Below are positions 1-64,000 of a DNA stretch of 64,000 nt, piece by piece. The stretch spans positions 186,001-250,000 of the forward strand of contig NZ_JAGOBJ010000007.1 of NCBI RefSeq assembly GCF_017983445.1, given 5' to 3'. The position numbers and the translations under genes were made by a program. The notes under the pieces are model-generated. The model saw only the letters and a program-made list of their open reading frames with translations. It was not told the DNA's origin and made no database searches. The stretch comes from Halomonas sp. GTDB taxonomy: Bacteria > Pseudomonadota > Gammaproteobacteria > Pseudomonadales > Halomonadaceae. The number at the start of each line of letters is the position of its first letter. Position 1 is the stretch's first letter.

Positions 1-669
1 AGAGAATACGTCTTCGATCGGCATCAGGAACGGCTGGTCGATAGCACGCTCCGGCTCAGGGATGTACTCATCCAGAGCTTTGATCAGATTAGCAACGGCG
101 GTAGTACCCATGCCGTTCTCATCTTCACCGTTCAGAGCCATCAAGGCAGAGCCAGTGATGATCGGAGTGTCGTCACCCGGGAAGTCGTACTGGTCGAGGA
201 GTTCGCGAACTTCCATCTCTACCAGTTCGAGAAGCTCTTCGTCATCGACCATGTCCGCTTTGTTCAGGAACACAACGATGAACGGAACGCCTACCTGGCG
301 AGACAGCAGGATGTGCTCGCGAGTCTGCGGCATCGGGCCGTCAGCGGCAGAACATACCAGGATCGCGCCGTCCATCTGCGCAGCACCGGTGATCATGTTC
401 TTGACGTAGTCAGCGTGTCCTGGGCAGTCAACGTGCGCGTAGTGGCGCTGCTCAGACTGATATTCCACGTGTGAAGTCGCGATGGTGATACCACGCTCGC
501 GCTCTTCAGGAGCGTTATCGATAGTATCGAATTCACGCCAGTCGCCGCCGAAAACCTCAGCAGACACGCGGGTCAGGGCCGCAGTCAGAGTCGTTTTACC
601 GTGGTCGACGTGACCGATGGTGCCGACGTTGACGTGCGGTTTGGAACGTTCGAATTTTTCCTTAGCCAC
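1..669 (-). CDS. tuf: Elongation factor Tu (N-terminal part, cut by window edge)
   Basis: EF-Tu is the GTPase that delivers aminoacyl-tRNA to the ribosome. The 223 visible codons cover the GTPase domain: the start [20 protein letters not shown], the P-loop GHVDHGKT, the DCPGH box and the NKxD box are all readable on the minus strand. The start is GTG at 669, directly followed by the GCTAAGGAA codons that open nearly every proteobacterial tuf. The gene lies 29 bases after fusA and is the last gene of the str operon rpsL-rpsG-fusA-tuf. The C-terminal domains lie outside the window. It is the only tuf copy visible here. Confidence 0.97.
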
Positions 670-698
670 TGCTATAACCTCTTTACGTTAGCTAACGG

Positions 699-2822
699 TT
701 AACCGTTTTGATTGATGACGGCTTCAACGACGCTGGAGGGCGCCTCGTCGTACTTCGAGAACTCCATAGAGTAGCTCGCACGGCCCTGGGTTTGTGAGCG
801 CAGGTCGGTTGCGTAACCGAACATCTCACCCAGCGGCACCGTTGCACGAATGACTTTACCAGCAGAAGAGTCATCCATGCCCTGCACCAGACCGCGACGA
901 CGGCTCAGGTCGCCCATGACGTCACCCATAAATTCTTCGGGAGTCACGATTTCGACCTTCATCACCGGCTCCAGCAGCACGGCCTTGGCCTTCCTGGCAC
1001 CTTCCTTCACTGCCATAGAAGAAGCAATCTTGAACGCAGTCTCGTTAGAGTCTACGTCGTGGAAAGAGCCATCGAACAGCGACACTTTAACGTCGATCAT
1101 CGGGTAACCCGCGATGACACCGTTTTTAAGCTGCTCGTAAGCACCTTTCTCAACCGCGGGGACGTATTCCTTGGGAACCGTACCACCGACGATCTCAGAG
1201 TTGAATTTGAAGAAAATCTCAGCTTCGCCTTCACCCTTCTCTTCAGCAGTCAGCGGCTCGATACGCAGCCAAACGTGACCGTACTGACCACGACCACCAG
1301 ACTGACGTACAAACTTGCCTTCCTGCTCAACGCTGCCACGAATAGTTTCGCGGTACGCTACCTGCGGCTTACCGATGTTAGCTTCAACCTTGAACTCGCG
1401 ACGCATACGGTCAACGATGATGTCCAGGTGGAGCTCGCCCATACCAGAAATGATGGTCTGGCCGGTTTCTTCGTCGGTTTTAACCTGGAAAGAGGGATCT
1501 TCCTGAGCCAGCTTGCCCAGTGCAATACCCATTTTTTCCTGGTCAGCCTTAGACTTCGGCTCAACGGCTACAGAGATAACCGGATCCGGGAACTCCATGC
1601 GCTCGAGAACAATCTTGTTATCGATATCGCACAGGGTGTCACCCGTGGTGACGTCTTTCAGGCCGATACATGCTGCAATATCGCCTGCCAGGATCTCTTT
1701 GATCTCTTCACGCGAGTTGGCGTGCATCTGAACGATACGGCCAACGCGTTCTTTCTTCTGTTTAACGGAGTTATAGACGCCGTCTCCAGATTTCAGAACG
1801 CCTGAGTAGACGCGGATAAAGGTCAGCGTACCAACGAAGGGGTCGGTCGCGATCTTGAATGCCAACGCCGCAAACGGTGCGCTGTCATCGGCTACACGCG
1901 TTGCGATTGTGCCGTCTTTATCGTCCAGCTCACCTTCGATCGCCTTGACTTCAGTCGGCGAAGGCATGTATTCGATAATGCCGTCCAGCACTGCCTGTAC
2001 GCCTTTGTTCTTAAAGGCAGAACCGCAGGTAACCAGAACAATATCGTTAGCCAGAGTACGTGCACGAAGGCCGGCTTTGATCTCTTCGATCGAAAGCTCA
2101 CCACCTTCCAGGTACTTCTCCATCAGCTCATCAGAGCCTTCGGCAGCGGCTTCGACCATTTGCTCGCGATATGTCTCGGCAGTTTCTTGCAGCTCAGCCG
2201 GAATATCGACGAGTTCAAAATTCATACCCAGGCTAGCCTCGTCCCACAGGATAGCCTTCATCTGAATCAGGTCGACAACACCTTTAAAGTCTTCTTCCGT
2301 ACCCCAGTTGATCTGGATTGGCACGGCATTCGCACCCAGACGCTCTTTCAACTGGTCAACAACCATGAAGAAATCAGCGCCGGTACGGTCCATCTTGTTG
2401 ACGAAGACCATACGTGGTACTTCGTACTTGTTGGCCTGACGCCATACGGTTTCGGTCTGCGGCTGAACGCCGGAAGAACCGCACAGTACAACGACCGCAC
2501 CATCAAGAACACGCAGTGAACGCTCGACTTCGATAGTGAAGTCAACGTGTCCAGGTGTATCGATGATGTTGATACGGTGCTCGTCGAACTGCTTGGCCAT
2601 ACCCTGCCAGAAGGTCGTTACAGCAGCTGAGGTGATTGTAATACCACGCTCCTGCTCCTGCTCCATCCAGTCAGTCGTCGCCGCACCGTCGTGCACTTCG
2701 CCCACTTTATGGGAAAGGCCGGTGTAGAACAGTACACGCTCGGTCGTCGTGGTTTTACCCGCGTCGACGTGCGCTACGATACCAATGTTGCGATAACGCT
2801 TAAGTGGTGTCTTGCGTGCCAC
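699..2822 (-). CDS. fusA: Elongation factor G
   Basis: Translocase GTPase that moves tRNAs and mRNA through the ribosome and takes part in ribosome recycling. The 707-residue protein has the family length. The G domain opens with the P-loop [13 protein letters not shown] (about residues 17-29), followed by the DTPGHVDF box and NKMD box, and the C-terminal EF-G domains IV and V (GGRGQYGHV region onward) are complete. The start is GTG at 2822, preceded by a GGGAG ribosome binding site. It is third in the str operon. The 247-base spacer to rpsG is long for this operon and holds degenerate repeats. Confidence 0.98.
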
Positions 2823-3035
2823 GGTGAAACTCCCGTTAGTTGGCGATGCTCGTTAATTTAGCAGCGGCAAAAGTGAGCCTTACGCTACCGCCGCTATCAC
2901 AGAATGATAACGGCGGGGTGTTGCAACAAAGCGACTCGACTTACCACTTTCAATGACGCCCTGCTGAAACAACGTGCATATATAAACGCGAACTCTACAA
3001 ACACTGCGCTTACAAACGCCGTACGTCGAAACGTC

Positions 3036-3080
3036 TTTCTTAGAAGCGACGCTCCTAGAAACGACGCTTTTAGAAACGAT
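3036..3080 (-). repeat. Degenerate 15-bp tandem repeat at the 3' end of rpsG
   Basis: Three adjacent 15-base units (3036-3050, 3051-3065, 3066-3080) share the core TTCTA(A/G) preceded by CG(T/C) when read on the minus strand. The last unit overlaps the final rpsG codons, so each copy repeats the Arg-Phe-stop end of the gene. More diverged copies (GTTTGTAA, GTTTGTAG) continue to about 2985. Confidence 0.6.
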
Positions 3081-3540
3081 AGTGCGAGAAAGCCTTGTTG
3101 GCTTCGGCCATACGATGCACGTCTTCGCGCTTCTTAACGGCTGAACCTTTACCTTCTGCGGCATCCAGCATTTCGCCTGCTAGACGCTGAACCATCGTTT
3201 TCTCACCGCGACGACGCGCCGCGTCTACCAGCCAGCGCATAGCCAGCGCTTGACGACGAGACGGACGAACTTCAACCGGCACCTGATAGGTCGCACCACC
3301 AACGCGGCGCGACTTTACTTCAACCATCGGCTGGATAGTTTCCAGCGCCTTGTCGAAGATTTCCAGCGGCTCTTCACTACTACGCTCGGCAACCTTGTCC
3401 AACGCACCATAAACGATGCGCTCAGCTATGGACTTCTTGCCGCTGACCATCAGGTGGTTCATGAACTTCGCCAGACGCTCACTTCCGAACTTGGGATCCG
3501 GCAGGATTTCGCGCTTAGCTACAACTCTTCTTCTAGGCAT
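3070..3540 (-). CDS. rpsG: 30S ribosomal protein S7
   Basis: Primary 16S rRNA-binding protein of the small-subunit head. The 156 residues match the usual length and begin [20 protein letters not shown], with the conserved segment [17 protein letters not shown] in the middle. The ATG at 3540 follows rpsL by 140 bases. In enterobacteria S7 is the autogenous repressor of this operon by binding the rpsL-rpsG spacer; the spacer here is long enough for such a site, but I did not fold it. The stop codon sits inside a small tandem repeat. Confidence 0.98.
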
Positions 3541-3680
3541 GATAAGCCCTCAATTAAGGATCCTTCAGGTAAACCCGGGACTCGTATAAAACGTCGCCCG
3601 ACCTTACTCTTATCAGACCGTCATATTCGTATTGAACATTACGTTGCTACGCTGCAAATGCAGCGCGACGGCAAGCAGTC

Positions 3681-4055
3681 TTAAGACTTCGGACGCTTGG
3701 TACCGTATTTAGAACGACCCTGCTTACGGTTCTGTACGCCAGACGTATCAAGGGCGCCACGAACGGTGTGATAACGCACACCTGGCAAATCCTTTACACG
3801 ACCGCCGCGAATCAGAACCACAGAGTGCTCCTGCAGGTTGTGACCTTCACCACCGATGTAAGAAGAAACTTCGAAACCGTTGGTCAGGCGCACACGGCAA
3901 ACCTTACGCAGGGCCGAGTTCGGCTTCTTAGGGGTAGTGGTGTATACACGCGTACATACGCCGCGTTTTTGCGGACAGGCCTGCAGCGCGGGCACGTCAC
4001 TTTTAGTAACGGGGCGCTTGCGCGGCTTGCGCACTAGCTGATTAATCGTTGCCAT
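3681..4055 (-). CDS. rpsL: 30S ribosomal protein S12
   Basis: Decoding-centre protein of the small subunit, 124 residues. The reading frame is open 25 codons further upstream, but the family start [12 protein letters not shown] fixes the ATG at 4055. The loops [10 protein letters not shown] and [13 protein letters not shown] carry lysines at the positions equivalent to K43 and K88 of the E. coli protein, so the sequence is of the streptomycin-sensitive type. It is the first gene of the str operon, with a good sigma70 promoter about 90 bases upstream. Confidence 0.98.
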
Positions 4056-4145
4056 GGTGTTTAGCTGACTCCAATGGTTGCCTAGCCTTTCAACAAATAC
4101 GGGCAGTAGATGCGGGCGCACCCACCCCACTGTTAAAGGCTGCGC

Positions 4146-4175
4146 ATTCTAAAGGCTGATCCTAGGCGCCGTCAA
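4146..4175 (-). promoter_or_regulatory. Sigma70 promoter of the str operon (rpsL)
   Basis: On the minus strand TTGACG (4170-4175) and TAGAAT (4146-4151) are separated by 18 bases. The site lies in the rpoC-rpsL spacer about 90 bases ahead of the rpsL start, which suits an independent promoter for rpsL-rpsG-fusA-tuf. Confidence 0.65.
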
Positions 4176-4177
4176 GT

Positions 4178-4201
4178 CTTGCCGGCGGTTTAACCGGCAA
4201 G
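4178..4201 (-). other. Hairpin between rpoC and rpsL
   Basis: Perfect 8-base stem CTTGCCGG/CCGGCAAG with an 8-base loop, just after rpoC and just before the str promoter. No T-run follows on the minus strand, so it is not a standard intrinsic terminator. A processing site or a weak or partial terminator is possible. Confidence 0.4.
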
Positions 4202-4243
4202 ATGACGTTTCCAGGATCAGATACTCATTTTTACTACTCGGTT

Positions 4244-7200
4244 TTAGAGCTCGTCGTCAGAATCAAGTGCTGTCAACTGTGCTCCAAGCTCCTGCTCTAC
4301 CTCAGTCGCTGAGGGGTTGAACAGGCGCTCAACGTCTTCGCGTTTGCGGCGACGTTCAGCGTGGTGAGTCAGACCGGTACCTGCCGGAATCAGACGCCCA
4401 ACTACCACGTTTTCTTTCAGGCCGCGCAGATAATCGCGCTTGCCGGTGACTGCCGCTTCGGTCAGTACGCGGGTTGTCTCCTGGAAGGAGGCCGCGGAGA
4501 TGAACGACTCGGTAGCCAGACTGGCCTTGGTAATACCCAGCAGCAGACGCTGATACTTCGCCGGGAATTTGCCTTCTTTCTCAAGACGGGCATTTTGCTC
4601 CAGCACGCGAACAAGCTCAGCCTGGTCACCGGTGATGAAGTCGGAATCGCCCGAATCGGCAATTTCTACTTTGCGCAGCATCTGACGCACAATAACTTCG
4701 ATGTGCTTATCGTTGATGCCAACGCCCTGCAGACGGTAAACGTCCTGCACTTCGGCCGTAATATACTTGGCAAGTTCCGCGACACCCAGCAGACGCAGGA
4801 TATCGTGCGGGTTGCTCGGGCCATCGGAGATGACTTCACCCTTCTCAACCGCTTCACCTTCGAACACAGCGATTTGACGCCATTTCGGGATCAGCGCTTC
4901 AAACGGATCGCCAGACTCCGGCGTAATCGTCAGACGACGCTTGCCTTTAGTCTCTTTACCGAAGCTGATAACACCGCTGATTTCAGCCAGGATCGCTGAT
5001 TCTTTCGGCTTACGCGCTTCGAACAGGTCAGCAACGCGCGGCAGACCACCGGTGATATCCTTGTTACCTGATGCTTCGACCGGAATACGGGCAACTACTT
5101 CACCCACACCGATGGTGGATCCATCATCTACGGAGATAATGGAATTACCCGGCAGCAGATATTGCACTGGCGTGTTCGAGCCGGAAACCGACACGTACTC
5201 ACCCGCCGCGTCCTGCAGCATTACCATCGGACGCTTGTCGCGGCCAGCCATTGGGCGGGCTGCTGACTCGATAACCTCGATAGAGGAAAGACCGGTCATC
5301 TCATCGACTGAGCGGTGCATGGTGACACCTTCGTCGAGATCGAGGAACTGTGCTTTACCTTCTACCTCAGCGATGATCGGGTGAGTGTGCGGGTCCCATT
5401 TGGCGACCATAGCACCGGCGTCAACGACATCGCCGTCGCGTACGGAAAGCTCGGCGCCATAAGGCAGCTTGTAGTACTCACGCTCACGGCCATGGTCATC
5501 GGCAACAGCCAGGGCACTGGAGCGCGATACCACGACCAGCTTGCCGTCGGCACGCTCTACGTGCTTGATGTTGTGCAGGCGAACCTTGCCGCCGTGCTTG
5601 ACCTGTACGCTATCTACAGCGGATGAACGCGATGCCGCGCCACCGATGTGGAACGTACGCATGGTCAGCTGGGTACCCGGCTCACCGATCGACTGTGCGG
5701 CGATAACGCCGACAGATTCACCGATGTTGACCTGGTGACCGCGAGCAAGATCACGTCCATAACAGGACGAACACACACCGTGCGGCGTATCACAGGTAAT
5801 GGTTGAGCGTACGATAATCTCATCCACACCCATGGTGTCGAGCTCAGCACACCATTTCTCGTCAAGCAGCGTACCGCGCGGAATCAGGATCTCCTCGGTA
5901 CCCGGATCAACAACGTCCAGTGCAACCACACGACCCAGTACGCGCTGTGACAGCGGTACGATGATGTCGCCACCTTCGATGATCGGGTGCAGGGTCAGAC
6001 CATTTTCAGTACCACAGTCGACCTCGGTGATCACCAGATCCTGAGCCACGTCTACCAGACGACGAGTCAGGTAACCGGAGTTGGCCGTTTTCAGTGCCGT
6101 ATCCGCCAGACCTTTACGTGCGCCGTGGGTCGAGATGAAGTACTGAAGTACGTTTAGACCTTCACGGAAGTTGGCCACGATCGGCGTTTCGATGATCGAG
6201 CCATCCGGCTTGGCCATCAGACCACGCATACCCGCAAGCTGACGGATCTGGGCAGCAGAACCACGCGCACCAGAGTCGGCCATGATGAAGACGCTGTTGA
6301 ACGAATCCTGCTCGACCTCGTTACCATCACGATCGATAACGGTCTCTTTCGAGATACCCACCATCATCGCCTTGGCGACTTTATCGTTGGCCTTCGACCA
6401 GATATCGATAACCTTGTTGTACTTCTCGCCGGCCGTTACCAGGCCAGAAGAGAACTGGTCTTCGATCTCTTTAACTTCAGCTTCAGCTGCGTCGACGATC
6501 TCGGTCTTGGCATCCGGGATAACGAAGTCGTTAACACCGATAGACGCGCCGGACCAGGTTGCCAGGCGGAAACCGGTATACATTAGTTGGTCAGCGAAGA
6601 TAACCGTCGGCTTGAGGCCAGAGCGGCGATACACTTCGTTGATCAGACCCGAAATCGCCTTTTTCTTCATCGGCTGGTCGATCAGCGGGAACGGCACACC
6701 TTCCGGCAGAATGCGGAACAGCATGGCGCGACCCACCGTCGTTTTATACAGACGACGATGATAAGACTTGGCACCGGTCTCTTCTTCGATATCCACTTCA
6801 TCAAGACGCACAGTGATGCGCGCATGAAGCGAGACAGACTGAGTACCGAACGCGCGCTCAACCTCATTGAGGTCAGAGAACACCATGCCTTCGCCTTTGG
6901 CGTTGATCTTTTCGCGGGTCATGTAGTAAAGACCCAGAACAACGTCTTGCGACGGCACGATGATCGGCTCGCCGTTGGCGGGCGACAGCACGTTGTTGGT
7001 GGCCATCATCAGCGCACGCGCTTCAAGCTGGGCTTCCAGGGTCAGCGGTACGTGTACCGCCATCTGGTCACCGTCGAAGTCGGCGTTATAGGCCGCACAC
7101 ACCAGCGGGTGCAGCTGAATCGCTTTACCTTCGATCAGCAGCGGTTCAAACGCCTGGATACCCAGACGGTGAAGGGTCGGTGCACGGTTAAGCAGTACCG

Positions 7201-8458
7201 GGTGTTCGCGGATAACATCAGCCAGGATGTCCCACACTTCCGGCAGCTCGCGCTCAACCATTTTCTTCGCGGCTTTAATCGTTGAGGCGAAGCCCAGCGA
7301 CTGAAGCTTGGAGTAGATAAACGGCTTGAACAGCTCCAGCGCCATTTTCTTCGGCAGACCACACTGGTGCAGGCGCAGAGTCGGACCAACGGTAATAACC
7401 GAACGGCCCGAGTAATCCACACGCTTACCCAACAAGTTCTGACGGAAACGACCCTGTTTACCCTTGATCATGTCGGCGAGCGATTTCAGCGGGCGCTTGT
7501 TGGAGCCCGTGATCGCGCGGCCACGACGACCGTTGTCAAGCAGTGCATCGACCGCTTCCTGAAGCATGCGCTTCTCGTTGCGCACGATGATATCCGGCGC
7601 ATTAAGGTCGAGCAGACGCTTCAGGCGATTGTTACGGTTGATCACACGACGGTAAAGGTCGTTAAGATCGGAGGTCGCGAAGCGACCGCCGTCCAGCGGT
7701 ACCAGCGGACGAAGATCCGGCGGCAGGACAGGCAGCACTTCCATGACCATCCACGCCGGCGCATTGCCGGAGTGGTAGAACGCTTCCAAAAGCTTCAAGC
7801 GCTTGGAAAGCTTCTTGATCTTGGTTTCAGAGTTGGTCTGCGGAATCTCTTCACGCAGAGTATTGATCTCTTCTTCAAGATCGATATCTTTTAACAGTTC
7901 CTGCACCGCTTCGGCGCCCATGCGGGCATCAAAGTCGTCGCCGAACTCTTCAAGCGCCTCAAAATACTGCTCATCGTTCAGAAGCTGGCCACGCTCAAGC
8001 GTGGTCATGCCTGGATCGATAACAACGAAGGACTCAAAGTACAGCACGCGCTCGATATCACGCAGGGTCATATCGAGGAACATGCCAATACGCGACGGCA
8101 ATGATTTCAGAAACCAGATGTGAGCAACCGGTGACGCAAGCTCGATGTGACCCATGCGCTCACGACGCACGGCGGCCTTGGTGACCTCAACGCCACACTT
8201 TTCACAAATGATGCCGCGGTGCTTCATGCGCTTGTACTTACCGCACAAGCACTCGTAATCCTTTACCGGGCCAAAAATCTTGGCGCAGAACAGACCGTCC
8301 CGCTCCGGTTTAAAGGTACGGTAGTTGATGGTCTCAGGCTTCTTCACCTCGCCAAACGACCAGGAGCGAATCATGTCCGGCGACGCCAGAGTAATCTTGA
8401 TCGCGTCAAACTCTTCGGACTGAGATTGCGATTTGAGTACTTTCACCAAATCTTTCAT
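4244..8458 (-). CDS. rpoC: RNA polymerase beta' subunit
   Basis: Largest subunit of the core RNA polymerase; it carries the catalytic magnesium. The 1404 residues match the gammaproteobacterial length (about 1400). The N-terminal zinc site [18 protein letters not shown] is near residue 70, the metal-chelating loop NADFDGDQM is present, and the second zinc cluster ([15 protein letters not shown]) and the trigger-loop region follow. The ATG start lies 10 bases after the rpoB stop, so the two are co-transcribed and probably translationally coupled. Confidence 0.99.
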
Positions 8459-8468
8459 AGCACGGCTC

Positions 8469-11400
8469 CTAGCTCTCTAACTCGATATCGATGCCCAGCG
8501 AGCGGATTTCCTTCACGAGTACGTTGAAGGATTCCGGCATGCCTGCCTGCATGGTGTGGTCGCCATCCACGATGTTTTTATACATCTTGGTGCGGCCTTC
8601 GACGTCGTCCGATTTGACGGTGAGCATCTCTTGCAGGGTGTAGGCCGCGCCATAGGCTTCCAGCGCCCACACTTCCATCTCACCAAAGCGCTGACCACCG
8701 AACTGTGCTTTACCACCCAAGGGCTGCTGGGTAACCAGCGAGTAAGAGCCGGTAGAGCGCGCATGCATCTTGTCGTCTACCAAGTGGTTCAGTTTCAGCA
8801 TATACATGTAGCCGACAGTCACCGGGCGATCAAACGCATCACCGGTACGGCCATCGTGCAGCTTCATCTGGCCCGACTCAGGAATGTCCGCAAGCTTCAG
8901 CAGGTGCTTGATTTCGTGCTCTTTGGCACCATCAAATACCGGCGTAGCCATGGGCACACCGCCTTTGAGGTTTTTCGCCAGCGCAATGACTTCATCGTCA
9001 CTGAGCGAGTCCAGATCTTCAGCGCGGGCACCGGGCGTGTTGTACACCTGACCCAGGAAGTCGCGAATCTCGGCAACCTGCTGACCACGTGCATCACGCA
9101 GCATGGCGTCGATTTTGACCCCCAAACCACGTGCCGCCATACCCAGGTGGGTTTCCAGAATCTGGCCCACGTTCATGCGCGACGGTACACCCAGCGGGTT
9201 AAGTACCACGTCGACCGGCTCACCCTTCTCATCGAACGGCATGTCTTCGATCGGCATAATCGCGGAGATAACACCTTTGTTACCGTGACGACCGGCCATC
9301 TTGTCGCCTGGCTGGATGCGACGCTTGACCGCCATGTAAACCTTGACGATTTTGAGAACGCCAGGCGCCAGATCATCGCCCTGAGTCAGCTTGCGTTTCT
9401 TGTCTTCGAAACGCTCGTCCATCTCTTTACGACGGTTTTCCAGCTGCTCGTCGGCCTGTGCCAGAAGCTCGTTGTAAGACTCATCCTGCATGCGCAGTTT
9501 GAACCACTGCTGACGCGGCAGCTCGTCGAGGTAAGCCTCGTCCAGCACGTCACCTTTCTTGAGATTCGGGCCGCCGTTAACGGCTTGGCCATCCAGCGTA
9601 CGCTGCAGACGCTCGAACGTCGCATCTTCAGCAATACGGTAGGTTTCCTGCAGATCCTTACGTACTTCATCTAGCTGCATTTGCTCGATGGAGAGCGCAC
9701 GTGAATCTTTTTCAACGCCATCGCGAGTGAACACCTGAACGTCGATAACCGTACCTTTCATGCCCGTAGGAGCACGCAGGGAGGTATCTTTAACATCAGA
9801 TGCTTTCTCACCGAAGATGGCACGCAGCAGCTTCTCTTCTGGCGTCAGCTGGGTTTCGCCCTTCGGCGTTACCTTACCGACCAGAATGTCGCCGGGGCCA
9901 ACTTCAGCACCGATGTAAACAACGCCCGCCTCGTCCAATTTACCCAGCGCGGACTCACCGACGTTGGGAATATCAGAGGTGATCTCTTCCGGCCCCAACT
10001 TGGTGTCGCGAGACACACAGGTCAGCTCCTGGATGTGGATCGTAGTGAAACGGTCTTCCTGAACCACCCGCTCAGACAGCAGGATGGAGTCCTCGAAGTT
10101 GTAACCGTTCCAGGGCATGAACGCGATACGCATGTTCTGACCCAGTGCCAGATCACCCATATCGACAGACGGGCCGTCGGCAAGAATATCGCCACGGGCA
10201 ACGCTGTCACCAGGACGCACGATAGGGCGCTGGTTCATACAGGTGTTCTGGTTCGAACGCGTGTACTTGGTCAGGTTGTAGATATCAACGCCGGCTTCAC
10301 CGCCGATGATCTCATCTTCGCTAACCCGTACGACCACACGACGTGCGTCCACCGAATCGATAACGCCGCCACGACGCGCTACGGCACATACGCCGGAGTC
10401 ACGGGCTACGAAACGCTCCATACCGGTACCCACGAGCGGCTTGTCGGCACGCAGGGTAGGAACGGCCTGACGCTGCATGTTCGCACCCATCAAGGCGCGG
10501 TTAGCATCATCGTGCTCCAGGAACGGAATCAAGGCGGCGGCCACCGATACAACCTGACGCGGCGATACATCCATCAGCGTCACTTGCTCAGGACGCATGA
10601 AGGTGGTCTCACCACGGTGACGTACCTGAACCAGGTCGTCAGAGAGCTTGTTGGACTCGTCTACCGCAGCCGATGCCTGGGCGATGACGTAATCGCCCTC
10701 TTCGATCGCTGACAGGTGAACGATATCGTCAGTTACCTGACCAGCGTTAACCTTGCGGTACGGCGTTTCGAGGAAGCCATAGCTATTGGTGTGGCTGTAA
10801 GTGGCCAGTGAGTTGATCAGACCGATGTTCGGGCCTTCAGGTGTCTCGATGGGGCACAGACGGCCGTAGTGCGTGGCGTGTACGTCGCGCACTTCAAAAC
10901 CAGCACGCTCACGGGTCAAACCACCCGGGCCGAGTGCAGACACACGGCGCTTGTGGGTAACTTCCGAAAGCGGGTTGTTCTGGTCCATGAACTGGGAAAG
11001 CTGGCTTGAACCGAAGAACTCTTTCACCGCCGCCGCCACCGGCTTGGCGTTGATCAGGTCCTGCGGCATCAGGCCTTCGCTTTCCGCCATGGAAAGACGC
11101 TCTTTGACCGCACGCTCAACACGCACCAGACCTACACGGAACTGGTTTTCGGCCATTTCGCCCACACAGCGAATACGACGGTTGCCCAGGTGATCGATAT
11201 CGTCGACGTCACCGAAGCCGTTACGAATATTGATCAGCTCGCGCAGTACGTCGAGAATATCTTTGCGGTCCAGCACGCCGGAACCCGTGTCGGCTTCGCG
11301 ACGCAGACGGCGGTTGAACTTCATGCGGCCCACACCTGAAAGATCGTAGCGATCTTCAGTAAAGAACAGGTTGTGGAACAGCGTTTCAGCCGATTCTTTG

Positions 11401-12545
11401 GTAGGCGGCTCGCCGGGACGCATCATGCGGTAGATTTCAACCAGCGCTTCCAACGCCGATCCAGTCGTATCCAACTTCAAGGTGTCGGAAATGAACGAAC
11501 CGCAATCCAGGTCGTTGGTATAAAGCGTTTCAATGCGCGTGATACCGCCCTGAGCCATACGTTCAAGCACTTCAGGGGTAATTTCAGTATTACACGGGCA
11601 GATCAGCTCACCGGTCTTGGTATCCACTTGATCGTGGGCCAGCGTCTTGCCGAACAGGTACTCCATCGGTACGTCCAGACGCTCAAGGCCGGCTTTTTCA
11701 AGCTGACGAATGTGCTTCTGGGTAATCCGACGGCCTTCTTCAACAATCAGCTCACCGTTGCCATCTTTGATATCAAAGGTGGCGGTCTCACCGCGCAGGC
11801 GCGACGGCACCAGTTCCACAGAGAAACCGGATTTCTCGATGTGGAAAACGCTGGTGTCGAAGAATTCACTAAGGATCTCTTCAGTGCTCATGCCCAAGGC
11901 ACGCATCAGTACCGAGGCCGGCAGTTTACGGCGACGGTCAATACGTACGAACACGTTGTCTTTCGGGTCGAACTCAAAGTCTAACCAAGAGCCACGGTAA
12001 GGAATTACGCGGGCAGAGTAGAGCAACTTGCCTGAAGAGTGGCTCTTGCCTTTGTCGTGATCGAAGAACACACCGGGCGAGCGGTGGAGCTGGGAAACGA
12101 TAACCCGCTCAGTACCATTGATCACAAAGGTACCGTTCTCAGTCATCAGAGGGATTTCCCCCATGTAGACTTCTTGCTCTTTAATATCCTTGATTGCCTT
12201 GTTCGAGGAATCGCGATCATAAATGATCAAGCGAACCTTGACGCGCAGCGGGGCGGAATACGTCACGCCACGCAGCTGACACTCCTTAACATCGAACGCC
12301 GGCGTGCCAAAACGGTAGCTAACGTACTCAAGTGCTGCGTTACCCGAAAAACTTTCGATCGGAAAAACGGACTTGAACGCCGCATGCAGGCCAACTTCGT
12401 GACGCTCGTCAGGCGAACGATCTTGCTGGAGAAAGTCGTAATAGGAATCAAGCTGGATGGCCAGCAAGTAAGGCACATCCATCACTTGGGGCAGTTTGCC
12501 GAAATCCTTGCGGATGCGTTTTTTCTCAGTATATGAGTAAGCCAT
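8469..12545 (-). CDS. rpoB: RNA polymerase beta subunit
   Basis: Second-largest core RNA polymerase subunit and target of rifampicin. The protein is 1358 residues and starts [19 protein letters not shown]. The rifampicin-resistance region reads [20 protein letters not shown] then [10 protein letters not shown], with no resistance substitution at the classic Gln, Asp, His, Arg and Ser positions. The C-terminal part includes the [13 protein letters not shown] segment. It follows rplL by 257 bases that hold an attenuator-like hairpin, as in E. coli. Confidence 0.99.
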
Positions 12546-12725
12546 CTGTATTCCCCAGCTTGTTCACCATGGGTGACCGATGCGTGGTCATCGCTGCCCT
12601 GCGCGGGCGTGTCAGACGCAGACAGCAAGCTCCTAAATCGGTAGCTCGCCGTCGAAAATCTTGATCGATAACAGTGTTACAACAACGGTATTACTGTGTT
12701 TCTGTAACAACCTATGAGTTGCAAC

Positions 12726-12763
12726 AGAAAAAGGCCGGCAGCGGGAAAACCCGCCGCCAGCCG
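12726..12763 (-). terminator. Attenuator/terminator hairpin between rplL and rpoB
   Basis: On the minus strand a 13-base GC-rich stem (12750-12762 pairing with 12733-12745), with one mismatch or wobble and a TTTT loop, is followed by TTTTT. It lies about 40 bases after the rplL stop. In E. coli a partial terminator at the same place lowers rpoBC transcription relative to rplJL; position and shape suggest the same role here. Confidence 0.75.
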
Positions 12764-12802
12764 TGGAAGCTTACGCAGCGCGTAAAGCCGTCAGCACAAG
12801 AA

Positions 12803-13174
12803 TTACTTGAGCTCGACGCTTGCGCCCGCTTCTTCCAACTTCGCTTTTGCTGCTTCTGCGTCGTCTTTGGACATGGCTTCTTTGATAGTTGCCGGAGCGC
12901 CGTCAACAGCGCCTTTAGCTTCTTTCAGGCCAAGACCAGTGATCTCACGAACGGCTTTGATGACGTTAACTTTCTTGTCACCAGCAGAGGTCAGAACCAG
13001 GTCAAACTCAGTTTGCTCTTCTGCAGCAGCTTCGCCGCCAGCAGCCGGGCCAGCCATAACAGCTGCAGCAGCTGATACGCCGAATTTCTCTTCCATTGCT
13101 TCGATCAGCTCAACAACTTCCATTACGGACATGTCGGCTACAGCATTGATGATATCGTCTTTAGACAGTGCCAT
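12803..13174 (-). CDS. rplL: 50S ribosomal protein L7/L12
   Basis: Acidic stalk protein present in several copies per ribosome, which recruits translational GTPases. The 123 residues show the N-terminal dimerisation helices, an Ala/Gly-rich hinge ([19 protein letters not shown]) and the conserved C-terminal domain with [20 protein letters not shown]. It lies 111 bases downstream of rplJ; the L10-L12 complex normally feeds back on the shared leader. Confidence 0.98.
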
Positions 13175-13285
13175 TTTTCATTCCTAACTTTGCGGGAGTC
13201 TCGGTCGACCGAGGACTCAGGATTCATTGCTCGGTTCAGGCAACGCAATCGGCATAGCGTTCACGCCGCCTGCAAAAAGGTCTGC

Positions 13286-13789
13286 TTAAGCAGCTTCTTC
13301 TTGCTTCTGATCGCGTAGAGCGGCCAGAGTACGAACCAGCTTGCCAGCGGAGGCTTCTTTCATTACCGACATCAACTTGGCAATTGCTTCGTTGTAAGTC
13401 GGTAGGGTTGCCAGACGGTCGATGTCAGCAGCCGGGATCAGTTCGCCTTCGTAGGCCAACGCCTTCACTTCGAAGTTCTGCTCGGTTTTAGCAAAATCTT
13501 TGAACAAGCGAGCGGCAGCGCCCGGATGATCAGTAGAGAAAGCCAACAGAGTCGGACCAACAAAGCTCTCGTTCAGACACTCCCACTGAGTGCCCTCGAG
13601 GGCGCGGCGAGCCAGCGTGTTGCGAACAACGCGCAGCTCTACACCATTCTCACGTGCCTGCTTACGCAGATCAGTCATTTTACCGACCGTTACACCGCGA
13701 GAATCGGCAACTACGACGGAGAGTGCGCCCTTGGCCGCTTCACTGACCTCGGCAACAATCGCTTTCTTGCCTTCAAGTGCTAGTGGCAC
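13286..13789 (-). CDS. rplJ: 50S ribosomal protein L10
   Basis: Stalk base protein that anchors L7/L12 dimers on 23S rRNA. I place the start at GTG 13789, giving 167 residues beginning (M)[16 protein letters not shown], the usual family start and length. An AAGGAG ribosome binding site lies 9 bases ahead. The frame stays open 46 codons further upstream, but that stretch belongs to the regulatory leader and resembles no L10. The C-terminal helix that binds L12 ([20 protein letters not shown]) is present. Confidence 0.96.
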
Positions 13790-14093
13790 AGTGATCACTC
13801 CTTCGTGCCGAAACCTTTTCAAGGCTTCGGAGGTTACCATCTCTTCCAGGCCTGATATAACCAGCACTGGAAGCCTTAGGGGATGGTGCTCACCAGAAAG
13901 CGAAGTCGCTAAAAAAGCTACAACCAACTGGCGGCCACACCATCTGCGCAGGCGCTTTAGGCAATTAAGCCGCGTTGAGATGAGACATCCAGCGCGGCAC
14001 CTGCGGTCTTTGACGGTGCTCCGGCAGGTTTACCTAACCAGAGGACCGCAAAGTTCTTGCTCGGTTCTTACTTAAAATCCGTCGACGACCTGC
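13790..14093 (-). promoter_or_regulatory. L10 (rplJ) autoregulatory leader
   Basis: This 304-base stretch between rplA and rplJ has no gene of its own. On the minus strand it contains AGACCGCAGGTG and, about 60 bases further, CCTGCGCAGATGGTG, which resemble segments of the E. coli L10 leader bound by the L10-L12 complex. An internal promoter for rplJL-rpoBC is expected here from the family arrangement, but I could not pick one out with confidence. Confidence 0.6.
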
Positions 14094-14786
14094 TTATACC
14101 AGCGCAGAGTGGTCGATAGTCAGACCTGGGCCCATGGTAGTGGACAGGGTGACTTTCTTAAAGTAAATACCTTTAGAGGAGCTCGGCTTGAGCCTCTTAA
14201 GGTCAGCAACCAGCGCTTCCAGGTTACCCTGAACGGCGGCTGCATCAAACGTCACCTTACCCAGCGTAGTGTGGATAATACCGTTTTTGTCAGTACGGAA
14301 ACGTACCTGACCGGCTTTGGCGTTCTTGACAGCAGTCGCAACGTCAGGCGTTACGGTGCCAACTTTCGGGTTGGGCATCAGGCCACGCGGACCCAGAATC
14401 TGGCCCAGCTGACCGACAACACGCATGGCATCCGGAGAAGCGATAACGACGTCAAAGTCCATCACGCCTTTCTTCACTTGCTCAGCCAGATCTTCCATAC
14501 CCACGATGTCAGCGCCTGCTTCTTTAGCAGCGTCTGCGCTAGCACCTTGAGTGAAGACTGCGACGCGTACGTCTTTACCGGTACCGTTAGGCATTACGGT
14601 AGCGCCACGCACAACCTGGTCAGATTTACGCGGATCAACACCCAGGTTGATCGCAACGTCAACAGACTCGTTGAATTTAACGGTAGACAGCTCAGCAAGC
14701 AGCGCAACCGCTTCTTCCAGAGAATAAGCCTTGTTGGCGTCTACTTTCTCGCGAATCACCTTCGCGCGCTTAGACAGTTTAGCCAT
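14094..14786 (-). CDS. rplA: 50S ribosomal protein L1
   Basis: rRNA-binding protein of the L1 stalk, 230 residues. It has the typical start [21 protein letters not shown], the signature [16 protein letters not shown] in the middle and the C-terminal [17 protein letters not shown]. It starts 2 bases after the rplK stop, so the two genes are coupled. L1 is the usual translational repressor of the rplK-rplA pair. Confidence 0.98.
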
Positions 14787-14788
14787 GA

Positions 14789-15220
14789 TCAGAGACCCTC
14801 CACGTTAAGGCCCATGCTACGAGCGCTGCCTGCAATAGTACGTACGGCGGCATCGAGATCAGAAGCCGTCAGATCCGGCTCTTTAGTCTTGGCGATCTCT
14901 TCAAGCTGCTCGCGAGTCACGGTGCCGACCTTCTTCTTGTTCGGCTCGCCAGAACCCGACTTGATACCAGCGGCTTTTTTCAGCAGCACGGCAGCAGGCG
15001 GCGTTTTGGTAACGAACGTGAAGCTACGGTCAGAGTAGACAGTGATCACGACAGGCGTCGGCAGGCCCGGCTCAATTTCTTGAGTCGCGGCGTTGAACGC
15101 TTTACAGAATTCCATGATGTTCACGCCGTGCTGACCCAGTGCGGGGCCTACGGGCGGACTTGGATTGGCTTTACCTGCAGCAACCTGCAGTTTGATATAA
15201 GCCTGGACTTTCTTGGCCAT
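14789..15220 (-). CDS. rplK: 50S ribosomal protein L11
   Basis: GTPase-centre protein needed for factor binding and for the stringent response through RelA. The 143 residues begin [20 protein letters not shown], with the proline-rich N-terminal helix [20 protein letters not shown] and the C-terminal rRNA-binding domain ending [12 protein letters not shown]. It follows nusG by 117 bases containing a perfect hairpin. Confidence 0.98.
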
Positions 15221-15270
15221 GGTAAATACTCCAATTGGGTGATAGCGCCTTGCGGCTCCCCGGGACTAGC

Positions 15271-15291
15271 GAGACAGCCAATGGCTGTCTC
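15271..15291 (-). other. Perfect hairpin in the nusG-rplK spacer
   Basis: GAGACAGCCA and TGGCTGTCTC form a perfect 10-base-pair stem around a single base, so the loop must open a few pairs. No T-run follows on the minus strand. It could be an RNA processing site or part of the rplK leader bound by L1; nothing in the sequence decides between these. Confidence 0.45.
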
Positions 15292-15337
15292 TTACGAATA
15301 TACGGCGTAATTAACGCCTTGCTCTTCACTTGCGAGC

Positions 15338-15871
15338 TTACTCTTTTTCGACCTGAGAAAACTCTAGCTCGACAGGCGTGGCACGCCCAAAAATCAATAC
15401 GCTGACCTGCAAACGGCTCTTGTCGTAGTTGACTTCCTCAACCACACCGTTGAAGTCGGCGAACGGACCATCGATAACACGCACCGACTGACCCGGCTCA
15501 AACATCGTTTTGGGCCGCGGCTTATCGGTTCCGTCTTTAACGCGACGCAAGATAGCATCCGCTTCACGGGTTGTGATCGCAGCCGGCTTCTCTTTCGTCC
15601 CACCAATGAAGCCCATTACACGCGGGGTTTCATTAACGAGGTGCCATGTTTCGTCGACCATTTCCATCTCGACCAGCACATAGCCGGGATAGAATTTACG
15701 CTCACTCTTGCGGCGCTTACCGTCGCGCATCTCAACGACTTCTTCCGTCGGCACCAGAATCTCGCCAAAACGATCTTCCATACCGTGCATTTTTACGCGC
15801 TCGATCAGCGAGCGCATGACATGCTTTTCAAAACCGGAATAGGCGTGGACGACGTACCAACGTTTGGACAT
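15338..15871 (-). CDS. nusG: Transcription elongation/antitermination factor NusG
   Basis: Binds RNA polymerase and couples it to ribosomes or Rho. The start is the ATG at 15871, giving 177 residues opening [18 protein letters not shown]; the open frame continues 45 codons further upstream, but that part overlaps secE out of frame and is not NusG-like. The N-terminal NGN domain is followed by a KOW domain ([19 protein letters not shown]). It lies 8 bases after the secE stop. Confidence 0.97.
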
Positions 15872-15879
15872 GAAAACTC

Positions 15880-16263
15880 CTAACCAATGACGCCGGACAT
15901 TGCCCAGCCAAGAAGAGTATCGATCAACCACAGCATCAAACCCACCACAACAACAGCCACCAAGACAATCGCGGTGGTCTGAATTGTTTCTGGACGGGTC
16001 GGCCATACAACGCGCTGAATCTCTTTCTTGGCGCTAACGGCAAGCTCTATCAGGTCGCGACCTTTGGCAGTGGTGAGTGCGATCAAACCGGCAAGCGCAC
16101 ATAAAACCACTACACCCAACACGCGGTAGAGCAGACCAGTATCGGCGAAATAGGTATTACCAACGACAGCAACGACAAGTAGCGCTACAACCGCCGCCCA
16201 CTTGAGCCCGTCATGGCGCGCCTGTTGCACCTCGGTACCGTGCTTTACAGAACCAGGCTTCAT
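15880..16263 (-). CDS. secE: Preprotein translocase subunit SecE
   Basis: Essential SecYEG channel subunit. The 127-residue protein has the length of the three-helix enterobacterial type: two hydrophobic segments at about residues 21-63, then the conserved amphipathic motif [19 protein letters not shown] and the last membrane helix. It is first in the secE-nusG-ribosomal protein block, 71 bases after tRNA-Trp, so the tRNA and secE probably share the promoter at 16462-16490. Confidence 0.96.
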
Positions 16264-16334
16264 AAAACGAGACTCCTTAGGGTGCGGCTACAATAAAGGA
16301 ATTCTGGAAAATCACATGCCAACCTGGGGAAGGT

Positions 16335-16410
<76 letters not shown>

Positions 16411-16461
16411 GTATCGTCCTGTGCATAGGCATTCACTACCACCTACACAACAGCGGGCGCC

Positions 16462-16490
16462 ATAGTAGCGGAAATAAATCCACCTGACAA
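16462..16490 (-). promoter_or_regulatory. Sigma70 promoter for tRNA-Trp-secE-nusG
   Basis: TTGTCA (16485-16490) and TACTAT (16462-16467) on the minus strand with exactly 17 bases between. It lies about 50 bases ahead of tRNA-Trp and just after the terminator that closes the preceding tRNA operon. Confidence 0.7.
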
Positions 16491-16532
16491 CCCTTTCCTC
16501 CACATCAAGCCCGAAGACATAAATGCAGAGAC

Positions 16533-16559
16533 AAAAAAAGCGAGCTTCGCTCGCTTTTC
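16533..16559 (-). terminator. Intrinsic terminator after tRNA-Thr
   Basis: On the minus strand the stem AGCGAGC/GCTCGCT around a GAA loop is followed by seven T. It ends the tRNA-Tyr-Gly-Thr operon before the tRNA-Trp promoter. Confidence 0.85.
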
Positions 16560-16583
16560 TCGCAACTTACTTCTTACCAAATA

Positions 16584-16658
16584 TGGAGCTCATGGACGGA
16601 ATTGAACCGTCGACCTCACCCTTACCAAGGGTGTGCTCTACCCCTGAGCTACATGAGC
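16584..16658 (-). tRNA. tRNA-Thr (anticodon GGT)
   Basis: 75 bases with an encoded CCA. Acceptor GCTCATG/CATGAGC, anticodon loop TTGGTAA and T-loop GGTTCAATTC are present. It is third in the tRNA-Tyr-Gly-Thr cluster. Confidence 0.97.
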
Positions 16659-16673
16659 CAAAAACACATCAAC

Positions 16674-16747
16674 TGGAGCGGGCGGCGGGAATCGAACCCG
16701 CACCATCAGCTTGGAAGGCTGAGGTTCTACCGTTGAACTACGCCCGC
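16674..16747 (-). tRNA. tRNA-Gly (anticodon TCC)
   Basis: 74 bases with an encoded CCA. Acceptor GCGGGCG/CGCCCGC, anticodon loop CTTCCAA and T-loop GGTTCGATTC are present. It is 15 bases upstream of tRNA-Thr. Confidence 0.97.
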
Positions 16748-16851
16748 GTAACTGCTGCCAGGATTACAAGCCGCCGCACGCCGAACGATAGACAATGCCC
16801 ACTACCGGCTTTCATCCCACAACACCGACCAAAACCGATGTTGCTTAAATC

Positions 16852-16935
<84 letters not shown>

Positions 16936-16949
16936 AGCTTTGGCGGCAC

Positions 16950-16977
16950 ATTATGCCAGCCTCCAAAACACTGTCAA
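16950..16977 (-). promoter_or_regulatory. Sigma70 promoter for the tRNA-Tyr-Gly-Thr cluster
   Basis: Perfect TTGACA (16972-16977) and CATAAT (16950-16955) on the minus strand with 16 bases between. It lies about 15 bases ahead of the mature tRNA-Tyr 5' end. Confidence 0.8.
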
Positions 16978-17053
16978 GCTAGATATTACTTAATTTATCG
17001 TAGCTTGCGATGCTTACGCATCTGCTTGCTGCCTTGGAACGCGCTGCATTCTG

Positions 17054-17893
17054 TCAAAGCAGCATTGAGAATGCAAGTCCTGCGCGAATTTTTTCTAAGG
17101 GTACTGGCTCCGGCACTTTCGGCGCCCCGGACATCTTGCCCGCGCGCTCGGCAAACGTCAGCGGATAACAGGCTTCAAGCCCGCCATACACCATATCGGG
17201 CCACACCGCGTGAGGCACCTGCACGCCTCGCGACACCACTCGCGCATCGCCACCGGTAAGCAGCATGGGCAGCGAGATACCCTGCTGATCGCACACTTCA
17301 CTGTAAATACGGTTGATAGCGCTGACAGCTGCCATATAAATACCGTGATTGACCGCATCCACCGTGCGCCGCCCGGGCTCCAGTAAAGCATCCGCCTCGC
17401 TTTCAGGATCGATAGCCACGTTTCGCGTGCCCAGCTTCAAGCTCTCTTTCATCAGACGCAGCCCTGGAATAATAAAGCCCCCCAGGTGCACGCCGCCGGG
17501 CAATACGAAGTCAATGGTGATCGCGCTACCGCAATCTACTGCACAGCAGCCACCGGCCAATTGATACCCGGCCAGCGCGCCCATCCAGCGATCCACGCCC
17601 AAACGACCGGGTTCGTCATAGCCATTAATCACACCTAGCGCTTCCGGTAGCGAGCGGGCGACAAACACGTGACGCACCTGACGGCGCAGCAAGGTGACCG
17701 TTTCATCGAGTACCGCAGCGCGGGCAACGCTTGAAATACGCACCGCTTCAACGACATCGAGATCAGGAATATCCGCCCCGGGACGCCACTCTTCACGAGT
17801 CCATACCGCCCCTCGCGAGCGTATCTCACTACTTTCGGCATCCTTGAGTCGCCATTTCGACAGGGTGTTACCGATATCCAAATCCAGAATCAT
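17054..17893 (-). CDS. coaX: Type III pantothenate kinase
   Basis: Phosphorylates pantothenate in the first committed step of coenzyme A synthesis. The 279-residue protein has the ASKHA-type motifs of this family: phosphate-1 loop DIGNT at residues 6-10, the GVDRW motif that binds pantothenate, and DCGSAITIDFV in the middle. Type III enzymes need a monovalent cation and are not inhibited by CoA. Its start overlaps the birA stop by 4 bases (ATGA), the usual birA-coaX pairing upstream of the tRNA/secE block. Confidence 0.93.
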   Translation of the reverse strand: MILDLDIGNTLSKWRLKDAESSEIRSRGAVWTREEWRPGADIPDLDVVEAVRISSVARAAVLDETVTLLRRQVRHVFVARSLPEALGVINGYDEPGRLGVDRWMGALAGYQLAGGCCAVDCGSAITIDFVLPGGVHLGGFIIPGLRLMKESLKLGTRNVAIDPESEADALLEPGRRTVDAVNHGIYMAAVSAINRIYSEVCDQQGISLPMLLTGGDARVVSRGVQVPHAVWPDMVYGGLEACYPLTFAERAGKMSGAPKVPEPVPLEKIRAGLAFSMLL

Positions 17894-18873
17894 AAGCGCC
17901 TGCGTACGCTGATCTCACCGCCTGCCAAGCGCCGCGAGTGACCATTTTCAGTAACCCATAAGTTACCGCTCTCATCTACGTCGCCTGCGATCGCATCGCT
18001 TGCGCGCTCCCCTTGAATAATACGTACGGGCATTCCCGCATAGGCGTGCCGCTTATTCCACTCATCACGCCAGGCGCCAAAACCAACCTGCTCGAAGTCT
18101 GCCAGCATGCTTAAAAGCCCAGCGACGACGTCCGACGCTAGCTGATTGCGCGAAAGACCCGCGTGCATATCAAACAGTGCGGCTACCGGCTGGTCAATGG
18201 CTGCGCGTTGGGATTCGGAGAGCGAGAGGTTCATTCCCATGCCAATGACCACTTCACAAGGGCCTGCGGCATCACCGGTCACTTCGATTAAAATGCCCGC
18301 CAGCTTGCCCAGCTCATCACCTTTTTCAGCCAGCAAGATATCGTTAGGCCATTTAAGCGTTGGCGCACTCCCCAGCTGCTCAAGCACCTGAGATACCACC
18401 ACGCCAACCGCCAGGCTCAGCCCTTCAAGAGACGCTACGCCCGCATCGAATCGCCAGCCCAACGAAAGCATCAGGCTTTGCCCCCAAGGCGTTGTCCATA
18501 CCCGCCCACGCCGCCCACGCCCGGCGGTTTGCAGCTCAACCAGACACACTTCGCCGTGGCCCGCGCCCTGACTGAACCGCTGCCGTAAATACTCATTGCT
18601 TGAGGGTAGCTGGTCTTCGACAAACAGCCGCGTCAGCAAATGGCGCGCCTGAGCGGGTAGCCGCTCGACAATTTTTGCGCCTTCCAGCGGCTCCAGCCGA
18701 GTAGCTAACCGGTAGCCCTTGCCCTTCACCGCCACAACGTCCACGCCAAGCGCATCCAATTTTTTCAGCTGTTTCCATACGGCAGCCCGTGAAACGCCTA
18801 ACGCTTCACCTAATTGTTCACCAGAGTGAACGTTGCCATCGCTCAACAAACGCATCAGGTTACCGATGGTCAT
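17890..18873 (-). CDS. birA: Biotin--protein ligase / biotin operon repressor
   Basis: Activates biotin to biotinyl-AMP and attaches it to biotin carboxyl carrier protein. The 327 residues include an N-terminal winged helix (GEQLGEALGVSRAAVWKQLKKL, within residues 15-45), so a repressor role at biotin genes is likely. The ligase domain has the biotinyl-AMP loop GRGRRGRVW and KWPNDILL, followed by a short C-terminal SH3-like domain. It is divergent from typA. Confidence 0.94.
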   Translation of the reverse strand: MTIGNLMRLLSDGNVHSGEQLGEALGVSRAAVWKQLKKLDALGVDVVAVKGKGYRLATRLEPLEGAKIVERLPAQARHLLTRLFVEDQLPSSNEYLRQRFSQGAGHGEVCLVELQTAGRGRRGRVWTTPWGQSLMLSLGWRFDAGVASLEGLSLAVGVVVSQVLEQLGSAPTLKWPNDILLAEKGDELGKLAGILIEVTGDAAGPCEVVIGMGMNLSLSESQRAAIDQPVAALFDMHAGLSRNQLASDVVAGLLSMLADFEQVGFGAWRDEWNKRHAYAGMPVRIIQGERASDAIAGDVDESGNLWVTENGHSRRLAGGEISVRRRL

Positions 18874-19000
18874 GTGCCTGCCCCAACTGGGAAAACGTCT
18901 ATCTTAACGGATGCACCGCAGAGGCGAAAACTGCCGCGTTTGGGTTATTGACTTGACGCTTTATTTGAGACAAGGCTGGTAGTCGACCACACCGAGACCC

Positions 19001-19006
19001 TATAAT
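19001..19006 (+). promoter_or_regulatory. Probable -10 box of the typA promoter
   Basis: A perfect TATAAT lies 30 bases ahead of the typA start in the birA-typA divergent spacer. The -35 region is poor (TGGTAG at 18 bases), so an activator or a weak -35 is implied. Confidence 0.45.
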
Positions 19007-19036
19007 GCCGCCCTATTTTCCCAGCAGGATCGCGTC

Positions 19037-20863
19037 GTGATCGAGAATCTTCGTAACATTGCCATCATCGCCCACGTTGACCACGGCAAAACTACCTTGG
19101 TAGACAAGCTGTTAAGTCAATCGGGCACACTAGACCGCAAGGCCGAAGGCCAAGAGCGGATTATGGACTCTAATGACCAGGAGAAAGAGCGCGGTATTAC
19201 TATCCTGGCCAAAAATACGGCCATTCAGTGGCAAGATGGCAATGGTACGGGCTACCACATTAATATCGTTGACACTCCTGGGCACGCTGATTTCGGTGGT
19301 GAAGTAGAGCGCGTCATGTCGATGGTAGATTCGGTTCTACTGCTGGTTGACGCGGTTGACGGCCCGATGCCGCAAACCCGCTTCGTTACCCAGAAAGCGT
19401 TCTCTCAGGGCCTTAAGCCGATCGTCGTGGTTAACAAGATCGACCGCCCCGGCGCGCGTCCTGATTGGGTTATCGACCAGATTTTCGATCTGTTTGACAA
19501 CCTGGGCGCCACCGACGAGCAGCTCGATTTTCCGATCATCTACTGTTCAGCGCTTAACGGCATTGCCGGTATGGATCCTGAAGAGCTTGCCGACAACATG
19601 GATCCGATGTTCCAGGCCATCGTTGATATCGTTGAGCCGCCTAAAGTTGAAGTCGACGGTCCTTTCCAGATGCAGATTTCCGCACTGGACTACAACAGCT
19701 ACGTAGGTGTTATCGGTCTTGGCCGCATCAAGCGCGGTAGCGTCAAGCCTGGTCAGCAGATCAGCGTTATCACCAAAGAAGGTGAGACGCGTAAAGGCAA
19801 GATCGGCCAGGTCATGACTCATATGGGTCTTGAGCGCGTACAGACCAACGAAGCCACTGCAGGCGACATCGTTTGCGTTACCGGTATCGATAAACTGGCG
19901 ATCTCGGATACGCTGTGTGACGTCAACACGGTTGAGGCGCTGCCGCCGCTGTCCGTTGACGAACCTACCGTTTCGATGACGTTCCAGGTCAATGACTCAC
20001 CGTTCGCCGGTAAAGATGGCAAGTACGTCACCAGCCGTAATATTAAAGACCGCCTGGAACAAGAGCTGATCCACAACGTAGCACTGCGCGTTGAAGAAGG
20101 TGAAACGCCCGAGAAATTCAAGGTTTCTGGACGTGGTGAACTTCACCTGTCGGTACTGATTGAAACCATGCGTCGTGAAGGCTTTGAGCTGGCCGTTGGC
20201 CGCCCTGAAGTTATCATCAAAGAGATCGACGGCGTTAAGCAAGAGCCCTACGAAGAAGTCATCATCGATTGTGAAGAGCAGCACCAGGGCTCGATTATGG
20301 AAGAGCTTGGCTACCGCAAGGGTGAAATGACCAACATGAACCCGGATGGTAAAGGCCGCGTTCGTCTTGATTTCATTATTCCTGCGCGTGGTTTGATCGG
20401 TTTCCGTGGTCAGTTCCTGACCCTGACGTCGGGTACCGGCATCCTGACCAGCCGCTTTGATCATTACGGCCCGCTGAAGCCCGATGCGTCTATCGAGCGT
20501 CGTAACGGTGTACTGGTTTCCATGGTAGGCGGTAAGGCCCTGGCCTATGCCCTGTACGCTCTGCAGGAGCGCGGTAAGCTGATCATCGATCACGCCACCG
20601 AAGTCTACGAAGGCATGCTGATCGGTATCAACAACCGTGCCAATGACATGGTGGTTAACCCGACCAAGGGTAAAAAACTCGATAACATGCGCTCAACCGG
20701 TAACGATGAAAACATCGTTCTGACGCCGCCGATCAAGTTCACTCTGGAACAGGCAATCGAATTCCTGGATTCCGATGAGCTGGTTGAAGTGACGCCAAGC
20801 CATATCCGCCTGCGCAAGAAGCACCTGACCGAGAACGAGCGCAAGCGCGCTGGCAAGAAGTAA
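19037..20863 (+). CDS. typA: Ribosome-associated translational GTPase TypA/BipA
   Basis: Ribosome-binding GTPase involved in 50S assembly, stress and cold adaptation. The 608 residues match the family length. The G domain has [26 protein letters not shown] and NKIDRPGAR, followed by domains related to EF-G II, III and V and the BipA-specific C-terminal domain. The start is GTG at 19037, where translation begins with the family sequence [18 protein letters not shown] 13-bp tandem repeat and a terminator follow the stop. Confidence 0.97.
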
Positions 20864-20890
20864 TCTTTTGAGAGCGGCTCTTAATAAAGC

Positions 20891-20968
20891 CAGTTCTTGA
20901 AGATAGCTCTTGAAAACAGTTCTTGAAGACAGTGCTTGAAGAAAGCTCTTGAAGACAGCTCCTAAGCA
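20891..20968 (+). repeat. 13-bp tandem repeat (six units) downstream of typA
   Basis: Six consecutive 13-base units with consensus CAGCTCTTGAAGA, each with one to five changes (units start at 20891, 20904, 20917, 20930, 20943 and 20956; the last is the most diverged). It lies between the typA stop and its terminator and so would be transcribed in the 3' untranslated region. Confidence 0.85.
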
Positions 20969-20974
20969 AGTCCC

Positions 20975-21001
20975 AAAGCCCGCCTCGTGCGGGCTTTTTT
21001 T
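20975..21001 (+). terminator. Intrinsic terminator of typA
   Basis: The stem AAAGCCCGC/GCGGGCTTT with a CTCGT loop is followed by a T-run. It comes directly after the 13-bp repeat array. Confidence 0.9.
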
Positions 21002-21199
21002 GTGGTTGAACTCTGCGTTTCTACGTTCATTGGCATATCTTATTTTGCGTGTTTTTCCCAAGCCCTGCCCCTCACTTGGTTTTCATAGCGCCGCCAAGTG
21101 ATTCGATAAACGCAGCCTAAACGTTAGCGGGCTGGAAAGCCGACGCGTTCTATCGCAAAGTAGCATTAATCTTGGCACGGCCACGGCCTGCTGTCGGCC

Positions 21200-21205
21200 T
21201 ATAAT
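21200..21205 (+). promoter_or_regulatory. Possible -10 box ahead of the NSS transporter
   Basis: A perfect TATAAT lies 60 bases before the transporter start. The nearest TTGGCA is 22 bases upstream, too far for a standard promoter, so this is only a candidate. The rest of the 21002-21264 spacer shows nothing else I can name. Confidence 0.3.
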
Positions 21206-21264
21206 TCATACAGGTGTTTGGATATTTACCCCCGTCCAGCCACTCGCATAGGGACACTCTTTAC

Positions 21265-22710
21265 ATGAGCGGTCACAACGTATGGACGCATAAGGGTACA
21301 TTTTTACTAGCGGCGGTAGGCTCTGCGGTGGGTCTGGGCAATCTGTGGCGCTTTCCCTATCTGGTAGGTGAATACGGCGGCGGGGCGTTTATTCTGGTCT
21401 ATGCGCTGACCATTTTTGCGGTAGGCATCCCGATTTTAATTGCCGAAATCATGCTGGGCCGTACCAGCCGCCAAAGCCCGATCATGGGCATGCGGCATTT
21501 GACCAAGACACACCGCACCTCGCGCGCCTGGGAATCAATTGGCTGGCTGGGCGCTATCGCCGCTTTTTTAATCCTGAGCTTCTACTCGGTGATTGCCGGC
21601 TGGGCGATTCATTACACCTGGCTAATGTTGACCGGTTCACTGGTGGGCGCCGACGCGCAAACCATTAGCGATGGCTTTGCCCTTCTGCTAAGTTCACCAG
21701 GCTTGATGACCCTTTACCACACACTGTTTATCGTCATCTCGGGGCTGATTGTCGGCCTGGGTATTCATACCGGCATCGAATCGGGGCTGCGCATCATGAT
21801 GCCCGCTCTGTTTATCATTTTATTGGTCGTGCTGGCTTATAGCGTGGTTCATGGCGATATTGCGGCAGCCGCCGACTTTTTGCTCACGTTCAATCTTGCG
21901 AGCTTAAGCATTGAGGGTTGGTTGCAGGCCATGGGCCAATCGTTTTTTACGCTTAGCCTGGGTATGGGCGCCATCATGGCTTACGGCGCGTATATGACCA
22001 GCGAGGTGTCCCTCACCCGCACCGCGATTGCCATCGCGATTATCGACACCCTGGTGGCCATGGTGGCTGGGCTTGCAATCTTTGCTCTCGTGTTTGGCGC
22101 AGGACTGGATATCGCTCAAGGCCCGGGGTTGATGTTTGTCACACTGCCGCTGGCCTTTGCCGAAATGCCGATAGGCGCGCTGGTGGGTGGGGTGTTCTTT
22201 ATTCTGGTTTTGGGCGCCGCGCTTAGCTCATCGATATCGCTGATTGAGCCGGTGGCCGCTTACCTGGTTGAGCGCTTTGACATGACTCGACCACAGGCCG
22301 TGGCCATCATGGTGGTGGCTGCCTGGGCCGTGGGCCTGCTTACCGTAGTGAGCTTTAATATCTGGGCCGAAGGCACATTCTTCCATGCACTTTCAGGGCG
22401 TAGCGCGTTCGAGTTTATTGAGCTTTTGACCAATGTCCTTATGCCCTTGGGTGGGCTTATGATTGCACTCTTTGCTGGCTGGGCGCTCACCCAAACAGAA
22501 GTTAAAAAAGAACTCGACACCACCGCGACGTGGTTCCCCATGTGGCGGTTTCTGGTGCGTTTCGTTAGCCCGGCGGCGGTAGCATTTGTACTACTGCGCA
22601 GCCTGCCCTTTGCGAGTGGCTACCTGCTACCGGCAGTCGGCGCACTGCTGACCGTCGGCCTGTTTGCCGCAAACCAGCGATGGAAAACCAAACGTCGCCC
22701 ACTTACATAA
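21265..22710 (+). CDS. Sodium-dependent transporter, NSS (SNF) family
   Basis: Inner-membrane sodium symporter of the neurotransmitter:sodium symporter family, usually carrying amino acids or related small solutes. The 481-residue protein has about 11-12 hydrophobic segments and the hallmark first helix GSAVGLGNLWRFPYLVGEYG, which forms the Na+ and substrate site. I use the ATG at 21265 because the protein then begins MSGHNVWTHKGTFLLAA, typical for the family; the frame is open 17 codons earlier. The substrate cannot be told from sequence. It lies 48 bases upstream of an ABC transporter operon on the same strand. Confidence 0.9.
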   Translation: MSGHNVWTHKGTFLLAAVGSAVGLGNLWRFPYLVGEYGGGAFILVYALTIFAVGIPILIAEIMLGRTSRQSPIMGMRHLTKTHRTSRAWESIGWLGAIAAFLILSFYSVIAGWAIHYTWLMLTGSLVGADAQTISDGFALLLSSPGLMTLYHTLFIVISGLIVGLGIHTGIESGLRIMMPALFIILLVVLAYSVVHGDIAAAADFLLTFNLASLSIEGWLQAMGQSFFTLSLGMGAIMAYGAYMTSEVSLTRTAIAIAIIDTLVAMVAGLAIFALVFGAGLDIAQGPGLMFVTLPLAFAEMPIGALVGGVFFILVLGAALSSSISLIEPVAAYLVERFDMTRPQAVAIMVVAAWAVGLLTVVSFNIWAEGTFFHALSGRSAFEFIELLTNVLMPLGGLMIALFAGWALTQTEVKKELDTTATWFPMWRFLVRFVSPAAVAFVLLRSLPFASGYLLPAVGALLTVGLFAANQRWKTKRRPLT

Positions 22711-22758
22711 AAACAGACAAGCCTTGGCAGTATCAGCTGCCTTTAGCGCGAGGATGCG

Positions 22759-23529
22759 ATGACACCCCTTATTGAAGTTCAACACGCCAATAAAGCCTTT
22801 GGTGGCCTGCACGTTATCAACGACTGTTCGATTAGCGTCGAAAAAGGCTCTATTACCGGCATGATTGGCCCCAACGGTGCGGGCAAATCGACACTTTTCA
22901 ACCTCATTGCCGGTGCGCTGACGCCGGATAGTGGCCGCGTTTTGCTCGATGGTGAAGATATTACGTCGTTGAGTGCCGACCAGCGGTTCCACAAAGGGCT
23001 TTTGCGCACGTTCCAGATCGCGCATGAATTCAGTCAGATGAGCGCGCTGGAAAATCTCATGATGGTGCCGCCTCGTCAGGCGGGTGAAAGCCTCTTCAGC
23101 ACGTGGTTCAAACCAGGCCAGGTGCGTGAACAGGAAGCCAGTGTACGAAGGCGTGCCCTTGAGGTGATCGACTTCGTCGGCCTGCATCATGTGCGCAATG
23201 AGCTTGCCGGCAATCTTTCCGGCGGGCAGAAAAAGCTTTTAGAGCTTGGCCGCACCATGATGACCGAAGCCAAAGTGGTTCTGCTGGATGAAATCGCTGC
23301 GGGCGTTAACCGCACCCTGCTGGGCGACTTGATTGGCAATATCGAACGCTTGAATCGAGAGATGGGCTACACCTTCCTGGTTATCGAGCACGACATGGAG
23401 ATGATCGCCCGCCTTTGTGACCCGGTCATTGTGCTGGCCCAGGGCAGCGTGATGGTCGAGGGCCATATTGAGGATATTCAAAATAACCCCGAGGTAATCG
23501 AAGCCTACTTTGGCACTGATGCTGCCTAA
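22759..23529 (+). CDS. HAAT-type ABC transporter ATP-binding protein, LivG type
   Basis: One of two ATPases of a branched-chain-amino-acid-type (HAAT) importer. The 256 residues contain Walker A GPNGAGKST (about 36-44), the signature LSGGQKK and Walker B VVLLDE, plus the C-terminal extension with the VIEAYFG ending usual for LivG or UrtD-like proteins. It starts the cluster of two ATPases and two permeases. Substrate could be branched-chain amino acids, urea or another amide; the genes named urt normally sit with a different gene order, so I give no symbol. Confidence 0.9.
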   Translation: MTPLIEVQHANKAFGGLHVINDCSISVEKGSITGMIGPNGAGKSTLFNLIAGALTPDSGRVLLDGEDITSLSADQRFHKGLLRTFQIAHEFSQMSALENLMMVPPRQAGESLFSTWFKPGQVREQEASVRRRALEVIDFVGLHHVRNELAGNLSGGQKKLLELGRTMMTEAKVVLLDEIAAGVNRTLLGDLIGNIERLNREMGYTFLVIEHDMEMIARLCDPVIVLAQGSVMVEGHIEDIQNNPEVIEAYFGTDAA

Positions 23530-23597
23530 CCAGGCGCCTTGCACGCAAGAACTACGACAACATGTCGCTTAAAAGCGACGCTGCGAGACTCTTTTTT

Positions 23598-24323
23598 ATG
23601 TCATTAGCTACATCAACAACGCCCCTGCTTGAAGCACGCGACGTGCACGGTGGTTATGGCAGCATGAACATTCTCAACGGGGTGAACATGATGCTTAACG
23701 CCAATGAAGTGGGAGTGATCGTCGGCCCTAACGGAGCCGGAAAGTCCACTATGCTAAAAGCCGTGTTTGGGTTACTGCATGTTAACCAGGGCGAGATCCT
23801 GCTGAACGGCCAGCCAATCCATAACCTGCCGCCCAACAAGCTGGTGGAACGGGGCATGGGCTTTGTACCCCAGGAAAAAAACGTCTTTCCAAGCCTTACG
23901 GTAAAAGAAAACCTGGAAATGGGTGCTTATCTCAAGCCCCAAAACGTCAAGCGCATGCTTGAACAGGTGTACGCCTTTTTCCCACCCTTGGTTGAAAAGC
24001 GCCATCAGCCAGCAGGCGAGCTCTCCGGCGGCCAGCGCCAGATGGTGGCCATGGGCCGGGCGCTAATGGCCGAGCCAAGCCTTTTGCTGCTGGATGAACC
24101 TACTGCCGGGCTATCACCGCTCTACATGAACGAGATTTTTGATCGTGTTAAGCAAATCAATGCTGCAGGAGTGGGGATTTTAATGGTCGAGCAGAACGCC
24201 AAACAGGCGCTGGCCATTGCCGACAAAGGCTTTGTGCTGGCTGCGGGCCAAAACCGCTTCACTGATACGGGGGCAGCGCTGCTTGCCGACCCCGATGTCG
24301 CCAAAAGCTTTTTGGGCGGCTAA
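23598..24323 (+). CDS. HAAT-type ABC transporter ATP-binding protein, LivF type
   Basis: Second ATPase of the importer. Walker A GPNGAGKST, signature LSGGQRQ and Walker B LLLLDEPTAG are present; the short length (241 residues from ATG 23598) is typical of LivF. An in-frame ATG at 23562 would add 12 residues. Neither start has a clear ribosome binding site, and I prefer the shorter form because it begins close to the conserved LLEARDVHGGYG. It is 68 bases after the LivG-type gene and 14 bases before the LivH-type gene. Confidence 0.88.
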   Translation: MSLATSTTPLLEARDVHGGYGSMNILNGVNMMLNANEVGVIVGPNGAGKSTMLKAVFGLLHVNQGEILLNGQPIHNLPPNKLVERGMGFVPQEKNVFPSLTVKENLEMGAYLKPQNVKRMLEQVYAFFPPLVEKRHQPAGELSGGQRQMVAMGRALMAEPSLLLLDEPTAGLSPLYMNEIFDRVKQINAAGVGILMVEQNAKQALAIADKGFVLAAGQNRFTDTGAALLADPDVAKSFLGG

Positions 24324-24337
24324 GCCCGGGGGAAAAC

Positions 24338-25342
24338 ATGAACGAACTAGTATTTTTTATCAATAACGTGGTGATTGCCGGCAGCGTTACCGGCTCGATT
24401 TATGCCATTGGCGCCATTGGCGTAACGTTGATTTTCAGCATTATGCGCTTTGCCCATTTTGCCCATGCTGACATGATGACCTTCGGCGCCTTTATGGTGT
24501 TGCTGCTCACCACGCTCTTCCCCGCCGCCGGAGCGAGTATCGGTGTGCCTACCGCGCTTATCATGCTCCCTCTAGCCATGGTGCTAACTGCCGCGCTGGC
24601 GGTCGGGATCGATAAGGCATTTTACAAACCGCTACGCGCCCACGGTGTTAAACCCATCGTGCTGGTAATTGGTTCATTGGGGGTTACCCTGATGCTGCAA
24701 GGGCTTATCCGGCTGTTTTCGGGCACCGGCGGCCAGAGCCTGTACGTGGATGACCGCAAGGAGATCTTTCGCCTGGCGCTGCCTTTTGAAGGCGTTCGCG
24801 CGCCGGTCGTGATCACCGAACCACAGCTGTATCTTTTCGTGATCACGCTGGTCGCCGTAGTGGCGCTGCATATATTTCTTAACCGTTCGCGGCTGGGCAA
24901 GGCGATGCGCGCCATGTCGGATAACCCGGAACTGGCTCAGGCGTCGGGGATTAACACCAACACCATCGTGGCGGTCACCTGGGTGATTGCGGGCGGTTTA
25001 GCCGCTATTGCGGGCACGCTGCTTTCCCTGGATGTGACGTTTAAACCCGATCTGAGCTTCTTCCTACTGCTGCCGATCTTTGCCGCCGCGATTGTCGGTG
25101 GGGTCGGCCATCCCTACGGCGCTATCGCGGGGGGCTTTGTGGTGGGCTTTGCAGAAACCCTGGCGGTGTTTAACTGGAACGTATTGCTGCGACCCTTCCG
25201 CGATAGCCTGCCCGCGTGGCTGGAACTTCCCTCCAATCTCGCCTTCGTGGGTACCGAGTACAAAATTGTGGTGCCGTTTTTCATTCTGGTGGCCATTCTG
25301 GTGTGGCGTCCTACCGGCCTCTTTAAAGGCAAGGTGATCTAA
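24338..25342 (+). CDS. HAAT-type ABC transporter permease, LivH type
   Basis: Integral membrane subunit with about eight hydrophobic segments, 334 residues. The N-terminal segment SGSIYAIGAIGVTLIFSIMRFAH-like region (split here) and the RAMSDNPELAQASGIN loop are characteristic of LivH. The stop codon overlaps the next start by one base (TAATG), so LivH and LivM are translationally coupled and made in equal amount. Confidence 0.92.
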   Translation: MNELVFFINNVVIAGSVTGSIYAIGAIGVTLIFSIMRFAHFAHADMMTFGAFMVLLLTTLFPAAGASIGVPTALIMLPLAMVLTAALAVGIDKAFYKPLRAHGVKPIVLVIGSLGVTLMLQGLIRLFSGTGGQSLYVDDRKEIFRLALPFEGVRAPVVITEPQLYLFVITLVAVVALHIFLNRSRLGKAMRAMSDNPELAQASGINTNTIVAVTWVIAGGLAAIAGTLLSLDVTFKPDLSFFLLLPIFAAAIVGGVGHPYGAIAGGFVVGFAETLAVFNWNVLLRPFRDSLPAWLELPSNLAFVGTEYKIVVPFFILVAILVWRPTGLFKGKVI

Positions 25343-26667
25343 TGAGCAATTCAACAGAAACCCGCGACCCAACCTATACGCCGCGTGACGCCACGCCAGC
25401 AAGGCGCTTTCCCGTGCGCGAACTCGTACTTTTTGGCGCGCTTTTAGCTGCCATTCTGGCGGTTTATGCCCTGATGGGCGCGGCCTATAGCACGCGTATG
25501 CTGGTAGAAGCCGCCTGCTACGCCATTCTTGCGTTGGGCCTTACCATTCAATGGGGTTACGCCGGGCAATTTAATGCTGGGGTGATGGGTTTTGTGGCCC
25601 TGGGAGGCTTTTGCGCCATGCTGTTCAGCGTACCGGTCAACGATGCTTTCTGGGGTACCGATCTTCCCACTGAGCTTGGCCGTGTACTGCTTTACGGCGT
25701 TGCCGCGACCTTTCTTGTAGTAGGCACCAGCCGGCTTGACCGCTTGGGCGTGCCCAAAAAGCTGCGCACTCTGATTGCCGTGGTGCTGGCGCTAGCGCTG
25801 TATCTGTCGGTGATCAGCCAGTTGCGTGAAGTGACCAGCCAAATTCAGTCCCAGGCAGGGTTTGTAGGCGGCTTCGGCCTGCCGCCCTGGGTGGGCTGGA
25901 TAGTCGGCGGTGCGCTGGCCGGCGGCGTAGGCTACTTTATCGGTCAGGTGTGTCTGGGCCTGCGCAGCGACTATCTGGCGATTGCCACGCTGGGCATCGC
26001 CGAGATCATCAAGGCGTTTTTGAAAAACTCCGACTGGCTGACCCGGGGCACTGCGACAGTATCGCCACTGCCCTGGCCCACCCCTGGCCCGGCGGAGCTT
26101 GGCTTTACCCTTTCGCGAGCGATCTACCTGTCGATCACGGCGGTGGTGATTGCGGTGATCTTCTTTCTGCTTCATCGCGCCTATCACGCCCCCTGGGGAC
26201 GGATGATCCGGGCGATTCGCGATAATGAAGTGTCTGCTGCGGCCATGGGCAAGGACATCAACAAGCGGCGCCTGGAAATCTTTGTGCTGGGCTGCATTTT
26301 AATGGGCCTGGGCGGCGGCATGCTGGGCACCTTCAACAGCCTGTTCGACCCGCAGGGCTATCTGCCGCTCAACCATACGTTTCTGGTGCTGGTCATGGTG
26401 ATTCTGGGTGGCCCCGGCAATAACCTGGGCACCATTTTTGGCGCCGTGGCGGTGTATATCATCTGGATTATGTCGGAGCCGCTGGCGCTATTTTTAATGC
26501 AGCTGGCCGTAAGCTTTGGTGAAGGGGCATTCGGCTGGGACGCGCCAAGCAATATGGATAGCCGGGCGCTTCAGGCGCGGGTATTGGTGATTGGCATGCT
26601 GATTACCCTGGTGCTGCGCTTTGCGCCCAAAGGGCTACTGCCCGAAAAAATCACCCATCATGGCTGA
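25342..26667 (+). CDS. HAAT-type ABC transporter permease, LivM type
   Basis: Second membrane subunit, 441 residues, at the long end for LivM. It has a hydrophilic N-terminal tail of about 25 residues and an additional hydrophobic region at about residues 105-155 between the first LivM helices (ALGLTIQWGYAGQFNAG) and the conserved GLRSDYLAIATLGIAEI segment. The RAIRDNEVSAAAMG loop is conserved. Last of the plus-strand transporter genes; a bidirectional terminator follows. Confidence 0.9.
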   Translation: MSNSTETRDPTYTPRDATPARRFPVRELVLFGALLAAILAVYALMGAAYSTRMLVEAACYAILALGLTIQWGYAGQFNAGVMGFVALGGFCAMLFSVPVNDAFWGTDLPTELGRVLLYGVAATFLVVGTSRLDRLGVPKKLRTLIAVVLALALYLSVISQLREVTSQIQSQAGFVGGFGLPPWVGWIVGGALAGGVGYFIGQVCLGLRSDYLAIATLGIAEIIKAFLKNSDWLTRGTATVSPLPWPTPGPAELGFTLSRAIYLSITAVVIAVIFFLLHRAYHAPWGRMIRAIRDNEVSAAAMGKDINKRRLEIFVLGCILMGLGGGMLGTFNSLFDPQGYLPLNHTFLVLVMVILGGPGNNLGTIFGAVAVYIIWIMSEPLALFLMQLAVSFGEGAFGWDAPSNMDSRALQARVLVIGMLITLVLRFAPKGLLPEKITHHG

Positions 26668-26684
26668 TTAATGGGTTCATCATG

Positions 26685-26720
26685 AAAACGCCCCAGTGTT
26701 TAGCACCGGGGCGTTTTTTT
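26685..26720. terminator. Bidirectional terminator between permease and binding-protein genes
   Basis: The stem AACGCCCC-A-GTG pairs with CAC-CGGGGCGTT around a short loop, with seven T on the plus side and four T on the minus side. It serves the converging livM-type gene and the binding-protein gene. Confidence 0.85.
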
Positions 26721-26762
26721 GCAGCTACTGACCAGCGTTAGGCAATGCTCGTTATAAAACCT

Positions 26763-27974
26763 TTACAGATCAACCTGCCCTTTACCAGTAAAGGTGCCGT
26801 TCTCGACGGCCATTTCCACGACCACGCCGGGCACGTCGCCATTTTCATCGAACTCATGCGAGCCCGAGGCGCCTTCGTAGTTGATCTCGGTGCCGGCAGC
26901 AATCAGCTCGAGCGCTTTCTCCCATTCGCCGGGCAGGATTACCTCGCCTGGGGCGCTGGAAACATTACGCAGCGCCTCGGACAACCCTTCACGTTCAGCG
27001 CTACCGTTCTGCTCAATGGCAAGCGCCAGCAGGAAGGCGGCGTCATACGCCTGGGCGGCAAAGACGGCGCTGGGGTCAAAGCCTGCAGCTTCGGCAGCAT
27101 CGCCAAAAATCGGCGTACCGGGAAGATCCGGGCTGCCCGGGCGGGTAGCGATCATGCCATCGAGGACATCAGCGCCGATAGCCTCGATCAGGCTGTCGCC
27201 TACCATGCCGTCAGCGCCCACATACTGGGTAAACATGCCGCTTTCATACGCCTGGCGGAGTACCGTCTGGCCCGAGGTATCGGCATAGGCCAGCACCACC
27301 AACGTATCGACGCCGCTTGCTGAGAGCGAACCCAGCTCGGAGCGGTAATCGGCGCGGCTATCTTCATGGGCAAGATTTTCGGCAACTTCGCCGCCGCCCG
27401 CTTCAAAGGCCGCGCTGAAGGCTTCCGAAAGGCCGCGACCGTAATCGTTATTGACGAAGGTCACGACGACAGCATCAATTCCCTTGTCCAGCAGCAGCTT
27501 GGCGAGTATTTCCCCCTGGAAAGCGTCCGAGGGTACGGTACGAAATACCAGATCGTTGTCATCAAGCTCGGTAACTGCCGGCGCTGTGGAAGCAGGCGAG
27601 ACCATGACTACGCCGCCTGGGATAGCGGCATTGTTGGCCGCGGCGATGGTCGCCCCGGTGCACAGCGCGCCGACAATCGCGGTCACCTGTTCGGAGTTAA
27701 CCATGCGGTCAGCAGCGTTGGAGGCCGCCGAGGCGTCGGAGCAGGTGGTGTCGCCTGAAGGCATCACCAGCGTTTGCCCATCCAGGATGCCGCCCTGCTC
27801 GTTTACTTGTTGAACGGCAAGCTTCGCGCCTTCAAAAATAGGCGGCGTAAGACTTTCAATTCCCCCGGTAAAACCACCCAAGAAGCCAATTTTGACCTCC
27901 TGTGCCTGAGCCATCCCTGTCAAAGCAAGTGAAGAAGCCGCCACGGCGGTGGCTAGTGCGCGTTTATTGATCAT
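26763..27974 (-). CDS. HAAT-type ABC transporter substrate-binding protein
   Basis: Periplasmic binding protein of the LivK/AmiC type. From the ATG at 27974 it has 403 residues with a clear signal peptide (MINKRALATAVAASSLALTG, cut after AQA), then the Leu/Ile/Val-binding fold: VKIGFLGGFTGGIESL at the start and SGDTTCSDASAASNAADRM. A GGGAG ribosome binding site is 11 bases ahead of this ATG; an ATG 30 bases upstream would put ten extra residues before the signal peptide. It is encoded convergently to the transporter ATPases and permeases and must have its own promoter, which allows separate, higher expression. Confidence 0.9.
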   Translation of the reverse strand: MINKRALATAVAASSLALTGMAQAQEVKIGFLGGFTGGIESLTPPIFEGAKLAVQQVNEQGGILDGQTLVMPSGDTTCSDASAASNAADRMVNSEQVTAIVGALCTGATIAAANNAAIPGGVVMVSPASTAPAVTELDDNDLVFRTVPSDAFQGEILAKLLLDKGIDAVVVTFVNNDYGRGLSEAFSAAFEAGGGEVAENLAHEDSRADYRSELGSLSASGVDTLVVLAYADTSGQTVLRQAYESGMFTQYVGADGMVGDSLIEAIGADVLDGMIATRPGSPDLPGTPIFGDAAEAAGFDPSAVFAAQAYDAAFLLALAIEQNGSAEREGLSEALRNVSSAPGEVILPGEWEKALELIAAGTEINYEGASGSHEFDENGDVPGVVVEMAVENGTFTGKGQVDL

Positions 27975-28094
27975 ATTGTTCGTCGCTCCCAGTAAGGTAA
28001 ACATTTCCGCGCTAAGGCACGAAAACTTCCCTTAATCTGGAACCACCGCGCAAAAAACACAAGCACCGCTTTCTAACGTTTCTTTGATGCAAGG

Positions 28095-29633
28095 TTACAG
28101 CCAACGCTCCAATCGCAGCGTATGACTCAGCCAGGCATTGAAATAGCGCCATGTACTGCCGGGCTCTTCGGCAAGCACCTGAGGGTCGCCGCGATGCTCA
28201 AGCGCCCAGTTCAGGTTATTACTTTCATCCAGCACTACTTGATAGCTAATCGCCGGATCACGGCCTACGTCCACCAGCGTATCGAAAGCCGTCATCAAGC
28301 TATCGCTGCTCACCAGCACGCCCACTTCGGTATTCCACAGCACTGACCGAGGGTCGACATTGAAAGAGCCGACAAACAGCTGGTCATCAAAACTGATGGC
28401 CTTGATGTGTAGCGCGGAGGCCGAGGCACCGGGAACGCGCATTTCGCTATCATCGGCGGTGTCACTTGCTTCCTGTTCAGGGCGCAATTCATACAACGTC
28501 ACGCCATGTTCCAGCAGCGTCTGCCGCCAGGGAGCGTAAGCGCCATGCACAACCGCCGCATCGGTGGATTCCAGCGAATTGGTAATGATCTCTACCTGAA
28601 CGCCTTGGTCTGCCAGCGCCGTTAATCGCGCAACGCCACGCTCCGTGGGTACAAAATAGGCGGAGATCAGGATTAGCCGTTCTTTAAGCTGGGTGTTAGC
28701 CGTTAGATCGCCAAGGAGTGTGTCTTTCCAATCAGGGGCGCCGCTTTGGGTAAGTTTGCCAGGTGCATCCCACAGCGCCAGCCCTTCGCCCCAGTGCAGC
28801 TCCTCCCAGGGCGGCGTATTGTACGACTGCTGGCGCAGCTCAGAGAAGTACGCCGAGTCGGCGTTATCATCCAGCCACGCGTTGAGTTCGGCCTGTAGCG
28901 CCTGCCAGGCATTCGCCGCCACCTGATGATAGCGCTCGATGGGCTGGGCCAATCCATGATTCCAGTAAAGGTCAAAGCTTTGCGATAATGCTGGTACAAC
29001 CTCGCCAATCGCCACCAGATCAAGGTCGGCGAAATTACGTGAATCGTTGGCGTCAAAATACTCATCGCCCAGATTGCGTCCGCCGACAATCGCCACGCTG
29101 TTGTCAGCGATCCAAAGTTTGTTATGCATGCGCCGGTGTTGCTGCGCCGGGTTGGCCACCGAGGCTAAAACGCGCGTTACCAAGTGCCCCCTACCCACCG
29201 ACACCGGGTTGTAGACCCGCACGTAAATTCCCGGATGACTCGCCAGGGCTGCCAAGCGTTCGCCCTGGCCCACCGCGCCCATATCATCTACCAGCAGCCT
29301 GACGCGCACGCCCTCTTCCGCCGCCGTTAACAGGCGCGAGAAAACCAGGTTGGTGGTCTGTCCTTCGCCCAGCAGGTAGGTTTGAATATCCAGTTCTCGC
29401 TGAGCCTGCTTGATCAGCCCGGCCCGCACTCCAAACGCTTCCTGACCGTTGGCCAGTAATCCAAAGCCATCGGGATCGGTTTGCTCAGCCAGGGCCTGCT
29501 GTGCCTGCCCACCGAGCCAGGTTTGCCGGGCTTCATCCAGCGCCAGCGCGCTATGGTGTTCACGTACCACCGCCTGAGCACAGCCAGCGAGCAGCATGCA
29601 CAGAACAATCGAGGCCAGCCATCGTTTACCCAT
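28095..29633 (-). CDS. Phospholipase D/cardiolipin synthase-like lipoprotein (ClsC type)
   Basis: Phospholipase D superfamily protein of 512 residues with two HKD motifs: HNKLWIADNSVAIVGGRN (near residue 175) and HIKAISFDDQLFVGSFN (near residue 410). The N terminus MGKRWLASIVLCMLLAGC is a lipoprotein signal with lipobox LLAGC, so the enzyme should be membrane-anchored facing the periplasm. By resemblance it may make cardiolipin as ClsC does, but a hydrolase role is equally open. The ATG at 29633 overlaps the end of the small upstream gene by 8 bases. Confidence 0.85.
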   Translation of the reverse strand: MGKRWLASIVLCMLLAGCAQAVVREHHSALALDEARQTWLGGQAQQALAEQTDPDGFGLLANGQEAFGVRAGLIKQAQRELDIQTYLLGEGQTTNLVFSRLLTAAEEGVRVRLLVDDMGAVGQGERLAALASHPGIYVRVYNPVSVGRGHLVTRVLASVANPAQQHRRMHNKLWIADNSVAIVGGRNLGDEYFDANDSRNFADLDLVAIGEVVPALSQSFDLYWNHGLAQPIERYHQVAANAWQALQAELNAWLDDNADSAYFSELRQQSYNTPPWEELHWGEGLALWDAPGKLTQSGAPDWKDTLLGDLTANTQLKERLILISAYFVPTERGVARLTALADQGVQVEIITNSLESTDAAVVHGAYAPWRQTLLEHGVTLYELRPEQEASDTADDSEMRVPGASASALHIKAISFDDQLFVGSFNVDPRSVLWNTEVGVLVSSDSLMTAFDTLVDVGRDPAISYQVVLDESNNLNWALEHRGDPQVLAEEPGSTWRYFNAWLSHTLRLERWL

Positions 29634-29862
29634 GGTCGTTATCGCCCAGCCGCTCTGCGCGCTGTTTGCGCAAACGGTTACGGCGATACACACGCATCAG
29701 GGCAATCGCTAAGGCAGTGGCGAGCATTAAGCCAAGCGTTAGCCCCTGCCATGGGCGCGCTGCGTCACCCAGCAGGGTTTCCAACGTGATAATAGCGATC
29801 AGGCCCAACGCCTGAGAACCAATAGCCAGCGCGCGCAGCATATCAAAGGCTGGTTGAGGCAT
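29626..29862 (-). CDS. Small membrane protein, unknown function
   Basis: 78 residues from ATG 29862, which has GGAG 8 bases ahead; the frame is open 9 codons further up. Two hydrophobic segments (about residues 12-32 and 40-58) are followed by a very basic tail RVYRRNRLRKQRAERLGDND. It overlaps the phospholipase-like gene by 8 bases, so it is co-translated with it and may assist it. I do not recognise a family. Confidence 0.7.
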   Translation of the reverse strand: MPQPAFDMLRALAIGSQALGLIAIITLETLLGDAARPWQGLTLGLMLATALAIALMRVYRRNRLRKQRAERLGDNDHG

Positions 29863-29885
29863 AGACAAACTCCGTAATTGAAAGC

Positions 29886-29902
29886 TCACGTGATATGGTC
29901 AC
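29886..29902. promoter_or_regulatory. Inverted repeat in a divergent promoter region (possible operator)
   Basis: TCACGTGA (a perfect palindrome) begins at 29886 and overlaps GTGA-TATGG-TCAC (29890-29902). It sits in the 67-base spacer between the small membrane protein gene (minus) and the Lgt-like/thioredoxin gene (plus). Confidence 0.35.
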
Positions 29903-29929
29903 GTAGTGTACCTGCTTATCGGGAAGACC

Positions 29930-30733
29930 ATGAACGCCATTGCCCTTGGGCCACTATTGATTTCATTACCCAGGCTATACGCCATTGGCTGCGCACTGCT
30001 GGTATTGCTGGCCGCGCGTTACTTACTGCGCTTGCCACCGCCGCTCTTGCAGCGCTGGTTCACCGGGCTGATCTTTGCCTGGTTGATCGGGGCGCGTATC
30101 GCGCATATTACGCTTCACCTGGAAAGCTACAGCGCCGACCCGCTTGATGCGCTTAAAGTCTGGCAACCGGGGTACCACGGCATTGGCGGGTTATTAGCCG
30201 GCCTGCTATGGACGGCCTGGACGCTCCGTAAGCGGCTATCAGCGCTACTCGGCGGCACCGCCATTCTTCTCGGCGCCTCTGGCCTGTGGCTGATTCTGGT
30301 ATCCCTATCTCCTTTGGGTAGCTCATCTGGGGTAAGTCAATTACCCGAGGTTAGCCTGGAAAACGTTGACGGCGAGGACGTTTATCTGCCGTCGCTGGCA
30401 GACGGCAGTGACCGCATCATCGTTAATTTATGGGCCACCTGGTGCCCGCCTTGCCGACGCGAGATGCCATTACTCGAAGAAGCCGCTCAGCGCGAGGGGG
30501 TTAACGTGGCGGTGGTTAACCAGGGCGAGGATTTATTGCCCATCGTGCGTTATTTGGACGCACAGTCGCTGAATTTCACCTATGCGTTACGCGACCCCGG
30601 TCAAACGCTAATGACCTTGTTTGAAGCGCCTGGACTGCCCACTACGGTGCTTTTTGACGGCCAGGGCAATACGCTGGACATCCACGTTGGCGAGCTTACT
30701 CGTGCCCACCTTGAACGCTGGCTGGAAGATTGA
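29930..30733 (+). CDS. Lgt-like membrane domain fused to a TlpA/ResA-type thioredoxin
   Basis: A 267-residue protein in two parts. Residues 1-130 have about four hydrophobic segments with an Lgt-like pattern: GARIAHITLHLESYSADPL, then ALKVWQPGYHGIGGLLAGLL, resembling the G(G)RLGY...P...W.GG..fHGG core of prolipoprotein diacylglyceryl transferase. Residues about 140-267 are a thioredoxin fold with the active site WATWCPPCRREMPLLEE and the cis-proline LPTTVLFDG. A periplasmic thiol-disulfide role is likely. The start is uncertain: ATG 29930 has GGGAAG close ahead; GTG 29906 would add eight residues. Confidence 0.8.
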   Translation: MNAIALGPLLISLPRLYAIGCALLVLLAARYLLRLPPPLLQRWFTGLIFAWLIGARIAHITLHLESYSADPLDALKVWQPGYHGIGGLLAGLLWTAWTLRKRLSALLGGTAILLGASGLWLILVSLSPLGSSSGVSQLPEVSLENVDGEDVYLPSLADGSDRIIVNLWATWCPPCRREMPLLEEAAQREGVNVAVVNQGEDLLPIVRYLDAQSLNFTYALRDPGQTLMTLFEAPGLPTTVLFDGQGNTLDIHVGELTRAHLERWLED

Positions 30734-30848
30734 CGCCAATACACCTTAATCCCCCGGCGCCTTTGCGTTAGAATCCCCCGCCCTACTGCTGTCGATGGCG
30801 CGCCCTCGGCAGCGTATGACCCGTTTTTGTAGACTTCCCCGAGGCATC

Positions 30849-33794
30849 ATGAGCGATTTTTCTCCCGGCCAGCGCTGGATTAGCGACGGCGAAGCTGAGC
30901 TTGGGCTCGGCACCGTGCTTAACTGCGACGCCCGTAGCGTTACCATTTTGTTCAGTGCCAGCCAGGAAACCCGTACGTATAACACGCGCCAAGCGCCTCT
31001 GACCCGCGTGATGTTCGGCAGCGGCGACCGGGTGCTCTCAGCCGACGGCTGGCAGATGATCGTTGATGACAGTAAAGAGTCCCACGGTCTGATTACCTAC
31101 ATCGGCGAAGATAGCGAAGGCGCGCTTCGCGAGCTGCCTGAAGCCAAGCTTGCCGACACCATGCAGTTTGATCAGGCCCGCGACCGCCTGCTGACAGGCC
31201 AGGTGGACCGCAACGACTGGTTTGATCTGCGCTTTCGCACGCTGCACCACTTTCAGCGCATCGAACAGCACAGTGCACTGGGGTTTGCCGGGCCGCGCAT
31301 CGATTTGATTCCGCACCAGCTGTATATCGCGGATGAAGTGGCTAACCGTCACGCGCCTCGGGTTTTGCTTGCCGATGAAGTGGGTCTGGGCAAAACCATT
31401 GAAGCCGGGCTGATTCTGCACCGCCTGCTGCTGACCGGGCGAATTGAGCGGGCGCTTATATTGGTGCCTGACAGCTTGACCCATCAGTGGCTGGTGGAGC
31501 TTCTGCGCCGCTTCTCGCTGAATGTCAGCCTGCTGGATGAGCACCAGAGCCAGGCCCACGGCAGCGCGAACCCATTTGAGAGCGCCCAGCTGGTGCTGGC
31601 AAGTCAGGGCTGGCTGTTTGCCAACATTCATCGTCAGGATCAGGCATTGGCCAGCCGGTTTGACCTGCTAATTGTCGATGAAGCCCACCACCTGGACTGG
31701 AGCGCCGAAGGCAGCGGCCCAGGCTATCAATGCGTTGAACAGCTCGCCGCCGAAATCCCCGGCCTGCTGCTACTCACCGCCACGCCTGAGCAGATGGGCA
31801 TTGAAAGTCACTTTGCCCGCCTGCGTCTGCTGGACGCTGAACGTTACCACGACCTGGAACGCTTCAAAGACGAAGAGCGCCACTACAGCGCTGTCGCCAG
31901 CGCCATTGACGCTTTAGATGAACTGCCCACCACACCGAACGCCCGCGCCCGGGTAGATGCCGTGGCCGACGACCGTGACAGCCAAGCACTGCTGGCAACG
32001 CTGTGCAACGCCGAAGCCAGTACGGAGCAACAGGATGCGGCCCGGCATCAACTGCGCGATGCATTGCTTGACCGCCACGGTACAGGCCGGGTGATGTTCC
32101 GCAATAGCCGTCGTCACGTTGGTGGCTTTCCCGAGCGCCGCCTGCACCTCTCTTCGCTTGAGCTGCCCTCCGCGTATCGCCGCGTGCTGCGCCGGCTGGA
32201 GCGTGATGACGACTACCTGGACGAGCTGCTGATCGAAACCGGCATGGATCACCCGGATGTGTTGATCTACCCGGACGCCATGTACCGGGAACTCCGCAAT
32301 GATCCGCTCAACGGCGAAGCCTGGTGGCATATCGACCCACGGGTCAACTGGCTGCTGGATAAACTCAGCGACGATAGCGAAACAGGCTTTGCCAACGATA
32401 AAGTATTGGTGATTGCTCATCACCGGGAAACCGCTGAAGGGCTTGCCGAAGGGTTGCGCGTACTGGGCGGCTACCAGGCCCCGGTCTTTCACGAGGGGCT
32501 GTCGCTTGTCGAGCGTGACCGCGCCGCTGCCGCCTTTGCCGATGAAGAAGAGGGCGTACAGGTACTCGTCTGCTCGGAAATTGGCTCAGAGGGACGCAAC
32601 TTCCAGTTCTGCCGCCATCTGGTGATGTTCGATATGCCTCAGCATCCTGACCAGCTGGAGCAGCGTATTGGCCGTCTGGACCGTATCGGCCAGAAGCACG
32701 CCATCGAGCTACACGTACCTAGCTTTACCGGCAGCCCCGGCGAGCGCCTGCTGCGCTGGTATAACGAAGGCATGGACGCGTTCAGCGCGCCTCACGGGAT
32801 TGGCAGCGACCTGTTTGATGCCTTTGGCGATGCGCTTGCCGATGCGCTTCTGGACGATGAAACGCTGAATGAAATCATCGCTGAAACACGGGAAATGTTT
32901 ACCGCCAAGCTTGCCGAACGTGATGCGGGTCGCAACCGCCTGCTGGAGCTTAATGCCTGCCGGCCAACACGTGCCCAAGAGGTGATTGCCGCAGTCCGCG
33001 AGCTTGATGAAGACGTGGCGCTGCCGCGCTATGTCGAGCGCGCGCTGGATGTTTTTGGGGTGGATAGCCAGGAGATCGGCAAGGGGTTACTTCATTTACA
33101 GCCCAGCCAGCATATGCTGGATGGACTGCCCGGCCTGGTGAAAGGTGAAGAGGGCTTTACCGCTACCTACAGCCGCGCTCAAGCACTGGCCCGGGATGAC
33201 ATTCAGCGCCTTTCCTGGGAACACCCGCTGCTGCGCGAAATGATGGAGCGTATTTTAGACGGCACCATGGGCAATACCGCGTTGGCGCTGCTGCGTCACA
33301 CGGCCATTCCCAGCGGACGGCTAATGGCGGAGCTTATTTTCCGCACCCATTGCCCAGCACCCAAGTCGCTGCACCTTAACCGCTTCTTGCCACCGACCGC
33401 CATACGCGTGTTGCTTGATGAGTCAGGGGCCAACCTGACCAGCAAAATCTCGTTCACGGGGCTTGGCAAAAACCTGCAAAAGGTCAATAAATCGCTGGCG
33501 CGGGATTTAATCAAGAGTCGCCATGACCAGCTACGTGAACTGCTGACTAAGGGCGAAGGCGAAGCAGAACGCGAGTTGCCCAGCATTGTTGAGGCTGCTG
33601 AAACGCGCATGCGTCTTCAGCTGGATGCCGAGCTTGCTCGCCTGACGGCGCTTGCTGAACACAACCCTTCAGTGCGCACTGAAGAGCTGGATGCATTGAA
33701 GCAGGAACGTCAGGCGCTCAGCGAAGCAATCGAAAATACCCGCCTGCGCCTGGACTCGGTTCGGGTCGTGATCACGGTCGATCCGAACGCTTAA
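30849..33794 (+). CDS. rapA: RNA polymerase-associated helicase-like ATPase RapA
   Basis: Swi2/Snf2-type ATPase that binds RNA polymerase and helps it recycle. 981 residues from ATG 30849 (family start MSDFSPGQRWISDGEAELGL; the frame is open 18 codons earlier). Two N-terminal Tudor-like domains are followed by helicase motif I DEVGLGKTIEAG, motif II DEAHHLDW, motif III TATPEQ and motifs V and VI (SEIGSEGRNFQFCRHL, QRIGRLDRIGQ). The C-terminal RapA domain is complete. It ends 2 bases from the converging epimerase gene. Confidence 0.96.
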   Translation: MSDFSPGQRWISDGEAELGLGTVLNCDARSVTILFSASQETRTYNTRQAPLTRVMFGSGDRVLSADGWQMIVDDSKESHGLITYIGEDSEGALRELPEAKLADTMQFDQARDRLLTGQVDRNDWFDLRFRTLHHFQRIEQHSALGFAGPRIDLIPHQLYIADEVANRHAPRVLLADEVGLGKTIEAGLILHRLLLTGRIERALILVPDSLTHQWLVELLRRFSLNVSLLDEHQSQAHGSANPFESAQLVLASQGWLFANIHRQDQALASRFDLLIVDEAHHLDWSAEGSGPGYQCVEQLAAEIPGLLLLTATPEQMGIESHFARLRLLDAERYHDLERFKDEERHYSAVASAIDALDELPTTPNARARVDAVADDRDSQALLATLCNAEASTEQQDAARHQLRDALLDRHGTGRVMFRNSRRHVGGFPERRLHLSSLELPSAYRRVLRRLERDDDYLDELLIETGMDHPDVLIYPDAMYRELRNDPLNGEAWWHIDPRVNWLLDKLSDDSETGFANDKVLVIAHHRETAEGLAEGLRVLGGYQAPVFHEGLSLVERDRAAAAFADEEEGVQVLVCSEIGSEGRNFQFCRHLVMFDMPQHPDQLEQRIGRLDRIGQKHAIELHVPSFTGSPGERLLRWYNEGMDAFSAPHGIGSDLFDAFGDALADALLDDETLNEIIAETREMFTAKLAERDAGRNRLLELNACRPTRAQEVIAAVRELDEDVALPRYVERALDVFGVDSQEIGKGLLHLQPSQHMLDGLPGLVKGEEGFTATYSRAQALARDDIQRLSWEHPLLREMMERILDGTMGNTALALLRHTAIPSGRLMAELIFRTHCPAPKSLHLNRFLPPTAIRVLLDESGANLTSKISFTGLGKNLQKVNKSLARDLIKSRHDQLRELLTKGEGEAERELPSIVEAAETRMRLQLDAELARLTALAEHNPSVRTEELDALKQERQALSEAIENTRLRLDSVRVVITVDPNA

Positions 33795-33796
33795 GC

Positions 33797-34708
33797 TCAA
33801 ACTCGTTTTAATATCTCTGCAAGCGCCTTATCAAGCGTTGGGTACTGAAACTCAAACCCCGCCTCGATAAGGCGTGCCGGGCGCATATCCGCCCCGGTTA
33901 GCAGCAGTCGTGACATCTCACCCAGGCCTGCTTTTAACACAAAGGCAGGCACTGGAAATATGGCCGGACGGTTAAGCTGTTTGGCCAGCGTTTTGGAGAA
34001 CTCGACATTGGTTGCCGGGTGCGGCGCACTTCCGTTGAAGGCGCCACTAAGCCCCTCTTTTTCCATCAGGAACAGAATCGCATTCACCAGATCCTCGCGA
34101 TGAATCCAGGGCATATACTGCTCACCACTGCCAAAGCGCCCACCTAGCCCCAGCTTAAATGGCGGCAGCATTTTCTGTAGCGCCCCGCCACCCGCGTCCA
34201 GCACAAGGCCCGTCCGTAAAATCGCCAGCCGCATGCCCAACGCTTCAACAGGCTTTGCCGCAGCCTCCCATTTAACACACAGCTGATGGGCAAACTCATC
34301 GTGCGGTGGAGTTTCCTCGGTCACCCTCCGGCTTCCCTGATCGCCGTAATAGCCCATCGCTGACCCGCTGATCATGACCTTTGGTACCGGCTGACCGCTG
34401 GCTTGCAGTTGCTCGCAAAGGGTAACCAACTGATGAGTAGCTTTGATACGCGATTGAACAAGCTTGGCTTTTTGCGCGTCACTCCAGCGCTTGGCCGCGA
34501 TCGGTTCACCGGCCAGATTGATGATGGCGTCCGGTGGCGATTGAAGAAATCCAAGCGCGCTATCACGAATATCGCATTTATCAGGTAGCTGTCCGCCGGC
34601 TTTACGCGGATGCCGGGACACCACCTGTACCGCATGCCCGTTTGACAGCAATTTCTCGCAAAGGCGCTGGCCGACAAACCCACTGCCTCCGGTCACTAAT
34701 ACACGCAT
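33797..34708 (-). CDS. TIGR01777-family NAD(P)-dependent epimerase (YfcH-like)
   Basis: Extended short-chain dehydrogenase-like protein, 303 residues from ATG 34708 with an AGGAG site ahead. The Rossmann nucleotide loop GGSGFVGQRL is at residues 7-16, NLAGEPIAAKRWSDAQK is the family hallmark, and SGSAMGYYGDQG holds the YxxxK-like region. A C-terminal DUF1731 domain is present. Substrate unknown. Genes of this family commonly occur beside photolyase in light-induced clusters, which fits the divergent LitR-like regulator and photolyase here. Confidence 0.88.
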   Translation of the reverse strand: MRVLVTGGSGFVGQRLCEKLLSNGHAVQVVSRHPRKAGGQLPDKCDIRDSALGFLQSPPDAIINLAGEPIAAKRWSDAQKAKLVQSRIKATHQLVTLCEQLQASGQPVPKVMISGSAMGYYGDQGSRRVTEETPPHDEFAHQLCVKWEAAAKPVEALGMRLAILRTGLVLDAGGGALQKMLPPFKLGLGGRFGSGEQYMPWIHREDLVNAILFLMEKEGLSGAFNGSAPHPATNVEFSKTLAKQLNRPAIFPVPAFVLKAGLGEMSRLLLTGADMRPARLIEAGFEFQYPTLDKALAEILKRV

Positions 34709-35222
34709 GGTGTCACTCCTGTTAATCACGCCACGAAAAATCTGCCGCCACTTCGTGGCGTCGTCGCTTAATGGCGCCCTCATTTAATAACCGAGCATTA
34801 ATGCCATGGTAGGCAGGTGCTGTTAGTGATTTAACCCTCAACGCTGGTTACGTTCACACTAATGTAGTACTACGTGCACTACCTATACACTAATAACGTG
34901 GGCGCTTTTTTGAAAATAGCTTTGGTAATGGCTGTGTAGAAGTTGATGGTTTGATAAACATAGGTTATAGAACCCTAATAGGCCAGTCGGTCTAATAACA
35001 TCACGCACTTAGCTCAAGCTTTACGTTTCTGTTAACGGGCAAATTAAATGCAAAGGTTGTACCCGATAGCGACAAGTTGTACAAAGAGAGCTACGATAGT
35101 GCCCAGCACCTACTATTTTATTTCAAGCGACACTACATGGACTGTGGATCATTTTTGCTCTAGCGAATACGAATAGCCGTTTATGTCCTGGAGCTTCAGA
35201 CAACCAAGAGGCAAAGGCGCCC
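34709..35222. promoter_or_regulatory. Divergent control region of the epimerase and LitR-like regulator genes
   Basis: A 514-base AT-richer spacer without a gene. At 34856-34894 the direct repeat ACACTAAT (two copies, 31 bases apart) flanks the perfect palindrome GTAGTACTAC and GTGCAC. At 35057-35082 TTGTAC occurs twice, 20 bases apart; the second is part of the palindrome TTGTACAA. TTGTAC (35057) with TACAAA 17 bases later also forms a fair sigma70-type promoter towards the regulator gene. These are candidate operators; I see no terminator. Confidence 0.5.
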
Positions 35223-36143
35223 ATGAACACCAAGGCGACCCACCCACCCGATACCCCGCTCTATCCGATTCGGGAAGTATCCCGTTTAACGGGTGTGAAC
35301 TCGGTCACCCTGCGCGCGTGGGAGCGTCGCTACGGTTTGATTCGTCCCAAACGCACGCCTAAAGGCCATCGCCTTTACGCTCAGGATGATATAGCACGCA
35401 TTGAACGTATATTGCAGTGGCTCAACCGTGGCGTTCCAGTAAGCCAAGTAGTTGATCTGCTTGATCAACCTGAAACGGTAGAAGCGCCTGCACCGGATGC
35501 TGGCGACTGGATCAGTCAGCGACAGCAGCTGCAGGCGACGATAGAAGCACTCGATTTACCCAAATTGGAAACGCTTTACCATCAGAGTCTCGCTCTTTAC
35601 CCGCTGAGCATCGCGATTAACGAGTTATGGCAACCGGTTATCCTGGCGCTGGAAACCAAATGGGCGATTCAATCCGATAACCTGGTACGCCGGACTCTGG
35701 AAGCCTTTTTACGCAGTCAGGTAGGTACGCGGCTTTATTACGCGAACCAGTCAACCCGTGGCCCTTTGATTCTGCTTAACGCAATGCCCGATGATCCTGG
35801 CCCTTTATGGGTGCTAATGGCGGCCCTTATGGCCAGCGAACAGGGCTACCGTATCCAGATGCTTGATCATTCGCTACCCCTGGAAGACTTGCCTCAGGCC
35901 GTTGCACGTCTGCATTCATCCATGGTGCTGTTGGCAAGCGGTCAGCGCGAAAGCGACAGCTATATCCATACGGCGCTGCCTGATGCCGCTGAAGCATTAA
36001 GCGTACCGCTGGGTGTATGTGGAGAAGTTGCTCGTCTACGTGATAGTGAGCTGCGTAGCGGCCCCGTGCACACACTCGGCAGTGATCTGCCGCAGGCGAT
36101 TGCGCGGCTACGTCCGTTACTGCGTGAGTCGGGTGTTCTGTAG
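35223..36143 (+). CDS. LitR/CarH-like MerR-family regulator lacking cobalamin ligands
   Basis: A 306-residue regulator. The N-terminal MerR helix-turn-helix (YPIREVSRLTGVNSVTLRAW, residues 14-33, then ERRYGLIRPKRTPKGHRLY) is followed by a helical bundle and a B12-binding-like fold. In AdoCbl photoreceptors of the CarH type, a Wx9EH motif and a DxHxxG-type histidine contact cobalamin. Here the first reads W136-x9-KW and the second region reads MPDDPGPLW (188-196) with no histidine. This resembles class II LitR proteins, which do not bind B12. It lies 93 bases before the photolyase gene, its likely target. Confidence 0.85.
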   Translation: MNTKATHPPDTPLYPIREVSRLTGVNSVTLRAWERRYGLIRPKRTPKGHRLYAQDDIARIERILQWLNRGVPVSQVVDLLDQPETVEAPAPDAGDWISQRQQLQATIEALDLPKLETLYHQSLALYPLSIAINELWQPVILALETKWAIQSDNLVRRTLEAFLRSQVGTRLYYANQSTRGPLILLNAMPDDPGPLWVLMAALMASEQGYRIQMLDHSLPLEDLPQAVARLHSSMVLLASGQRESDSYIHTALPDAAEALSVPLGVCGEVARLRDSELRSGPVHTLGSDLPQAIARLRPLLRESGVL

Positions 36144-36236
36144 CATTTTTTAGCTCAAGACCGAGGTTAACACCCCGTTTGGCTAATGGCCGCTATGTAA
36201 TATGGCGGCCTTAGTGTTTATTGCGCCGGAGAAAAC

Positions 36237-37649
36237 ATGGACGTTCAACTAGTTTGGTTACGAAGTGATCTGCGGATTCACGACAATACCGCGTTGGCCG
36301 CTGCAGCGGCGAAGGGGCCGGTGATAGCGGTCTTTCTGCGCACTGTTTCTCAATGGCAATCCCACGGTCATGGAGCAAACAAGATCGATTTTTGGGGACG
36401 CGGCGTCAAAGCCGTTCAAGAAGCACTAAACGGGCTTAACATTCCTCTTTTACACCGCGATATTGAGCATTATAGCGAGGCACCCAAGGCACTGTTGGCG
36501 ATTGCCCGCGAGCACTCTGTTCAGCAGCTGCACTTTAATTATCAGTATCCTCTCAATGAGCTGCGCCGTGACAAGGCCGTCATTCAAGCCTTTAAAGAAG
36601 CGGATATTGCCGTTCATGGCTACCACGACGCCGTTGCTTTCGCGCCGGGAACGCTCTTGACCGGTAAAGGCGATTATTACGGCGTATTTACGCCATTTGC
36701 CAAAGCCTGGCATAAGCAGGTCAGCGTCGAACAGCTGGCGCTACGCGATACGCCTGAGCCACAAGCGCCGTTATCGATCAAAAGCGATAAGTTACCCACA
36801 CTGCCCAAACTCGATAGCCAACCGGTTAGTAGCCGTGAATGGCCTGCCGGTGAAGAAACGGCAGGCGACCATCTGGCGCGTTTTTTACGTTTTCGCAGCC
36901 GCCATTATCATCAGCAGCGCGATATCCCGAGCGTGCGAGGCACAAGCGAGCTTTCACCCTATTTAGCACTGGGCATGATTTCTTACCGCCAGTGCATGCA
37001 AGCGGTAATGAGCGAGAACGGCGGCCACCTGGCCGATGGCGATGTCGGGCTAACCACATGGGTGAATGAGCTTATCTGGCGCGAGTTTTATCAACACGTT
37101 GCGGTTGGCTTTCCAGAGGTATGCCGTTACCAGCCGTTTCAGGAGCACACCAAGCAGCTTGGCTGGCGGGATGATGACGAAGGCTTTCAGGCATGGTGTG
37201 AAGGGCGCACAGGCTATCCGCTGGTGGATGCAGCAATGCGCCAGATGGTAGCGACTGGTTGGATGCATAACCGGTTACGCATGGTCACCGCGATGTTTTT
37301 AAGCAAGCATCTGCTGATTGATTGGCGCCGTGGTGAAGCATTTTTTATGCGCCATCTGGTGGATGGGGAGTTTTGTGCCAACAACGGTGGCTGGCAGTGG
37401 GCGGCATCAACAGGCACCGATTCCGCGCCCTATTTTCGCATTTTCAATCCCACCACACAGTCAAAGCGTTTTGATCCGGATGGCGAGTTTATCGCTAGAT
37501 GGCTACCTGAACTCAGCGAGCTACCGGCCAAGGCTCGCCATGCCCCGCCGCAGGATATGCTCACTCAATTGGATTATCCAACGCCGATCGTTGACCATAA
37601 AGCAGCTCGCCTGCGCGCCTTGGAGGCGTTTAAAGCACTTTCCCGCTAA
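36237..37649 (+). CDS. phrB: Deoxyribodipyrimidine photolyase (class I CPD photolyase)
   Basis: Flavoprotein that repairs cyclobutane pyrimidine dimers with blue light. The 470 residues have the length and order of the E. coli enzyme: N-terminal antenna-binding alpha/beta domain opening VQLVWLRSDLRIHDNTAL, then the FAD domain with TWVNELIWREFYQH, GRTGYPLVDAAMRQM, WMHNRLRM and the C-terminal signature GWQWAASTGTDSAPYFRIFN. All typical FAD and lesion-contact segments are intact. It follows the LitR-like regulator and converges with the GGDEF-EAL gene at 15 bases. Confidence 0.96.
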   Translation: MDVQLVWLRSDLRIHDNTALAAAAAKGPVIAVFLRTVSQWQSHGHGANKIDFWGRGVKAVQEALNGLNIPLLHRDIEHYSEAPKALLAIAREHSVQQLHFNYQYPLNELRRDKAVIQAFKEADIAVHGYHDAVAFAPGTLLTGKGDYYGVFTPFAKAWHKQVSVEQLALRDTPEPQAPLSIKSDKLPTLPKLDSQPVSSREWPAGEETAGDHLARFLRFRSRHYHQQRDIPSVRGTSELSPYLALGMISYRQCMQAVMSENGGHLADGDVGLTTWVNELIWREFYQHVAVGFPEVCRYQPFQEHTKQLGWRDDDEGFQAWCEGRTGYPLVDAAMRQMVATGWMHNRLRMVTAMFLSKHLLIDWRRGEAFFMRHLVDGEFCANNGGWQWAASTGTDSAPYFRIFNPTTQSKRFDPDGEFIARWLPELSELPAKARHAPPQDMLTQLDYPTPIVDHKAARLRALEAFKALSR

Positions 37650-37664
37650 CCGTGTAGAGAGCAC

Positions 37665-39497
37665 TCAAGCCCCCGAGGCGAGGGGTAGCGCCCAGCGCTG
37701 CTCCAACTCAGCCGCTGGCAGGGGTCTTGCGAAATAAAAACCCTGGACGATGGAGCAGCCTGCATTCACCAGAAACTGGCACTGCTCCTGGGTTTCCACC
37801 CCTTCGGCCACCACATCAAGCCCCATTCCTTCAGCCATTTCCAAAACGGCTTTGACAATCGCGGCGTCTGCCTTGCTACCCGGCAGCTCTTTGATAAAGG
37901 CGCGATCCAGCTTGATTTTATCGACCGGCAGCCGCTTAAGGTAACCCAGCGATGAATAGCCGGTTCCGAAGTCATCAATGGCAATGGCGTAGCCCTGCTC
38001 ACTGAGGGCTTTTAAGCGAGGCCCCATATCGCCTGCACGCTCATCAATCAATACCGACTCCGTTAACTCCAGGCCAATCTGCGAAGGCTTTAACTGATAG
38101 CGTTTTAAACAGGTAGCCAACTGCGCTTCAAGGTCGCCCTGAAAAAGCTGAAGGGCTGAGATATTGACCCAAATGATCAGCTTGGGCATGCCACTGTTTT
38201 GCCAATGAGCCTGCTGGGCACAAGCTTTCTCAATCACCCAGCTACCCAGCTCCGCCATCAGCCCGTGCCTTTCAGCCAGAGGAATGAAATCGCCCGGGGA
38301 AATCATTCCATTGTGAGGATGCCGCCAGCGCAGTAACGCCTCCATGCCCAGCAAATCGCCAGTGCTGGGGTGATGCTGGGTTTGGTAATGTAGCTCTAAT
38401 TGATCGCCGGATATCAGTGCCGCACGCAGGTCGCTCACCAGCGCCAGCTGTGGGTTATCATGCTTATCCAAGGACGGACGAAAACGCAGGCTATGGTTTC
38501 GACCTAATCGTTTGGCGCTATACAGGGCTGACTCCAGGCGTTGAAACAGAACGCCCGAGTCACGCCCATCTTCGGGAGCGCGGCAGCTGCCGATAGTAAG
38601 ACCTAAGCGAAGAAGCTGATCACTAATTTCAAAGGGCCGCCCCATATGCTCACGTAGTAATGCAATCCATGCGTCGTGATCATCAAACGTGGTAGTACGA
38701 ATGACCATGAACTCATCCCCCCCCAACCGTCCGACCACGCTACCCGCGACATAGCCTGCCAGCCGTTGAGCAAAGCGCGCAAGTAGTCGGTCGCCCTGCT
38801 CTACCCCCAGGCTATCGTTAACAAACTTCAAGCCATCAATATCGATCAAGGCAATGTCCAGGCTCTCGCCTGCACGTAAATGGCGTAGGCGCGATGCCAT
38901 CAAGTCGTGCAAACGGCGACGATTGGGCAAGCCGGTCAGGGGGTCTTCAAACCCGATGCGCCGCAAATCATGTTCACGCGCTTTTTGCGCCGAGATATCC
39001 GTAAATAAACTAATAAAATGGGTAACATTGCCTTGCTTATCGGTAACGGCACGCATCTTTAACCACTCAGGATACTCATCGCCATGCTTGCGCCGGTTCC
39101 ACATTTCACCTTCCCAGCGACCCGTGGCTTTCAAAGTACTCCAGAACGTTTGGTAAAAGGCTTTATCGTGGCGAGGAGCAGCCAGTGTTTCCAGCTTGCG
39201 CCCCACTATTTCATGGCTTTCATAGCCAGTAATTTCCGTGAAAGCCGGGTTAACCGCCATGACCCGGTTCTGGGCATCACTGATCGCAATCGCATCACTT
39301 GTCAGGCTGATAGCGCTTTGCGACAACCGATAGCGCAGGCGCTGTTGGCGTACTTGATGCCAGGCATCCCACAGCCCGCAGATGACGAGACTGGCAGCCA
39401 CCATGCGCAACATGGCATCGGGCAACCAAACACAGGCAGGTAATGCTATTAAAGCTACCCAAACCAGCGGGCGATTAAGAGAAACAGGTAGCCACAT
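37665..39497 (-). CDS. PAS-GGDEF-EAL cyclic-di-GMP signalling protein
   Basis: 610 residues: two N-terminal hydrophobic segments (about 8-40) with almost no periplasmic loop, one PAS domain (about 55-175), GGDEF domain (intact GGDEF at 259-263, no RxxD inhibitory site ahead) and EAL domain. The phosphodiesterase residues are intact: EALLRW at 386-391, ELTES, DDFGTGYSSL and EGVET. Both cyclase and phosphodiesterase activity are possible; an EAL this complete suggests net c-di-GMP breakdown. It is a single-gene unit, divergent from fabA. Confidence 0.92.
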   Translation of the reverse strand: MWLPVSLNRPLVWVALIALPACVWLPDAMLRMVAASLVICGLWDAWHQVRQQRLRYRLSQSAISLTSDAIAISDAQNRVMAVNPAFTEITGYESHEIVGRKLETLAAPRHDKAFYQTFWSTLKATGRWEGEMWNRRKHGDEYPEWLKMRAVTDKQGNVTHFISLFTDISAQKAREHDLRRIGFEDPLTGLPNRRRLHDLMASRLRHLRAGESLDIALIDIDGLKFVNDSLGVEQGDRLLARFAQRLAGYVAGSVVGRLGGDEFMVIRTTTFDDHDAWIALLREHMGRPFEISDQLLRLGLTIGSCRAPEDGRDSGVLFQRLESALYSAKRLGRNHSLRFRPSLDKHDNPQLALVSDLRAALISGDQLELHYQTQHHPSTGDLLGMEALLRWRHPHNGMISPGDFIPLAERHGLMAELGSWVIEKACAQQAHWQNSGMPKLIIWVNISALQLFQGDLEAQLATCLKRYQLKPSQIGLELTESVLIDERAGDMGPRLKALSEQGYAIAIDDFGTGYSSLGYLKRLPVDKIKLDRAFIKELPGSKADAAIVKAVLEMAEGMGLDVVAEGVETQEQCQFLVNAGCSIVQGFYFARPLPAAELEQRWALPLASGA

Positions 39498-39866
39498 GGA
39501 GATTCGCTACGTCCTATCACTGGAAACTAACATTAAATAAATATAACGCTGAGCAATATACGTATCATGCCGTTGTACCAAAAGCTTGAATAACCGCATA
39601 TTACGTTAATAGGCCGTTTAAGTGGATATATTCACTGACGACAAGCGGCATAAAACGCCGCCCTCGTTCATCATTACTTGATAAAAAAACGTTAGTTATA
39701 AGCAATCAATAGCGACTTGCGTGCATTCAGCGGTTTCGGGAAGTAGACTAGGCTAGGCCTCGCGGGCCGTGCCTCGGTGCTAAACGTTACTATTAGCCCC
39801 CGGCGCTATGCCTCGGCTGTAGGTGCCGCACGCGGCCAACAACCATTTTGAACTCGGAACGATTCA
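39498..39866. other. Divergent intergenic region before fabA
   Basis: This 369-base spacer separates the PAS-GGDEF-EAL gene (minus) from fabA (plus). It must contain promoters for both, but I found no convincing -35/-10 pair and no clear FabR- or FadR-like palindrome. Confidence 0.5.
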
Positions 39867-40382
39867 GTGACCAAGCAACATTCCTTTGATCGCGAAGAAC
39901 TGCTGGCCTGCTCCCGCGGCGAGCTATTTGGCCCCGGAAATGCACAGCTTCCGGCTCCCAATATGCTAATGCTTGATCGTATTGCGCATATTCATGAAGA
40001 AGGCGGTGAGCACGGCAAAGGCGAGTTAATCGCTGAGCTGGATATCTCTCCTGACCTATGGTTCTTTGATTGCCATTTCCCAGGCGACCCGGTCATGCCC
40101 GGCTGTCTTGGTCTTGATGCCATGTGGCAGCTGGTGGGCTTCTATCTGGGCTGGCTAGGCCACCCTGGGCGCGGGCGTGCGCTTGGCTGCGGTGAAGTGA
40201 AATTCAGCGGTCAGATCATGCCTGACGCGAAAAAAGTAACTTATCGTATTAATATAAAGCGTATTATTACCCGTCGACTTATTTTGGGTATCGCTGACGG
40301 TACCGTATCCGTCGACGGACGCGATATTTACCAGGCTAATGATTTACGCGTTGGCCTATTTACCTCCACCGCGAATTTCTAA
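39867..40382 (+). CDS. fabA: 3-hydroxydecanoyl-ACP dehydratase/isomerase
   Basis: Dehydrates 3-hydroxydecanoyl-ACP and isomerises it to the cis-3 product, the branch point of anaerobic-type unsaturated fatty acid synthesis. 171 residues from GTG 39867, the E. coli length. The catalytic pair is at the expected positions: H70 in [14 protein letters not shown] and D84 in [10 protein letters not shown]. It forms an operon with fabB, 12 bases downstream, as in Pseudomonas. Confidence 0.97.
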
Positions 40383-40394
40383 CAGGAGGCTTCC

Positions 40395-41612
<1,218 letters not shown>

Positions 41613-41634
41613 GACCTGACGTCAGTCCTGTTGT

Positions 41635-41668
41635 AAAAACGGCGCCTTATTTATAAGGCGCCGTTTTT
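41635..41668. terminator. Bidirectional terminator between fabB and plsC
   Basis: A long perfect stem AAAAACGGCGCCTT/AAGGCGCCGTTTTT with a short AT loop gives five T on either strand. It serves fabAB (plus) and plsC (minus). Confidence 0.9.
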
Positions 41669-41710
41669 GTAGCTCAATGTTTAAATCAACCGAGATATCT
41701 GCCAAGCCCA

Positions 41711-42445
41711 CTAACGCTTAAGCGGGCGTGGTACATCGGAAATTTCCTGCAGCTGAGCCTCAATCCAGTCTTCCACTTCGGCTACGACTTCATCAGGCGT
41801 ACGCCCGTGGGTTTCAATAGGCGCACCAATCCGTACCCGTAAAACGCCCGGCTGCTTGACCCAGTGCCGACCCGGCCAACGCTCACCCGCATTATGGGCT
41901 ACCGGCAGTACCGGCACGCCAGCCCGGCAGGCAACCACACTACCGCTCTTGTTGTAGCGTTTGCGCACGCCCGGATCGACCCGCGTCCCTTCAGGGAAGA
42001 TCAGTACAGAAAGCCCCGTGCCCAATCGTGCCACGCCCTGGGTCAGCACCTGTTTCAAGGCACGCGCCGGTTTCGAGCGATCAAGGCTAATAGGACGCAG
42101 CAAACGCAACGCCCAGCCAAAAATAGGAATACGCAACAGCTCTTTTTTGAGCACGGTGCATACCGGCGGCTTCATTACCTGCAGAAAGACCGTTTCCCAC
42201 TCGCACTGATGGTTTGCCTGAATAACACACGGACCATTCGGAATAAGATGACGCCCCTGAATATCATAACGAACCCCACAGGCTACTCGAAACCAGATCA
42301 TCAAGAAGTGGTTATACAGATTCAGCAGCCGGTAGCGGCCTGACAACGGTAAAAAAGGAGCAATCGGTAGAAAAAGTACGCCAGCAATCAGCATGGCGAA
42401 GAAATACCCAGCATAGAACACCAGGCTACGAACCACATTGATCAA
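41711..42445 (-). CDS. plsC: 1-acyl-sn-glycerol-3-phosphate acyltransferase
   Basis: Second acylation step of phospholipid synthesis. 244 residues with one or two N-terminal membrane segments. Acyltransferase block I is NHQCEWET, an HX4E form in place of the commoner HX4D, as seen in many beta- and gammaproteobacterial homologues; block III is FPEGTRV. The start is TTG at 42445, supported by AGGAGAG 6 bases ahead, and the TTGA junction overlaps the stop of the upstream gene by 4 bases. An alternative role in another lysophospholipid acylation cannot be excluded. Confidence 0.88.
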   Translation of the reverse strand: MINVVRSLVFYAGYFFAMLIAGVLFLPIAPFLPLSGRYRLLNLYNHFLMIWFRVACGVRYDIQGRHLIPNGPCVIQANHQCEWETVFLQVMKPPVCTVLKKELLRIPIFGWALRLLRPISLDRSKPARALKQVLTQGVARLGTGLSVLIFPEGTRVDPGVRKRYNKSGSVVACRAGVPVLPVAHNAGERWPGRHWVKQPGVLRVRIGAPIETHGRTPDEVVAEVEDWIEAQLQEISDVPRPLKR

Positions 42446-43332
42446 ACGGACTCTCCTGTACTGGCGCCAGACAGATCATCGCGCGTCAAGCACCATGTAT
42501 CCACCATGCGCCCCACTTCCAACCGCCATGGCTTTTGATGCACACCAAAGACATCCAGCACTCGACGGCAGTTTAAAACACGCCGCAGCTTGGCATCGTG
42601 ATGGTGATTCAGCGCGGTGACCTCACCCAACGCAACCTGCTCGCCACGACCTTCCAGGTGCGTTGCCAACTGGGTGCGCACCATGGACGTAAATGTGAAG
42701 GCGCTGACAGGCTCTGTCCCTGCCAGATGATAGGCGCCCCAGGCATTAGCGCCGCTTGCCTGCTGCTGGAGCATACCAATCAACGCCATGGCTACCGCGT
42801 CCACCGATGTCGGGCAGCACACGACGTCTTCGGCGGCCCGCACGCTCTGCCCGACCAGCAGGCTGTCAATAATCTCGCTTAGCCAGGCATGACTGCCTTC
42901 AAGCGCAAATAGAGGGCCCAGGCGCACAATCAAATGGCGGTGATACTCTGCCCGTATACGATCCCCCGTCGTGACCAGCCGACGTAAACACTCATCGCGC
43001 GGCGTGGGTACCACATGCTCGTCGATCGGTTCATCGAAGCCGTCTTCATAGAGCTGGTCAGAGACGCACCATACCAACGGCACCTCCTGAGCAATACACG
43101 CGTCCAGACAACAGTCGACCGCATCGGCATGCGCGCCGACTACCGCTGGCGTCATACTCAACGGCTGCGCCAACGGCGGGATAATAACCGCATCCGGAGC
43201 GATCTCCTGCAACTGCGCCGCAGTGATGGCGATGTTCTGCTCAATCACGAGCTCCGTATCCGCGCGACGGCTTGCTTCCCGGGCCAATGCCAAGCTTAAG
43301 CAGTGCCCTGCATCCAGTATCAGCAGCTTCAA
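42442..43332 (-). CDS. RmlD-like sugar-nucleotide-binding/epimerase family protein
   Basis: 296 residues related to dTDP-4-dehydrorhamnose reductase (RmlD) and NAD-dependent epimerases: the tail of the fold shows GAYHLAGTEPVSAFTFTSMV and SVDAVAMALIGML. The N-terminal nucleotide loop is unusual, LILDAGHCLSLALA, without the GxxGxxG pattern, and no clear YxxxK pair is seen, so catalytic activity is doubtful. The start is TTG at 43332 with a purine-rich GAGAGGG ahead. It is coupled to plsC by a 4-base overlap. Confidence 0.75.
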   Translation of the reverse strand: MKLLILDAGHCLSLALAREASRRADTELVIEQNIAITAAQLQEIAPDAVIIPPLAQPLSMTPAVVGAHADAVDCCLDACIAQEVPLVWCVSDQLYEDGFDEPIDEHVVPTPRDECLRRLVTTGDRIRAEYHRHLIVRLGPLFALEGSHAWLSEIIDSLLVGQSVRAAEDVVCCPTSVDAVAMALIGMLQQQASGANAWGAYHLAGTEPVSAFTFTSMVRTQLATHLEGRGEQVALGEVTALNHHHDAKLRRVLNCRRVLDVFGVHQKPWRLEVGRMVDTWCLTRDDLSGASTGESV

Positions 43333-43423
43333 GACAGACCCTCTCCCATCAACGAACGTAGCTTGCGAACATGCGCAGCGAGCTTAACCGTTTATCTAAT
43401 CAGTAATGCTTAAAAGCTACCGG

Positions 43424-44101
43424 TCAGAACGGAATTTCATCGTCGAAATCGTCAAAGCTACCTGGGTCCGGTGCGCCGTAGTTGTTCTGCTGGCCCTGTT
43501 GCTGCTGGGGCGCGGCGTTGCCCTGGCGTGCAGGCTGGCCCTGCTGTGGCGCTGGCTGGGGGCGCTGGGCCGGTTGACCGCTCTGGTTTTGGCCAGCCTG
43601 GTTTTGGCCACCATAATTCTGACCACCGTAACTCTGTCCACCAAAGTTATTGCCTTGTGGCGCGCCACCCTGCTGGGGATATCCGCCTTGAGGTGCAGCG
43701 TCATTACTCTGATTACTCGGAGCGTAACTGCCCTGCGGCGCGTTACCGCCCTGGAAATCGCCGCTACGGCCATCCAGCATCTGCATATCGTTGGCAACGA
43801 TCTCGGTGCTGTAACGATCCTGACCGTTTTGATCCTGCCATTTGCGGGTTTGCAGGCGACCTTCGATATAAACTTTGGAGCCTTTTTTCAGGTACTGCTG
43901 GGCAATTTCAGCCGTTTTATTGAACAGCACGATCCGGTGCCACTCAGTACGCTCCTGACGTTGGCCGCTTTGACGATCCATCCAGGTGTCGGAGGTAGCC
44001 AGATTCAGGTTAGCCACGGCTGTACCGCTGGGCGTAAAGCGTACCTCAGGATCCTGCCCGAGGTTACCGATCAGAATCACTTTATTGATACCGCGAGCCA
44101 T
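43424..44101 (-). CDS. ssb: Single-stranded DNA-binding protein
   Basis: Coats single-stranded DNA in replication, repair and recombination and recruits partners through its tail. 225 residues: N-terminal OB fold ([20 protein letters not shown] to about residue 110), a long Gln/Gly/Asn-rich linker of about 100 residues with repeated QNYGGQN-type stretches, and the acidic tip DFDDEIPF that binds partner proteins. The linker is longer than in E. coli SSB (178 residues in total). AAGGAGTG precedes the start. Confidence 0.97.
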
Positions 44102-44200
44102 AAGGCACTCCTTCCATTGTGTTGCGTATAGATAGACATCAGCGCTTTAATTTACAGACTGCCGATGCTACTGACTATTAACGACTGCCAGACAGCCGTC

Positions 44201-45577
44201 TTACGATTTCGGGGGAATCAGCTTGGCCAGCGCCGCTCGATCAAGCTGCTGACGATTTACCTTCAAATAGACCAAGTGTTCCTCGGGCACTACCATGACG
44301 TCCTCGACACCCACAACGTCAGCCAAGCGTTCCATCAGTAAATCCAAGGTATCTGGCGGCGTATCATTCAGGGCTACTACTTCGCTGGAGAGCGGAGGCG
44401 GCGACGGCATTCGCCACATCGCAATCCACCACAATAACGCGAGTATCGCACAGCCTATAAACACTGCGTTAAGACCCCATACGTTAGCCAGCAAACCGCC
44501 TAACGTACCGCCTAAAAATGCGCCTAGAAACTGGCTGGTGGAGTACACCCCCATCGCCGTTCCTTTAGCTCCTGCCGGAGCGAGCTTGCTCAGCATTGAA
44601 GGCAGCGTGGCCTCAAGTAAATTAAAGCCGGTAAAGAACACAAACAATCCAAAAAACAGCCAGTGTCCCTGAGAAAATGACGAGCCAAGCCCGGCAAGGC
44701 TCACCGCAATAGCGGCAATCGCCAGCAGGCATATCACTTTCATCTGCTGTTTTTTCTCAGCCACAATCATCAGCGGCACCATGGCCACGAACGACAGCCC
44801 CATAATACCTAAATACGCCAAGCCGTGATGCTCTACGGCGATTCCTGCCTGCTGCAGCCGAAAAGGCACCGCCACAAAAATAGCCATAAGTACAAGATGG
44901 AGCGCGAAGATCGATATATCCAGGCGCCACAGATCAGGCCGCGTAATCACACTTTTAAGCTGCTGGCGATCCAGACCCACATCCTGATGGCGCCGCCGTT
45001 TGGGGGCTGGCGGCACCCAGCGCCACAGCACCACCAACCCCACCAGGGTTAACAACGCGGTAAACCAGAATACGCCTGAGAGCCCTGCCCAGGAGGCAAG
45101 CCAGGGGCCTAGTACCATGGCAATGGCAAACGATACGCCAATCGATAAGCCGATCGTCGCCATCGCTGCCGTACGGACCTGCTCGCGGGTCTGGTCGGCA
45201 AGCAGCGCCATGATCGCCGCCGCTACCGCCCCACCGCCCTGAAGCGCGCGACCTATAATTATCCCACCGATTGAGTCCGCCTGGGCAGCCACGATGCTGC
45301 CCAGGGCAAAAATAATCAGCCCCATGGCAATCACCCGCTTACGCCCGATACGGTCTGACAATAGCCCGAACGGAATTTGCAGCGTAGCCTGGGTCAGCCC
45401 ATAGATGCCTAGCGCAATACCCACGAGTAACGGCGTGGCGCCCTGGAGGGTGTCAGCGTAGAGCGCCAACACCGGCAACACCATAAAGAGTCCCAGCATA
45501 CGAGACGCATAAAGCCCAGCCAAGCCGCTGATTGCACGACGCTCAGAGGCCATTAGCAGTGCAGAAACCTTGCGCAT
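44201..45577 (-). CDS. MFS transporter with C-terminal YAM-like domain
   Basis: Drug:H+ antiporter-type major facilitator with 12 predicted membrane segments and a soluble C-terminal domain of about 60 residues (DTLDLLMERLADVVGVEDVM...) like the YAM domain of YajR. The motif A loop LLSDRIGRKRVIAMG is present after helix 2. I use ATG 45577 (AAGGGC ahead), giving 458 residues; the frame is open 22 codons earlier. The exported substrate is unknown. The ssb-MFS-uvrA arrangement is also found in pseudomonads. Confidence 0.86.
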   Translation of the reverse strand: MRKVSALLMASERRAISGLAGLYASRMLGLFMVLPVLALYADTLQGATPLLVGIALGIYGLTQATLQIPFGLLSDRIGRKRVIAMGLIIFALGSIVAAQADSIGGIIIGRALQGGGAVAAAIMALLADQTREQVRTAAMATIGLSIGVSFAIAMVLGPWLASWAGLSGVFWFTALLTLVGLVVLWRWVPPAPKRRRHQDVGLDRQQLKSVITRPDLWRLDISIFALHLVLMAIFVAVPFRLQQAGIAVEHHGLAYLGIMGLSFVAMVPLMIVAEKKQQMKVICLLAIAAIAVSLAGLGSSFSQGHWLFFGLFVFFTGFNLLEATLPSMLSKLAPAGAKGTAMGVYSTSQFLGAFLGGTLGGLLANVWGLNAVFIGCAILALLWWIAMWRMPSPPPLSSEVVALNDTPPDTLDLLMERLADVVGVEDVMVVPEEHLVYLKVNRQQLDRAALAKLIPPKS

Positions 45578-45746
45578 AATGCCCTTGTATATGGTGGATG
45601 AGACCAAAATCCTCGAATAACCCCCCATTCTAGCGGTTTGCATCCACGCTGGAAACGCTGTCCTGCGTTAAGCTATAAAAGCGTTTTTGCCGGGAAGGGG
45701 ATGGCAAACGTATAATTACTCTTTTGCCGCGCGAGTCGAGGTGTTG

Positions 45747-48590
45747 ATGGACAGCATTCTGGTCAGGGGTGCACGCACCCACAACCTCAAGCAGATCGAT
45801 GTGGAACTGCCCCGCGACAAGTTAATCGTGATTACCGGCCTGTCAGGTTCGGGAAAATCGTCGCTGGCATTTGATACGCTCTATGCCGAAGGGCAGCGGC
45901 GCTACGTAGAGTCGCTCTCTACCTATGCGCGTCAGTTTCTCTCAATGATGGAAAAACCCGATGTGGATCACATCGAAGGGTTATCGCCCGCCATTTCCAT
46001 TGAGCAAAAATCCACCTCTCATAACCCACGCTCAACCGTGGGGACCATTACCGAAATTTATGACTACCTGCGCCTGCTGTTTGCACGCGCCGGTACTCCA
46101 CGCTGCCCCGAACACGGAGAGGAGCTTGAGGCTCAGACCATTTCGCAGATGGTCGACCAGGTAATGAACCTGGCCGAAGGCACTAAACTTATGTTGCTGG
46201 CTCCTGTAGTCAAAGGACGCAAGGGGGAGCACTTACAGCTTTTGGCCGAGCTTCGCGCGCAGGGGTTTGTCCGCGCGTTGATTGATGGCCAGGTGCTGGA
46301 GCTTGACGATATTGCACCGCTGGACAAGCGCAAAAAGCACGACATTAGCGTAGTCGTTGACCGCTTCAAGGTGCGCGACGATATCGCCCAGCGGCTTGCC
46401 GAATCGTTTGAGACCGCGGTTAATCTCACCGATGGCACCGCCATGATCCACTTTATGGATGGCGAGCAGGAAGACCTGGCGTTCTCATCACGCTTTGCCT
46501 GCCCGGTCTGCGGCTATTCACTTGCAGAACTTGAACCGCGCATGTTCTCATTCAATAACCCAGCCGGTGCCTGCCCTACCTGCGACGGTCTGGGCATACA
46601 GCAGTATTTCGATCCTGAAAAGCTGATTAGTCACCCTGAGCTTTCGTTAGCAGAAGGCGTCATCAAGGGCTGGGATCGCCGCAATATTTATTATTTCACT
46701 CAGCTGCAGGCGCTTGCCAAACATTATCAGTTTGAGCTGGAAACCCCCTGGAAGGATCTCGCCCGTCACGAGCGGGATGTGATTCTTAACGGTAGCGGTG
46801 ATGAACAAATTCCCTTTGCCTATGTTGGCGATCGAGGACGCAAGGTAACGCGCGAGCATGTCTTTGAGGGCGTATTGCCTAACATGCAGCGCCGCTACCG
46901 GGAAACCGAGTCCAACATGGTGCGCGATGACCTGGCGAAGTACATTGCCATGCAGCCTTGCGCTACCTGCAAAGGCACGCGCTTACGCAGAGAGTCGCGC
47001 CATGTATATGTCGACGACCGCAATATCGCCGATGTGGTACGCATCCCGATCGGTGAGGCGTGGCGCTATTTTGCCGAGTTGAGCCTACCCGGCCGAAAAG
47101 GCGAAATTGCTGACAAGATCGTTAACGAAATCCACGCTCGCCTGGAGTTTCTGGTCAATGTAGGGCTTGACTACCTGAATCTTGAGCGCAGTGCCGATAC
47201 GCTGTCTGGCGGCGAAGCCCAGCGGATCCGTTTAGCCAGCCAGATTGGCGCGGGCCTGGTGGGGGTCATGTATATTCTGGACGAGCCTTCGATTGGCCTG
47301 CACCAGCGTGACAATGATCGTTTGCTAAAAACCCTTGAGCGGCTGCGCGACCTGGGTAATACCGTTATTGTCGTCGAGCACGACGAGGACGCTATTCGCG
47401 CGGCTGACCATGTGCTGGATATCGGCCCTGGCGCGGGTGTACACGGCGGTGAGATTGTGGCCCAAGGCACGCCGCAGCAGGTGATGGACAACCCCGCCTC
47501 GTTAACCGGTCAGTACCTTTCGGGCACACGCGAAATCAGTGTTCCGCCCTATCGCATCCCTGGTAATCCGGAGAAGCAGCTGGTGTTACGCGGCGCAACC
47601 GGTAACAACCTGCAGAACGTAACGCTTGGCCTGCCGCTGGGCCTGTTTATTGCGATTACCGGCGTATCAGGATCGGGTAAATCAACGCTGATCAACGGCA
47701 CATTAATGCCTATTGCGGCCAGGGAGCTTAACCGTGCGACCACGCTAACGGCTGCGCCCTATGAAAAAATTGAAGGCCTCGATCAGCTCGATAAAGTCAT
47801 CGATATTGATCAAAGTCCGATTGGCCGCACGCCACGCTCTAACCCGGCAACCTATACCGGTATATTCACGCCTATCCGTGAGCTGTTTGCCGGTACTCAG
47901 GAGGCGCGCTCGCGCGGCTACAAGCCGGGACGCTTCAGCTTTAACGTCAAGGGCGGACGCTGCGAGGCCTGTCAGGGCGAAGGCATGATCAAGGTCGAGA
48001 TGCATTTCTTGCCGGATATCTATGTGCCGTGCGACGTCTGTAAAGGCAAGCGCTATAACCGCGAAACTCTGGATATCCACTATAAAGGCAAAACCATCCA
48101 CGAAGTGCTGGAGATGACGGTCGAGGATGCGCTTGAGTTTTTCAGCCCGGTGCCGGCCATTGCTCGCCGCTTACAGACCCTGCTCGATGTCGGGCTTTCG
48201 TATATTCGGCTGGGCCAAAGCGCTACCACCCTCTCCGGAGGTGAGGCGCAACGTGTCAAGCTTGCCCGAGAGCTTGCCAAGCGCGATACCGGTAAGACGC
48301 TGTATATTCTGGATGAGCCTACCACCGGGCTTCATTTCGAGGATATTCGTCAACTGCTGACCGTTTTGCATCGCCTGCGTGATCATGGCAACACCATTGT
48401 GGTGATTGAACACAATCTGGATGTGATCAAGACCGCCGACTGGATCGTTGATCTTGGCCCAGAAGGCGGTTCAGGGGGTGGCCAGATTATCGCCGAGGGT
48501 ACCCCTGAACAGATTGCCAAACAGAGCGTTTCGCACACCGGGCGTTTTCTATCCCCTTTACTTGAGCGTAAAAAAAATACGCCTGCATAG
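45747..48590 (+). CDS. uvrA: Excinuclease ABC subunit A
   Basis: Damage-recognition ATPase of nucleotide excision repair. 947 residues from ATG 45747, aligning with the family start [17 protein letters not shown]; the frame is open 20 codons upstream. Two ABC modules are complete: Walker [10 protein letters not shown] and GVSGSGKST, signatures LSGGEAQRI and LSGGEAQRV, and zinc clusters CPVC...CPTC and CEAC...CDVC. No canonical LexA box (CTGT-N8-ACAG) was seen in the spacer before it, so SOS control is not evident. Confidence 0.97.
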
Positions 48591-48783
48591 GAGCTGAAAC
48601 AGTCGTTAAAACAGCAGCTAAACACAGGGTGGGTATTTACCCATCCTGATGTAGATTTTGTGTAATGATTTAACCGATAATGCCGGTAATAGGGTAACGA
48701 GCTTACCCAGCATGTAATTGTATTGCTTAGATTTATTAATTTATTTATTAATATTTGTTAAGCAATACTCATGGAGAACCCCT

Positions 48784-49527
48784 GTGAGCCAAGACCAAAG
48801 CTGCATCCTCCATCACTTCAGCCATTACTGCTCTTTAAGCCAAGAAGAAAAGGAGCTGCTGATATCATTGGAAGAAAGCCCTACCGACATTAAAGCGGGC
48901 TCACTGCTATGGGAAATGGGCGATCCAGCCAGCGAATTTTGCACCTTAAAAAGCGGCTGGGCTTTCTCCTATCGTCATCTTGAGAACGGCAACAGACAGA
49001 TTCTGGAGGTTTTTTTACCCGGTGATATTATCGGTTTGCGCGAATTCGCTTTTTCCCAGCGACTAGAAAATGTTCGCATGATTACCGATGGTGTTGTGTG
49101 TCATTTTCCGCATAAGCGTCTTCTCGAAATATTTCGCCAGTCCCTACCGCTCACCTCGGTGGTGTTTGCCATCGCCAGTCGCCATCAGGCGCTGCTTACA
49201 GAGCGTTTGGTAAACCTTGCCCGGCGAAGTGCGCGGCAAAAGACGGCACATTTTCTGTATGAAATGTACCTAAGACTACACCAGACCAATAGCCAGACGG
49301 ATGGTCAGTTTAGGCTTCCTCTTTCGCAAGAGCAGCTTGCCGACATTCTGGGTTTAAGCCCCGTCCACGTCAGCCGTACGTTTAGCTCGCTGAGTGAGGA
49401 AGGCTTGGTCTTTCGTGACCGGCACAATCTGACTATCCCCGACCTGAAAGCGCTGGCCGAGGCCGGTGAGTTTGATGACTGCTATCTTCACGATGATGTC
49501 AGACCGCTCTTTGATCTTTCTGCCTAA
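48784..49527 (+). CDS. Crp/Fnr-family transcriptional regulator
   Basis: 247 residues from GTG 48784, supported by GGAG 8 bases ahead. An N-terminal cyclic-nucleotide-binding-like barrel (GSLLWEMGDPASEFCTLKSG, then FLPGDIIGL) is followed by the dimer helix and a winged helix with LSQEQLADILGLSPVHVSRT. The N-terminal cysteines (C7, C16) do not form the FNR iron-sulfur cluster pattern, so it is not an oxygen-sensing FNR; the ligand is unknown. It stands alone; a hairpin at 48627-48646 in the preceding spacer may end uvrA transcription. Confidence 0.88.
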   Translation: MSQDQSCILHHFSHYCSLSQEEKELLISLEESPTDIKAGSLLWEMGDPASEFCTLKSGWAFSYRHLENGNRQILEVFLPGDIIGLREFAFSQRLENVRMITDGVVCHFPHKRLLEIFRQSLPLTSVVFAIASRHQALLTERLVNLARRSARQKTAHFLYEMYLRLHQTNSQTDGQFRLPLSQEQLADILGLSPVHVSRTFSSLSEEGLVFRDRHNLTIPDLKALAEAGEFDDCYLHDDVRPLFDLSA

Positions 49528-49617
49528 TTCTACTGCGTGCAGTATACGCAGCAGCTTTAACGCTGACTTCGCTTACTATAGCCTGAAGGCCTTCTTACCC
49601 AACGTTGACGACTACCC

Positions 49618-50157
49618 ATGAACTCTTTCTCAACTGTCCTGACCAGTGCCTTTCTGCTTAGCGCGCCTATAGCATCGGCTGCGACGTTCAATATGCAGGA
49701 TTTGCAAACGCACGGTCATTGGCAGTCGATGTCGCTTACACTGGGTAATGAGCACCACTTTCGCGCCGTTGAGACACATAGCTACTCAGACGCCACGCTC
49801 AGCCTGAACGCTACGCAAAACGTGTGTGATTTACCCTGGCTTGAAATGCGTGTCACGCTGGAGCAACAACAGGGTGAGAGTAAAACCGTCAACCTAGTCC
49901 CTACGCGGCTACGCGTTGATGAACAACCGGTGATGGATACCATGGCAGAATTTATCACTGAGCGTGGGGATGACGGTTTTTATGTGCACTTCTACCTTGG
50001 CGACATGCAGACATTAATGACTCAGATGCGTCAAGGCGAGCAGCTGTTTCTAGGCTTTGATCAAGGCGAGCAGGCGCCCTGGTATATGACGTTCCAGCTT
50101 GAAGGAGCCAACGAGGCTATTGAACGCATGCAGGTACTTTGCCAAGCGGCGCGCTGA
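49618..50157 (+). CDS. Secreted protein of unknown function
   Basis: 179 residues with a clear signal peptide (hydrophobic residues 5-18, cut after ASA), so exported to the periplasm. The mature part is probably beta-rich, contains two cysteines (NVCDLPW and VLCQAAR) that could form a disulfide, and no motif I recognise. It is a single gene converging with the diguanylate cyclase gene at 35 bases. Confidence 0.7.
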   Translation: MNSFSTVLTSAFLLSAPIASAATFNMQDLQTHGHWQSMSLTLGNEHHFRAVETHSYSDATLSLNATQNVCDLPWLEMRVTLEQQQGESKTVNLVPTRLRVDEQPVMDTMAEFITERGDDGFYVHFYLGDMQTLMTQMRQGEQLFLGFDQGEQAPWYMTFQLEGANEAIERMQVLCQAAR

Positions 50158-50192
50158 AGGCTAATAGTAAAAATAACTATTTATTCAGCAGC

Positions 50193-52199
50193 TTAAGCCA
50201 TCTCACCGCCAGCTATTTCAACGCGGTCCCGCCCGTCGCGTTTGGCACGGTACATGGCCTGATCGGCGCGAGCGATTAACGTCTTGCAGCTATCCCCGGG
50301 CTGCCAAACCGCAATACCGATACTCACGGTGACCAATTGGTCAAGCCCTGCGACGTGAAGCGTCGTGAGCAGTATGCGTAAACGCTCAGCTAAACCTATC
50401 GCGGCCGGCAGATCAGAGTGAGTGGCGAGTACGACAAACTCTTCCCCGCCCCAGCGGCCAAAATAGTCGCAGCCACGCAGAGAGTTTTCCACCAGCCGTG
50501 CCAGCGCCACTAAAACGTCGTCGCCCAGGCTATGTCCATGGGTATCGTTGATCACCTTAAAATGATCGACATCGAATAGCAGTAGCGCAAAACCTGCCCC
50601 ATAACGTTTCGCCGCCACAAGCTCTGTATCGATCGCCTGCTCAATGCGGTAGCGGTTCCATACCTGAGTCAACGGATCAAAATGAGCAAGCTGTTCGAGG
50701 CGCTGATTGGCTGCGGCCAGCGCCTTGCGCTCATTTTCCAGATGCATGTTCAACATGCCAATTTCATAGCTTGAAATGGCAAGCGTTAAATCTTCACCTA
50801 ACTTCACAGCCGCCAAGCGCTCAACACGCTGCCACGCTTCACTGCTACCGATAATTTCCTCATACCAAGCAGCGGGCGGCGAATCGCATACTGGCGGCGT
50901 GACTTGGCTGGTCGGCTGCATGGACCAGTAAAGCGCCTCCACCTGTTCGGGCCGAAAGAAGCATAGCCAAGCACGCTGTGCCGGGTTCATGGGCAGCGGT
51001 ACGGCAAGCACCCCGGATTGTTCTGGCATGGCAAGCGAGCTGGTCAATGGCTCTTTGGCTATATGGCGTGTATACCATGGGCCGCTATGCGTATGGGCGT
51101 TGCCCAAGCGAATCACAAACTGGCTAATCGCCTCAGGTATGGGTGTCTTACCGACCTGATAGATGCCACCTGCAATCCACAGCGCAATGCCGTGAGCACG
51201 AAACAGCGTCATCCACGTATTGGCGTGATTAAACAGCAGTTGCTGGGGACTTTGCGGTTCTTGATGCGGGCTGGTGGCAGGCATCAGGCTATCCTGAACA
51301 CGCTTTAAATAGCGTGCCTCCTGACGAGCGCGCAACAGGGCCAGCCGCTCGGTAGCCATTTGTACCAGAATATGTACCGCGTCCCGAACCGAGGCGGGTA
51401 CCGGGTGCGGCGTCGCCGAGAAGCAGGAGAGCAGACCCCAAAGGCCAGTATCACGCTGCATAGCAACGCATAGCATGGCGCGTACGCCTAGCCGCTGCAT
51501 ATAGCATTGCCGCTCGGGGGCGGGCGCGCGAAGTACGCTCGCGCCTAAATTAACCGGGAAGTCGGTAGGCACGAGCTGTTCAAATGACGCTTTGGCATCT
51601 TCAATAAAGCGTACAGGATGGCGCGCATAGGCACGCCGAAGCGCTGATGGAGCGTCACTTGCCGCCATTCGCTGACCCATTAAAGCAGGTAACTGGACGT
51701 CTTTAGCTTCGGCCACAACATGGCCATGCCAGTCAGGGTCAAAATGACAGATGGTCACTCGCTCGAAGCCCGTTAACTGACGGACCTCGTCAACCAAATA
51801 GGCGAGCAGCTCATCCTGGTTGGCCGCTTCTGTGAGTTTGATCAGCTGCTCATTGATTGCTCCTAATAGACGGCGCTGACCCACAATGACAAGCGGCTCA
51901 ATCTCCATGATGACGTACTCACCGCTTCGGTAAGCACGTAGCTGAAGGCGGGCCTGCTTATCCGACCCATGGCTAAATACCAGCGGTGCCGCTAGCCGCT
52001 GCTGGCCCTGCAGCTCACGCCTCACCCGTTGAGCCATGCGCTTACCCAGCAGCTGATTGAGCGTTATCTTCTGCGCTGGAGAGGCGCTAAAACCGACCAG
52101 CGCTTCAAGGTTAGTGCTGGTGGCTTGGATATGCCGACTATCGGCATCAAGCACAAGCAAGGCACCAAATGACTGCAGTAAAGGGTGATGCTTAGACAC
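50193..52199 (-). CDS. Diguanylate cyclase with phytochrome-like but bilin-site-less sensor
   Basis: 668 residues from GTG 52199. The N-terminal half follows the bacteriophytochrome plan: PAS (LLQSFGALLVLDADSRHIQATS, 7-28 region), GAF (117-290) and a PHY-like part. The bilin site is degraded: no N-terminal cysteine exists, PxSDIP reads ASDAPSALRR (180-189), and the conserved histidine before YxxxxGV is R230. The C-terminal GGDEF domain is intact, GGEEF at 584-588 with the inhibitory site R575xxD578. It follows motB by 24 bases and so is probably transcribed with the flagellar motor genes. Confidence 0.88.
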   Translation of the reverse strand: MSKHHPLLQSFGALLVLDADSRHIQATSTNLEALVGFSASPAQKITLNQLLGKRMAQRVRRELQGQQRLAAPLVFSHGSDKQARLQLRAYRSGEYVIMEIEPLVIVGQRRLLGAINEQLIKLTEAANQDELLAYLVDEVRQLTGFERVTICHFDPDWHGHVVAEAKDVQLPALMGQRMAASDAPSALRRAYARHPVRFIEDAKASFEQLVPTDFPVNLGASVLRAPAPERQCYMQRLGVRAMLCVAMQRDTGLWGLLSCFSATPHPVPASVRDAVHILVQMATERLALLRARQEARYLKRVQDSLMPATSPHQEPQSPQQLLFNHANTWMTLFRAHGIALWIAGGIYQVGKTPIPEAISQFVIRLGNAHTHSGPWYTRHIAKEPLTSSLAMPEQSGVLAVPLPMNPAQRAWLCFFRPEQVEALYWSMQPTSQVTPPVCDSPPAAWYEEIIGSSEAWQRVERLAAVKLGEDLTLAISSYEIGMLNMHLENERKALAAANQRLEQLAHFDPLTQVWNRYRIEQAIDTELVAAKRYGAGFALLLFDVDHFKVINDTHGHSLGDDVLVALARLVENSLRGCDYFGRWGGEEFVVLATHSDLPAAIGLAERLRILLTTLHVAGLDQLVTVSIGIAVWQPGDSCKTLIARADQAMYRAKRDGRDRVEIAGGEMA

Positions 52200-52223
52200 A
52201 AACCCGGCCTTCAGTAAATTGAT

Positions 52224-52892
52224 TCACCCCTCTGACGGTTGGCGCAACAATAGCTCAACGCGCCGGTTAGCGGCTCGCCCAGCAGGCGTTGCGTTACTCT
52301 CCATGGGTTGGGTGTCGGCATAACCAACGGCCCGCATACGAGAAATAGCCACCCCTTGACGCTCTAGATGGCGCATTACCGCAATCGCACGTCCAGCAGA
52401 CAGCTCCCAGTTGGAGGGAAATCGGGGAGTTGCGATAGGAAGGTTGTCAGTGTGCCCTTCAACTGAAATCTGCCCGTCAAAGGTTGCCAACGCTTCTATA
52501 AGGCTTTCTATCACATCTTGCCCCTGAGCGGTTAGCACTGCCTCACCGCTGGGAAACAAAAGGTTGTCATCAATGCGCAGCGTGACGCCCCCCTGACCTT
52601 GCGATACGCTAACGCCCGGAATATTCAAGGCCGCCATTTTAGGCTGCAACCCACTGTGCTGCGGGTAAATTCCGCTAGCAAGCGTGGCGAGCGGTGATGA
52701 TTCAGCCATGCTGGTGCCCATACCGCCGCCCTCATCCGACTCACTGCCACCCGGAGGTGACAGAGCCAGTAGCAGTATAAATAGCGTAATCAGCAGGGTC
52801 AGTACGTCCAAGTAGCTGGTCAACCAACTCTCATCGCTTTCGCTCTGCCCTGTGGGCATTTCCAACGCATGGCGAGTATCACGATCCAGCAT
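52224..52892 (-). CDS. motB: Flagellar motor stator protein MotB
   Basis: Peptidoglycan-anchored stator subunit, 222 residues from ATG 52892. One N-terminal membrane segment (WLTSYLDVLTLLITLFILL) holds the ion-carrying Asp in YLDVLT. The C-terminal OmpA-like domain has GHTDNLPI and FPSNWELSAGRA. It starts 4 bases after the motA stop. Confidence 0.95.
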   Translation of the reverse strand: MLDRDTRHALEMPTGQSESDESWLTSYLDVLTLLITLFILLLALSPPGGSESDEGGGMGTSMAESSPLATLASGIYPQHSGLQPKMAALNIPGVSVSQGQGGVTLRIDDNLLFPSGEAVLTAQGQDVIESLIEALATFDGQISVEGHTDNLPIATPRFPSNWELSAGRAIAVMRHLERQGVAISRMRAVGYADTQPMESNATPAGRAANRRVELLLRQPSEG

Positions 52893-52896
52893 CTTG

Positions 52897-53715
52897 TCAG
52901 CCTTTTGCCGCCGCACTAGAGGGATCAGGTCGTGGCTTTATGCTGGCATCACGAATTTCGTCATTATAATTGGCGATAAACGAATTCAGCGTCTCTTCAA
53001 TGAATGAAGGCAGACGCCGTTTGGTAATCAGGGAAATGCCCTCCAGCACCATGTTCATAGTGATAAGGCGTTCTTCCGTGCGCCGTTCGAGCTTGACGGC
53101 AATCGGCTTGAATACCAGGTTGGCCAGCAAGATACCGTAAAACGTCGTCAGCAGCGCCACTGCCATACGCGGGCCAATCACATCCAGGTCGCCTGCCCCC
53201 ATGACTTCGAGCATATTTACCAGCCCGACGAGCGTCCCGATCATGCCAAACGCTGGCGCGTAGGTAGCCATCGTGCGAAAAATTTGCGCTTCCGCATGTT
53301 CACGGGCTTTTAACCGGGCGATGCGCCAGCGCAGCATATCGAAAATTTCGTCTTCTTTGGTATTGGCGATGACCAGTTGAATGCCGGTACGTAAAAACGG
53401 GTTACGTGTATGCACCAGTTCTTTTTCCACCGCCCGCACATCGCCTTTAAACCATAACCGCGACATGGCAACCAGTTCGTTGATATCGTCACGTGCGTAA
53501 GTGTTTTCACGCCGAAAGACGAGACCGACCAGACGCACCACACGCAACACTTCCTTTAGCGGGTAGCTGATAAACGTGGCTGCCAACGTGCCGGTTACTA
53601 CGATCGCTAAACCGGGCAGGTTGATAAAGCTTTCCGGCGATTCGGCAGTAAAAAACAGCACGCTCACCAGCAGTAGCATACTGGCGAATATACCTATCAG
53701 CGTAGACGGATTCAT
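52897..53715 (-). CDS. motA: Flagellar motor stator protein MotA (PomA-like)
   Basis: Ion-channel stator subunit with four membrane helices, 272 residues from ATG 53715 (AAGGAG ahead; TTG 53718 is possible). The helix 3 and 4 segments AFGMIGTLVGLVNML and MAVALLTTFYGILLANL resemble the sodium-driven PomA type, including the paired threonines in helix 4. A Na+-driven motor would suit a halophile, but this is inference. The cytoplasmic loop carries the charged rotor-contact region (LRWRIARLKAREHAE). Confidence 0.94.
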   Translation of the reverse strand: MNPSTLIGIFASMLLLVSVLFFTAESPESFINLPGLAIVVTGTLAATFISYPLKEVLRVVRLVGLVFRRENTYARDDINELVAMSRLWFKGDVRAVEKELVHTRNPFLRTGIQLVIANTKEDEIFDMLRWRIARLKAREHAEAQIFRTMATYAPAFGMIGTLVGLVNMLEVMGAGDLDVIGPRMAVALLTTFYGILLANLVFKPIAVKLERRTEERLITMNMVLEGISLITKRRLPSFIEETLNSFIANYNDEIRDASIKPRPDPSSAAAKG

Positions 53716-53754
53716 CAACGGCTCCTTGCCGGTTATGGTGTAAGTAGAGGCGGT

Positions 53755-54456
53755 TCAAGCAGAATCGTGTAAGCGGGCCCGCAGGCGGCTTATCGCCTGG
53801 CTATGCAGCTGCGACACGCGCGACTCAGTCACGCCAAGCACTGCTCCCACTTCTTTGAGGTTCAGCTCTTCCTGGTAGTACAGCGCCATCAGCAGTTTTT
53901 CCCGCTCGGGCAGCGCCTCAATGGCGGTAATTAACGTTTGCCGCTGCTGCTCATCAAGCAGTTTTTCAAACGGTAGATTGCTGACATCAAAGCTTGCTGG
54001 TTCGCCGCCATCGGCGACAAGCTCTTCAAATGGCAGTAACTGGCCGTTATTGGTGTCGTTAAGCAGCTGCTGATATTCATCGAGCGGCATATCAAGCTCA
54101 AGCGCAATTTCCTTCTCTTCCGGTGGGCGCCCCAACTGCTGCTCCAATCGGCGAACCGTGTCATCCATTGCGCGAGCAGCGCGCCGTACGCTGCGTGGCA
54201 TCCAGTCGCGTGTGCGTAGCTCATCCACCATCGCACCACGGATACGCTGGCTTGCAAAGGTCGCAAAACTGGCCCCTTGAGCGGCGTCAAAACGGCCTAG
54301 CGCTTCTAAAAGCCCTACGGTGCCTGCCTGGATAAGATCATCAAGTTCAATGCTTGCCGGTAACCTGACCTGCAGCGTTAAGGCGTGACGTCTTACCAGT
54401 GGCATGTACTGCGCTAACAGCTCACCTTGTTTGATTCTGCCTTTTGCTGTGTACAT
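53755..54456 (-). CDS. fliA: RNA polymerase sigma factor for flagellar operons (sigma28)
   Basis: Directs late flagellar and chemotaxis gene transcription. 233 residues with sigma regions 2 (SIELDDLIQAGTVGLLEAL and FATFASQRIRGAMVDELR), 3 and 4 (LNLKEVGAVLGVTESRVSQL). GAGG lies 7 bases before the ATG at 54456. It is placed between flhE and motA, all on the minus strand with short spacers. Confidence 0.96.
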   Translation of the reverse strand: MYTAKGRIKQGELLAQYMPLVRRHALTLQVRLPASIELDDLIQAGTVGLLEALGRFDAAQGASFATFASQRIRGAMVDELRTRDWMPRSVRRAARAMDDTVRRLEQQLGRPPEEKEIALELDMPLDEYQQLLNDTNNGQLLPFEELVADGGEPASFDVSNLPFEKLLDEQQRQTLITAIEALPEREKLLMALYYQEELNLKEVGAVLGVTESRVSQLHSQAISRLRARLHDSA

Positions 54457-54482
54457 CTTATTGCCTCGCGGCTATACAACTT

Positions 54483-54887
54483 TTACTGGTAGTTCACGAT
54501 TACATTTAGCCCCTGCACGCGTACCGGTCGCTGACCTGGCCTCAATGCAAAGCGAAACTGCAGTGGCGCATCCGCTTGTTTGCCCGCTAGCTGGGTAATG
54601 GTACCGCGCCCGCCACTCAGCGCAACGCACTGCTCTGGATGACATAGCCAAGCGTTAATGGCCGCCCCTGGAGGCGCTTCAAGCCGCCAGTGTATACGGT
54701 CAAGCATACCGTCATGCACCGGCGCGCCATTGGGTGGCGCGATCGACTGACTGCGGCTTTCACGATCACTCATTGCCACCATCACGCTGGGTACTGACGC
54801 ACTCCAGCTTCCCGCTGCCTGAGCAGCGCCGATAACGCTCAAAAACCCACCCACAACGCCGACTACCTTTAACCATCCGCTTAGCAT
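54483..54887 (-). CDS. flhE: Flagellar protein FlhE
   Basis: Periplasmic flagellar protein that in enterobacteria limits proton leakage through the export gate. 134 residues from ATG 54887: signal peptide (hydrophobic residues about 5-25, ending AAQAA), then the FlhE fold with INAWLCHPEQCVALSGGRG, a likely disulfide pair, and the family ending VQGLNVIVNYQ. It lies after the FlhG-like gene instead of directly after flhA, and 26 bases before fliA. Confidence 0.82.
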   Translation of the reverse strand: MLSGWLKVVGVVGGFLSVIGAAQAAGSWSASVPSVMVAMSDRESRSQSIAPPNGAPVHDGMLDRIHWRLEAPPGAAINAWLCHPEQCVALSGGRGTITQLAGKQADAPLQFRFALRPGQRPVRVQGLNVIVNYQ

Positions 54888-54910
54888 ACTTGGTATTTCC
54901 CACACTCAAC

Positions 54911-54958
54911 GGTACCTGGTATAAGCCTTACACAGGTACTTGGCATAAGCCTTACATA
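54911..54958 (-). repeat. 24-bp tandem duplication upstream of flhE
   Basis: Two adjacent 24-base copies (54911-54934 and 54935-54958) agree at 21 of 24 positions and share ATAAGCCTTACA. They fill much of the 91-base spacer between the FlhG-like gene and flhE, directly before the flhE ribosome binding region. Confidence 0.85.
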
Positions 54959-54978
54959 GAAGCGCCTGCATGTCGCTT

Positions 54979-55596
54979 TCAGCGCGCCAGTAACAGCAGA
55001 TCAGTGGCTAGATAATGCGCGGCAGCTTCACGCAAATTACTCAGCAGCCCTTGGCGCGGTAAATGCGGTTCGTGCAGCGCCAAAAGCTGGCGTGGGCCGC
55101 CGTTTTCACGTGCCTGGCGTAAAATGCGATACATTTGCGCAAACCCATCAGCCTCGCTGTTAACCCACAGCGCCCAACGGGTGTTTTTAGCGCTTAACTG
55201 AGCCAGTTCGGACGCATCTGCCTTGACTACATGAATAGCCCAGTCATCAGGATCACCCGCCCAGTGGCGTCCCAATTCAGCCCACTGCGCCAGCCGACGT
55301 TTTACCTGATTGACTGACGACACTCCATGGCTAGGCAAACCAACGATGAATAGCGTTTTTTTAGGCTTTATCAGCGGACGTTCGGGTAACTCTGGCATGC
55401 TGAGTGGGGGCGTAAAAACGCTTTGCTCAAGGGTCTCGCTGGCTTTTTCAGCTTCATTTTCAGCGACTCGAGCCTCTACCACTTGGGGCTGTGCTTCAGT
55501 CTCTGTCTCTAAAGGCACATCAGAGGTAGCTTGAGTCTGTTTCAAACGCTGAGTATCTGCCCATTGGCGCAGGCCCGCCGCCTGATCCTGGCTCAT
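54979..55596 (-). CDS. FlhG-like remnant with DQAxxLR motif but no Walker A motif
   Basis: 205 residues in the place where flhG/fleN normally follows flhF, and overlapping the flhF stop by 4 bases. It starts MSQDQAAGLRQWAD, matching the DQAxxLR helix by which FlhG stimulates the FlhF GTPase. An acidic, low-complexity linker (about 20-65) follows. The rest begins TLFIVGLPSHGVSS (81-94) where MinD-type ATPases have GKGGVGKT; no Lys or Thr of a Walker A motif remains, and the protein is about 70 residues shorter than FlhG. I infer a FlhF partner without ATPase activity; a database search is needed to settle the family. Confidence 0.7.
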   Translation of the reverse strand: MSQDQAAGLRQWADTQRLKQTQATSDVPLETETEAQPQVVEARVAENEAEKASETLEQSVFTPPLSMPELPERPLIKPKKTLFIVGLPSHGVSSVNQVKRRLAQWAELGRHWAGDPDDWAIHVVKADASELAQLSAKNTRWALWVNSEADGFAQMYRILRQARENGGPRQLLALHEPHLPRQGLLSNLREAAAHYLATDLLLLAR

Positions 55597-57761
55597 ACGC
55601 TCACCTCCTGGCTAATACTGCCTAGTTGGCGAATAGCGTCACGTGCCATAAAGGCATACACCAGCGCATCCAACATCGCCGTATCACGCCGTTTGCGACG
55701 CGCGCCCAAAAGGCTCAGCAGATCGGTACGCAGGGTCGAAGCCGCATCATCCTCGGCGCTATCCAGATGACCAACCACAGCGGCCATGCCGCTAGCCATC
55801 AATAAACGCACCTCTGGGCTCAGGTCTCCGCTATCTGCCTCTTTCAGCTGCTGCCAAGCACGCTTCGTGAGCGCCGCCAGCCCTTCACCCTGTAGCTGTA
55901 TCAACAACAGCGAGAGAATATCGGCGCCTAGGTGAATTGGCGTGAGCCAATAGCGCCGGGCAACCACCTTGGCGCTTTCCGGGTCACGAATCTCGCCATA
56001 CCATGCCAGTAATGCGTTGCCAGTCTCATCCTGCACTTCTGCATAGGCGGTCCATAGCTGCATGAACTGGCCACGAAAACGCACGCCAACATGATGGCTG
56101 AGCGTGCTGTCATTAAACAGTAAGCGCAGCGCATAGCGCTCGCCGTGAAAGTATACCCGCTGTGCCGAGGTAACCATGCTGACCCAGGTCAGCTGCTGGG
56201 CATTTAACCAATGCATGGTTTCCGGCGCGGGTAGAACGGGCAACAAGTGCGTACTCGTTCCAGCCGTTTCTTGTAGATGTGCCAGACGCGCCTGCCAACC
56301 CGCAGGCTGGCGGTGCTGAAGCCTGGGCAAGGCAAGCCAGGCATTCTGCTCATTAAAGCCGATATCCGGCATGGCCCAGTCGCAGCCGCGTTCATTACGT
56401 CGCGCAGCCCAGACTACTCCTTGAGCAGGTGAAGGATGGGCAAGCTGCCGGTCAAGCTGGGCATCCTGTAACCCACCCGGTAACGCACCAATATCCCATA
56501 CGGCTTCAAGAGCGCTGAAGCCTGCCATACGTTGGCGCAAGCGCGTGAGTAGCGATGACAGCCGCCGACCTTGGCCCAGCACATCCCGCGACCAGCGGGG
56601 CATGCTGACAGGCGCCGGCAACACGGCGCGCGTGCTCATGGTCCCCTGTGTTTCCAGCGCCTGATCAATCAGCGACTCGGGCAATGCCACGCTCATGTCC
56701 TCAGGCACCTGCTGCCCATGCGAACTGAACAGCACGCGCATTCCATGGCGTATGACGATATCCAATACCGGCGCTAACCGGCCGGCTTCGTCCTGCTTAG
56801 TGATAATACAGTCATCAAGCTGAGCACCCGCCGCACGCGCGGCCTGGCGATAACGCAGCACGACTTCCTCAAGGGTTTCTGGCTGGCTGGCCGCGTTCAG
56901 TAGAAGCACCAGACGAACGGTAGACTGGCCTCCCTGCAGATGAGCAATCTGCTCTATTACCCGCTGATCACGCTGGCTCATGCCCACCGTATCTATCATG
57001 ACCCACTGCTTGCCCTGCAGACGCCCCAGCAGATCATCGACCGGCTGCTCAGCGTCTAACGCATACATGGGTGTATCCAGAAGGCGGGCGTAGATTCTTA
57101 ACTGCTCGTGGGCACCGATACGAAAACTATCCGTGGTCACCAAGGCCACGGGGCGCGTGCCATGCCGCATCACAAAGCGGGCGGTAAGCTTCGCAGTGGT
57201 CGTAGTCTTGCCCACCCCGGTAGGACCGACCAGGGCAACAATGCCGGTCTGATCAAAAAAGCTGGCTTCTTCGTCCAGCACACTGAGCCTGCTGGCCAGT
57301 TGCTGACGCAGCCAAACCAGCGGTTGATCACTATGTGTATCAAGCGCTTGCAGTGATTCAGGCAGCCCTCCTAGCAGTTCGTCGCTAAGCTCGGCACTGA
57401 AGCCCACGCGGCCCAGCAGCTGATATAGCCGCTCTCGTGTACCTACTGCTTGGGGAGATTCAACAGGGCGGGACGCCTGTTGGCTGGTAATCAAGGCGCG
57501 CATATCCTGCATTTCGCGCAGCAGCCGCTCGCTCATGGCCTGCAGAGGATCCTGCGTCTCGACAGGCAGCGGCGTTAGCGGGCTCGCAACCGGCGCTGGG
57601 GCAGCCTCGACTGGCTCGACGGCCTCGTCCGCCATCGCCAGAATTTCAATGCCATCATCGGTGCGCCGGTTGGCTAGAATAAGGGCATCATCGCCAAGTG
57701 TTTCACGTACCTGGCGCATGACATCACGACTGTTTGCTCCAATAAAACGCCTAACGCTCAT
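55593..57761 (-). CDS. flhF: Flagellar biosynthesis GTPase FlhF with long C-terminal extension
   Basis: SRP-type GTPase that sets flagellar position and number. 722 residues against the usual 400-500. The N-terminal B region opens MSVRRFIGANSRDVMRQVRE; the NG domain has GPTGVGKT (179-186), DSFRIGAHEQLRIYA, DTVGMSQRD (257-265) and TKQDE (321-325), and ends near residue 385. The remaining 335 residues match nothing I know: they are Gln/Leu/Trp-rich, mixed alpha/beta in appearance and without a membrane segment. The gene lies 54 bases after flhA and overlaps the FlhG-like gene. Confidence 0.92.
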   Translation of the reverse strand: MSVRRFIGANSRDVMRQVRETLGDDALILANRRTDDGIEILAMADEAVEPVEAAPAPVASPLTPLPVETQDPLQAMSERLLREMQDMRALITSQQASRPVESPQAVGTRERLYQLLGRVGFSAELSDELLGGLPESLQALDTHSDQPLVWLRQQLASRLSVLDEEASFFDQTGIVALVGPTGVGKTTTTAKLTARFVMRHGTRPVALVTTDSFRIGAHEQLRIYARLLDTPMYALDAEQPVDDLLGRLQGKQWVMIDTVGMSQRDQRVIEQIAHLQGGQSTVRLVLLLNAASQPETLEEVVLRYRQAARAAGAQLDDCIITKQDEAGRLAPVLDIVIRHGMRVLFSSHGQQVPEDMSVALPESLIDQALETQGTMSTRAVLPAPVSMPRWSRDVLGQGRRLSSLLTRLRQRMAGFSALEAVWDIGALPGGLQDAQLDRQLAHPSPAQGVVWAARRNERGCDWAMPDIGFNEQNAWLALPRLQHRQPAGWQARLAHLQETAGTSTHLLPVLPAPETMHWLNAQQLTWVSMVTSAQRVYFHGERYALRLLFNDSTLSHHVGVRFRGQFMQLWTAYAEVQDETGNALLAWYGEIRDPESAKVVARRYWLTPIHLGADILSLLLIQLQGEGLAALTKRAWQQLKEADSGDLSPEVRLLMASGMAAVVGHLDSAEDDAASTLRTDLLSLLGARRKRRDTAMLDALVYAFMARDAIRQLGSISQEVSV

Positions 57762-57815
57762 GCCTTACCTTATATGTGTACAAGAAACCGATGCGTTGAT
57801 TGCGGGCTGCCATGC

Positions 57816-59903
57816 TTAGCGACCACCCACTGTCGTGGTTACGCGCAGCGTGCGGTCATCGGGGATCTCAGCCTGAGACATAACGACAAGGTGACGCAAG
57901 CGGCGACGCAAGAAGCGCGACAGCACGCTGCGCAGCGAATGCTGCACTACCAGCACCGGTGCTTCTCCACTGCCCTCATGCTGCTCCAGCGCTTGCTGCG
58001 CCTGATTCATCAAGGTTTCAGCCAGGCCTGGTTCCATCGCCCCATTGCCGTTCATTGCCTGTATCAGCACCTGCTCCAGCTGGGCATCAAGTCCCATTAC
58101 GTTGAGAACCTCCTGCCCGGCGAACCATTGCTGGGTAATCGCGCGACCTAATCCGATACGCACCAGCGCGGTAAGCTCATTAGGATCTTTCTGCTGGCCA
58201 GCGTACTCCGCCAGGGTGTCTAAAATAGTGCGCATATCACGGATGGAAACATCTTCTTCCAGCAGATTTTGCAAAATACGCTGCAGAATGGTGAGTGAAA
58301 TCGCTTTAGGCACGACTTCTTCTACCAGTGATTTTTGATCATCGCCCAGCTTATCGAGCAGTTTCTGAACCTCTTGGCGGCCCAGCATCTCAGGCGAGTG
58401 GCGATGCAAGAGATGGTTCAAGTGGGTGGCAATCACGGTGCTTGCATCCACCACGGTATAGCCATAGACCTGGGCGTGTTCACGCTGGTTGGTGTCAATC
58501 CACACCGCTGGCAGGCCAAAGGCCGGATCTTGAGTGACCGTTCCCTGCAGCTCGCCGGACACCTGGCCTGGGTCGATCGCCAGCCATTTACCTGGCTGAG
58601 CTTCAGCGCGGCCAATTTCAGCACCTTTCATGGAAAGCACGTAGGTATTGGGCAACAGCTCCAGATTATCGCGAATATGCACAACCGGGGGCAGAAAGCC
58701 GACTTCCTGGGCAAACTTTTTACGCACGCTTTTAATACGCCCTAACAGCTCGCCTTTCTGGCGGGCATCAACCAGCGGGATCAAACGGTGCCCCACTTCC
58801 AGACCGAGAGTATCGACCAATTGGACATCGTCCCAGCTGGCTTCAGGCGTCTCCTGAGTTACAAGGGGCGCCGTATCAATGTCCTCCTTGATCAATGCCT
58901 TCTCTTTTCGGCGCATAAGAAGCCACGCCAAACCACCCAACAGCGCGGTAAAGAGCAAAAATACGAAATTGGGCATTCCAGGCACCATGCCCAGAAGCCC
59001 CATGACCACGGCGGCCAAAATCAGTACCTGAGGATTAACGAACAGCTGGCTGAGCATTTGCTGGCCAATATCCTCGTTCGTATCGGTACTTACTCGAGAT
59101 ACCGTGACACCCGCAGCGGTAGAGATCACCAGCGCCGGAATTTGAGCGACCAGGCCATCGCCGATAGCCAACAGCATGTAGGTCGTGGCAGCATTGGAAA
59201 AGCCCATATCGTGCTGCAGCATGCCTATCATCAATCCGCCGATGATATTGACCACCATTATCACCAAACCGGCAATGGCATCACCGCGGACAAACTTACT
59301 CGCACCGTCCATCGAACCAAAGAAGTCAGCCTCCTGGGCAACTTCTGCACGGCGCTTCTTGGCGTCTTCTTCACCGATCAAACCGGCATTCAGATCGGCA
59401 TCGATAGCCATCTGCTTACCGGGCATGGCATCCAGCGTAAAGCGCGCACCCACTTCGGCAATCCGCCCGGCACCCTTGGTGATAACCATAAAGTTGATGA
59501 TGACCAGAATCAGGAAGACTACCAAGCCAACGGCGAAATTGCCGCCCACCAAAAACGCCCCGAACGCTTCGATAACTTTACCGGCAGAAGCTCCACCCTG
59601 ATGGCCTTCCATCAAGACTACCCGGGTAGAGGCGACGTTAAGCGATAGGCGCAGCAGGGTAGTGAATAGCAGTACGGCGGGGAACGCCGCAAAATCCAGT
59701 GGTTTGCGAGTAAACATGCTGACCATTAGCACCATAATGGCCAGGGCAATATTAAAGGTGAACAGCATGTCCAGCGCAAAAGGGGGCAAGGGCACAATCA
59801 TCATGCCCAGAATCATCAGAATCAGCAGCGGCCCGACCAGCAGTTTCATGCGCACATCGCCCATCCAGTCGCGCTGACCTAGTAGCTGACTAAAACCTTT
59901 CAT
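57816..59903 (-). CDS. flhA: Flagellar type III export gate protein FlhA
   Basis: Export-gate subunit powered by the proton motive force, 695 residues. Eight N-terminal membrane segments include the FHIPEP signature region RLSLNVASTRVVLM and GDAIAGLVIMVVNIIGG, and the C-terminal cytosolic domain (from about residue 330) is complete. Its ATG overlaps the flhB stop by 4 bases. Confidence 0.97.
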   Translation of the reverse strand: MKGFSQLLGQRDWMGDVRMKLLVGPLLILMILGMMIVPLPPFALDMLFTFNIALAIMVLMVSMFTRKPLDFAAFPAVLLFTTLLRLSLNVASTRVVLMEGHQGGASAGKVIEAFGAFLVGGNFAVGLVVFLILVIINFMVITKGAGRIAEVGARFTLDAMPGKQMAIDADLNAGLIGEEDAKKRRAEVAQEADFFGSMDGASKFVRGDAIAGLVIMVVNIIGGLMIGMLQHDMGFSNAATTYMLLAIGDGLVAQIPALVISTAAGVTVSRVSTDTNEDIGQQMLSQLFVNPQVLILAAVVMGLLGMVPGMPNFVFLLFTALLGGLAWLLMRRKEKALIKEDIDTAPLVTQETPEASWDDVQLVDTLGLEVGHRLIPLVDARQKGELLGRIKSVRKKFAQEVGFLPPVVHIRDNLELLPNTYVLSMKGAEIGRAEAQPGKWLAIDPGQVSGELQGTVTQDPAFGLPAVWIDTNQREHAQVYGYTVVDASTVIATHLNHLLHRHSPEMLGRQEVQKLLDKLGDDQKSLVEEVVPKAISLTILQRILQNLLEEDVSIRDMRTILDTLAEYAGQQKDPNELTALVRIGLGRAITQQWFAGQEVLNVMGLDAQLEQVLIQAMNGNGAMEPGLAETLMNQAQQALEQHEGSGEAPVLVVQHSLRSVLSRFLRRRLRHLVVMSQAEIPDDRTLRVTTTVGGR

Positions 59904-61069
59904 GGTTGTTGCGCCTCATTACCACCGGCGCCATGCCCGGGGCTTTCCATTTCCGGTGGAACCGGCAGATTATCGGGAGTTGGGGGCACCTCGCCTCCTT
60001 GTTGTGCAACGTGCTTCAAGCGGTAAGCCCAGGCCATGACTTCGGCCACTGCGGTATAAAGTTCAGCCGGCACTTCAGCTTCTAAATCCACATGGTGGTA
60101 GAGAGCACGCGCCAGCGGTGCGGCTTCAAGGCGAGGGACGCCAGCCTCGGCACCCAGCTCACGTATTCTTGCGGCAACGGCATCCGCCCCTTTGGCCACC
60201 AAGCGCGGCGCGCCCATGCTGCCCTCCTGATACCTCAAGGCGACGGCATAGTGAGTAGGGTTGGTAATAATCACATCGGCTTCAGGGACCTTGCTCATCA
60301 TCCGGCCCCGCGCCATTGCCTGCTGCTGCTGACGAATACGCCCTTTGACGAGAGGATCGCCTTCTGACTCCTTATGCTCGCGCTTCACTTCCTCCTTGCT
60401 CATACGGAGTTTTTTGGCGTTGCTCCACAGCTGAAAGGGGACATCCATCAGAATCACCACGATCAGCGAAAACACCATCAGCCCGGCGGCTTGGGCCGCC
60501 ATATTAAGCGCGCTGGCCAGCGCCTGCTGTACGGGCTGGTCCATTAACGCTAAAAACTTGCCGATGTTGAAGTATAAAAAAGCGGAAACCACGCTTCCGA
60601 TCAGCACTGACTTGGCAATGGCCTTTGCAAGCTCGATTAACGCCTGTGTTGAAAAGATGCGCTTAACCCCGGCAACAGGATTCAGCTTGGAAAGCTTGGG
60701 CTGCATGGACTTCGCCGAGACAAGCCAGCCGCCAAGCAGCGCGGGCGCAACCAATGCAATCACGGTGAGCAGTAAAAAAAGCGGTATCATGGCAAAAAGC
60801 GTTCGCTGCCCCAGGTCCAGCGCATTGACCAGCATCGGCATCTCTTCCATGGCTTGCCGACGGTCAAAGAGCAGCGCCTGCTCCATGACCATGCCTAACT
60901 GGTCATAGAGCATCATCCCCATGCTCCATAAGCCAACGACGCCGCCCAGCAAAAGTAAAAACGTGGTTAGCTCGCGAGAACGAGGCACCTGCCCCTCTTC
61001 GCGCGCCTTCTGCATACGCCTGGGCGTGGCCTCTTCGGTCTTTTCCTGATCGCTATCGTTATCTGCCAT
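59900..61069 (-). CDS. flhB: Flagellar type III export switch protein FlhB
   Basis: Controls substrate switching of the flagellar export apparatus. 389 residues with four membrane segments and the C-terminal autocleavage motif NPTH (in ADVIITNPTHYAVALRY). It has a charged N-terminal tail (ADNDSDQEKTEEATPRRMQK) and a longer, Pro/Glu-rich end after the cleaved domain. First gene of the flhB-flhA-flhF group, 117 bases after cheZ. Confidence 0.97.
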   Translation of the reverse strand: MADNDSDQEKTEEATPRRMQKAREEGQVPRSRELTTFLLLLGGVVGLWSMGMMLYDQLGMVMEQALLFDRRQAMEEMPMLVNALDLGQRTLFAMIPLFLLLTVIALVAPALLGGWLVSAKSMQPKLSKLNPVAGVKRIFSTQALIELAKAIAKSVLIGSVVSAFLYFNIGKFLALMDQPVQQALASALNMAAQAAGLMVFSLIVVILMDVPFQLWSNAKKLRMSKEEVKREHKESEGDPLVKGRIRQQQQAMARGRMMSKVPEADVIITNPTHYAVALRYQEGSMGAPRLVAKGADAVAARIRELGAEAGVPRLEAAPLARALYHHVDLEAEVPAELYTAVAEVMAWAYRLKHVAQQGGEVPPTPDNLPVPPEMESPGHGAGGNEAQQP

Positions 61070-61106
61070 GCTGCCATCCGGCTCGTCGTGCGCGGCTCAC
61101 CATAAA

Positions 61107-61132
61107 TTCAGCCGCCCCAGGGGACGGCTGAA
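61107..61132. other. Hairpin between cheZ and flhB
   Basis: The stem TTCAGCCG/CGGCTGAA with additional CCCC/GGGG pairing is followed on the minus strand only by TTTATG. It may be a weak terminator or attenuator that separates chemotaxis from export-gate transcription. Confidence 0.45.
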
Positions 61133-61186
61133 CAAAACGCCTATTTTGCCAGATGCGGCTTTTTACAATGCTCTAATAACGCCGCA

Positions 61187-61882
61187 TTAAAAGCCCAATT
61201 CGTCCAATAAGTCATCAACCTGATCCTGGCCTGTCACGATATCAGGCGCATTTTCCTTTATTTGCGGGCCGTTCAACAGCTCTTCTTTACGTCGTGCAGA
61301 CTCGCTCTTCCACTGATCTTCGGCTTTACGCTGCATCGATTCACGGGCCTGCGCGCCGGGCACGTTATCGATCAACACTTGCACCAGTTGATGTTCGATC
61401 TCACGGATCACGTCCATCATCTTCTTGATCACCTGGCCGGTCAGATCCTGAAAGTCCTGGGCCATCATGATTTCGAGAAGCTCTTTGTTCGTGGCGGCCG
61501 TAATCGTCGGTACATCGCTTAGGTAGGTGCGTGTTTCCTTAACGAGCGTCTTGGCATCCGCTAGCTCTTTGGGTGCCTCGAACCAATCGGCCCACTGCTT
61601 ATCAAGCCCTTCGGCTCGCTCGGCAAGCTCATCCTGAAGCGGCTGCGCACGGTCGATCGCATTTAACGCACGATCAGCGGCCTGCTCGGTCATGGTGGCA
61701 ACATAGTGCAACCGATCGCGTGCATCTGGAATGGCTTCAGCTGCTTTTTCGATCTCTTTATCCAGACCCAGCTCGCGCATATTATCGCGCAACATGCGGG
61801 TAAGCTTACCGATGCGGTGAATTAACTCTTCAGCGCCTTCCTCGGATAGCTGGGCAGAGTCGATCTGCTTATTCTGACTCAT
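61187..61882 (-). CDS. cheZ: Chemotaxis protein phosphatase CheZ
   Basis: Dephosphorylates CheY-P. 231 residues, mostly a long four-helix bundle; the catalytic segment [16 protein letters not shown] holds the Asp and Gln that act on CheY, and the C-terminal peptide [12 protein letters not shown] is the CheY-binding helix. It follows cheY by 42 bases. Confidence 0.95.
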
Positions 61883-61924
61883 TACATTGTCTCCTCGCGG
61901 ACCAGGCCCTTCGGCCCAATCGCT

Positions 61925-62314
61925 TTATTTACCCATTTTGTCGAAGATTTTATTCAGTTTTTCTTCGAGGGTAGCGGCGGTAAACGGCTTGACCACATAG
62001 CCGTTGGCACCCGCCTGTGCGGCCGCGATAATGTTTTCTTTCTTGGCTTCTGCCGTCACCATCAGCACCGGCAAATGTTTCAAGGCTTCATCCTGACGGA
62101 TCTCCTTGAGCATTTCCAAACCGTCCAGGTTAGGCATATTCCAATCGGAAACGACAAATTCAAAATTGCCTGCCCGCAGTTTATTCAGGGCATCCTGACC
62201 ATCTTCTGCTTCATCGACATTGGTAAAACCCAGCTCTTTAAGCAGGCTACGTACAATCCGACGCATCGTAGGAAAGTCGTCGATAACCAAAAAGCTCATA
62301 TTCTTATCGGCCAT
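61925..62314 (-). CDS. cheY: Chemotaxis response regulator CheY
   Basis: Single-domain receiver that, when phosphorylated, binds the flagellar switch. 129 residues with the acid pair in [13 protein letters not shown], phosphorylated Asp in [15 protein letters not shown], Thr in [12 protein letters not shown] and Lys in [14 protein letters not shown], all as in E. coli CheY. It sits between the receptor gene and cheZ. Confidence 0.97.
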
Positions 62315-62367
62315 TGTTCATCCTCTTATCAATACACGTCATTTGATGACGGGTTACTTAGTCAGGG

Positions 62368-64000
62368 TTAAAAAGCTTCCCACTCTGCGTGATCGCTATG
62401 GCTTGATGTTGAACGTGTCGCGGGGACAGCCGGTACGACTTTTTTTGCAGGGCGAGCAAGGGTTGGGGTGGCTTGCGCCGGTAATGATGTGCGCTGAGGA
62501 GCTTGCGATCCCAGCAGCTTGAAGACGGCAACGGCCTCTTCCAAGTGGTTGGCCTGCTCTTCGAGCGATGCAGCGGCGGCTGAAGCCTCTTGTACCAACG
62601 CCGCGTTTTGCTGCGTTACCTGATCCATCTGGCCGACCGCGTGACTTACCTGCTCAATGCCATCGCTCTGCTCCTGCGAGGCTGCCGATATCTCATCCAT
62701 GATATCGGTAACCCGGCGCACGGCCGTTACGACATCGGCCATGGTAGAACCTGCCTGCTCGACTAATGTCGAACCTTGCTTGATCTGACTCACCGAGGCG
62801 TCAATCAACGTTCTGATTTCCTTGGCCGCGTCGGCACTGCGGCTGGCGAGGTTACGGACCTCACCGGCAACTACTGCAAATCCCCGACCCTGCTCACCAG
62901 CGCGCGCCGCTTCTACCGAGGCGTTGAGGGCAAGGATGTTGGTTTGAAAAGCAATGGAGTCGATCACGCTGGTAATATCGGCCACTTTTTGCGAGCTGCT
63001 TGATATGCCGTGCATCGTTTGAACCACCTGATTCACCACCTGGCCACCATGCTCAGCCGTTGACGAAGCATCCGCGGCCAGCGTGCTGGCCTGGCGAGAA
63101 TTATCAGCATTTTGCTTCACGGTGGCCGTCATCTCTTCCATGCTGGCGGCGGTTTCTTCAATGGCTGCCGCCTGCTGCTCTGTACGAGAGGAAAGGTCCG
63201 CGTTGCCGCTGGCGATTTCCCGCGTGCCGTAGTGAATTTCAGAGCTACCCTCGCGAACCCGCGTCACGATTGCCGTCAGGTTTTGCTGCATGGTGGCCAT
63301 GGCCGCAAACAGCCGACCGATCTCATTATTGCCTGCGTCAGGTACTGGCTGGGTCAAATCAGCCTCGGCAATTTTATCCAGGCGCCTGACGGCATCATTG
63401 AGCGGTGCGGTTACCGTTTTTCGCAGGCCAATATAAATCAGTAACGTAACAAACAGTGCAATGCCCACCGCAATGGCGCTGATCAACGTAAAGAGTTGAC
63501 CTTGCTCCTGAGCATCAAGGCGAATGGTATCGGCACGCGCAAATGCATAATTGGTGAATGCGGTAGTGCTTGCAGCCAAGCTCGCGAGAGGATCGACCAA
63601 AGCGTCGCGCAAGTCGTTATAGGTATTGATATCCATCTGTGCAAAACTTTCGTGCTGCTGCCTGACCAACGCGATTACTTCACGAAAATTATCGATCAGC
63701 TCAGCGCCCAATACCTCGCCTTGGACTGTACGTGGCGTTGAAACAAATTTTTCAAAACGCACTTCGGCGCGCCCAATTCGATCTTGCGCAATCGCTAACT
63801 GTTCGTTGGTCTGGCGCATCTGGCCAACCATCATGTAATTCGATGCAACTTCCATGGCCAGCATGGCCTGGTTAAGAAGCGAGTCGGCCCGATTAATCTC
63901 GTTAAGCTGATCACCACTAATCCGGCTATAGATAGCGAGATTTTCTTGTGCATTGCGATCCGATACAAAGCCGATACCTGCTGTCACCACAATAAGCGTT
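62368..64000 (-). CDS. Methyl-accepting chemotaxis protein (5' end outside the window)
   Basis: Membrane chemoreceptor, 543 codons visible. The frame remains open to the window edge, and the residues at the edge look like the end of a first membrane helix, so the start lies beyond base 64000. A four-helix-bundle ligand domain is followed by a membrane segment ([19 protein letters not shown]), a HAMP domain and the cytoplasmic signalling domain with the hairpin tip [20 protein letters not shown]. The C terminus EWEAF fits the CheR/CheB-tethering pentapeptide xWxxF. It lies upstream of cheY. The ligand is unknown. Confidence 0.94.

Follow-up and report, generated by a model that had tools for sequence, protein, structure and literature searches.

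A truncated FlhG relative without a P-loop follows flhF in Halomonadaceae

Introduction

FlhF and FlhG have been described as one conserved GTPase/ATPase switch. What, then, is encoded at a Halomonas sp. flagellar locus in which the gene directly after flhF carries an FlhF-activating motif and no recognizable ATPase signature? The locus lies in a 64,000-nucleotide stretch (assembly GCF_017983445.1, contig NZ_JAGOBJ010000007.1, positions 186,001 to 250,000; hereafter "the window"), and a preliminary description based on the sequence alone had proposed that this gene, here called X, is an FlhG replacement that keeps only the activating motif. A literature search of the open-licence part of PMC returned no printed statement on the Halomonas protein X or on P-loop loss in the betaproteobacterial FlhG proteins to which, as shown below, it is related.

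Results and discussion

Gene neighborhood and search for another FlhG

On the minus strand of the window the genes follow each other in the order flhB, flhA, flhF, X, flhE, fliA and two motor genes. FlhF (55593..57761, 722 aa; NCBIfam FlhF TIGR03499, E 2.3e-66) and FlhE (54483..54905; Pfam FlhE, E 1.6e-16) were named by family search, and the other genes, e.g. fliA for sigma-28 (53755..54456), by reading of their translations. Gene X (54979..55596) encodes 205 aa, and its start codon ATG is placed inside the stop codon of flhF (ATGA), with the purine-rich AGGAGGTGAG directly upstream; the open reading frame and the 4-bp overlap reported in the preliminary description were thus verified. The N-terminus of the protein reads MSQDQAAGLRQWAD, with the DQAAGLR motif at residues 4-10, so that the motif described earlier is present, but the protein does not start with it (DQAAGLRQWAD), as had been stated.

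At E <= 10, neither Pfam nor NCBIfam contains a family that matches the X protein of the window, and a PDB sequence search with either this protein or the X family profile gave no match at the same threshold; among 38 X proteins Pfam returned scattered weak matches, each to single members. The source genome (3.9 Mb, completeness rating 100%) was searched with the CbiA and AAA_31 profiles, which at E <= 1 matched 16 and 6 proteins, respectively; 7 and 4 of these were over the cut-offs. All the proteins over the cut-offs were assigned by NCBIfam to other families, namely ParA (with a score below that model's own cut-off), MinD, CobB, ApbC, GET3/ArsA-type ATPase, CobQ and Ffh. The genome encodes its own MinD and ParA, and an intact FlhG or FleN elsewhere, the counter-explanation named in the preliminary description, was not found in these profile searches.

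Domain architecture of X and of its FlhF

Analysis of the X sequence and of its predicted structure reveals three regions. Residues 1-20 (55537..55596, minus strand) represent the N-terminal activator (enhancer) helix, which contains DQAAGLR; the evidence is the invariance of the motif, the low nonsynonymous divergence of this region and a helix predicted at residues 5-24. It is followed by a variable linker (residues 21-76, 55369..55536, minus strand), which lacks conserved columns in the alignment, varies in length, has pLDDT values of ~47-77 in 10-residue blocks of the predicted structure, and is probably flexible or disordered. The conserved alpha/beta body (residues 77-205, 54982..55368, minus strand), supported by profile comparison, predicted structure and substitution rates, is predicted to comprise five strands and four helices with pLDDT mostly above 90.

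There is no P-loop in this architecture. A motif test found the deviant Walker A signature KGGxGK[ST] absent from the window protein, in which GLPSHGVSS stands at the expected site, as previously described, and GK[ST] occurs nowhere in the protein; Gx4GK[ST] is found in none of 44 X homologs. The C-terminus is a strand matching strand 8 of FlhG, beyond which the Geobacillus FlhG runs for 65 residues further, and the C-terminal membrane-targeting helix is accordingly absent from X.

The adjoining FlhF retains its GTPase motifs (GPTGVGKTTT, DTVGMSQRD and TKQDEA in the window), as do its counterparts at X loci generally (G1 in 87/87, G3 in 86/87, G4 in 87/87). It also possesses a C-terminal extension of ~340 aa (55596..56615, minus strand) with a predicted fold resembling Tn5 transposase, for which Pfam and PDB sequence searches gave nothing useful; the long extension is common to one betaproteobacterial genome (G517; probability 96.7, E 3.5e-10). 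We considered whether X could derive from a fragment of FlhF or be related to this extension, and rejected both candidates, as hhalign gave only E 0.62 when X was compared with the FlhF NG domain and only E 0.3 between the extension and X.

Phylogenetic distribution and conservation

A whole-genome search identified X homologs in 73 of 146 relatives, the source genome included: in 70 of the 82 genomes of the same genus, in 3 of 9 from other genera of the family, and in none of the 55 genomes from the rest of the order. All 70 X-bearing genomes of the genus possess FlhF (E 1e-32 or better; only partial in G016, G045 and G053) and FlhC, and in the 12 that lack X, FlhC was not found and the best FlhF matches (E 3.7e-25 to ~3e-20) did not exceed what Ffh and FtsY proteins give. 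Among named genomes, 91 X loci were confirmed by a scan and 80 of them retained, nearly all labelled as Vreelandella, Halomonas or Billgrantia, plus one from Halovibrio and one from Aliidiomarina. DQAxGLR, including its glutamine, is invariant in 38/38 aligned X proteins, and DQA[AST]GLR is present at 79/80 named loci, the exception (L175) being truncated by a contig end; conservation of this extent is far above chance. The identical 4-bp flhF/X overlap was observed at 52 of the 77 named loci measured. In Aliidiomarina haloalkalitolerans AK5 (L211 1802-5275) flhA, a long flhF (729-aa frame), an X homolog and fliA follow each other with no flhE between, and its FlhF is placed among the Halomonadaceae rows in the tree described below, which suggests transfer of the module.

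The body of X (~130 residues) is under purifying selection, with dN/dS of 0.037-0.143 (10/12 pairs where estimable), and the helix shows dN of 0 in 8/12 pairs with a maximum of 0.043. Since the body ratios are this low, X is not a decaying pseudogene. The related view that X is an flhG remnant with little or no function, heading for loss as in enterobacteria, would fit the graded shortening from ~270 aa in the betaproteobacterial type through 145-295 aa in Halomonadaceae to a genome in which X was not found (G088), as well as the existence of E. coli-type systems without both genes (PMC12826062); against it speak the selection on body and helix, the retention of X in 70/70 FlhF-bearing genomes of the genus, and the X of G415, which still adjoins flhF though the pair lies ~1.4 Mb from flhA. 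We regard this view as highly improbable.

Several loci deviate from the common arrangement. In G415, a genome of the same family, the flhF-X pair (L220 945-3763; L132) is located near 1.94 Mb, and flhA and flhE near 3.31 Mb. Its X, 152 aa long, resembles the other members chiefly in the helix: in a one-sequence search the X profile found it only weakly (E 5.7e-7 for the full profile, 0.0058 for the body alone), so the assignment is made mainly because of DQASGLR and the place after flhF. In G088 (L082) a long flhF is followed directly by flhE, and no X was detected at E <= 0.01, a threshold at which a diverged X could be missed, because the homolog in G082 scored only 2.4e-4. Two genomes of other genera of the family (L069 and L070, in G085 and G083) encode a short FlhF (frames of 428-429 aa) with fliA directly after flhF; FlhG is absent from that place and FlhC was not found. 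At L055 (G046) and L067 (G032), both from less complete genomes, X is split into two frames, a pattern in which assembly error and decay look alike.

Relationship of the X body to FlhG

Comparison of the helix-free X body with the profile of 40 betaproteobacterial FlhG proteins by hhalign gave a probability of 96, E 3.6e-9 and a score of 59.2 over 112 columns. The aligned stretch of FlhG begins shortly ahead of Walker B and ends at strand 8, i.e. it runs from about residue 95 to 219 of 294 in the betaproteobacterial protein, so that the match covers a part of the full-length MinD-like domain. Control scores were 15.1 for the reversed profile, 10.9-18.0 for eight column shuffles (E 0.04-0.5) and 10.9 for the FlhF NG domain. 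The 16 canonical FlhG proteins from the order of the source genome gave a score of only 18.1, i.e. no signal. From the comparison with the betaproteobacterial profile we infer that X is an FlhG of that type minus the P-loop half and minus the tail. The notion that X keeps only the activating motif is therefore not supported, since its body is selectively maintained and shows homology with FlhG in the C-terminal half of the latter.

The body could instead be an unrelated Rossmann-like domain that picked up the DQAxxLR helix or, through a fusion, took the place of the FlhG body, in which case X would still activate FlhF with a body of other origin and with another partner. In favor of this origin stand the predicted-fold comparison, in which FlhG matches are tied with unrelated Rossmann-like folds, the empty sequence search of solved structures and the silence of the canonical FlhG set. 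We nevertheless find such an origin improbable, given the match of the helix-free body to betaproteobacterial FlhG far above the reversed and shuffled controls, the invariant N187 and the Y195 position common to both, and the unchanged place and order of the gene. An unrelated predicted fold had been named in the preliminary description as one of two results that would refute its proposal; the profile comparison ties the body to FlhG, whereas the predicted fold does not distinguish FlhG from unrelated folds.

Comparison with betaproteobacterial FlhG and other systems

The betaproteobacterial set comprises the gene after flhF at 42 loci, from 39 genomes of the order of G251, hand-picked for family spread from 101 FlhF-bearing genomes, and from three named plasmid records. 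We take this order to be Burkholderiales, because rows of Cupriavidus and Burkholderia fall among these genomes in the FlhF tree. FlhG was found at 40/42 loci; the remaining two (L128 and L131, in G606 and G646) encode a very long FlhF (frames of 879 and 970 aa) and show no recognizable FlhG adjoining flhF. None of the 40 proteins possesses KGGxGK[ST] and only 10 have any GK[ST] at the aligned P-loop, whereas DQAxxLR is kept in 39, the exception being L126 with HQASGLQ. In the order of the source genome, where 16 of the 17 loci fetched yielded an FlhG (L077 being the exception), the pattern is the opposite: KGGxGK[ST] in 16/16 and DQAxxLR in 0/16. FlhC was detected (E <= 1e-30) in 23 of the 39 betaproteobacterial genomes and not in 16, and GK[ST] is retained at the P-loop in five genomes with and five without FlhC, so P-loop loss is not a mark of FlhDC systems.

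The betaproteobacterial FlhG proteins (from Burkholderia glumae, Cupriavidus and 37 other genomes) thus resemble X in the kept motif and the lost signature P-loop, and their systems in an FlhF of the same clade and, in the 23 genomes, in FlhDC, but they differ in having a full-length MinD-like domain (~260-300 aa). The FlhG/YlxH proteins of Bacillus, Geobacillus and Aeromonas share with X the place after flhF, the DQAxxLR helix and homology in the C-terminal half, but possess the ATPase signature, 270-300 aa instead of ~205, and a tail after strand 8; the control proteins from Aeromonas caviae and Bacillus velezensis have both modules, DQAxxLR and the ATPase site. FleN of Pseudomonas, which resembles X in gene place between flhF and fliA, is its mirror image: the P. 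aeruginosa control has the ATPase site only, and the absence of DQAxxLR from FleN is already in print (PMC12713375). With MinD and ParA, X may share only a distant fold relationship, and it lacks the P-loop.

Evolutionary history

In order to trace the descent of the locus, we used a tree of 73 FlhF NG domains, comprising 19 rows from the order and family of the source genome, 42 betaproteobacterial rows, 11 from Halomonadaceae, and Aliidiomarina. The 19 short-FlhF rows split from the betaproteobacterial, Halomonadaceae and Aliidiomarina rows with support of 100/98; the tree groups Halomonadaceae with the betaproteobacterial side without placing them within it. G088 forms a long branch (length 2.03), and FlhF there may have changed quickly after the loss of X.

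Enterobacteria are reported to have received a flagellar cluster from betaproteobacteria by transfer (PMC12826062). A like transfer into Halomonadaceae is suggested by the FlhF tree, the only one for a gene of the cluster, and by the presence of FlhC. Because the signature P-loop is lost in 40/40 of the sampled betaproteobacterial FlhG proteins, the separation of FlhF activation from the ATP-dependent task probably began in that type and not, as had been proposed, in the Halomonas lineage itself, and erosion of the ATPase in the acquired flagellar cluster probably preceded truncation. More tentatively, and with doubts that outweigh our confidence, the stepwise dismantling of FlhG, an ATP-free X docked on the C-ring and an FlhF with a Tn5-transposase-fold domain could together represent a rewired positioning switch and the missing intermediate towards enteric-type systems. 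The stages would then run from both modules (Aeromonas, Bacillus) through the betaproteobacterial form with eroded ATPase and retained helix to half-domain plus helix (Halomonadaceae), to no helix protein found (G088), and finally to the disappearance of both flhF and flhG, as reported for E. coli-type systems (PMC12826062).

Proposed function

We favor, with some confidence and from sequence comparison, the interpretation of X as a reduced betaproteobacterial FlhG that acts as an ATP-independent activator of FlhF and whose body docks on a partner. X would derive from the FlhG of an FlhDC-type flagellar cluster, with its MinD-like ATPase site already eroded; in Halomonadaceae the domain half with P-loop and switch I would then have disappeared, as would the membrane-targeting tail at the C-terminus, leaving the DQAxxLR helix, a flexible linker and a compact body from the former C-terminal half. 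The helix would provide the GTP-bound FlhF dimer with a catalytic glutamine and trigger GTP hydrolysis, in line with the reported stimulation of the FlhF dimer by the motif glutamine of FlhG (PMC12826062). X, probably a monomer, would dock with its body, nucleotide-free, on a partner, most likely C-ring proteins, so that FlhF would be switched off at sites of C-ring assembly; neither an ATP-dependent dimer nor a membrane cycle would be involved.

The contact of FlhG with the C-ring has been described as nucleotide-independent (PMC7226244, PMC12327844). The Geobacillus FlhG residues K177, R207 and F215, needed for FliY binding, align with R160, N187 and Y195 of X, under a numbering set by fitting three residue types, which one offset satisfies (the arginine appears once as 277 in the source paper, a position that would be F at this offset). 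The first and last of these positions are thus basic and aromatic also in X: the former is R or K in 33/38 X proteins and the latter Y or F in 37/38, while N187 is N in 38/38 and in 26/40 betaproteobacterial FlhG proteins. X therefore appears to keep most of the mapped docking residues, and these, together with the intact GTPase motifs of FlhF, suggest that X may have retained the two functions that need no nucleotide and given up the ATP-dependent dimer and the membrane cycle. As the ATP-binding site and the membrane tail are absent, flagella may be placed without the usual ATP switch.

Alternatively, X could be non-catalytic for FlhF, with the helix serving as an anchor and the protein as a brake that sequesters FlhF or C-ring proteins and limits the number of flagella. 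In polar species, FlhG is known to regulate the number of flagella negatively (PMC7226244), and a conserved body is more than a simple GTPase activator peptide would need. However, the motif glutamine is invariant in all 38 X proteins, and the Q8A variant of B. subtilis FlhG has been reported to resemble an flhG deletion (PMC12327844), which makes a brake of this kind unlikely in our judgment.

Flagellation patterns and implications

The preliminary description had linked the gene to a non-polar or multi-flagellated pattern. Among species in which the named-genome scan found X, peritrichous flagella are described for Vreelandella titanicae (PMC3622986), V. zhanjiangensis (PMC4148996), V. venusta and V. 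neptunia (PMC10690426), peritrichous or lateral flagella for V. aquamarina, lateral or lateral/polar flagella for V. hamiltonii, and either one polar flagellum or a peritrichous arrangement for Billgrantia antri (all PMC10690426); Halomonas llamarensis is reported as lophotrichous (PMC10291192). B. glumae, which bears a betaproteobacterial FlhG, has polar flagella (PMC3885665). Most described X-bearing species are thus peritrichous, which is suggestive only; a strict link, in the sense of a one-to-one match, is contradicted by H. llamarensis and B. antri.

For annotation, assigning an FlhG ATPase by gene order is unsafe in this group. A 2025 review leaves open whether flhF and flhG were omitted from the betaproteobacterial cluster on its transfer into enterobacteria or lost afterwards (PMC12826062, section 12); Halomonadaceae look like a parallel case that has retained flhF and a reduced flhG, which makes this question testable. 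If X works as proposed, activation of FlhF is separable from ATP-dependent counting, a whole flagellar branch uses the first alone, and X would offer biochemistry a natural minimal FlhG.
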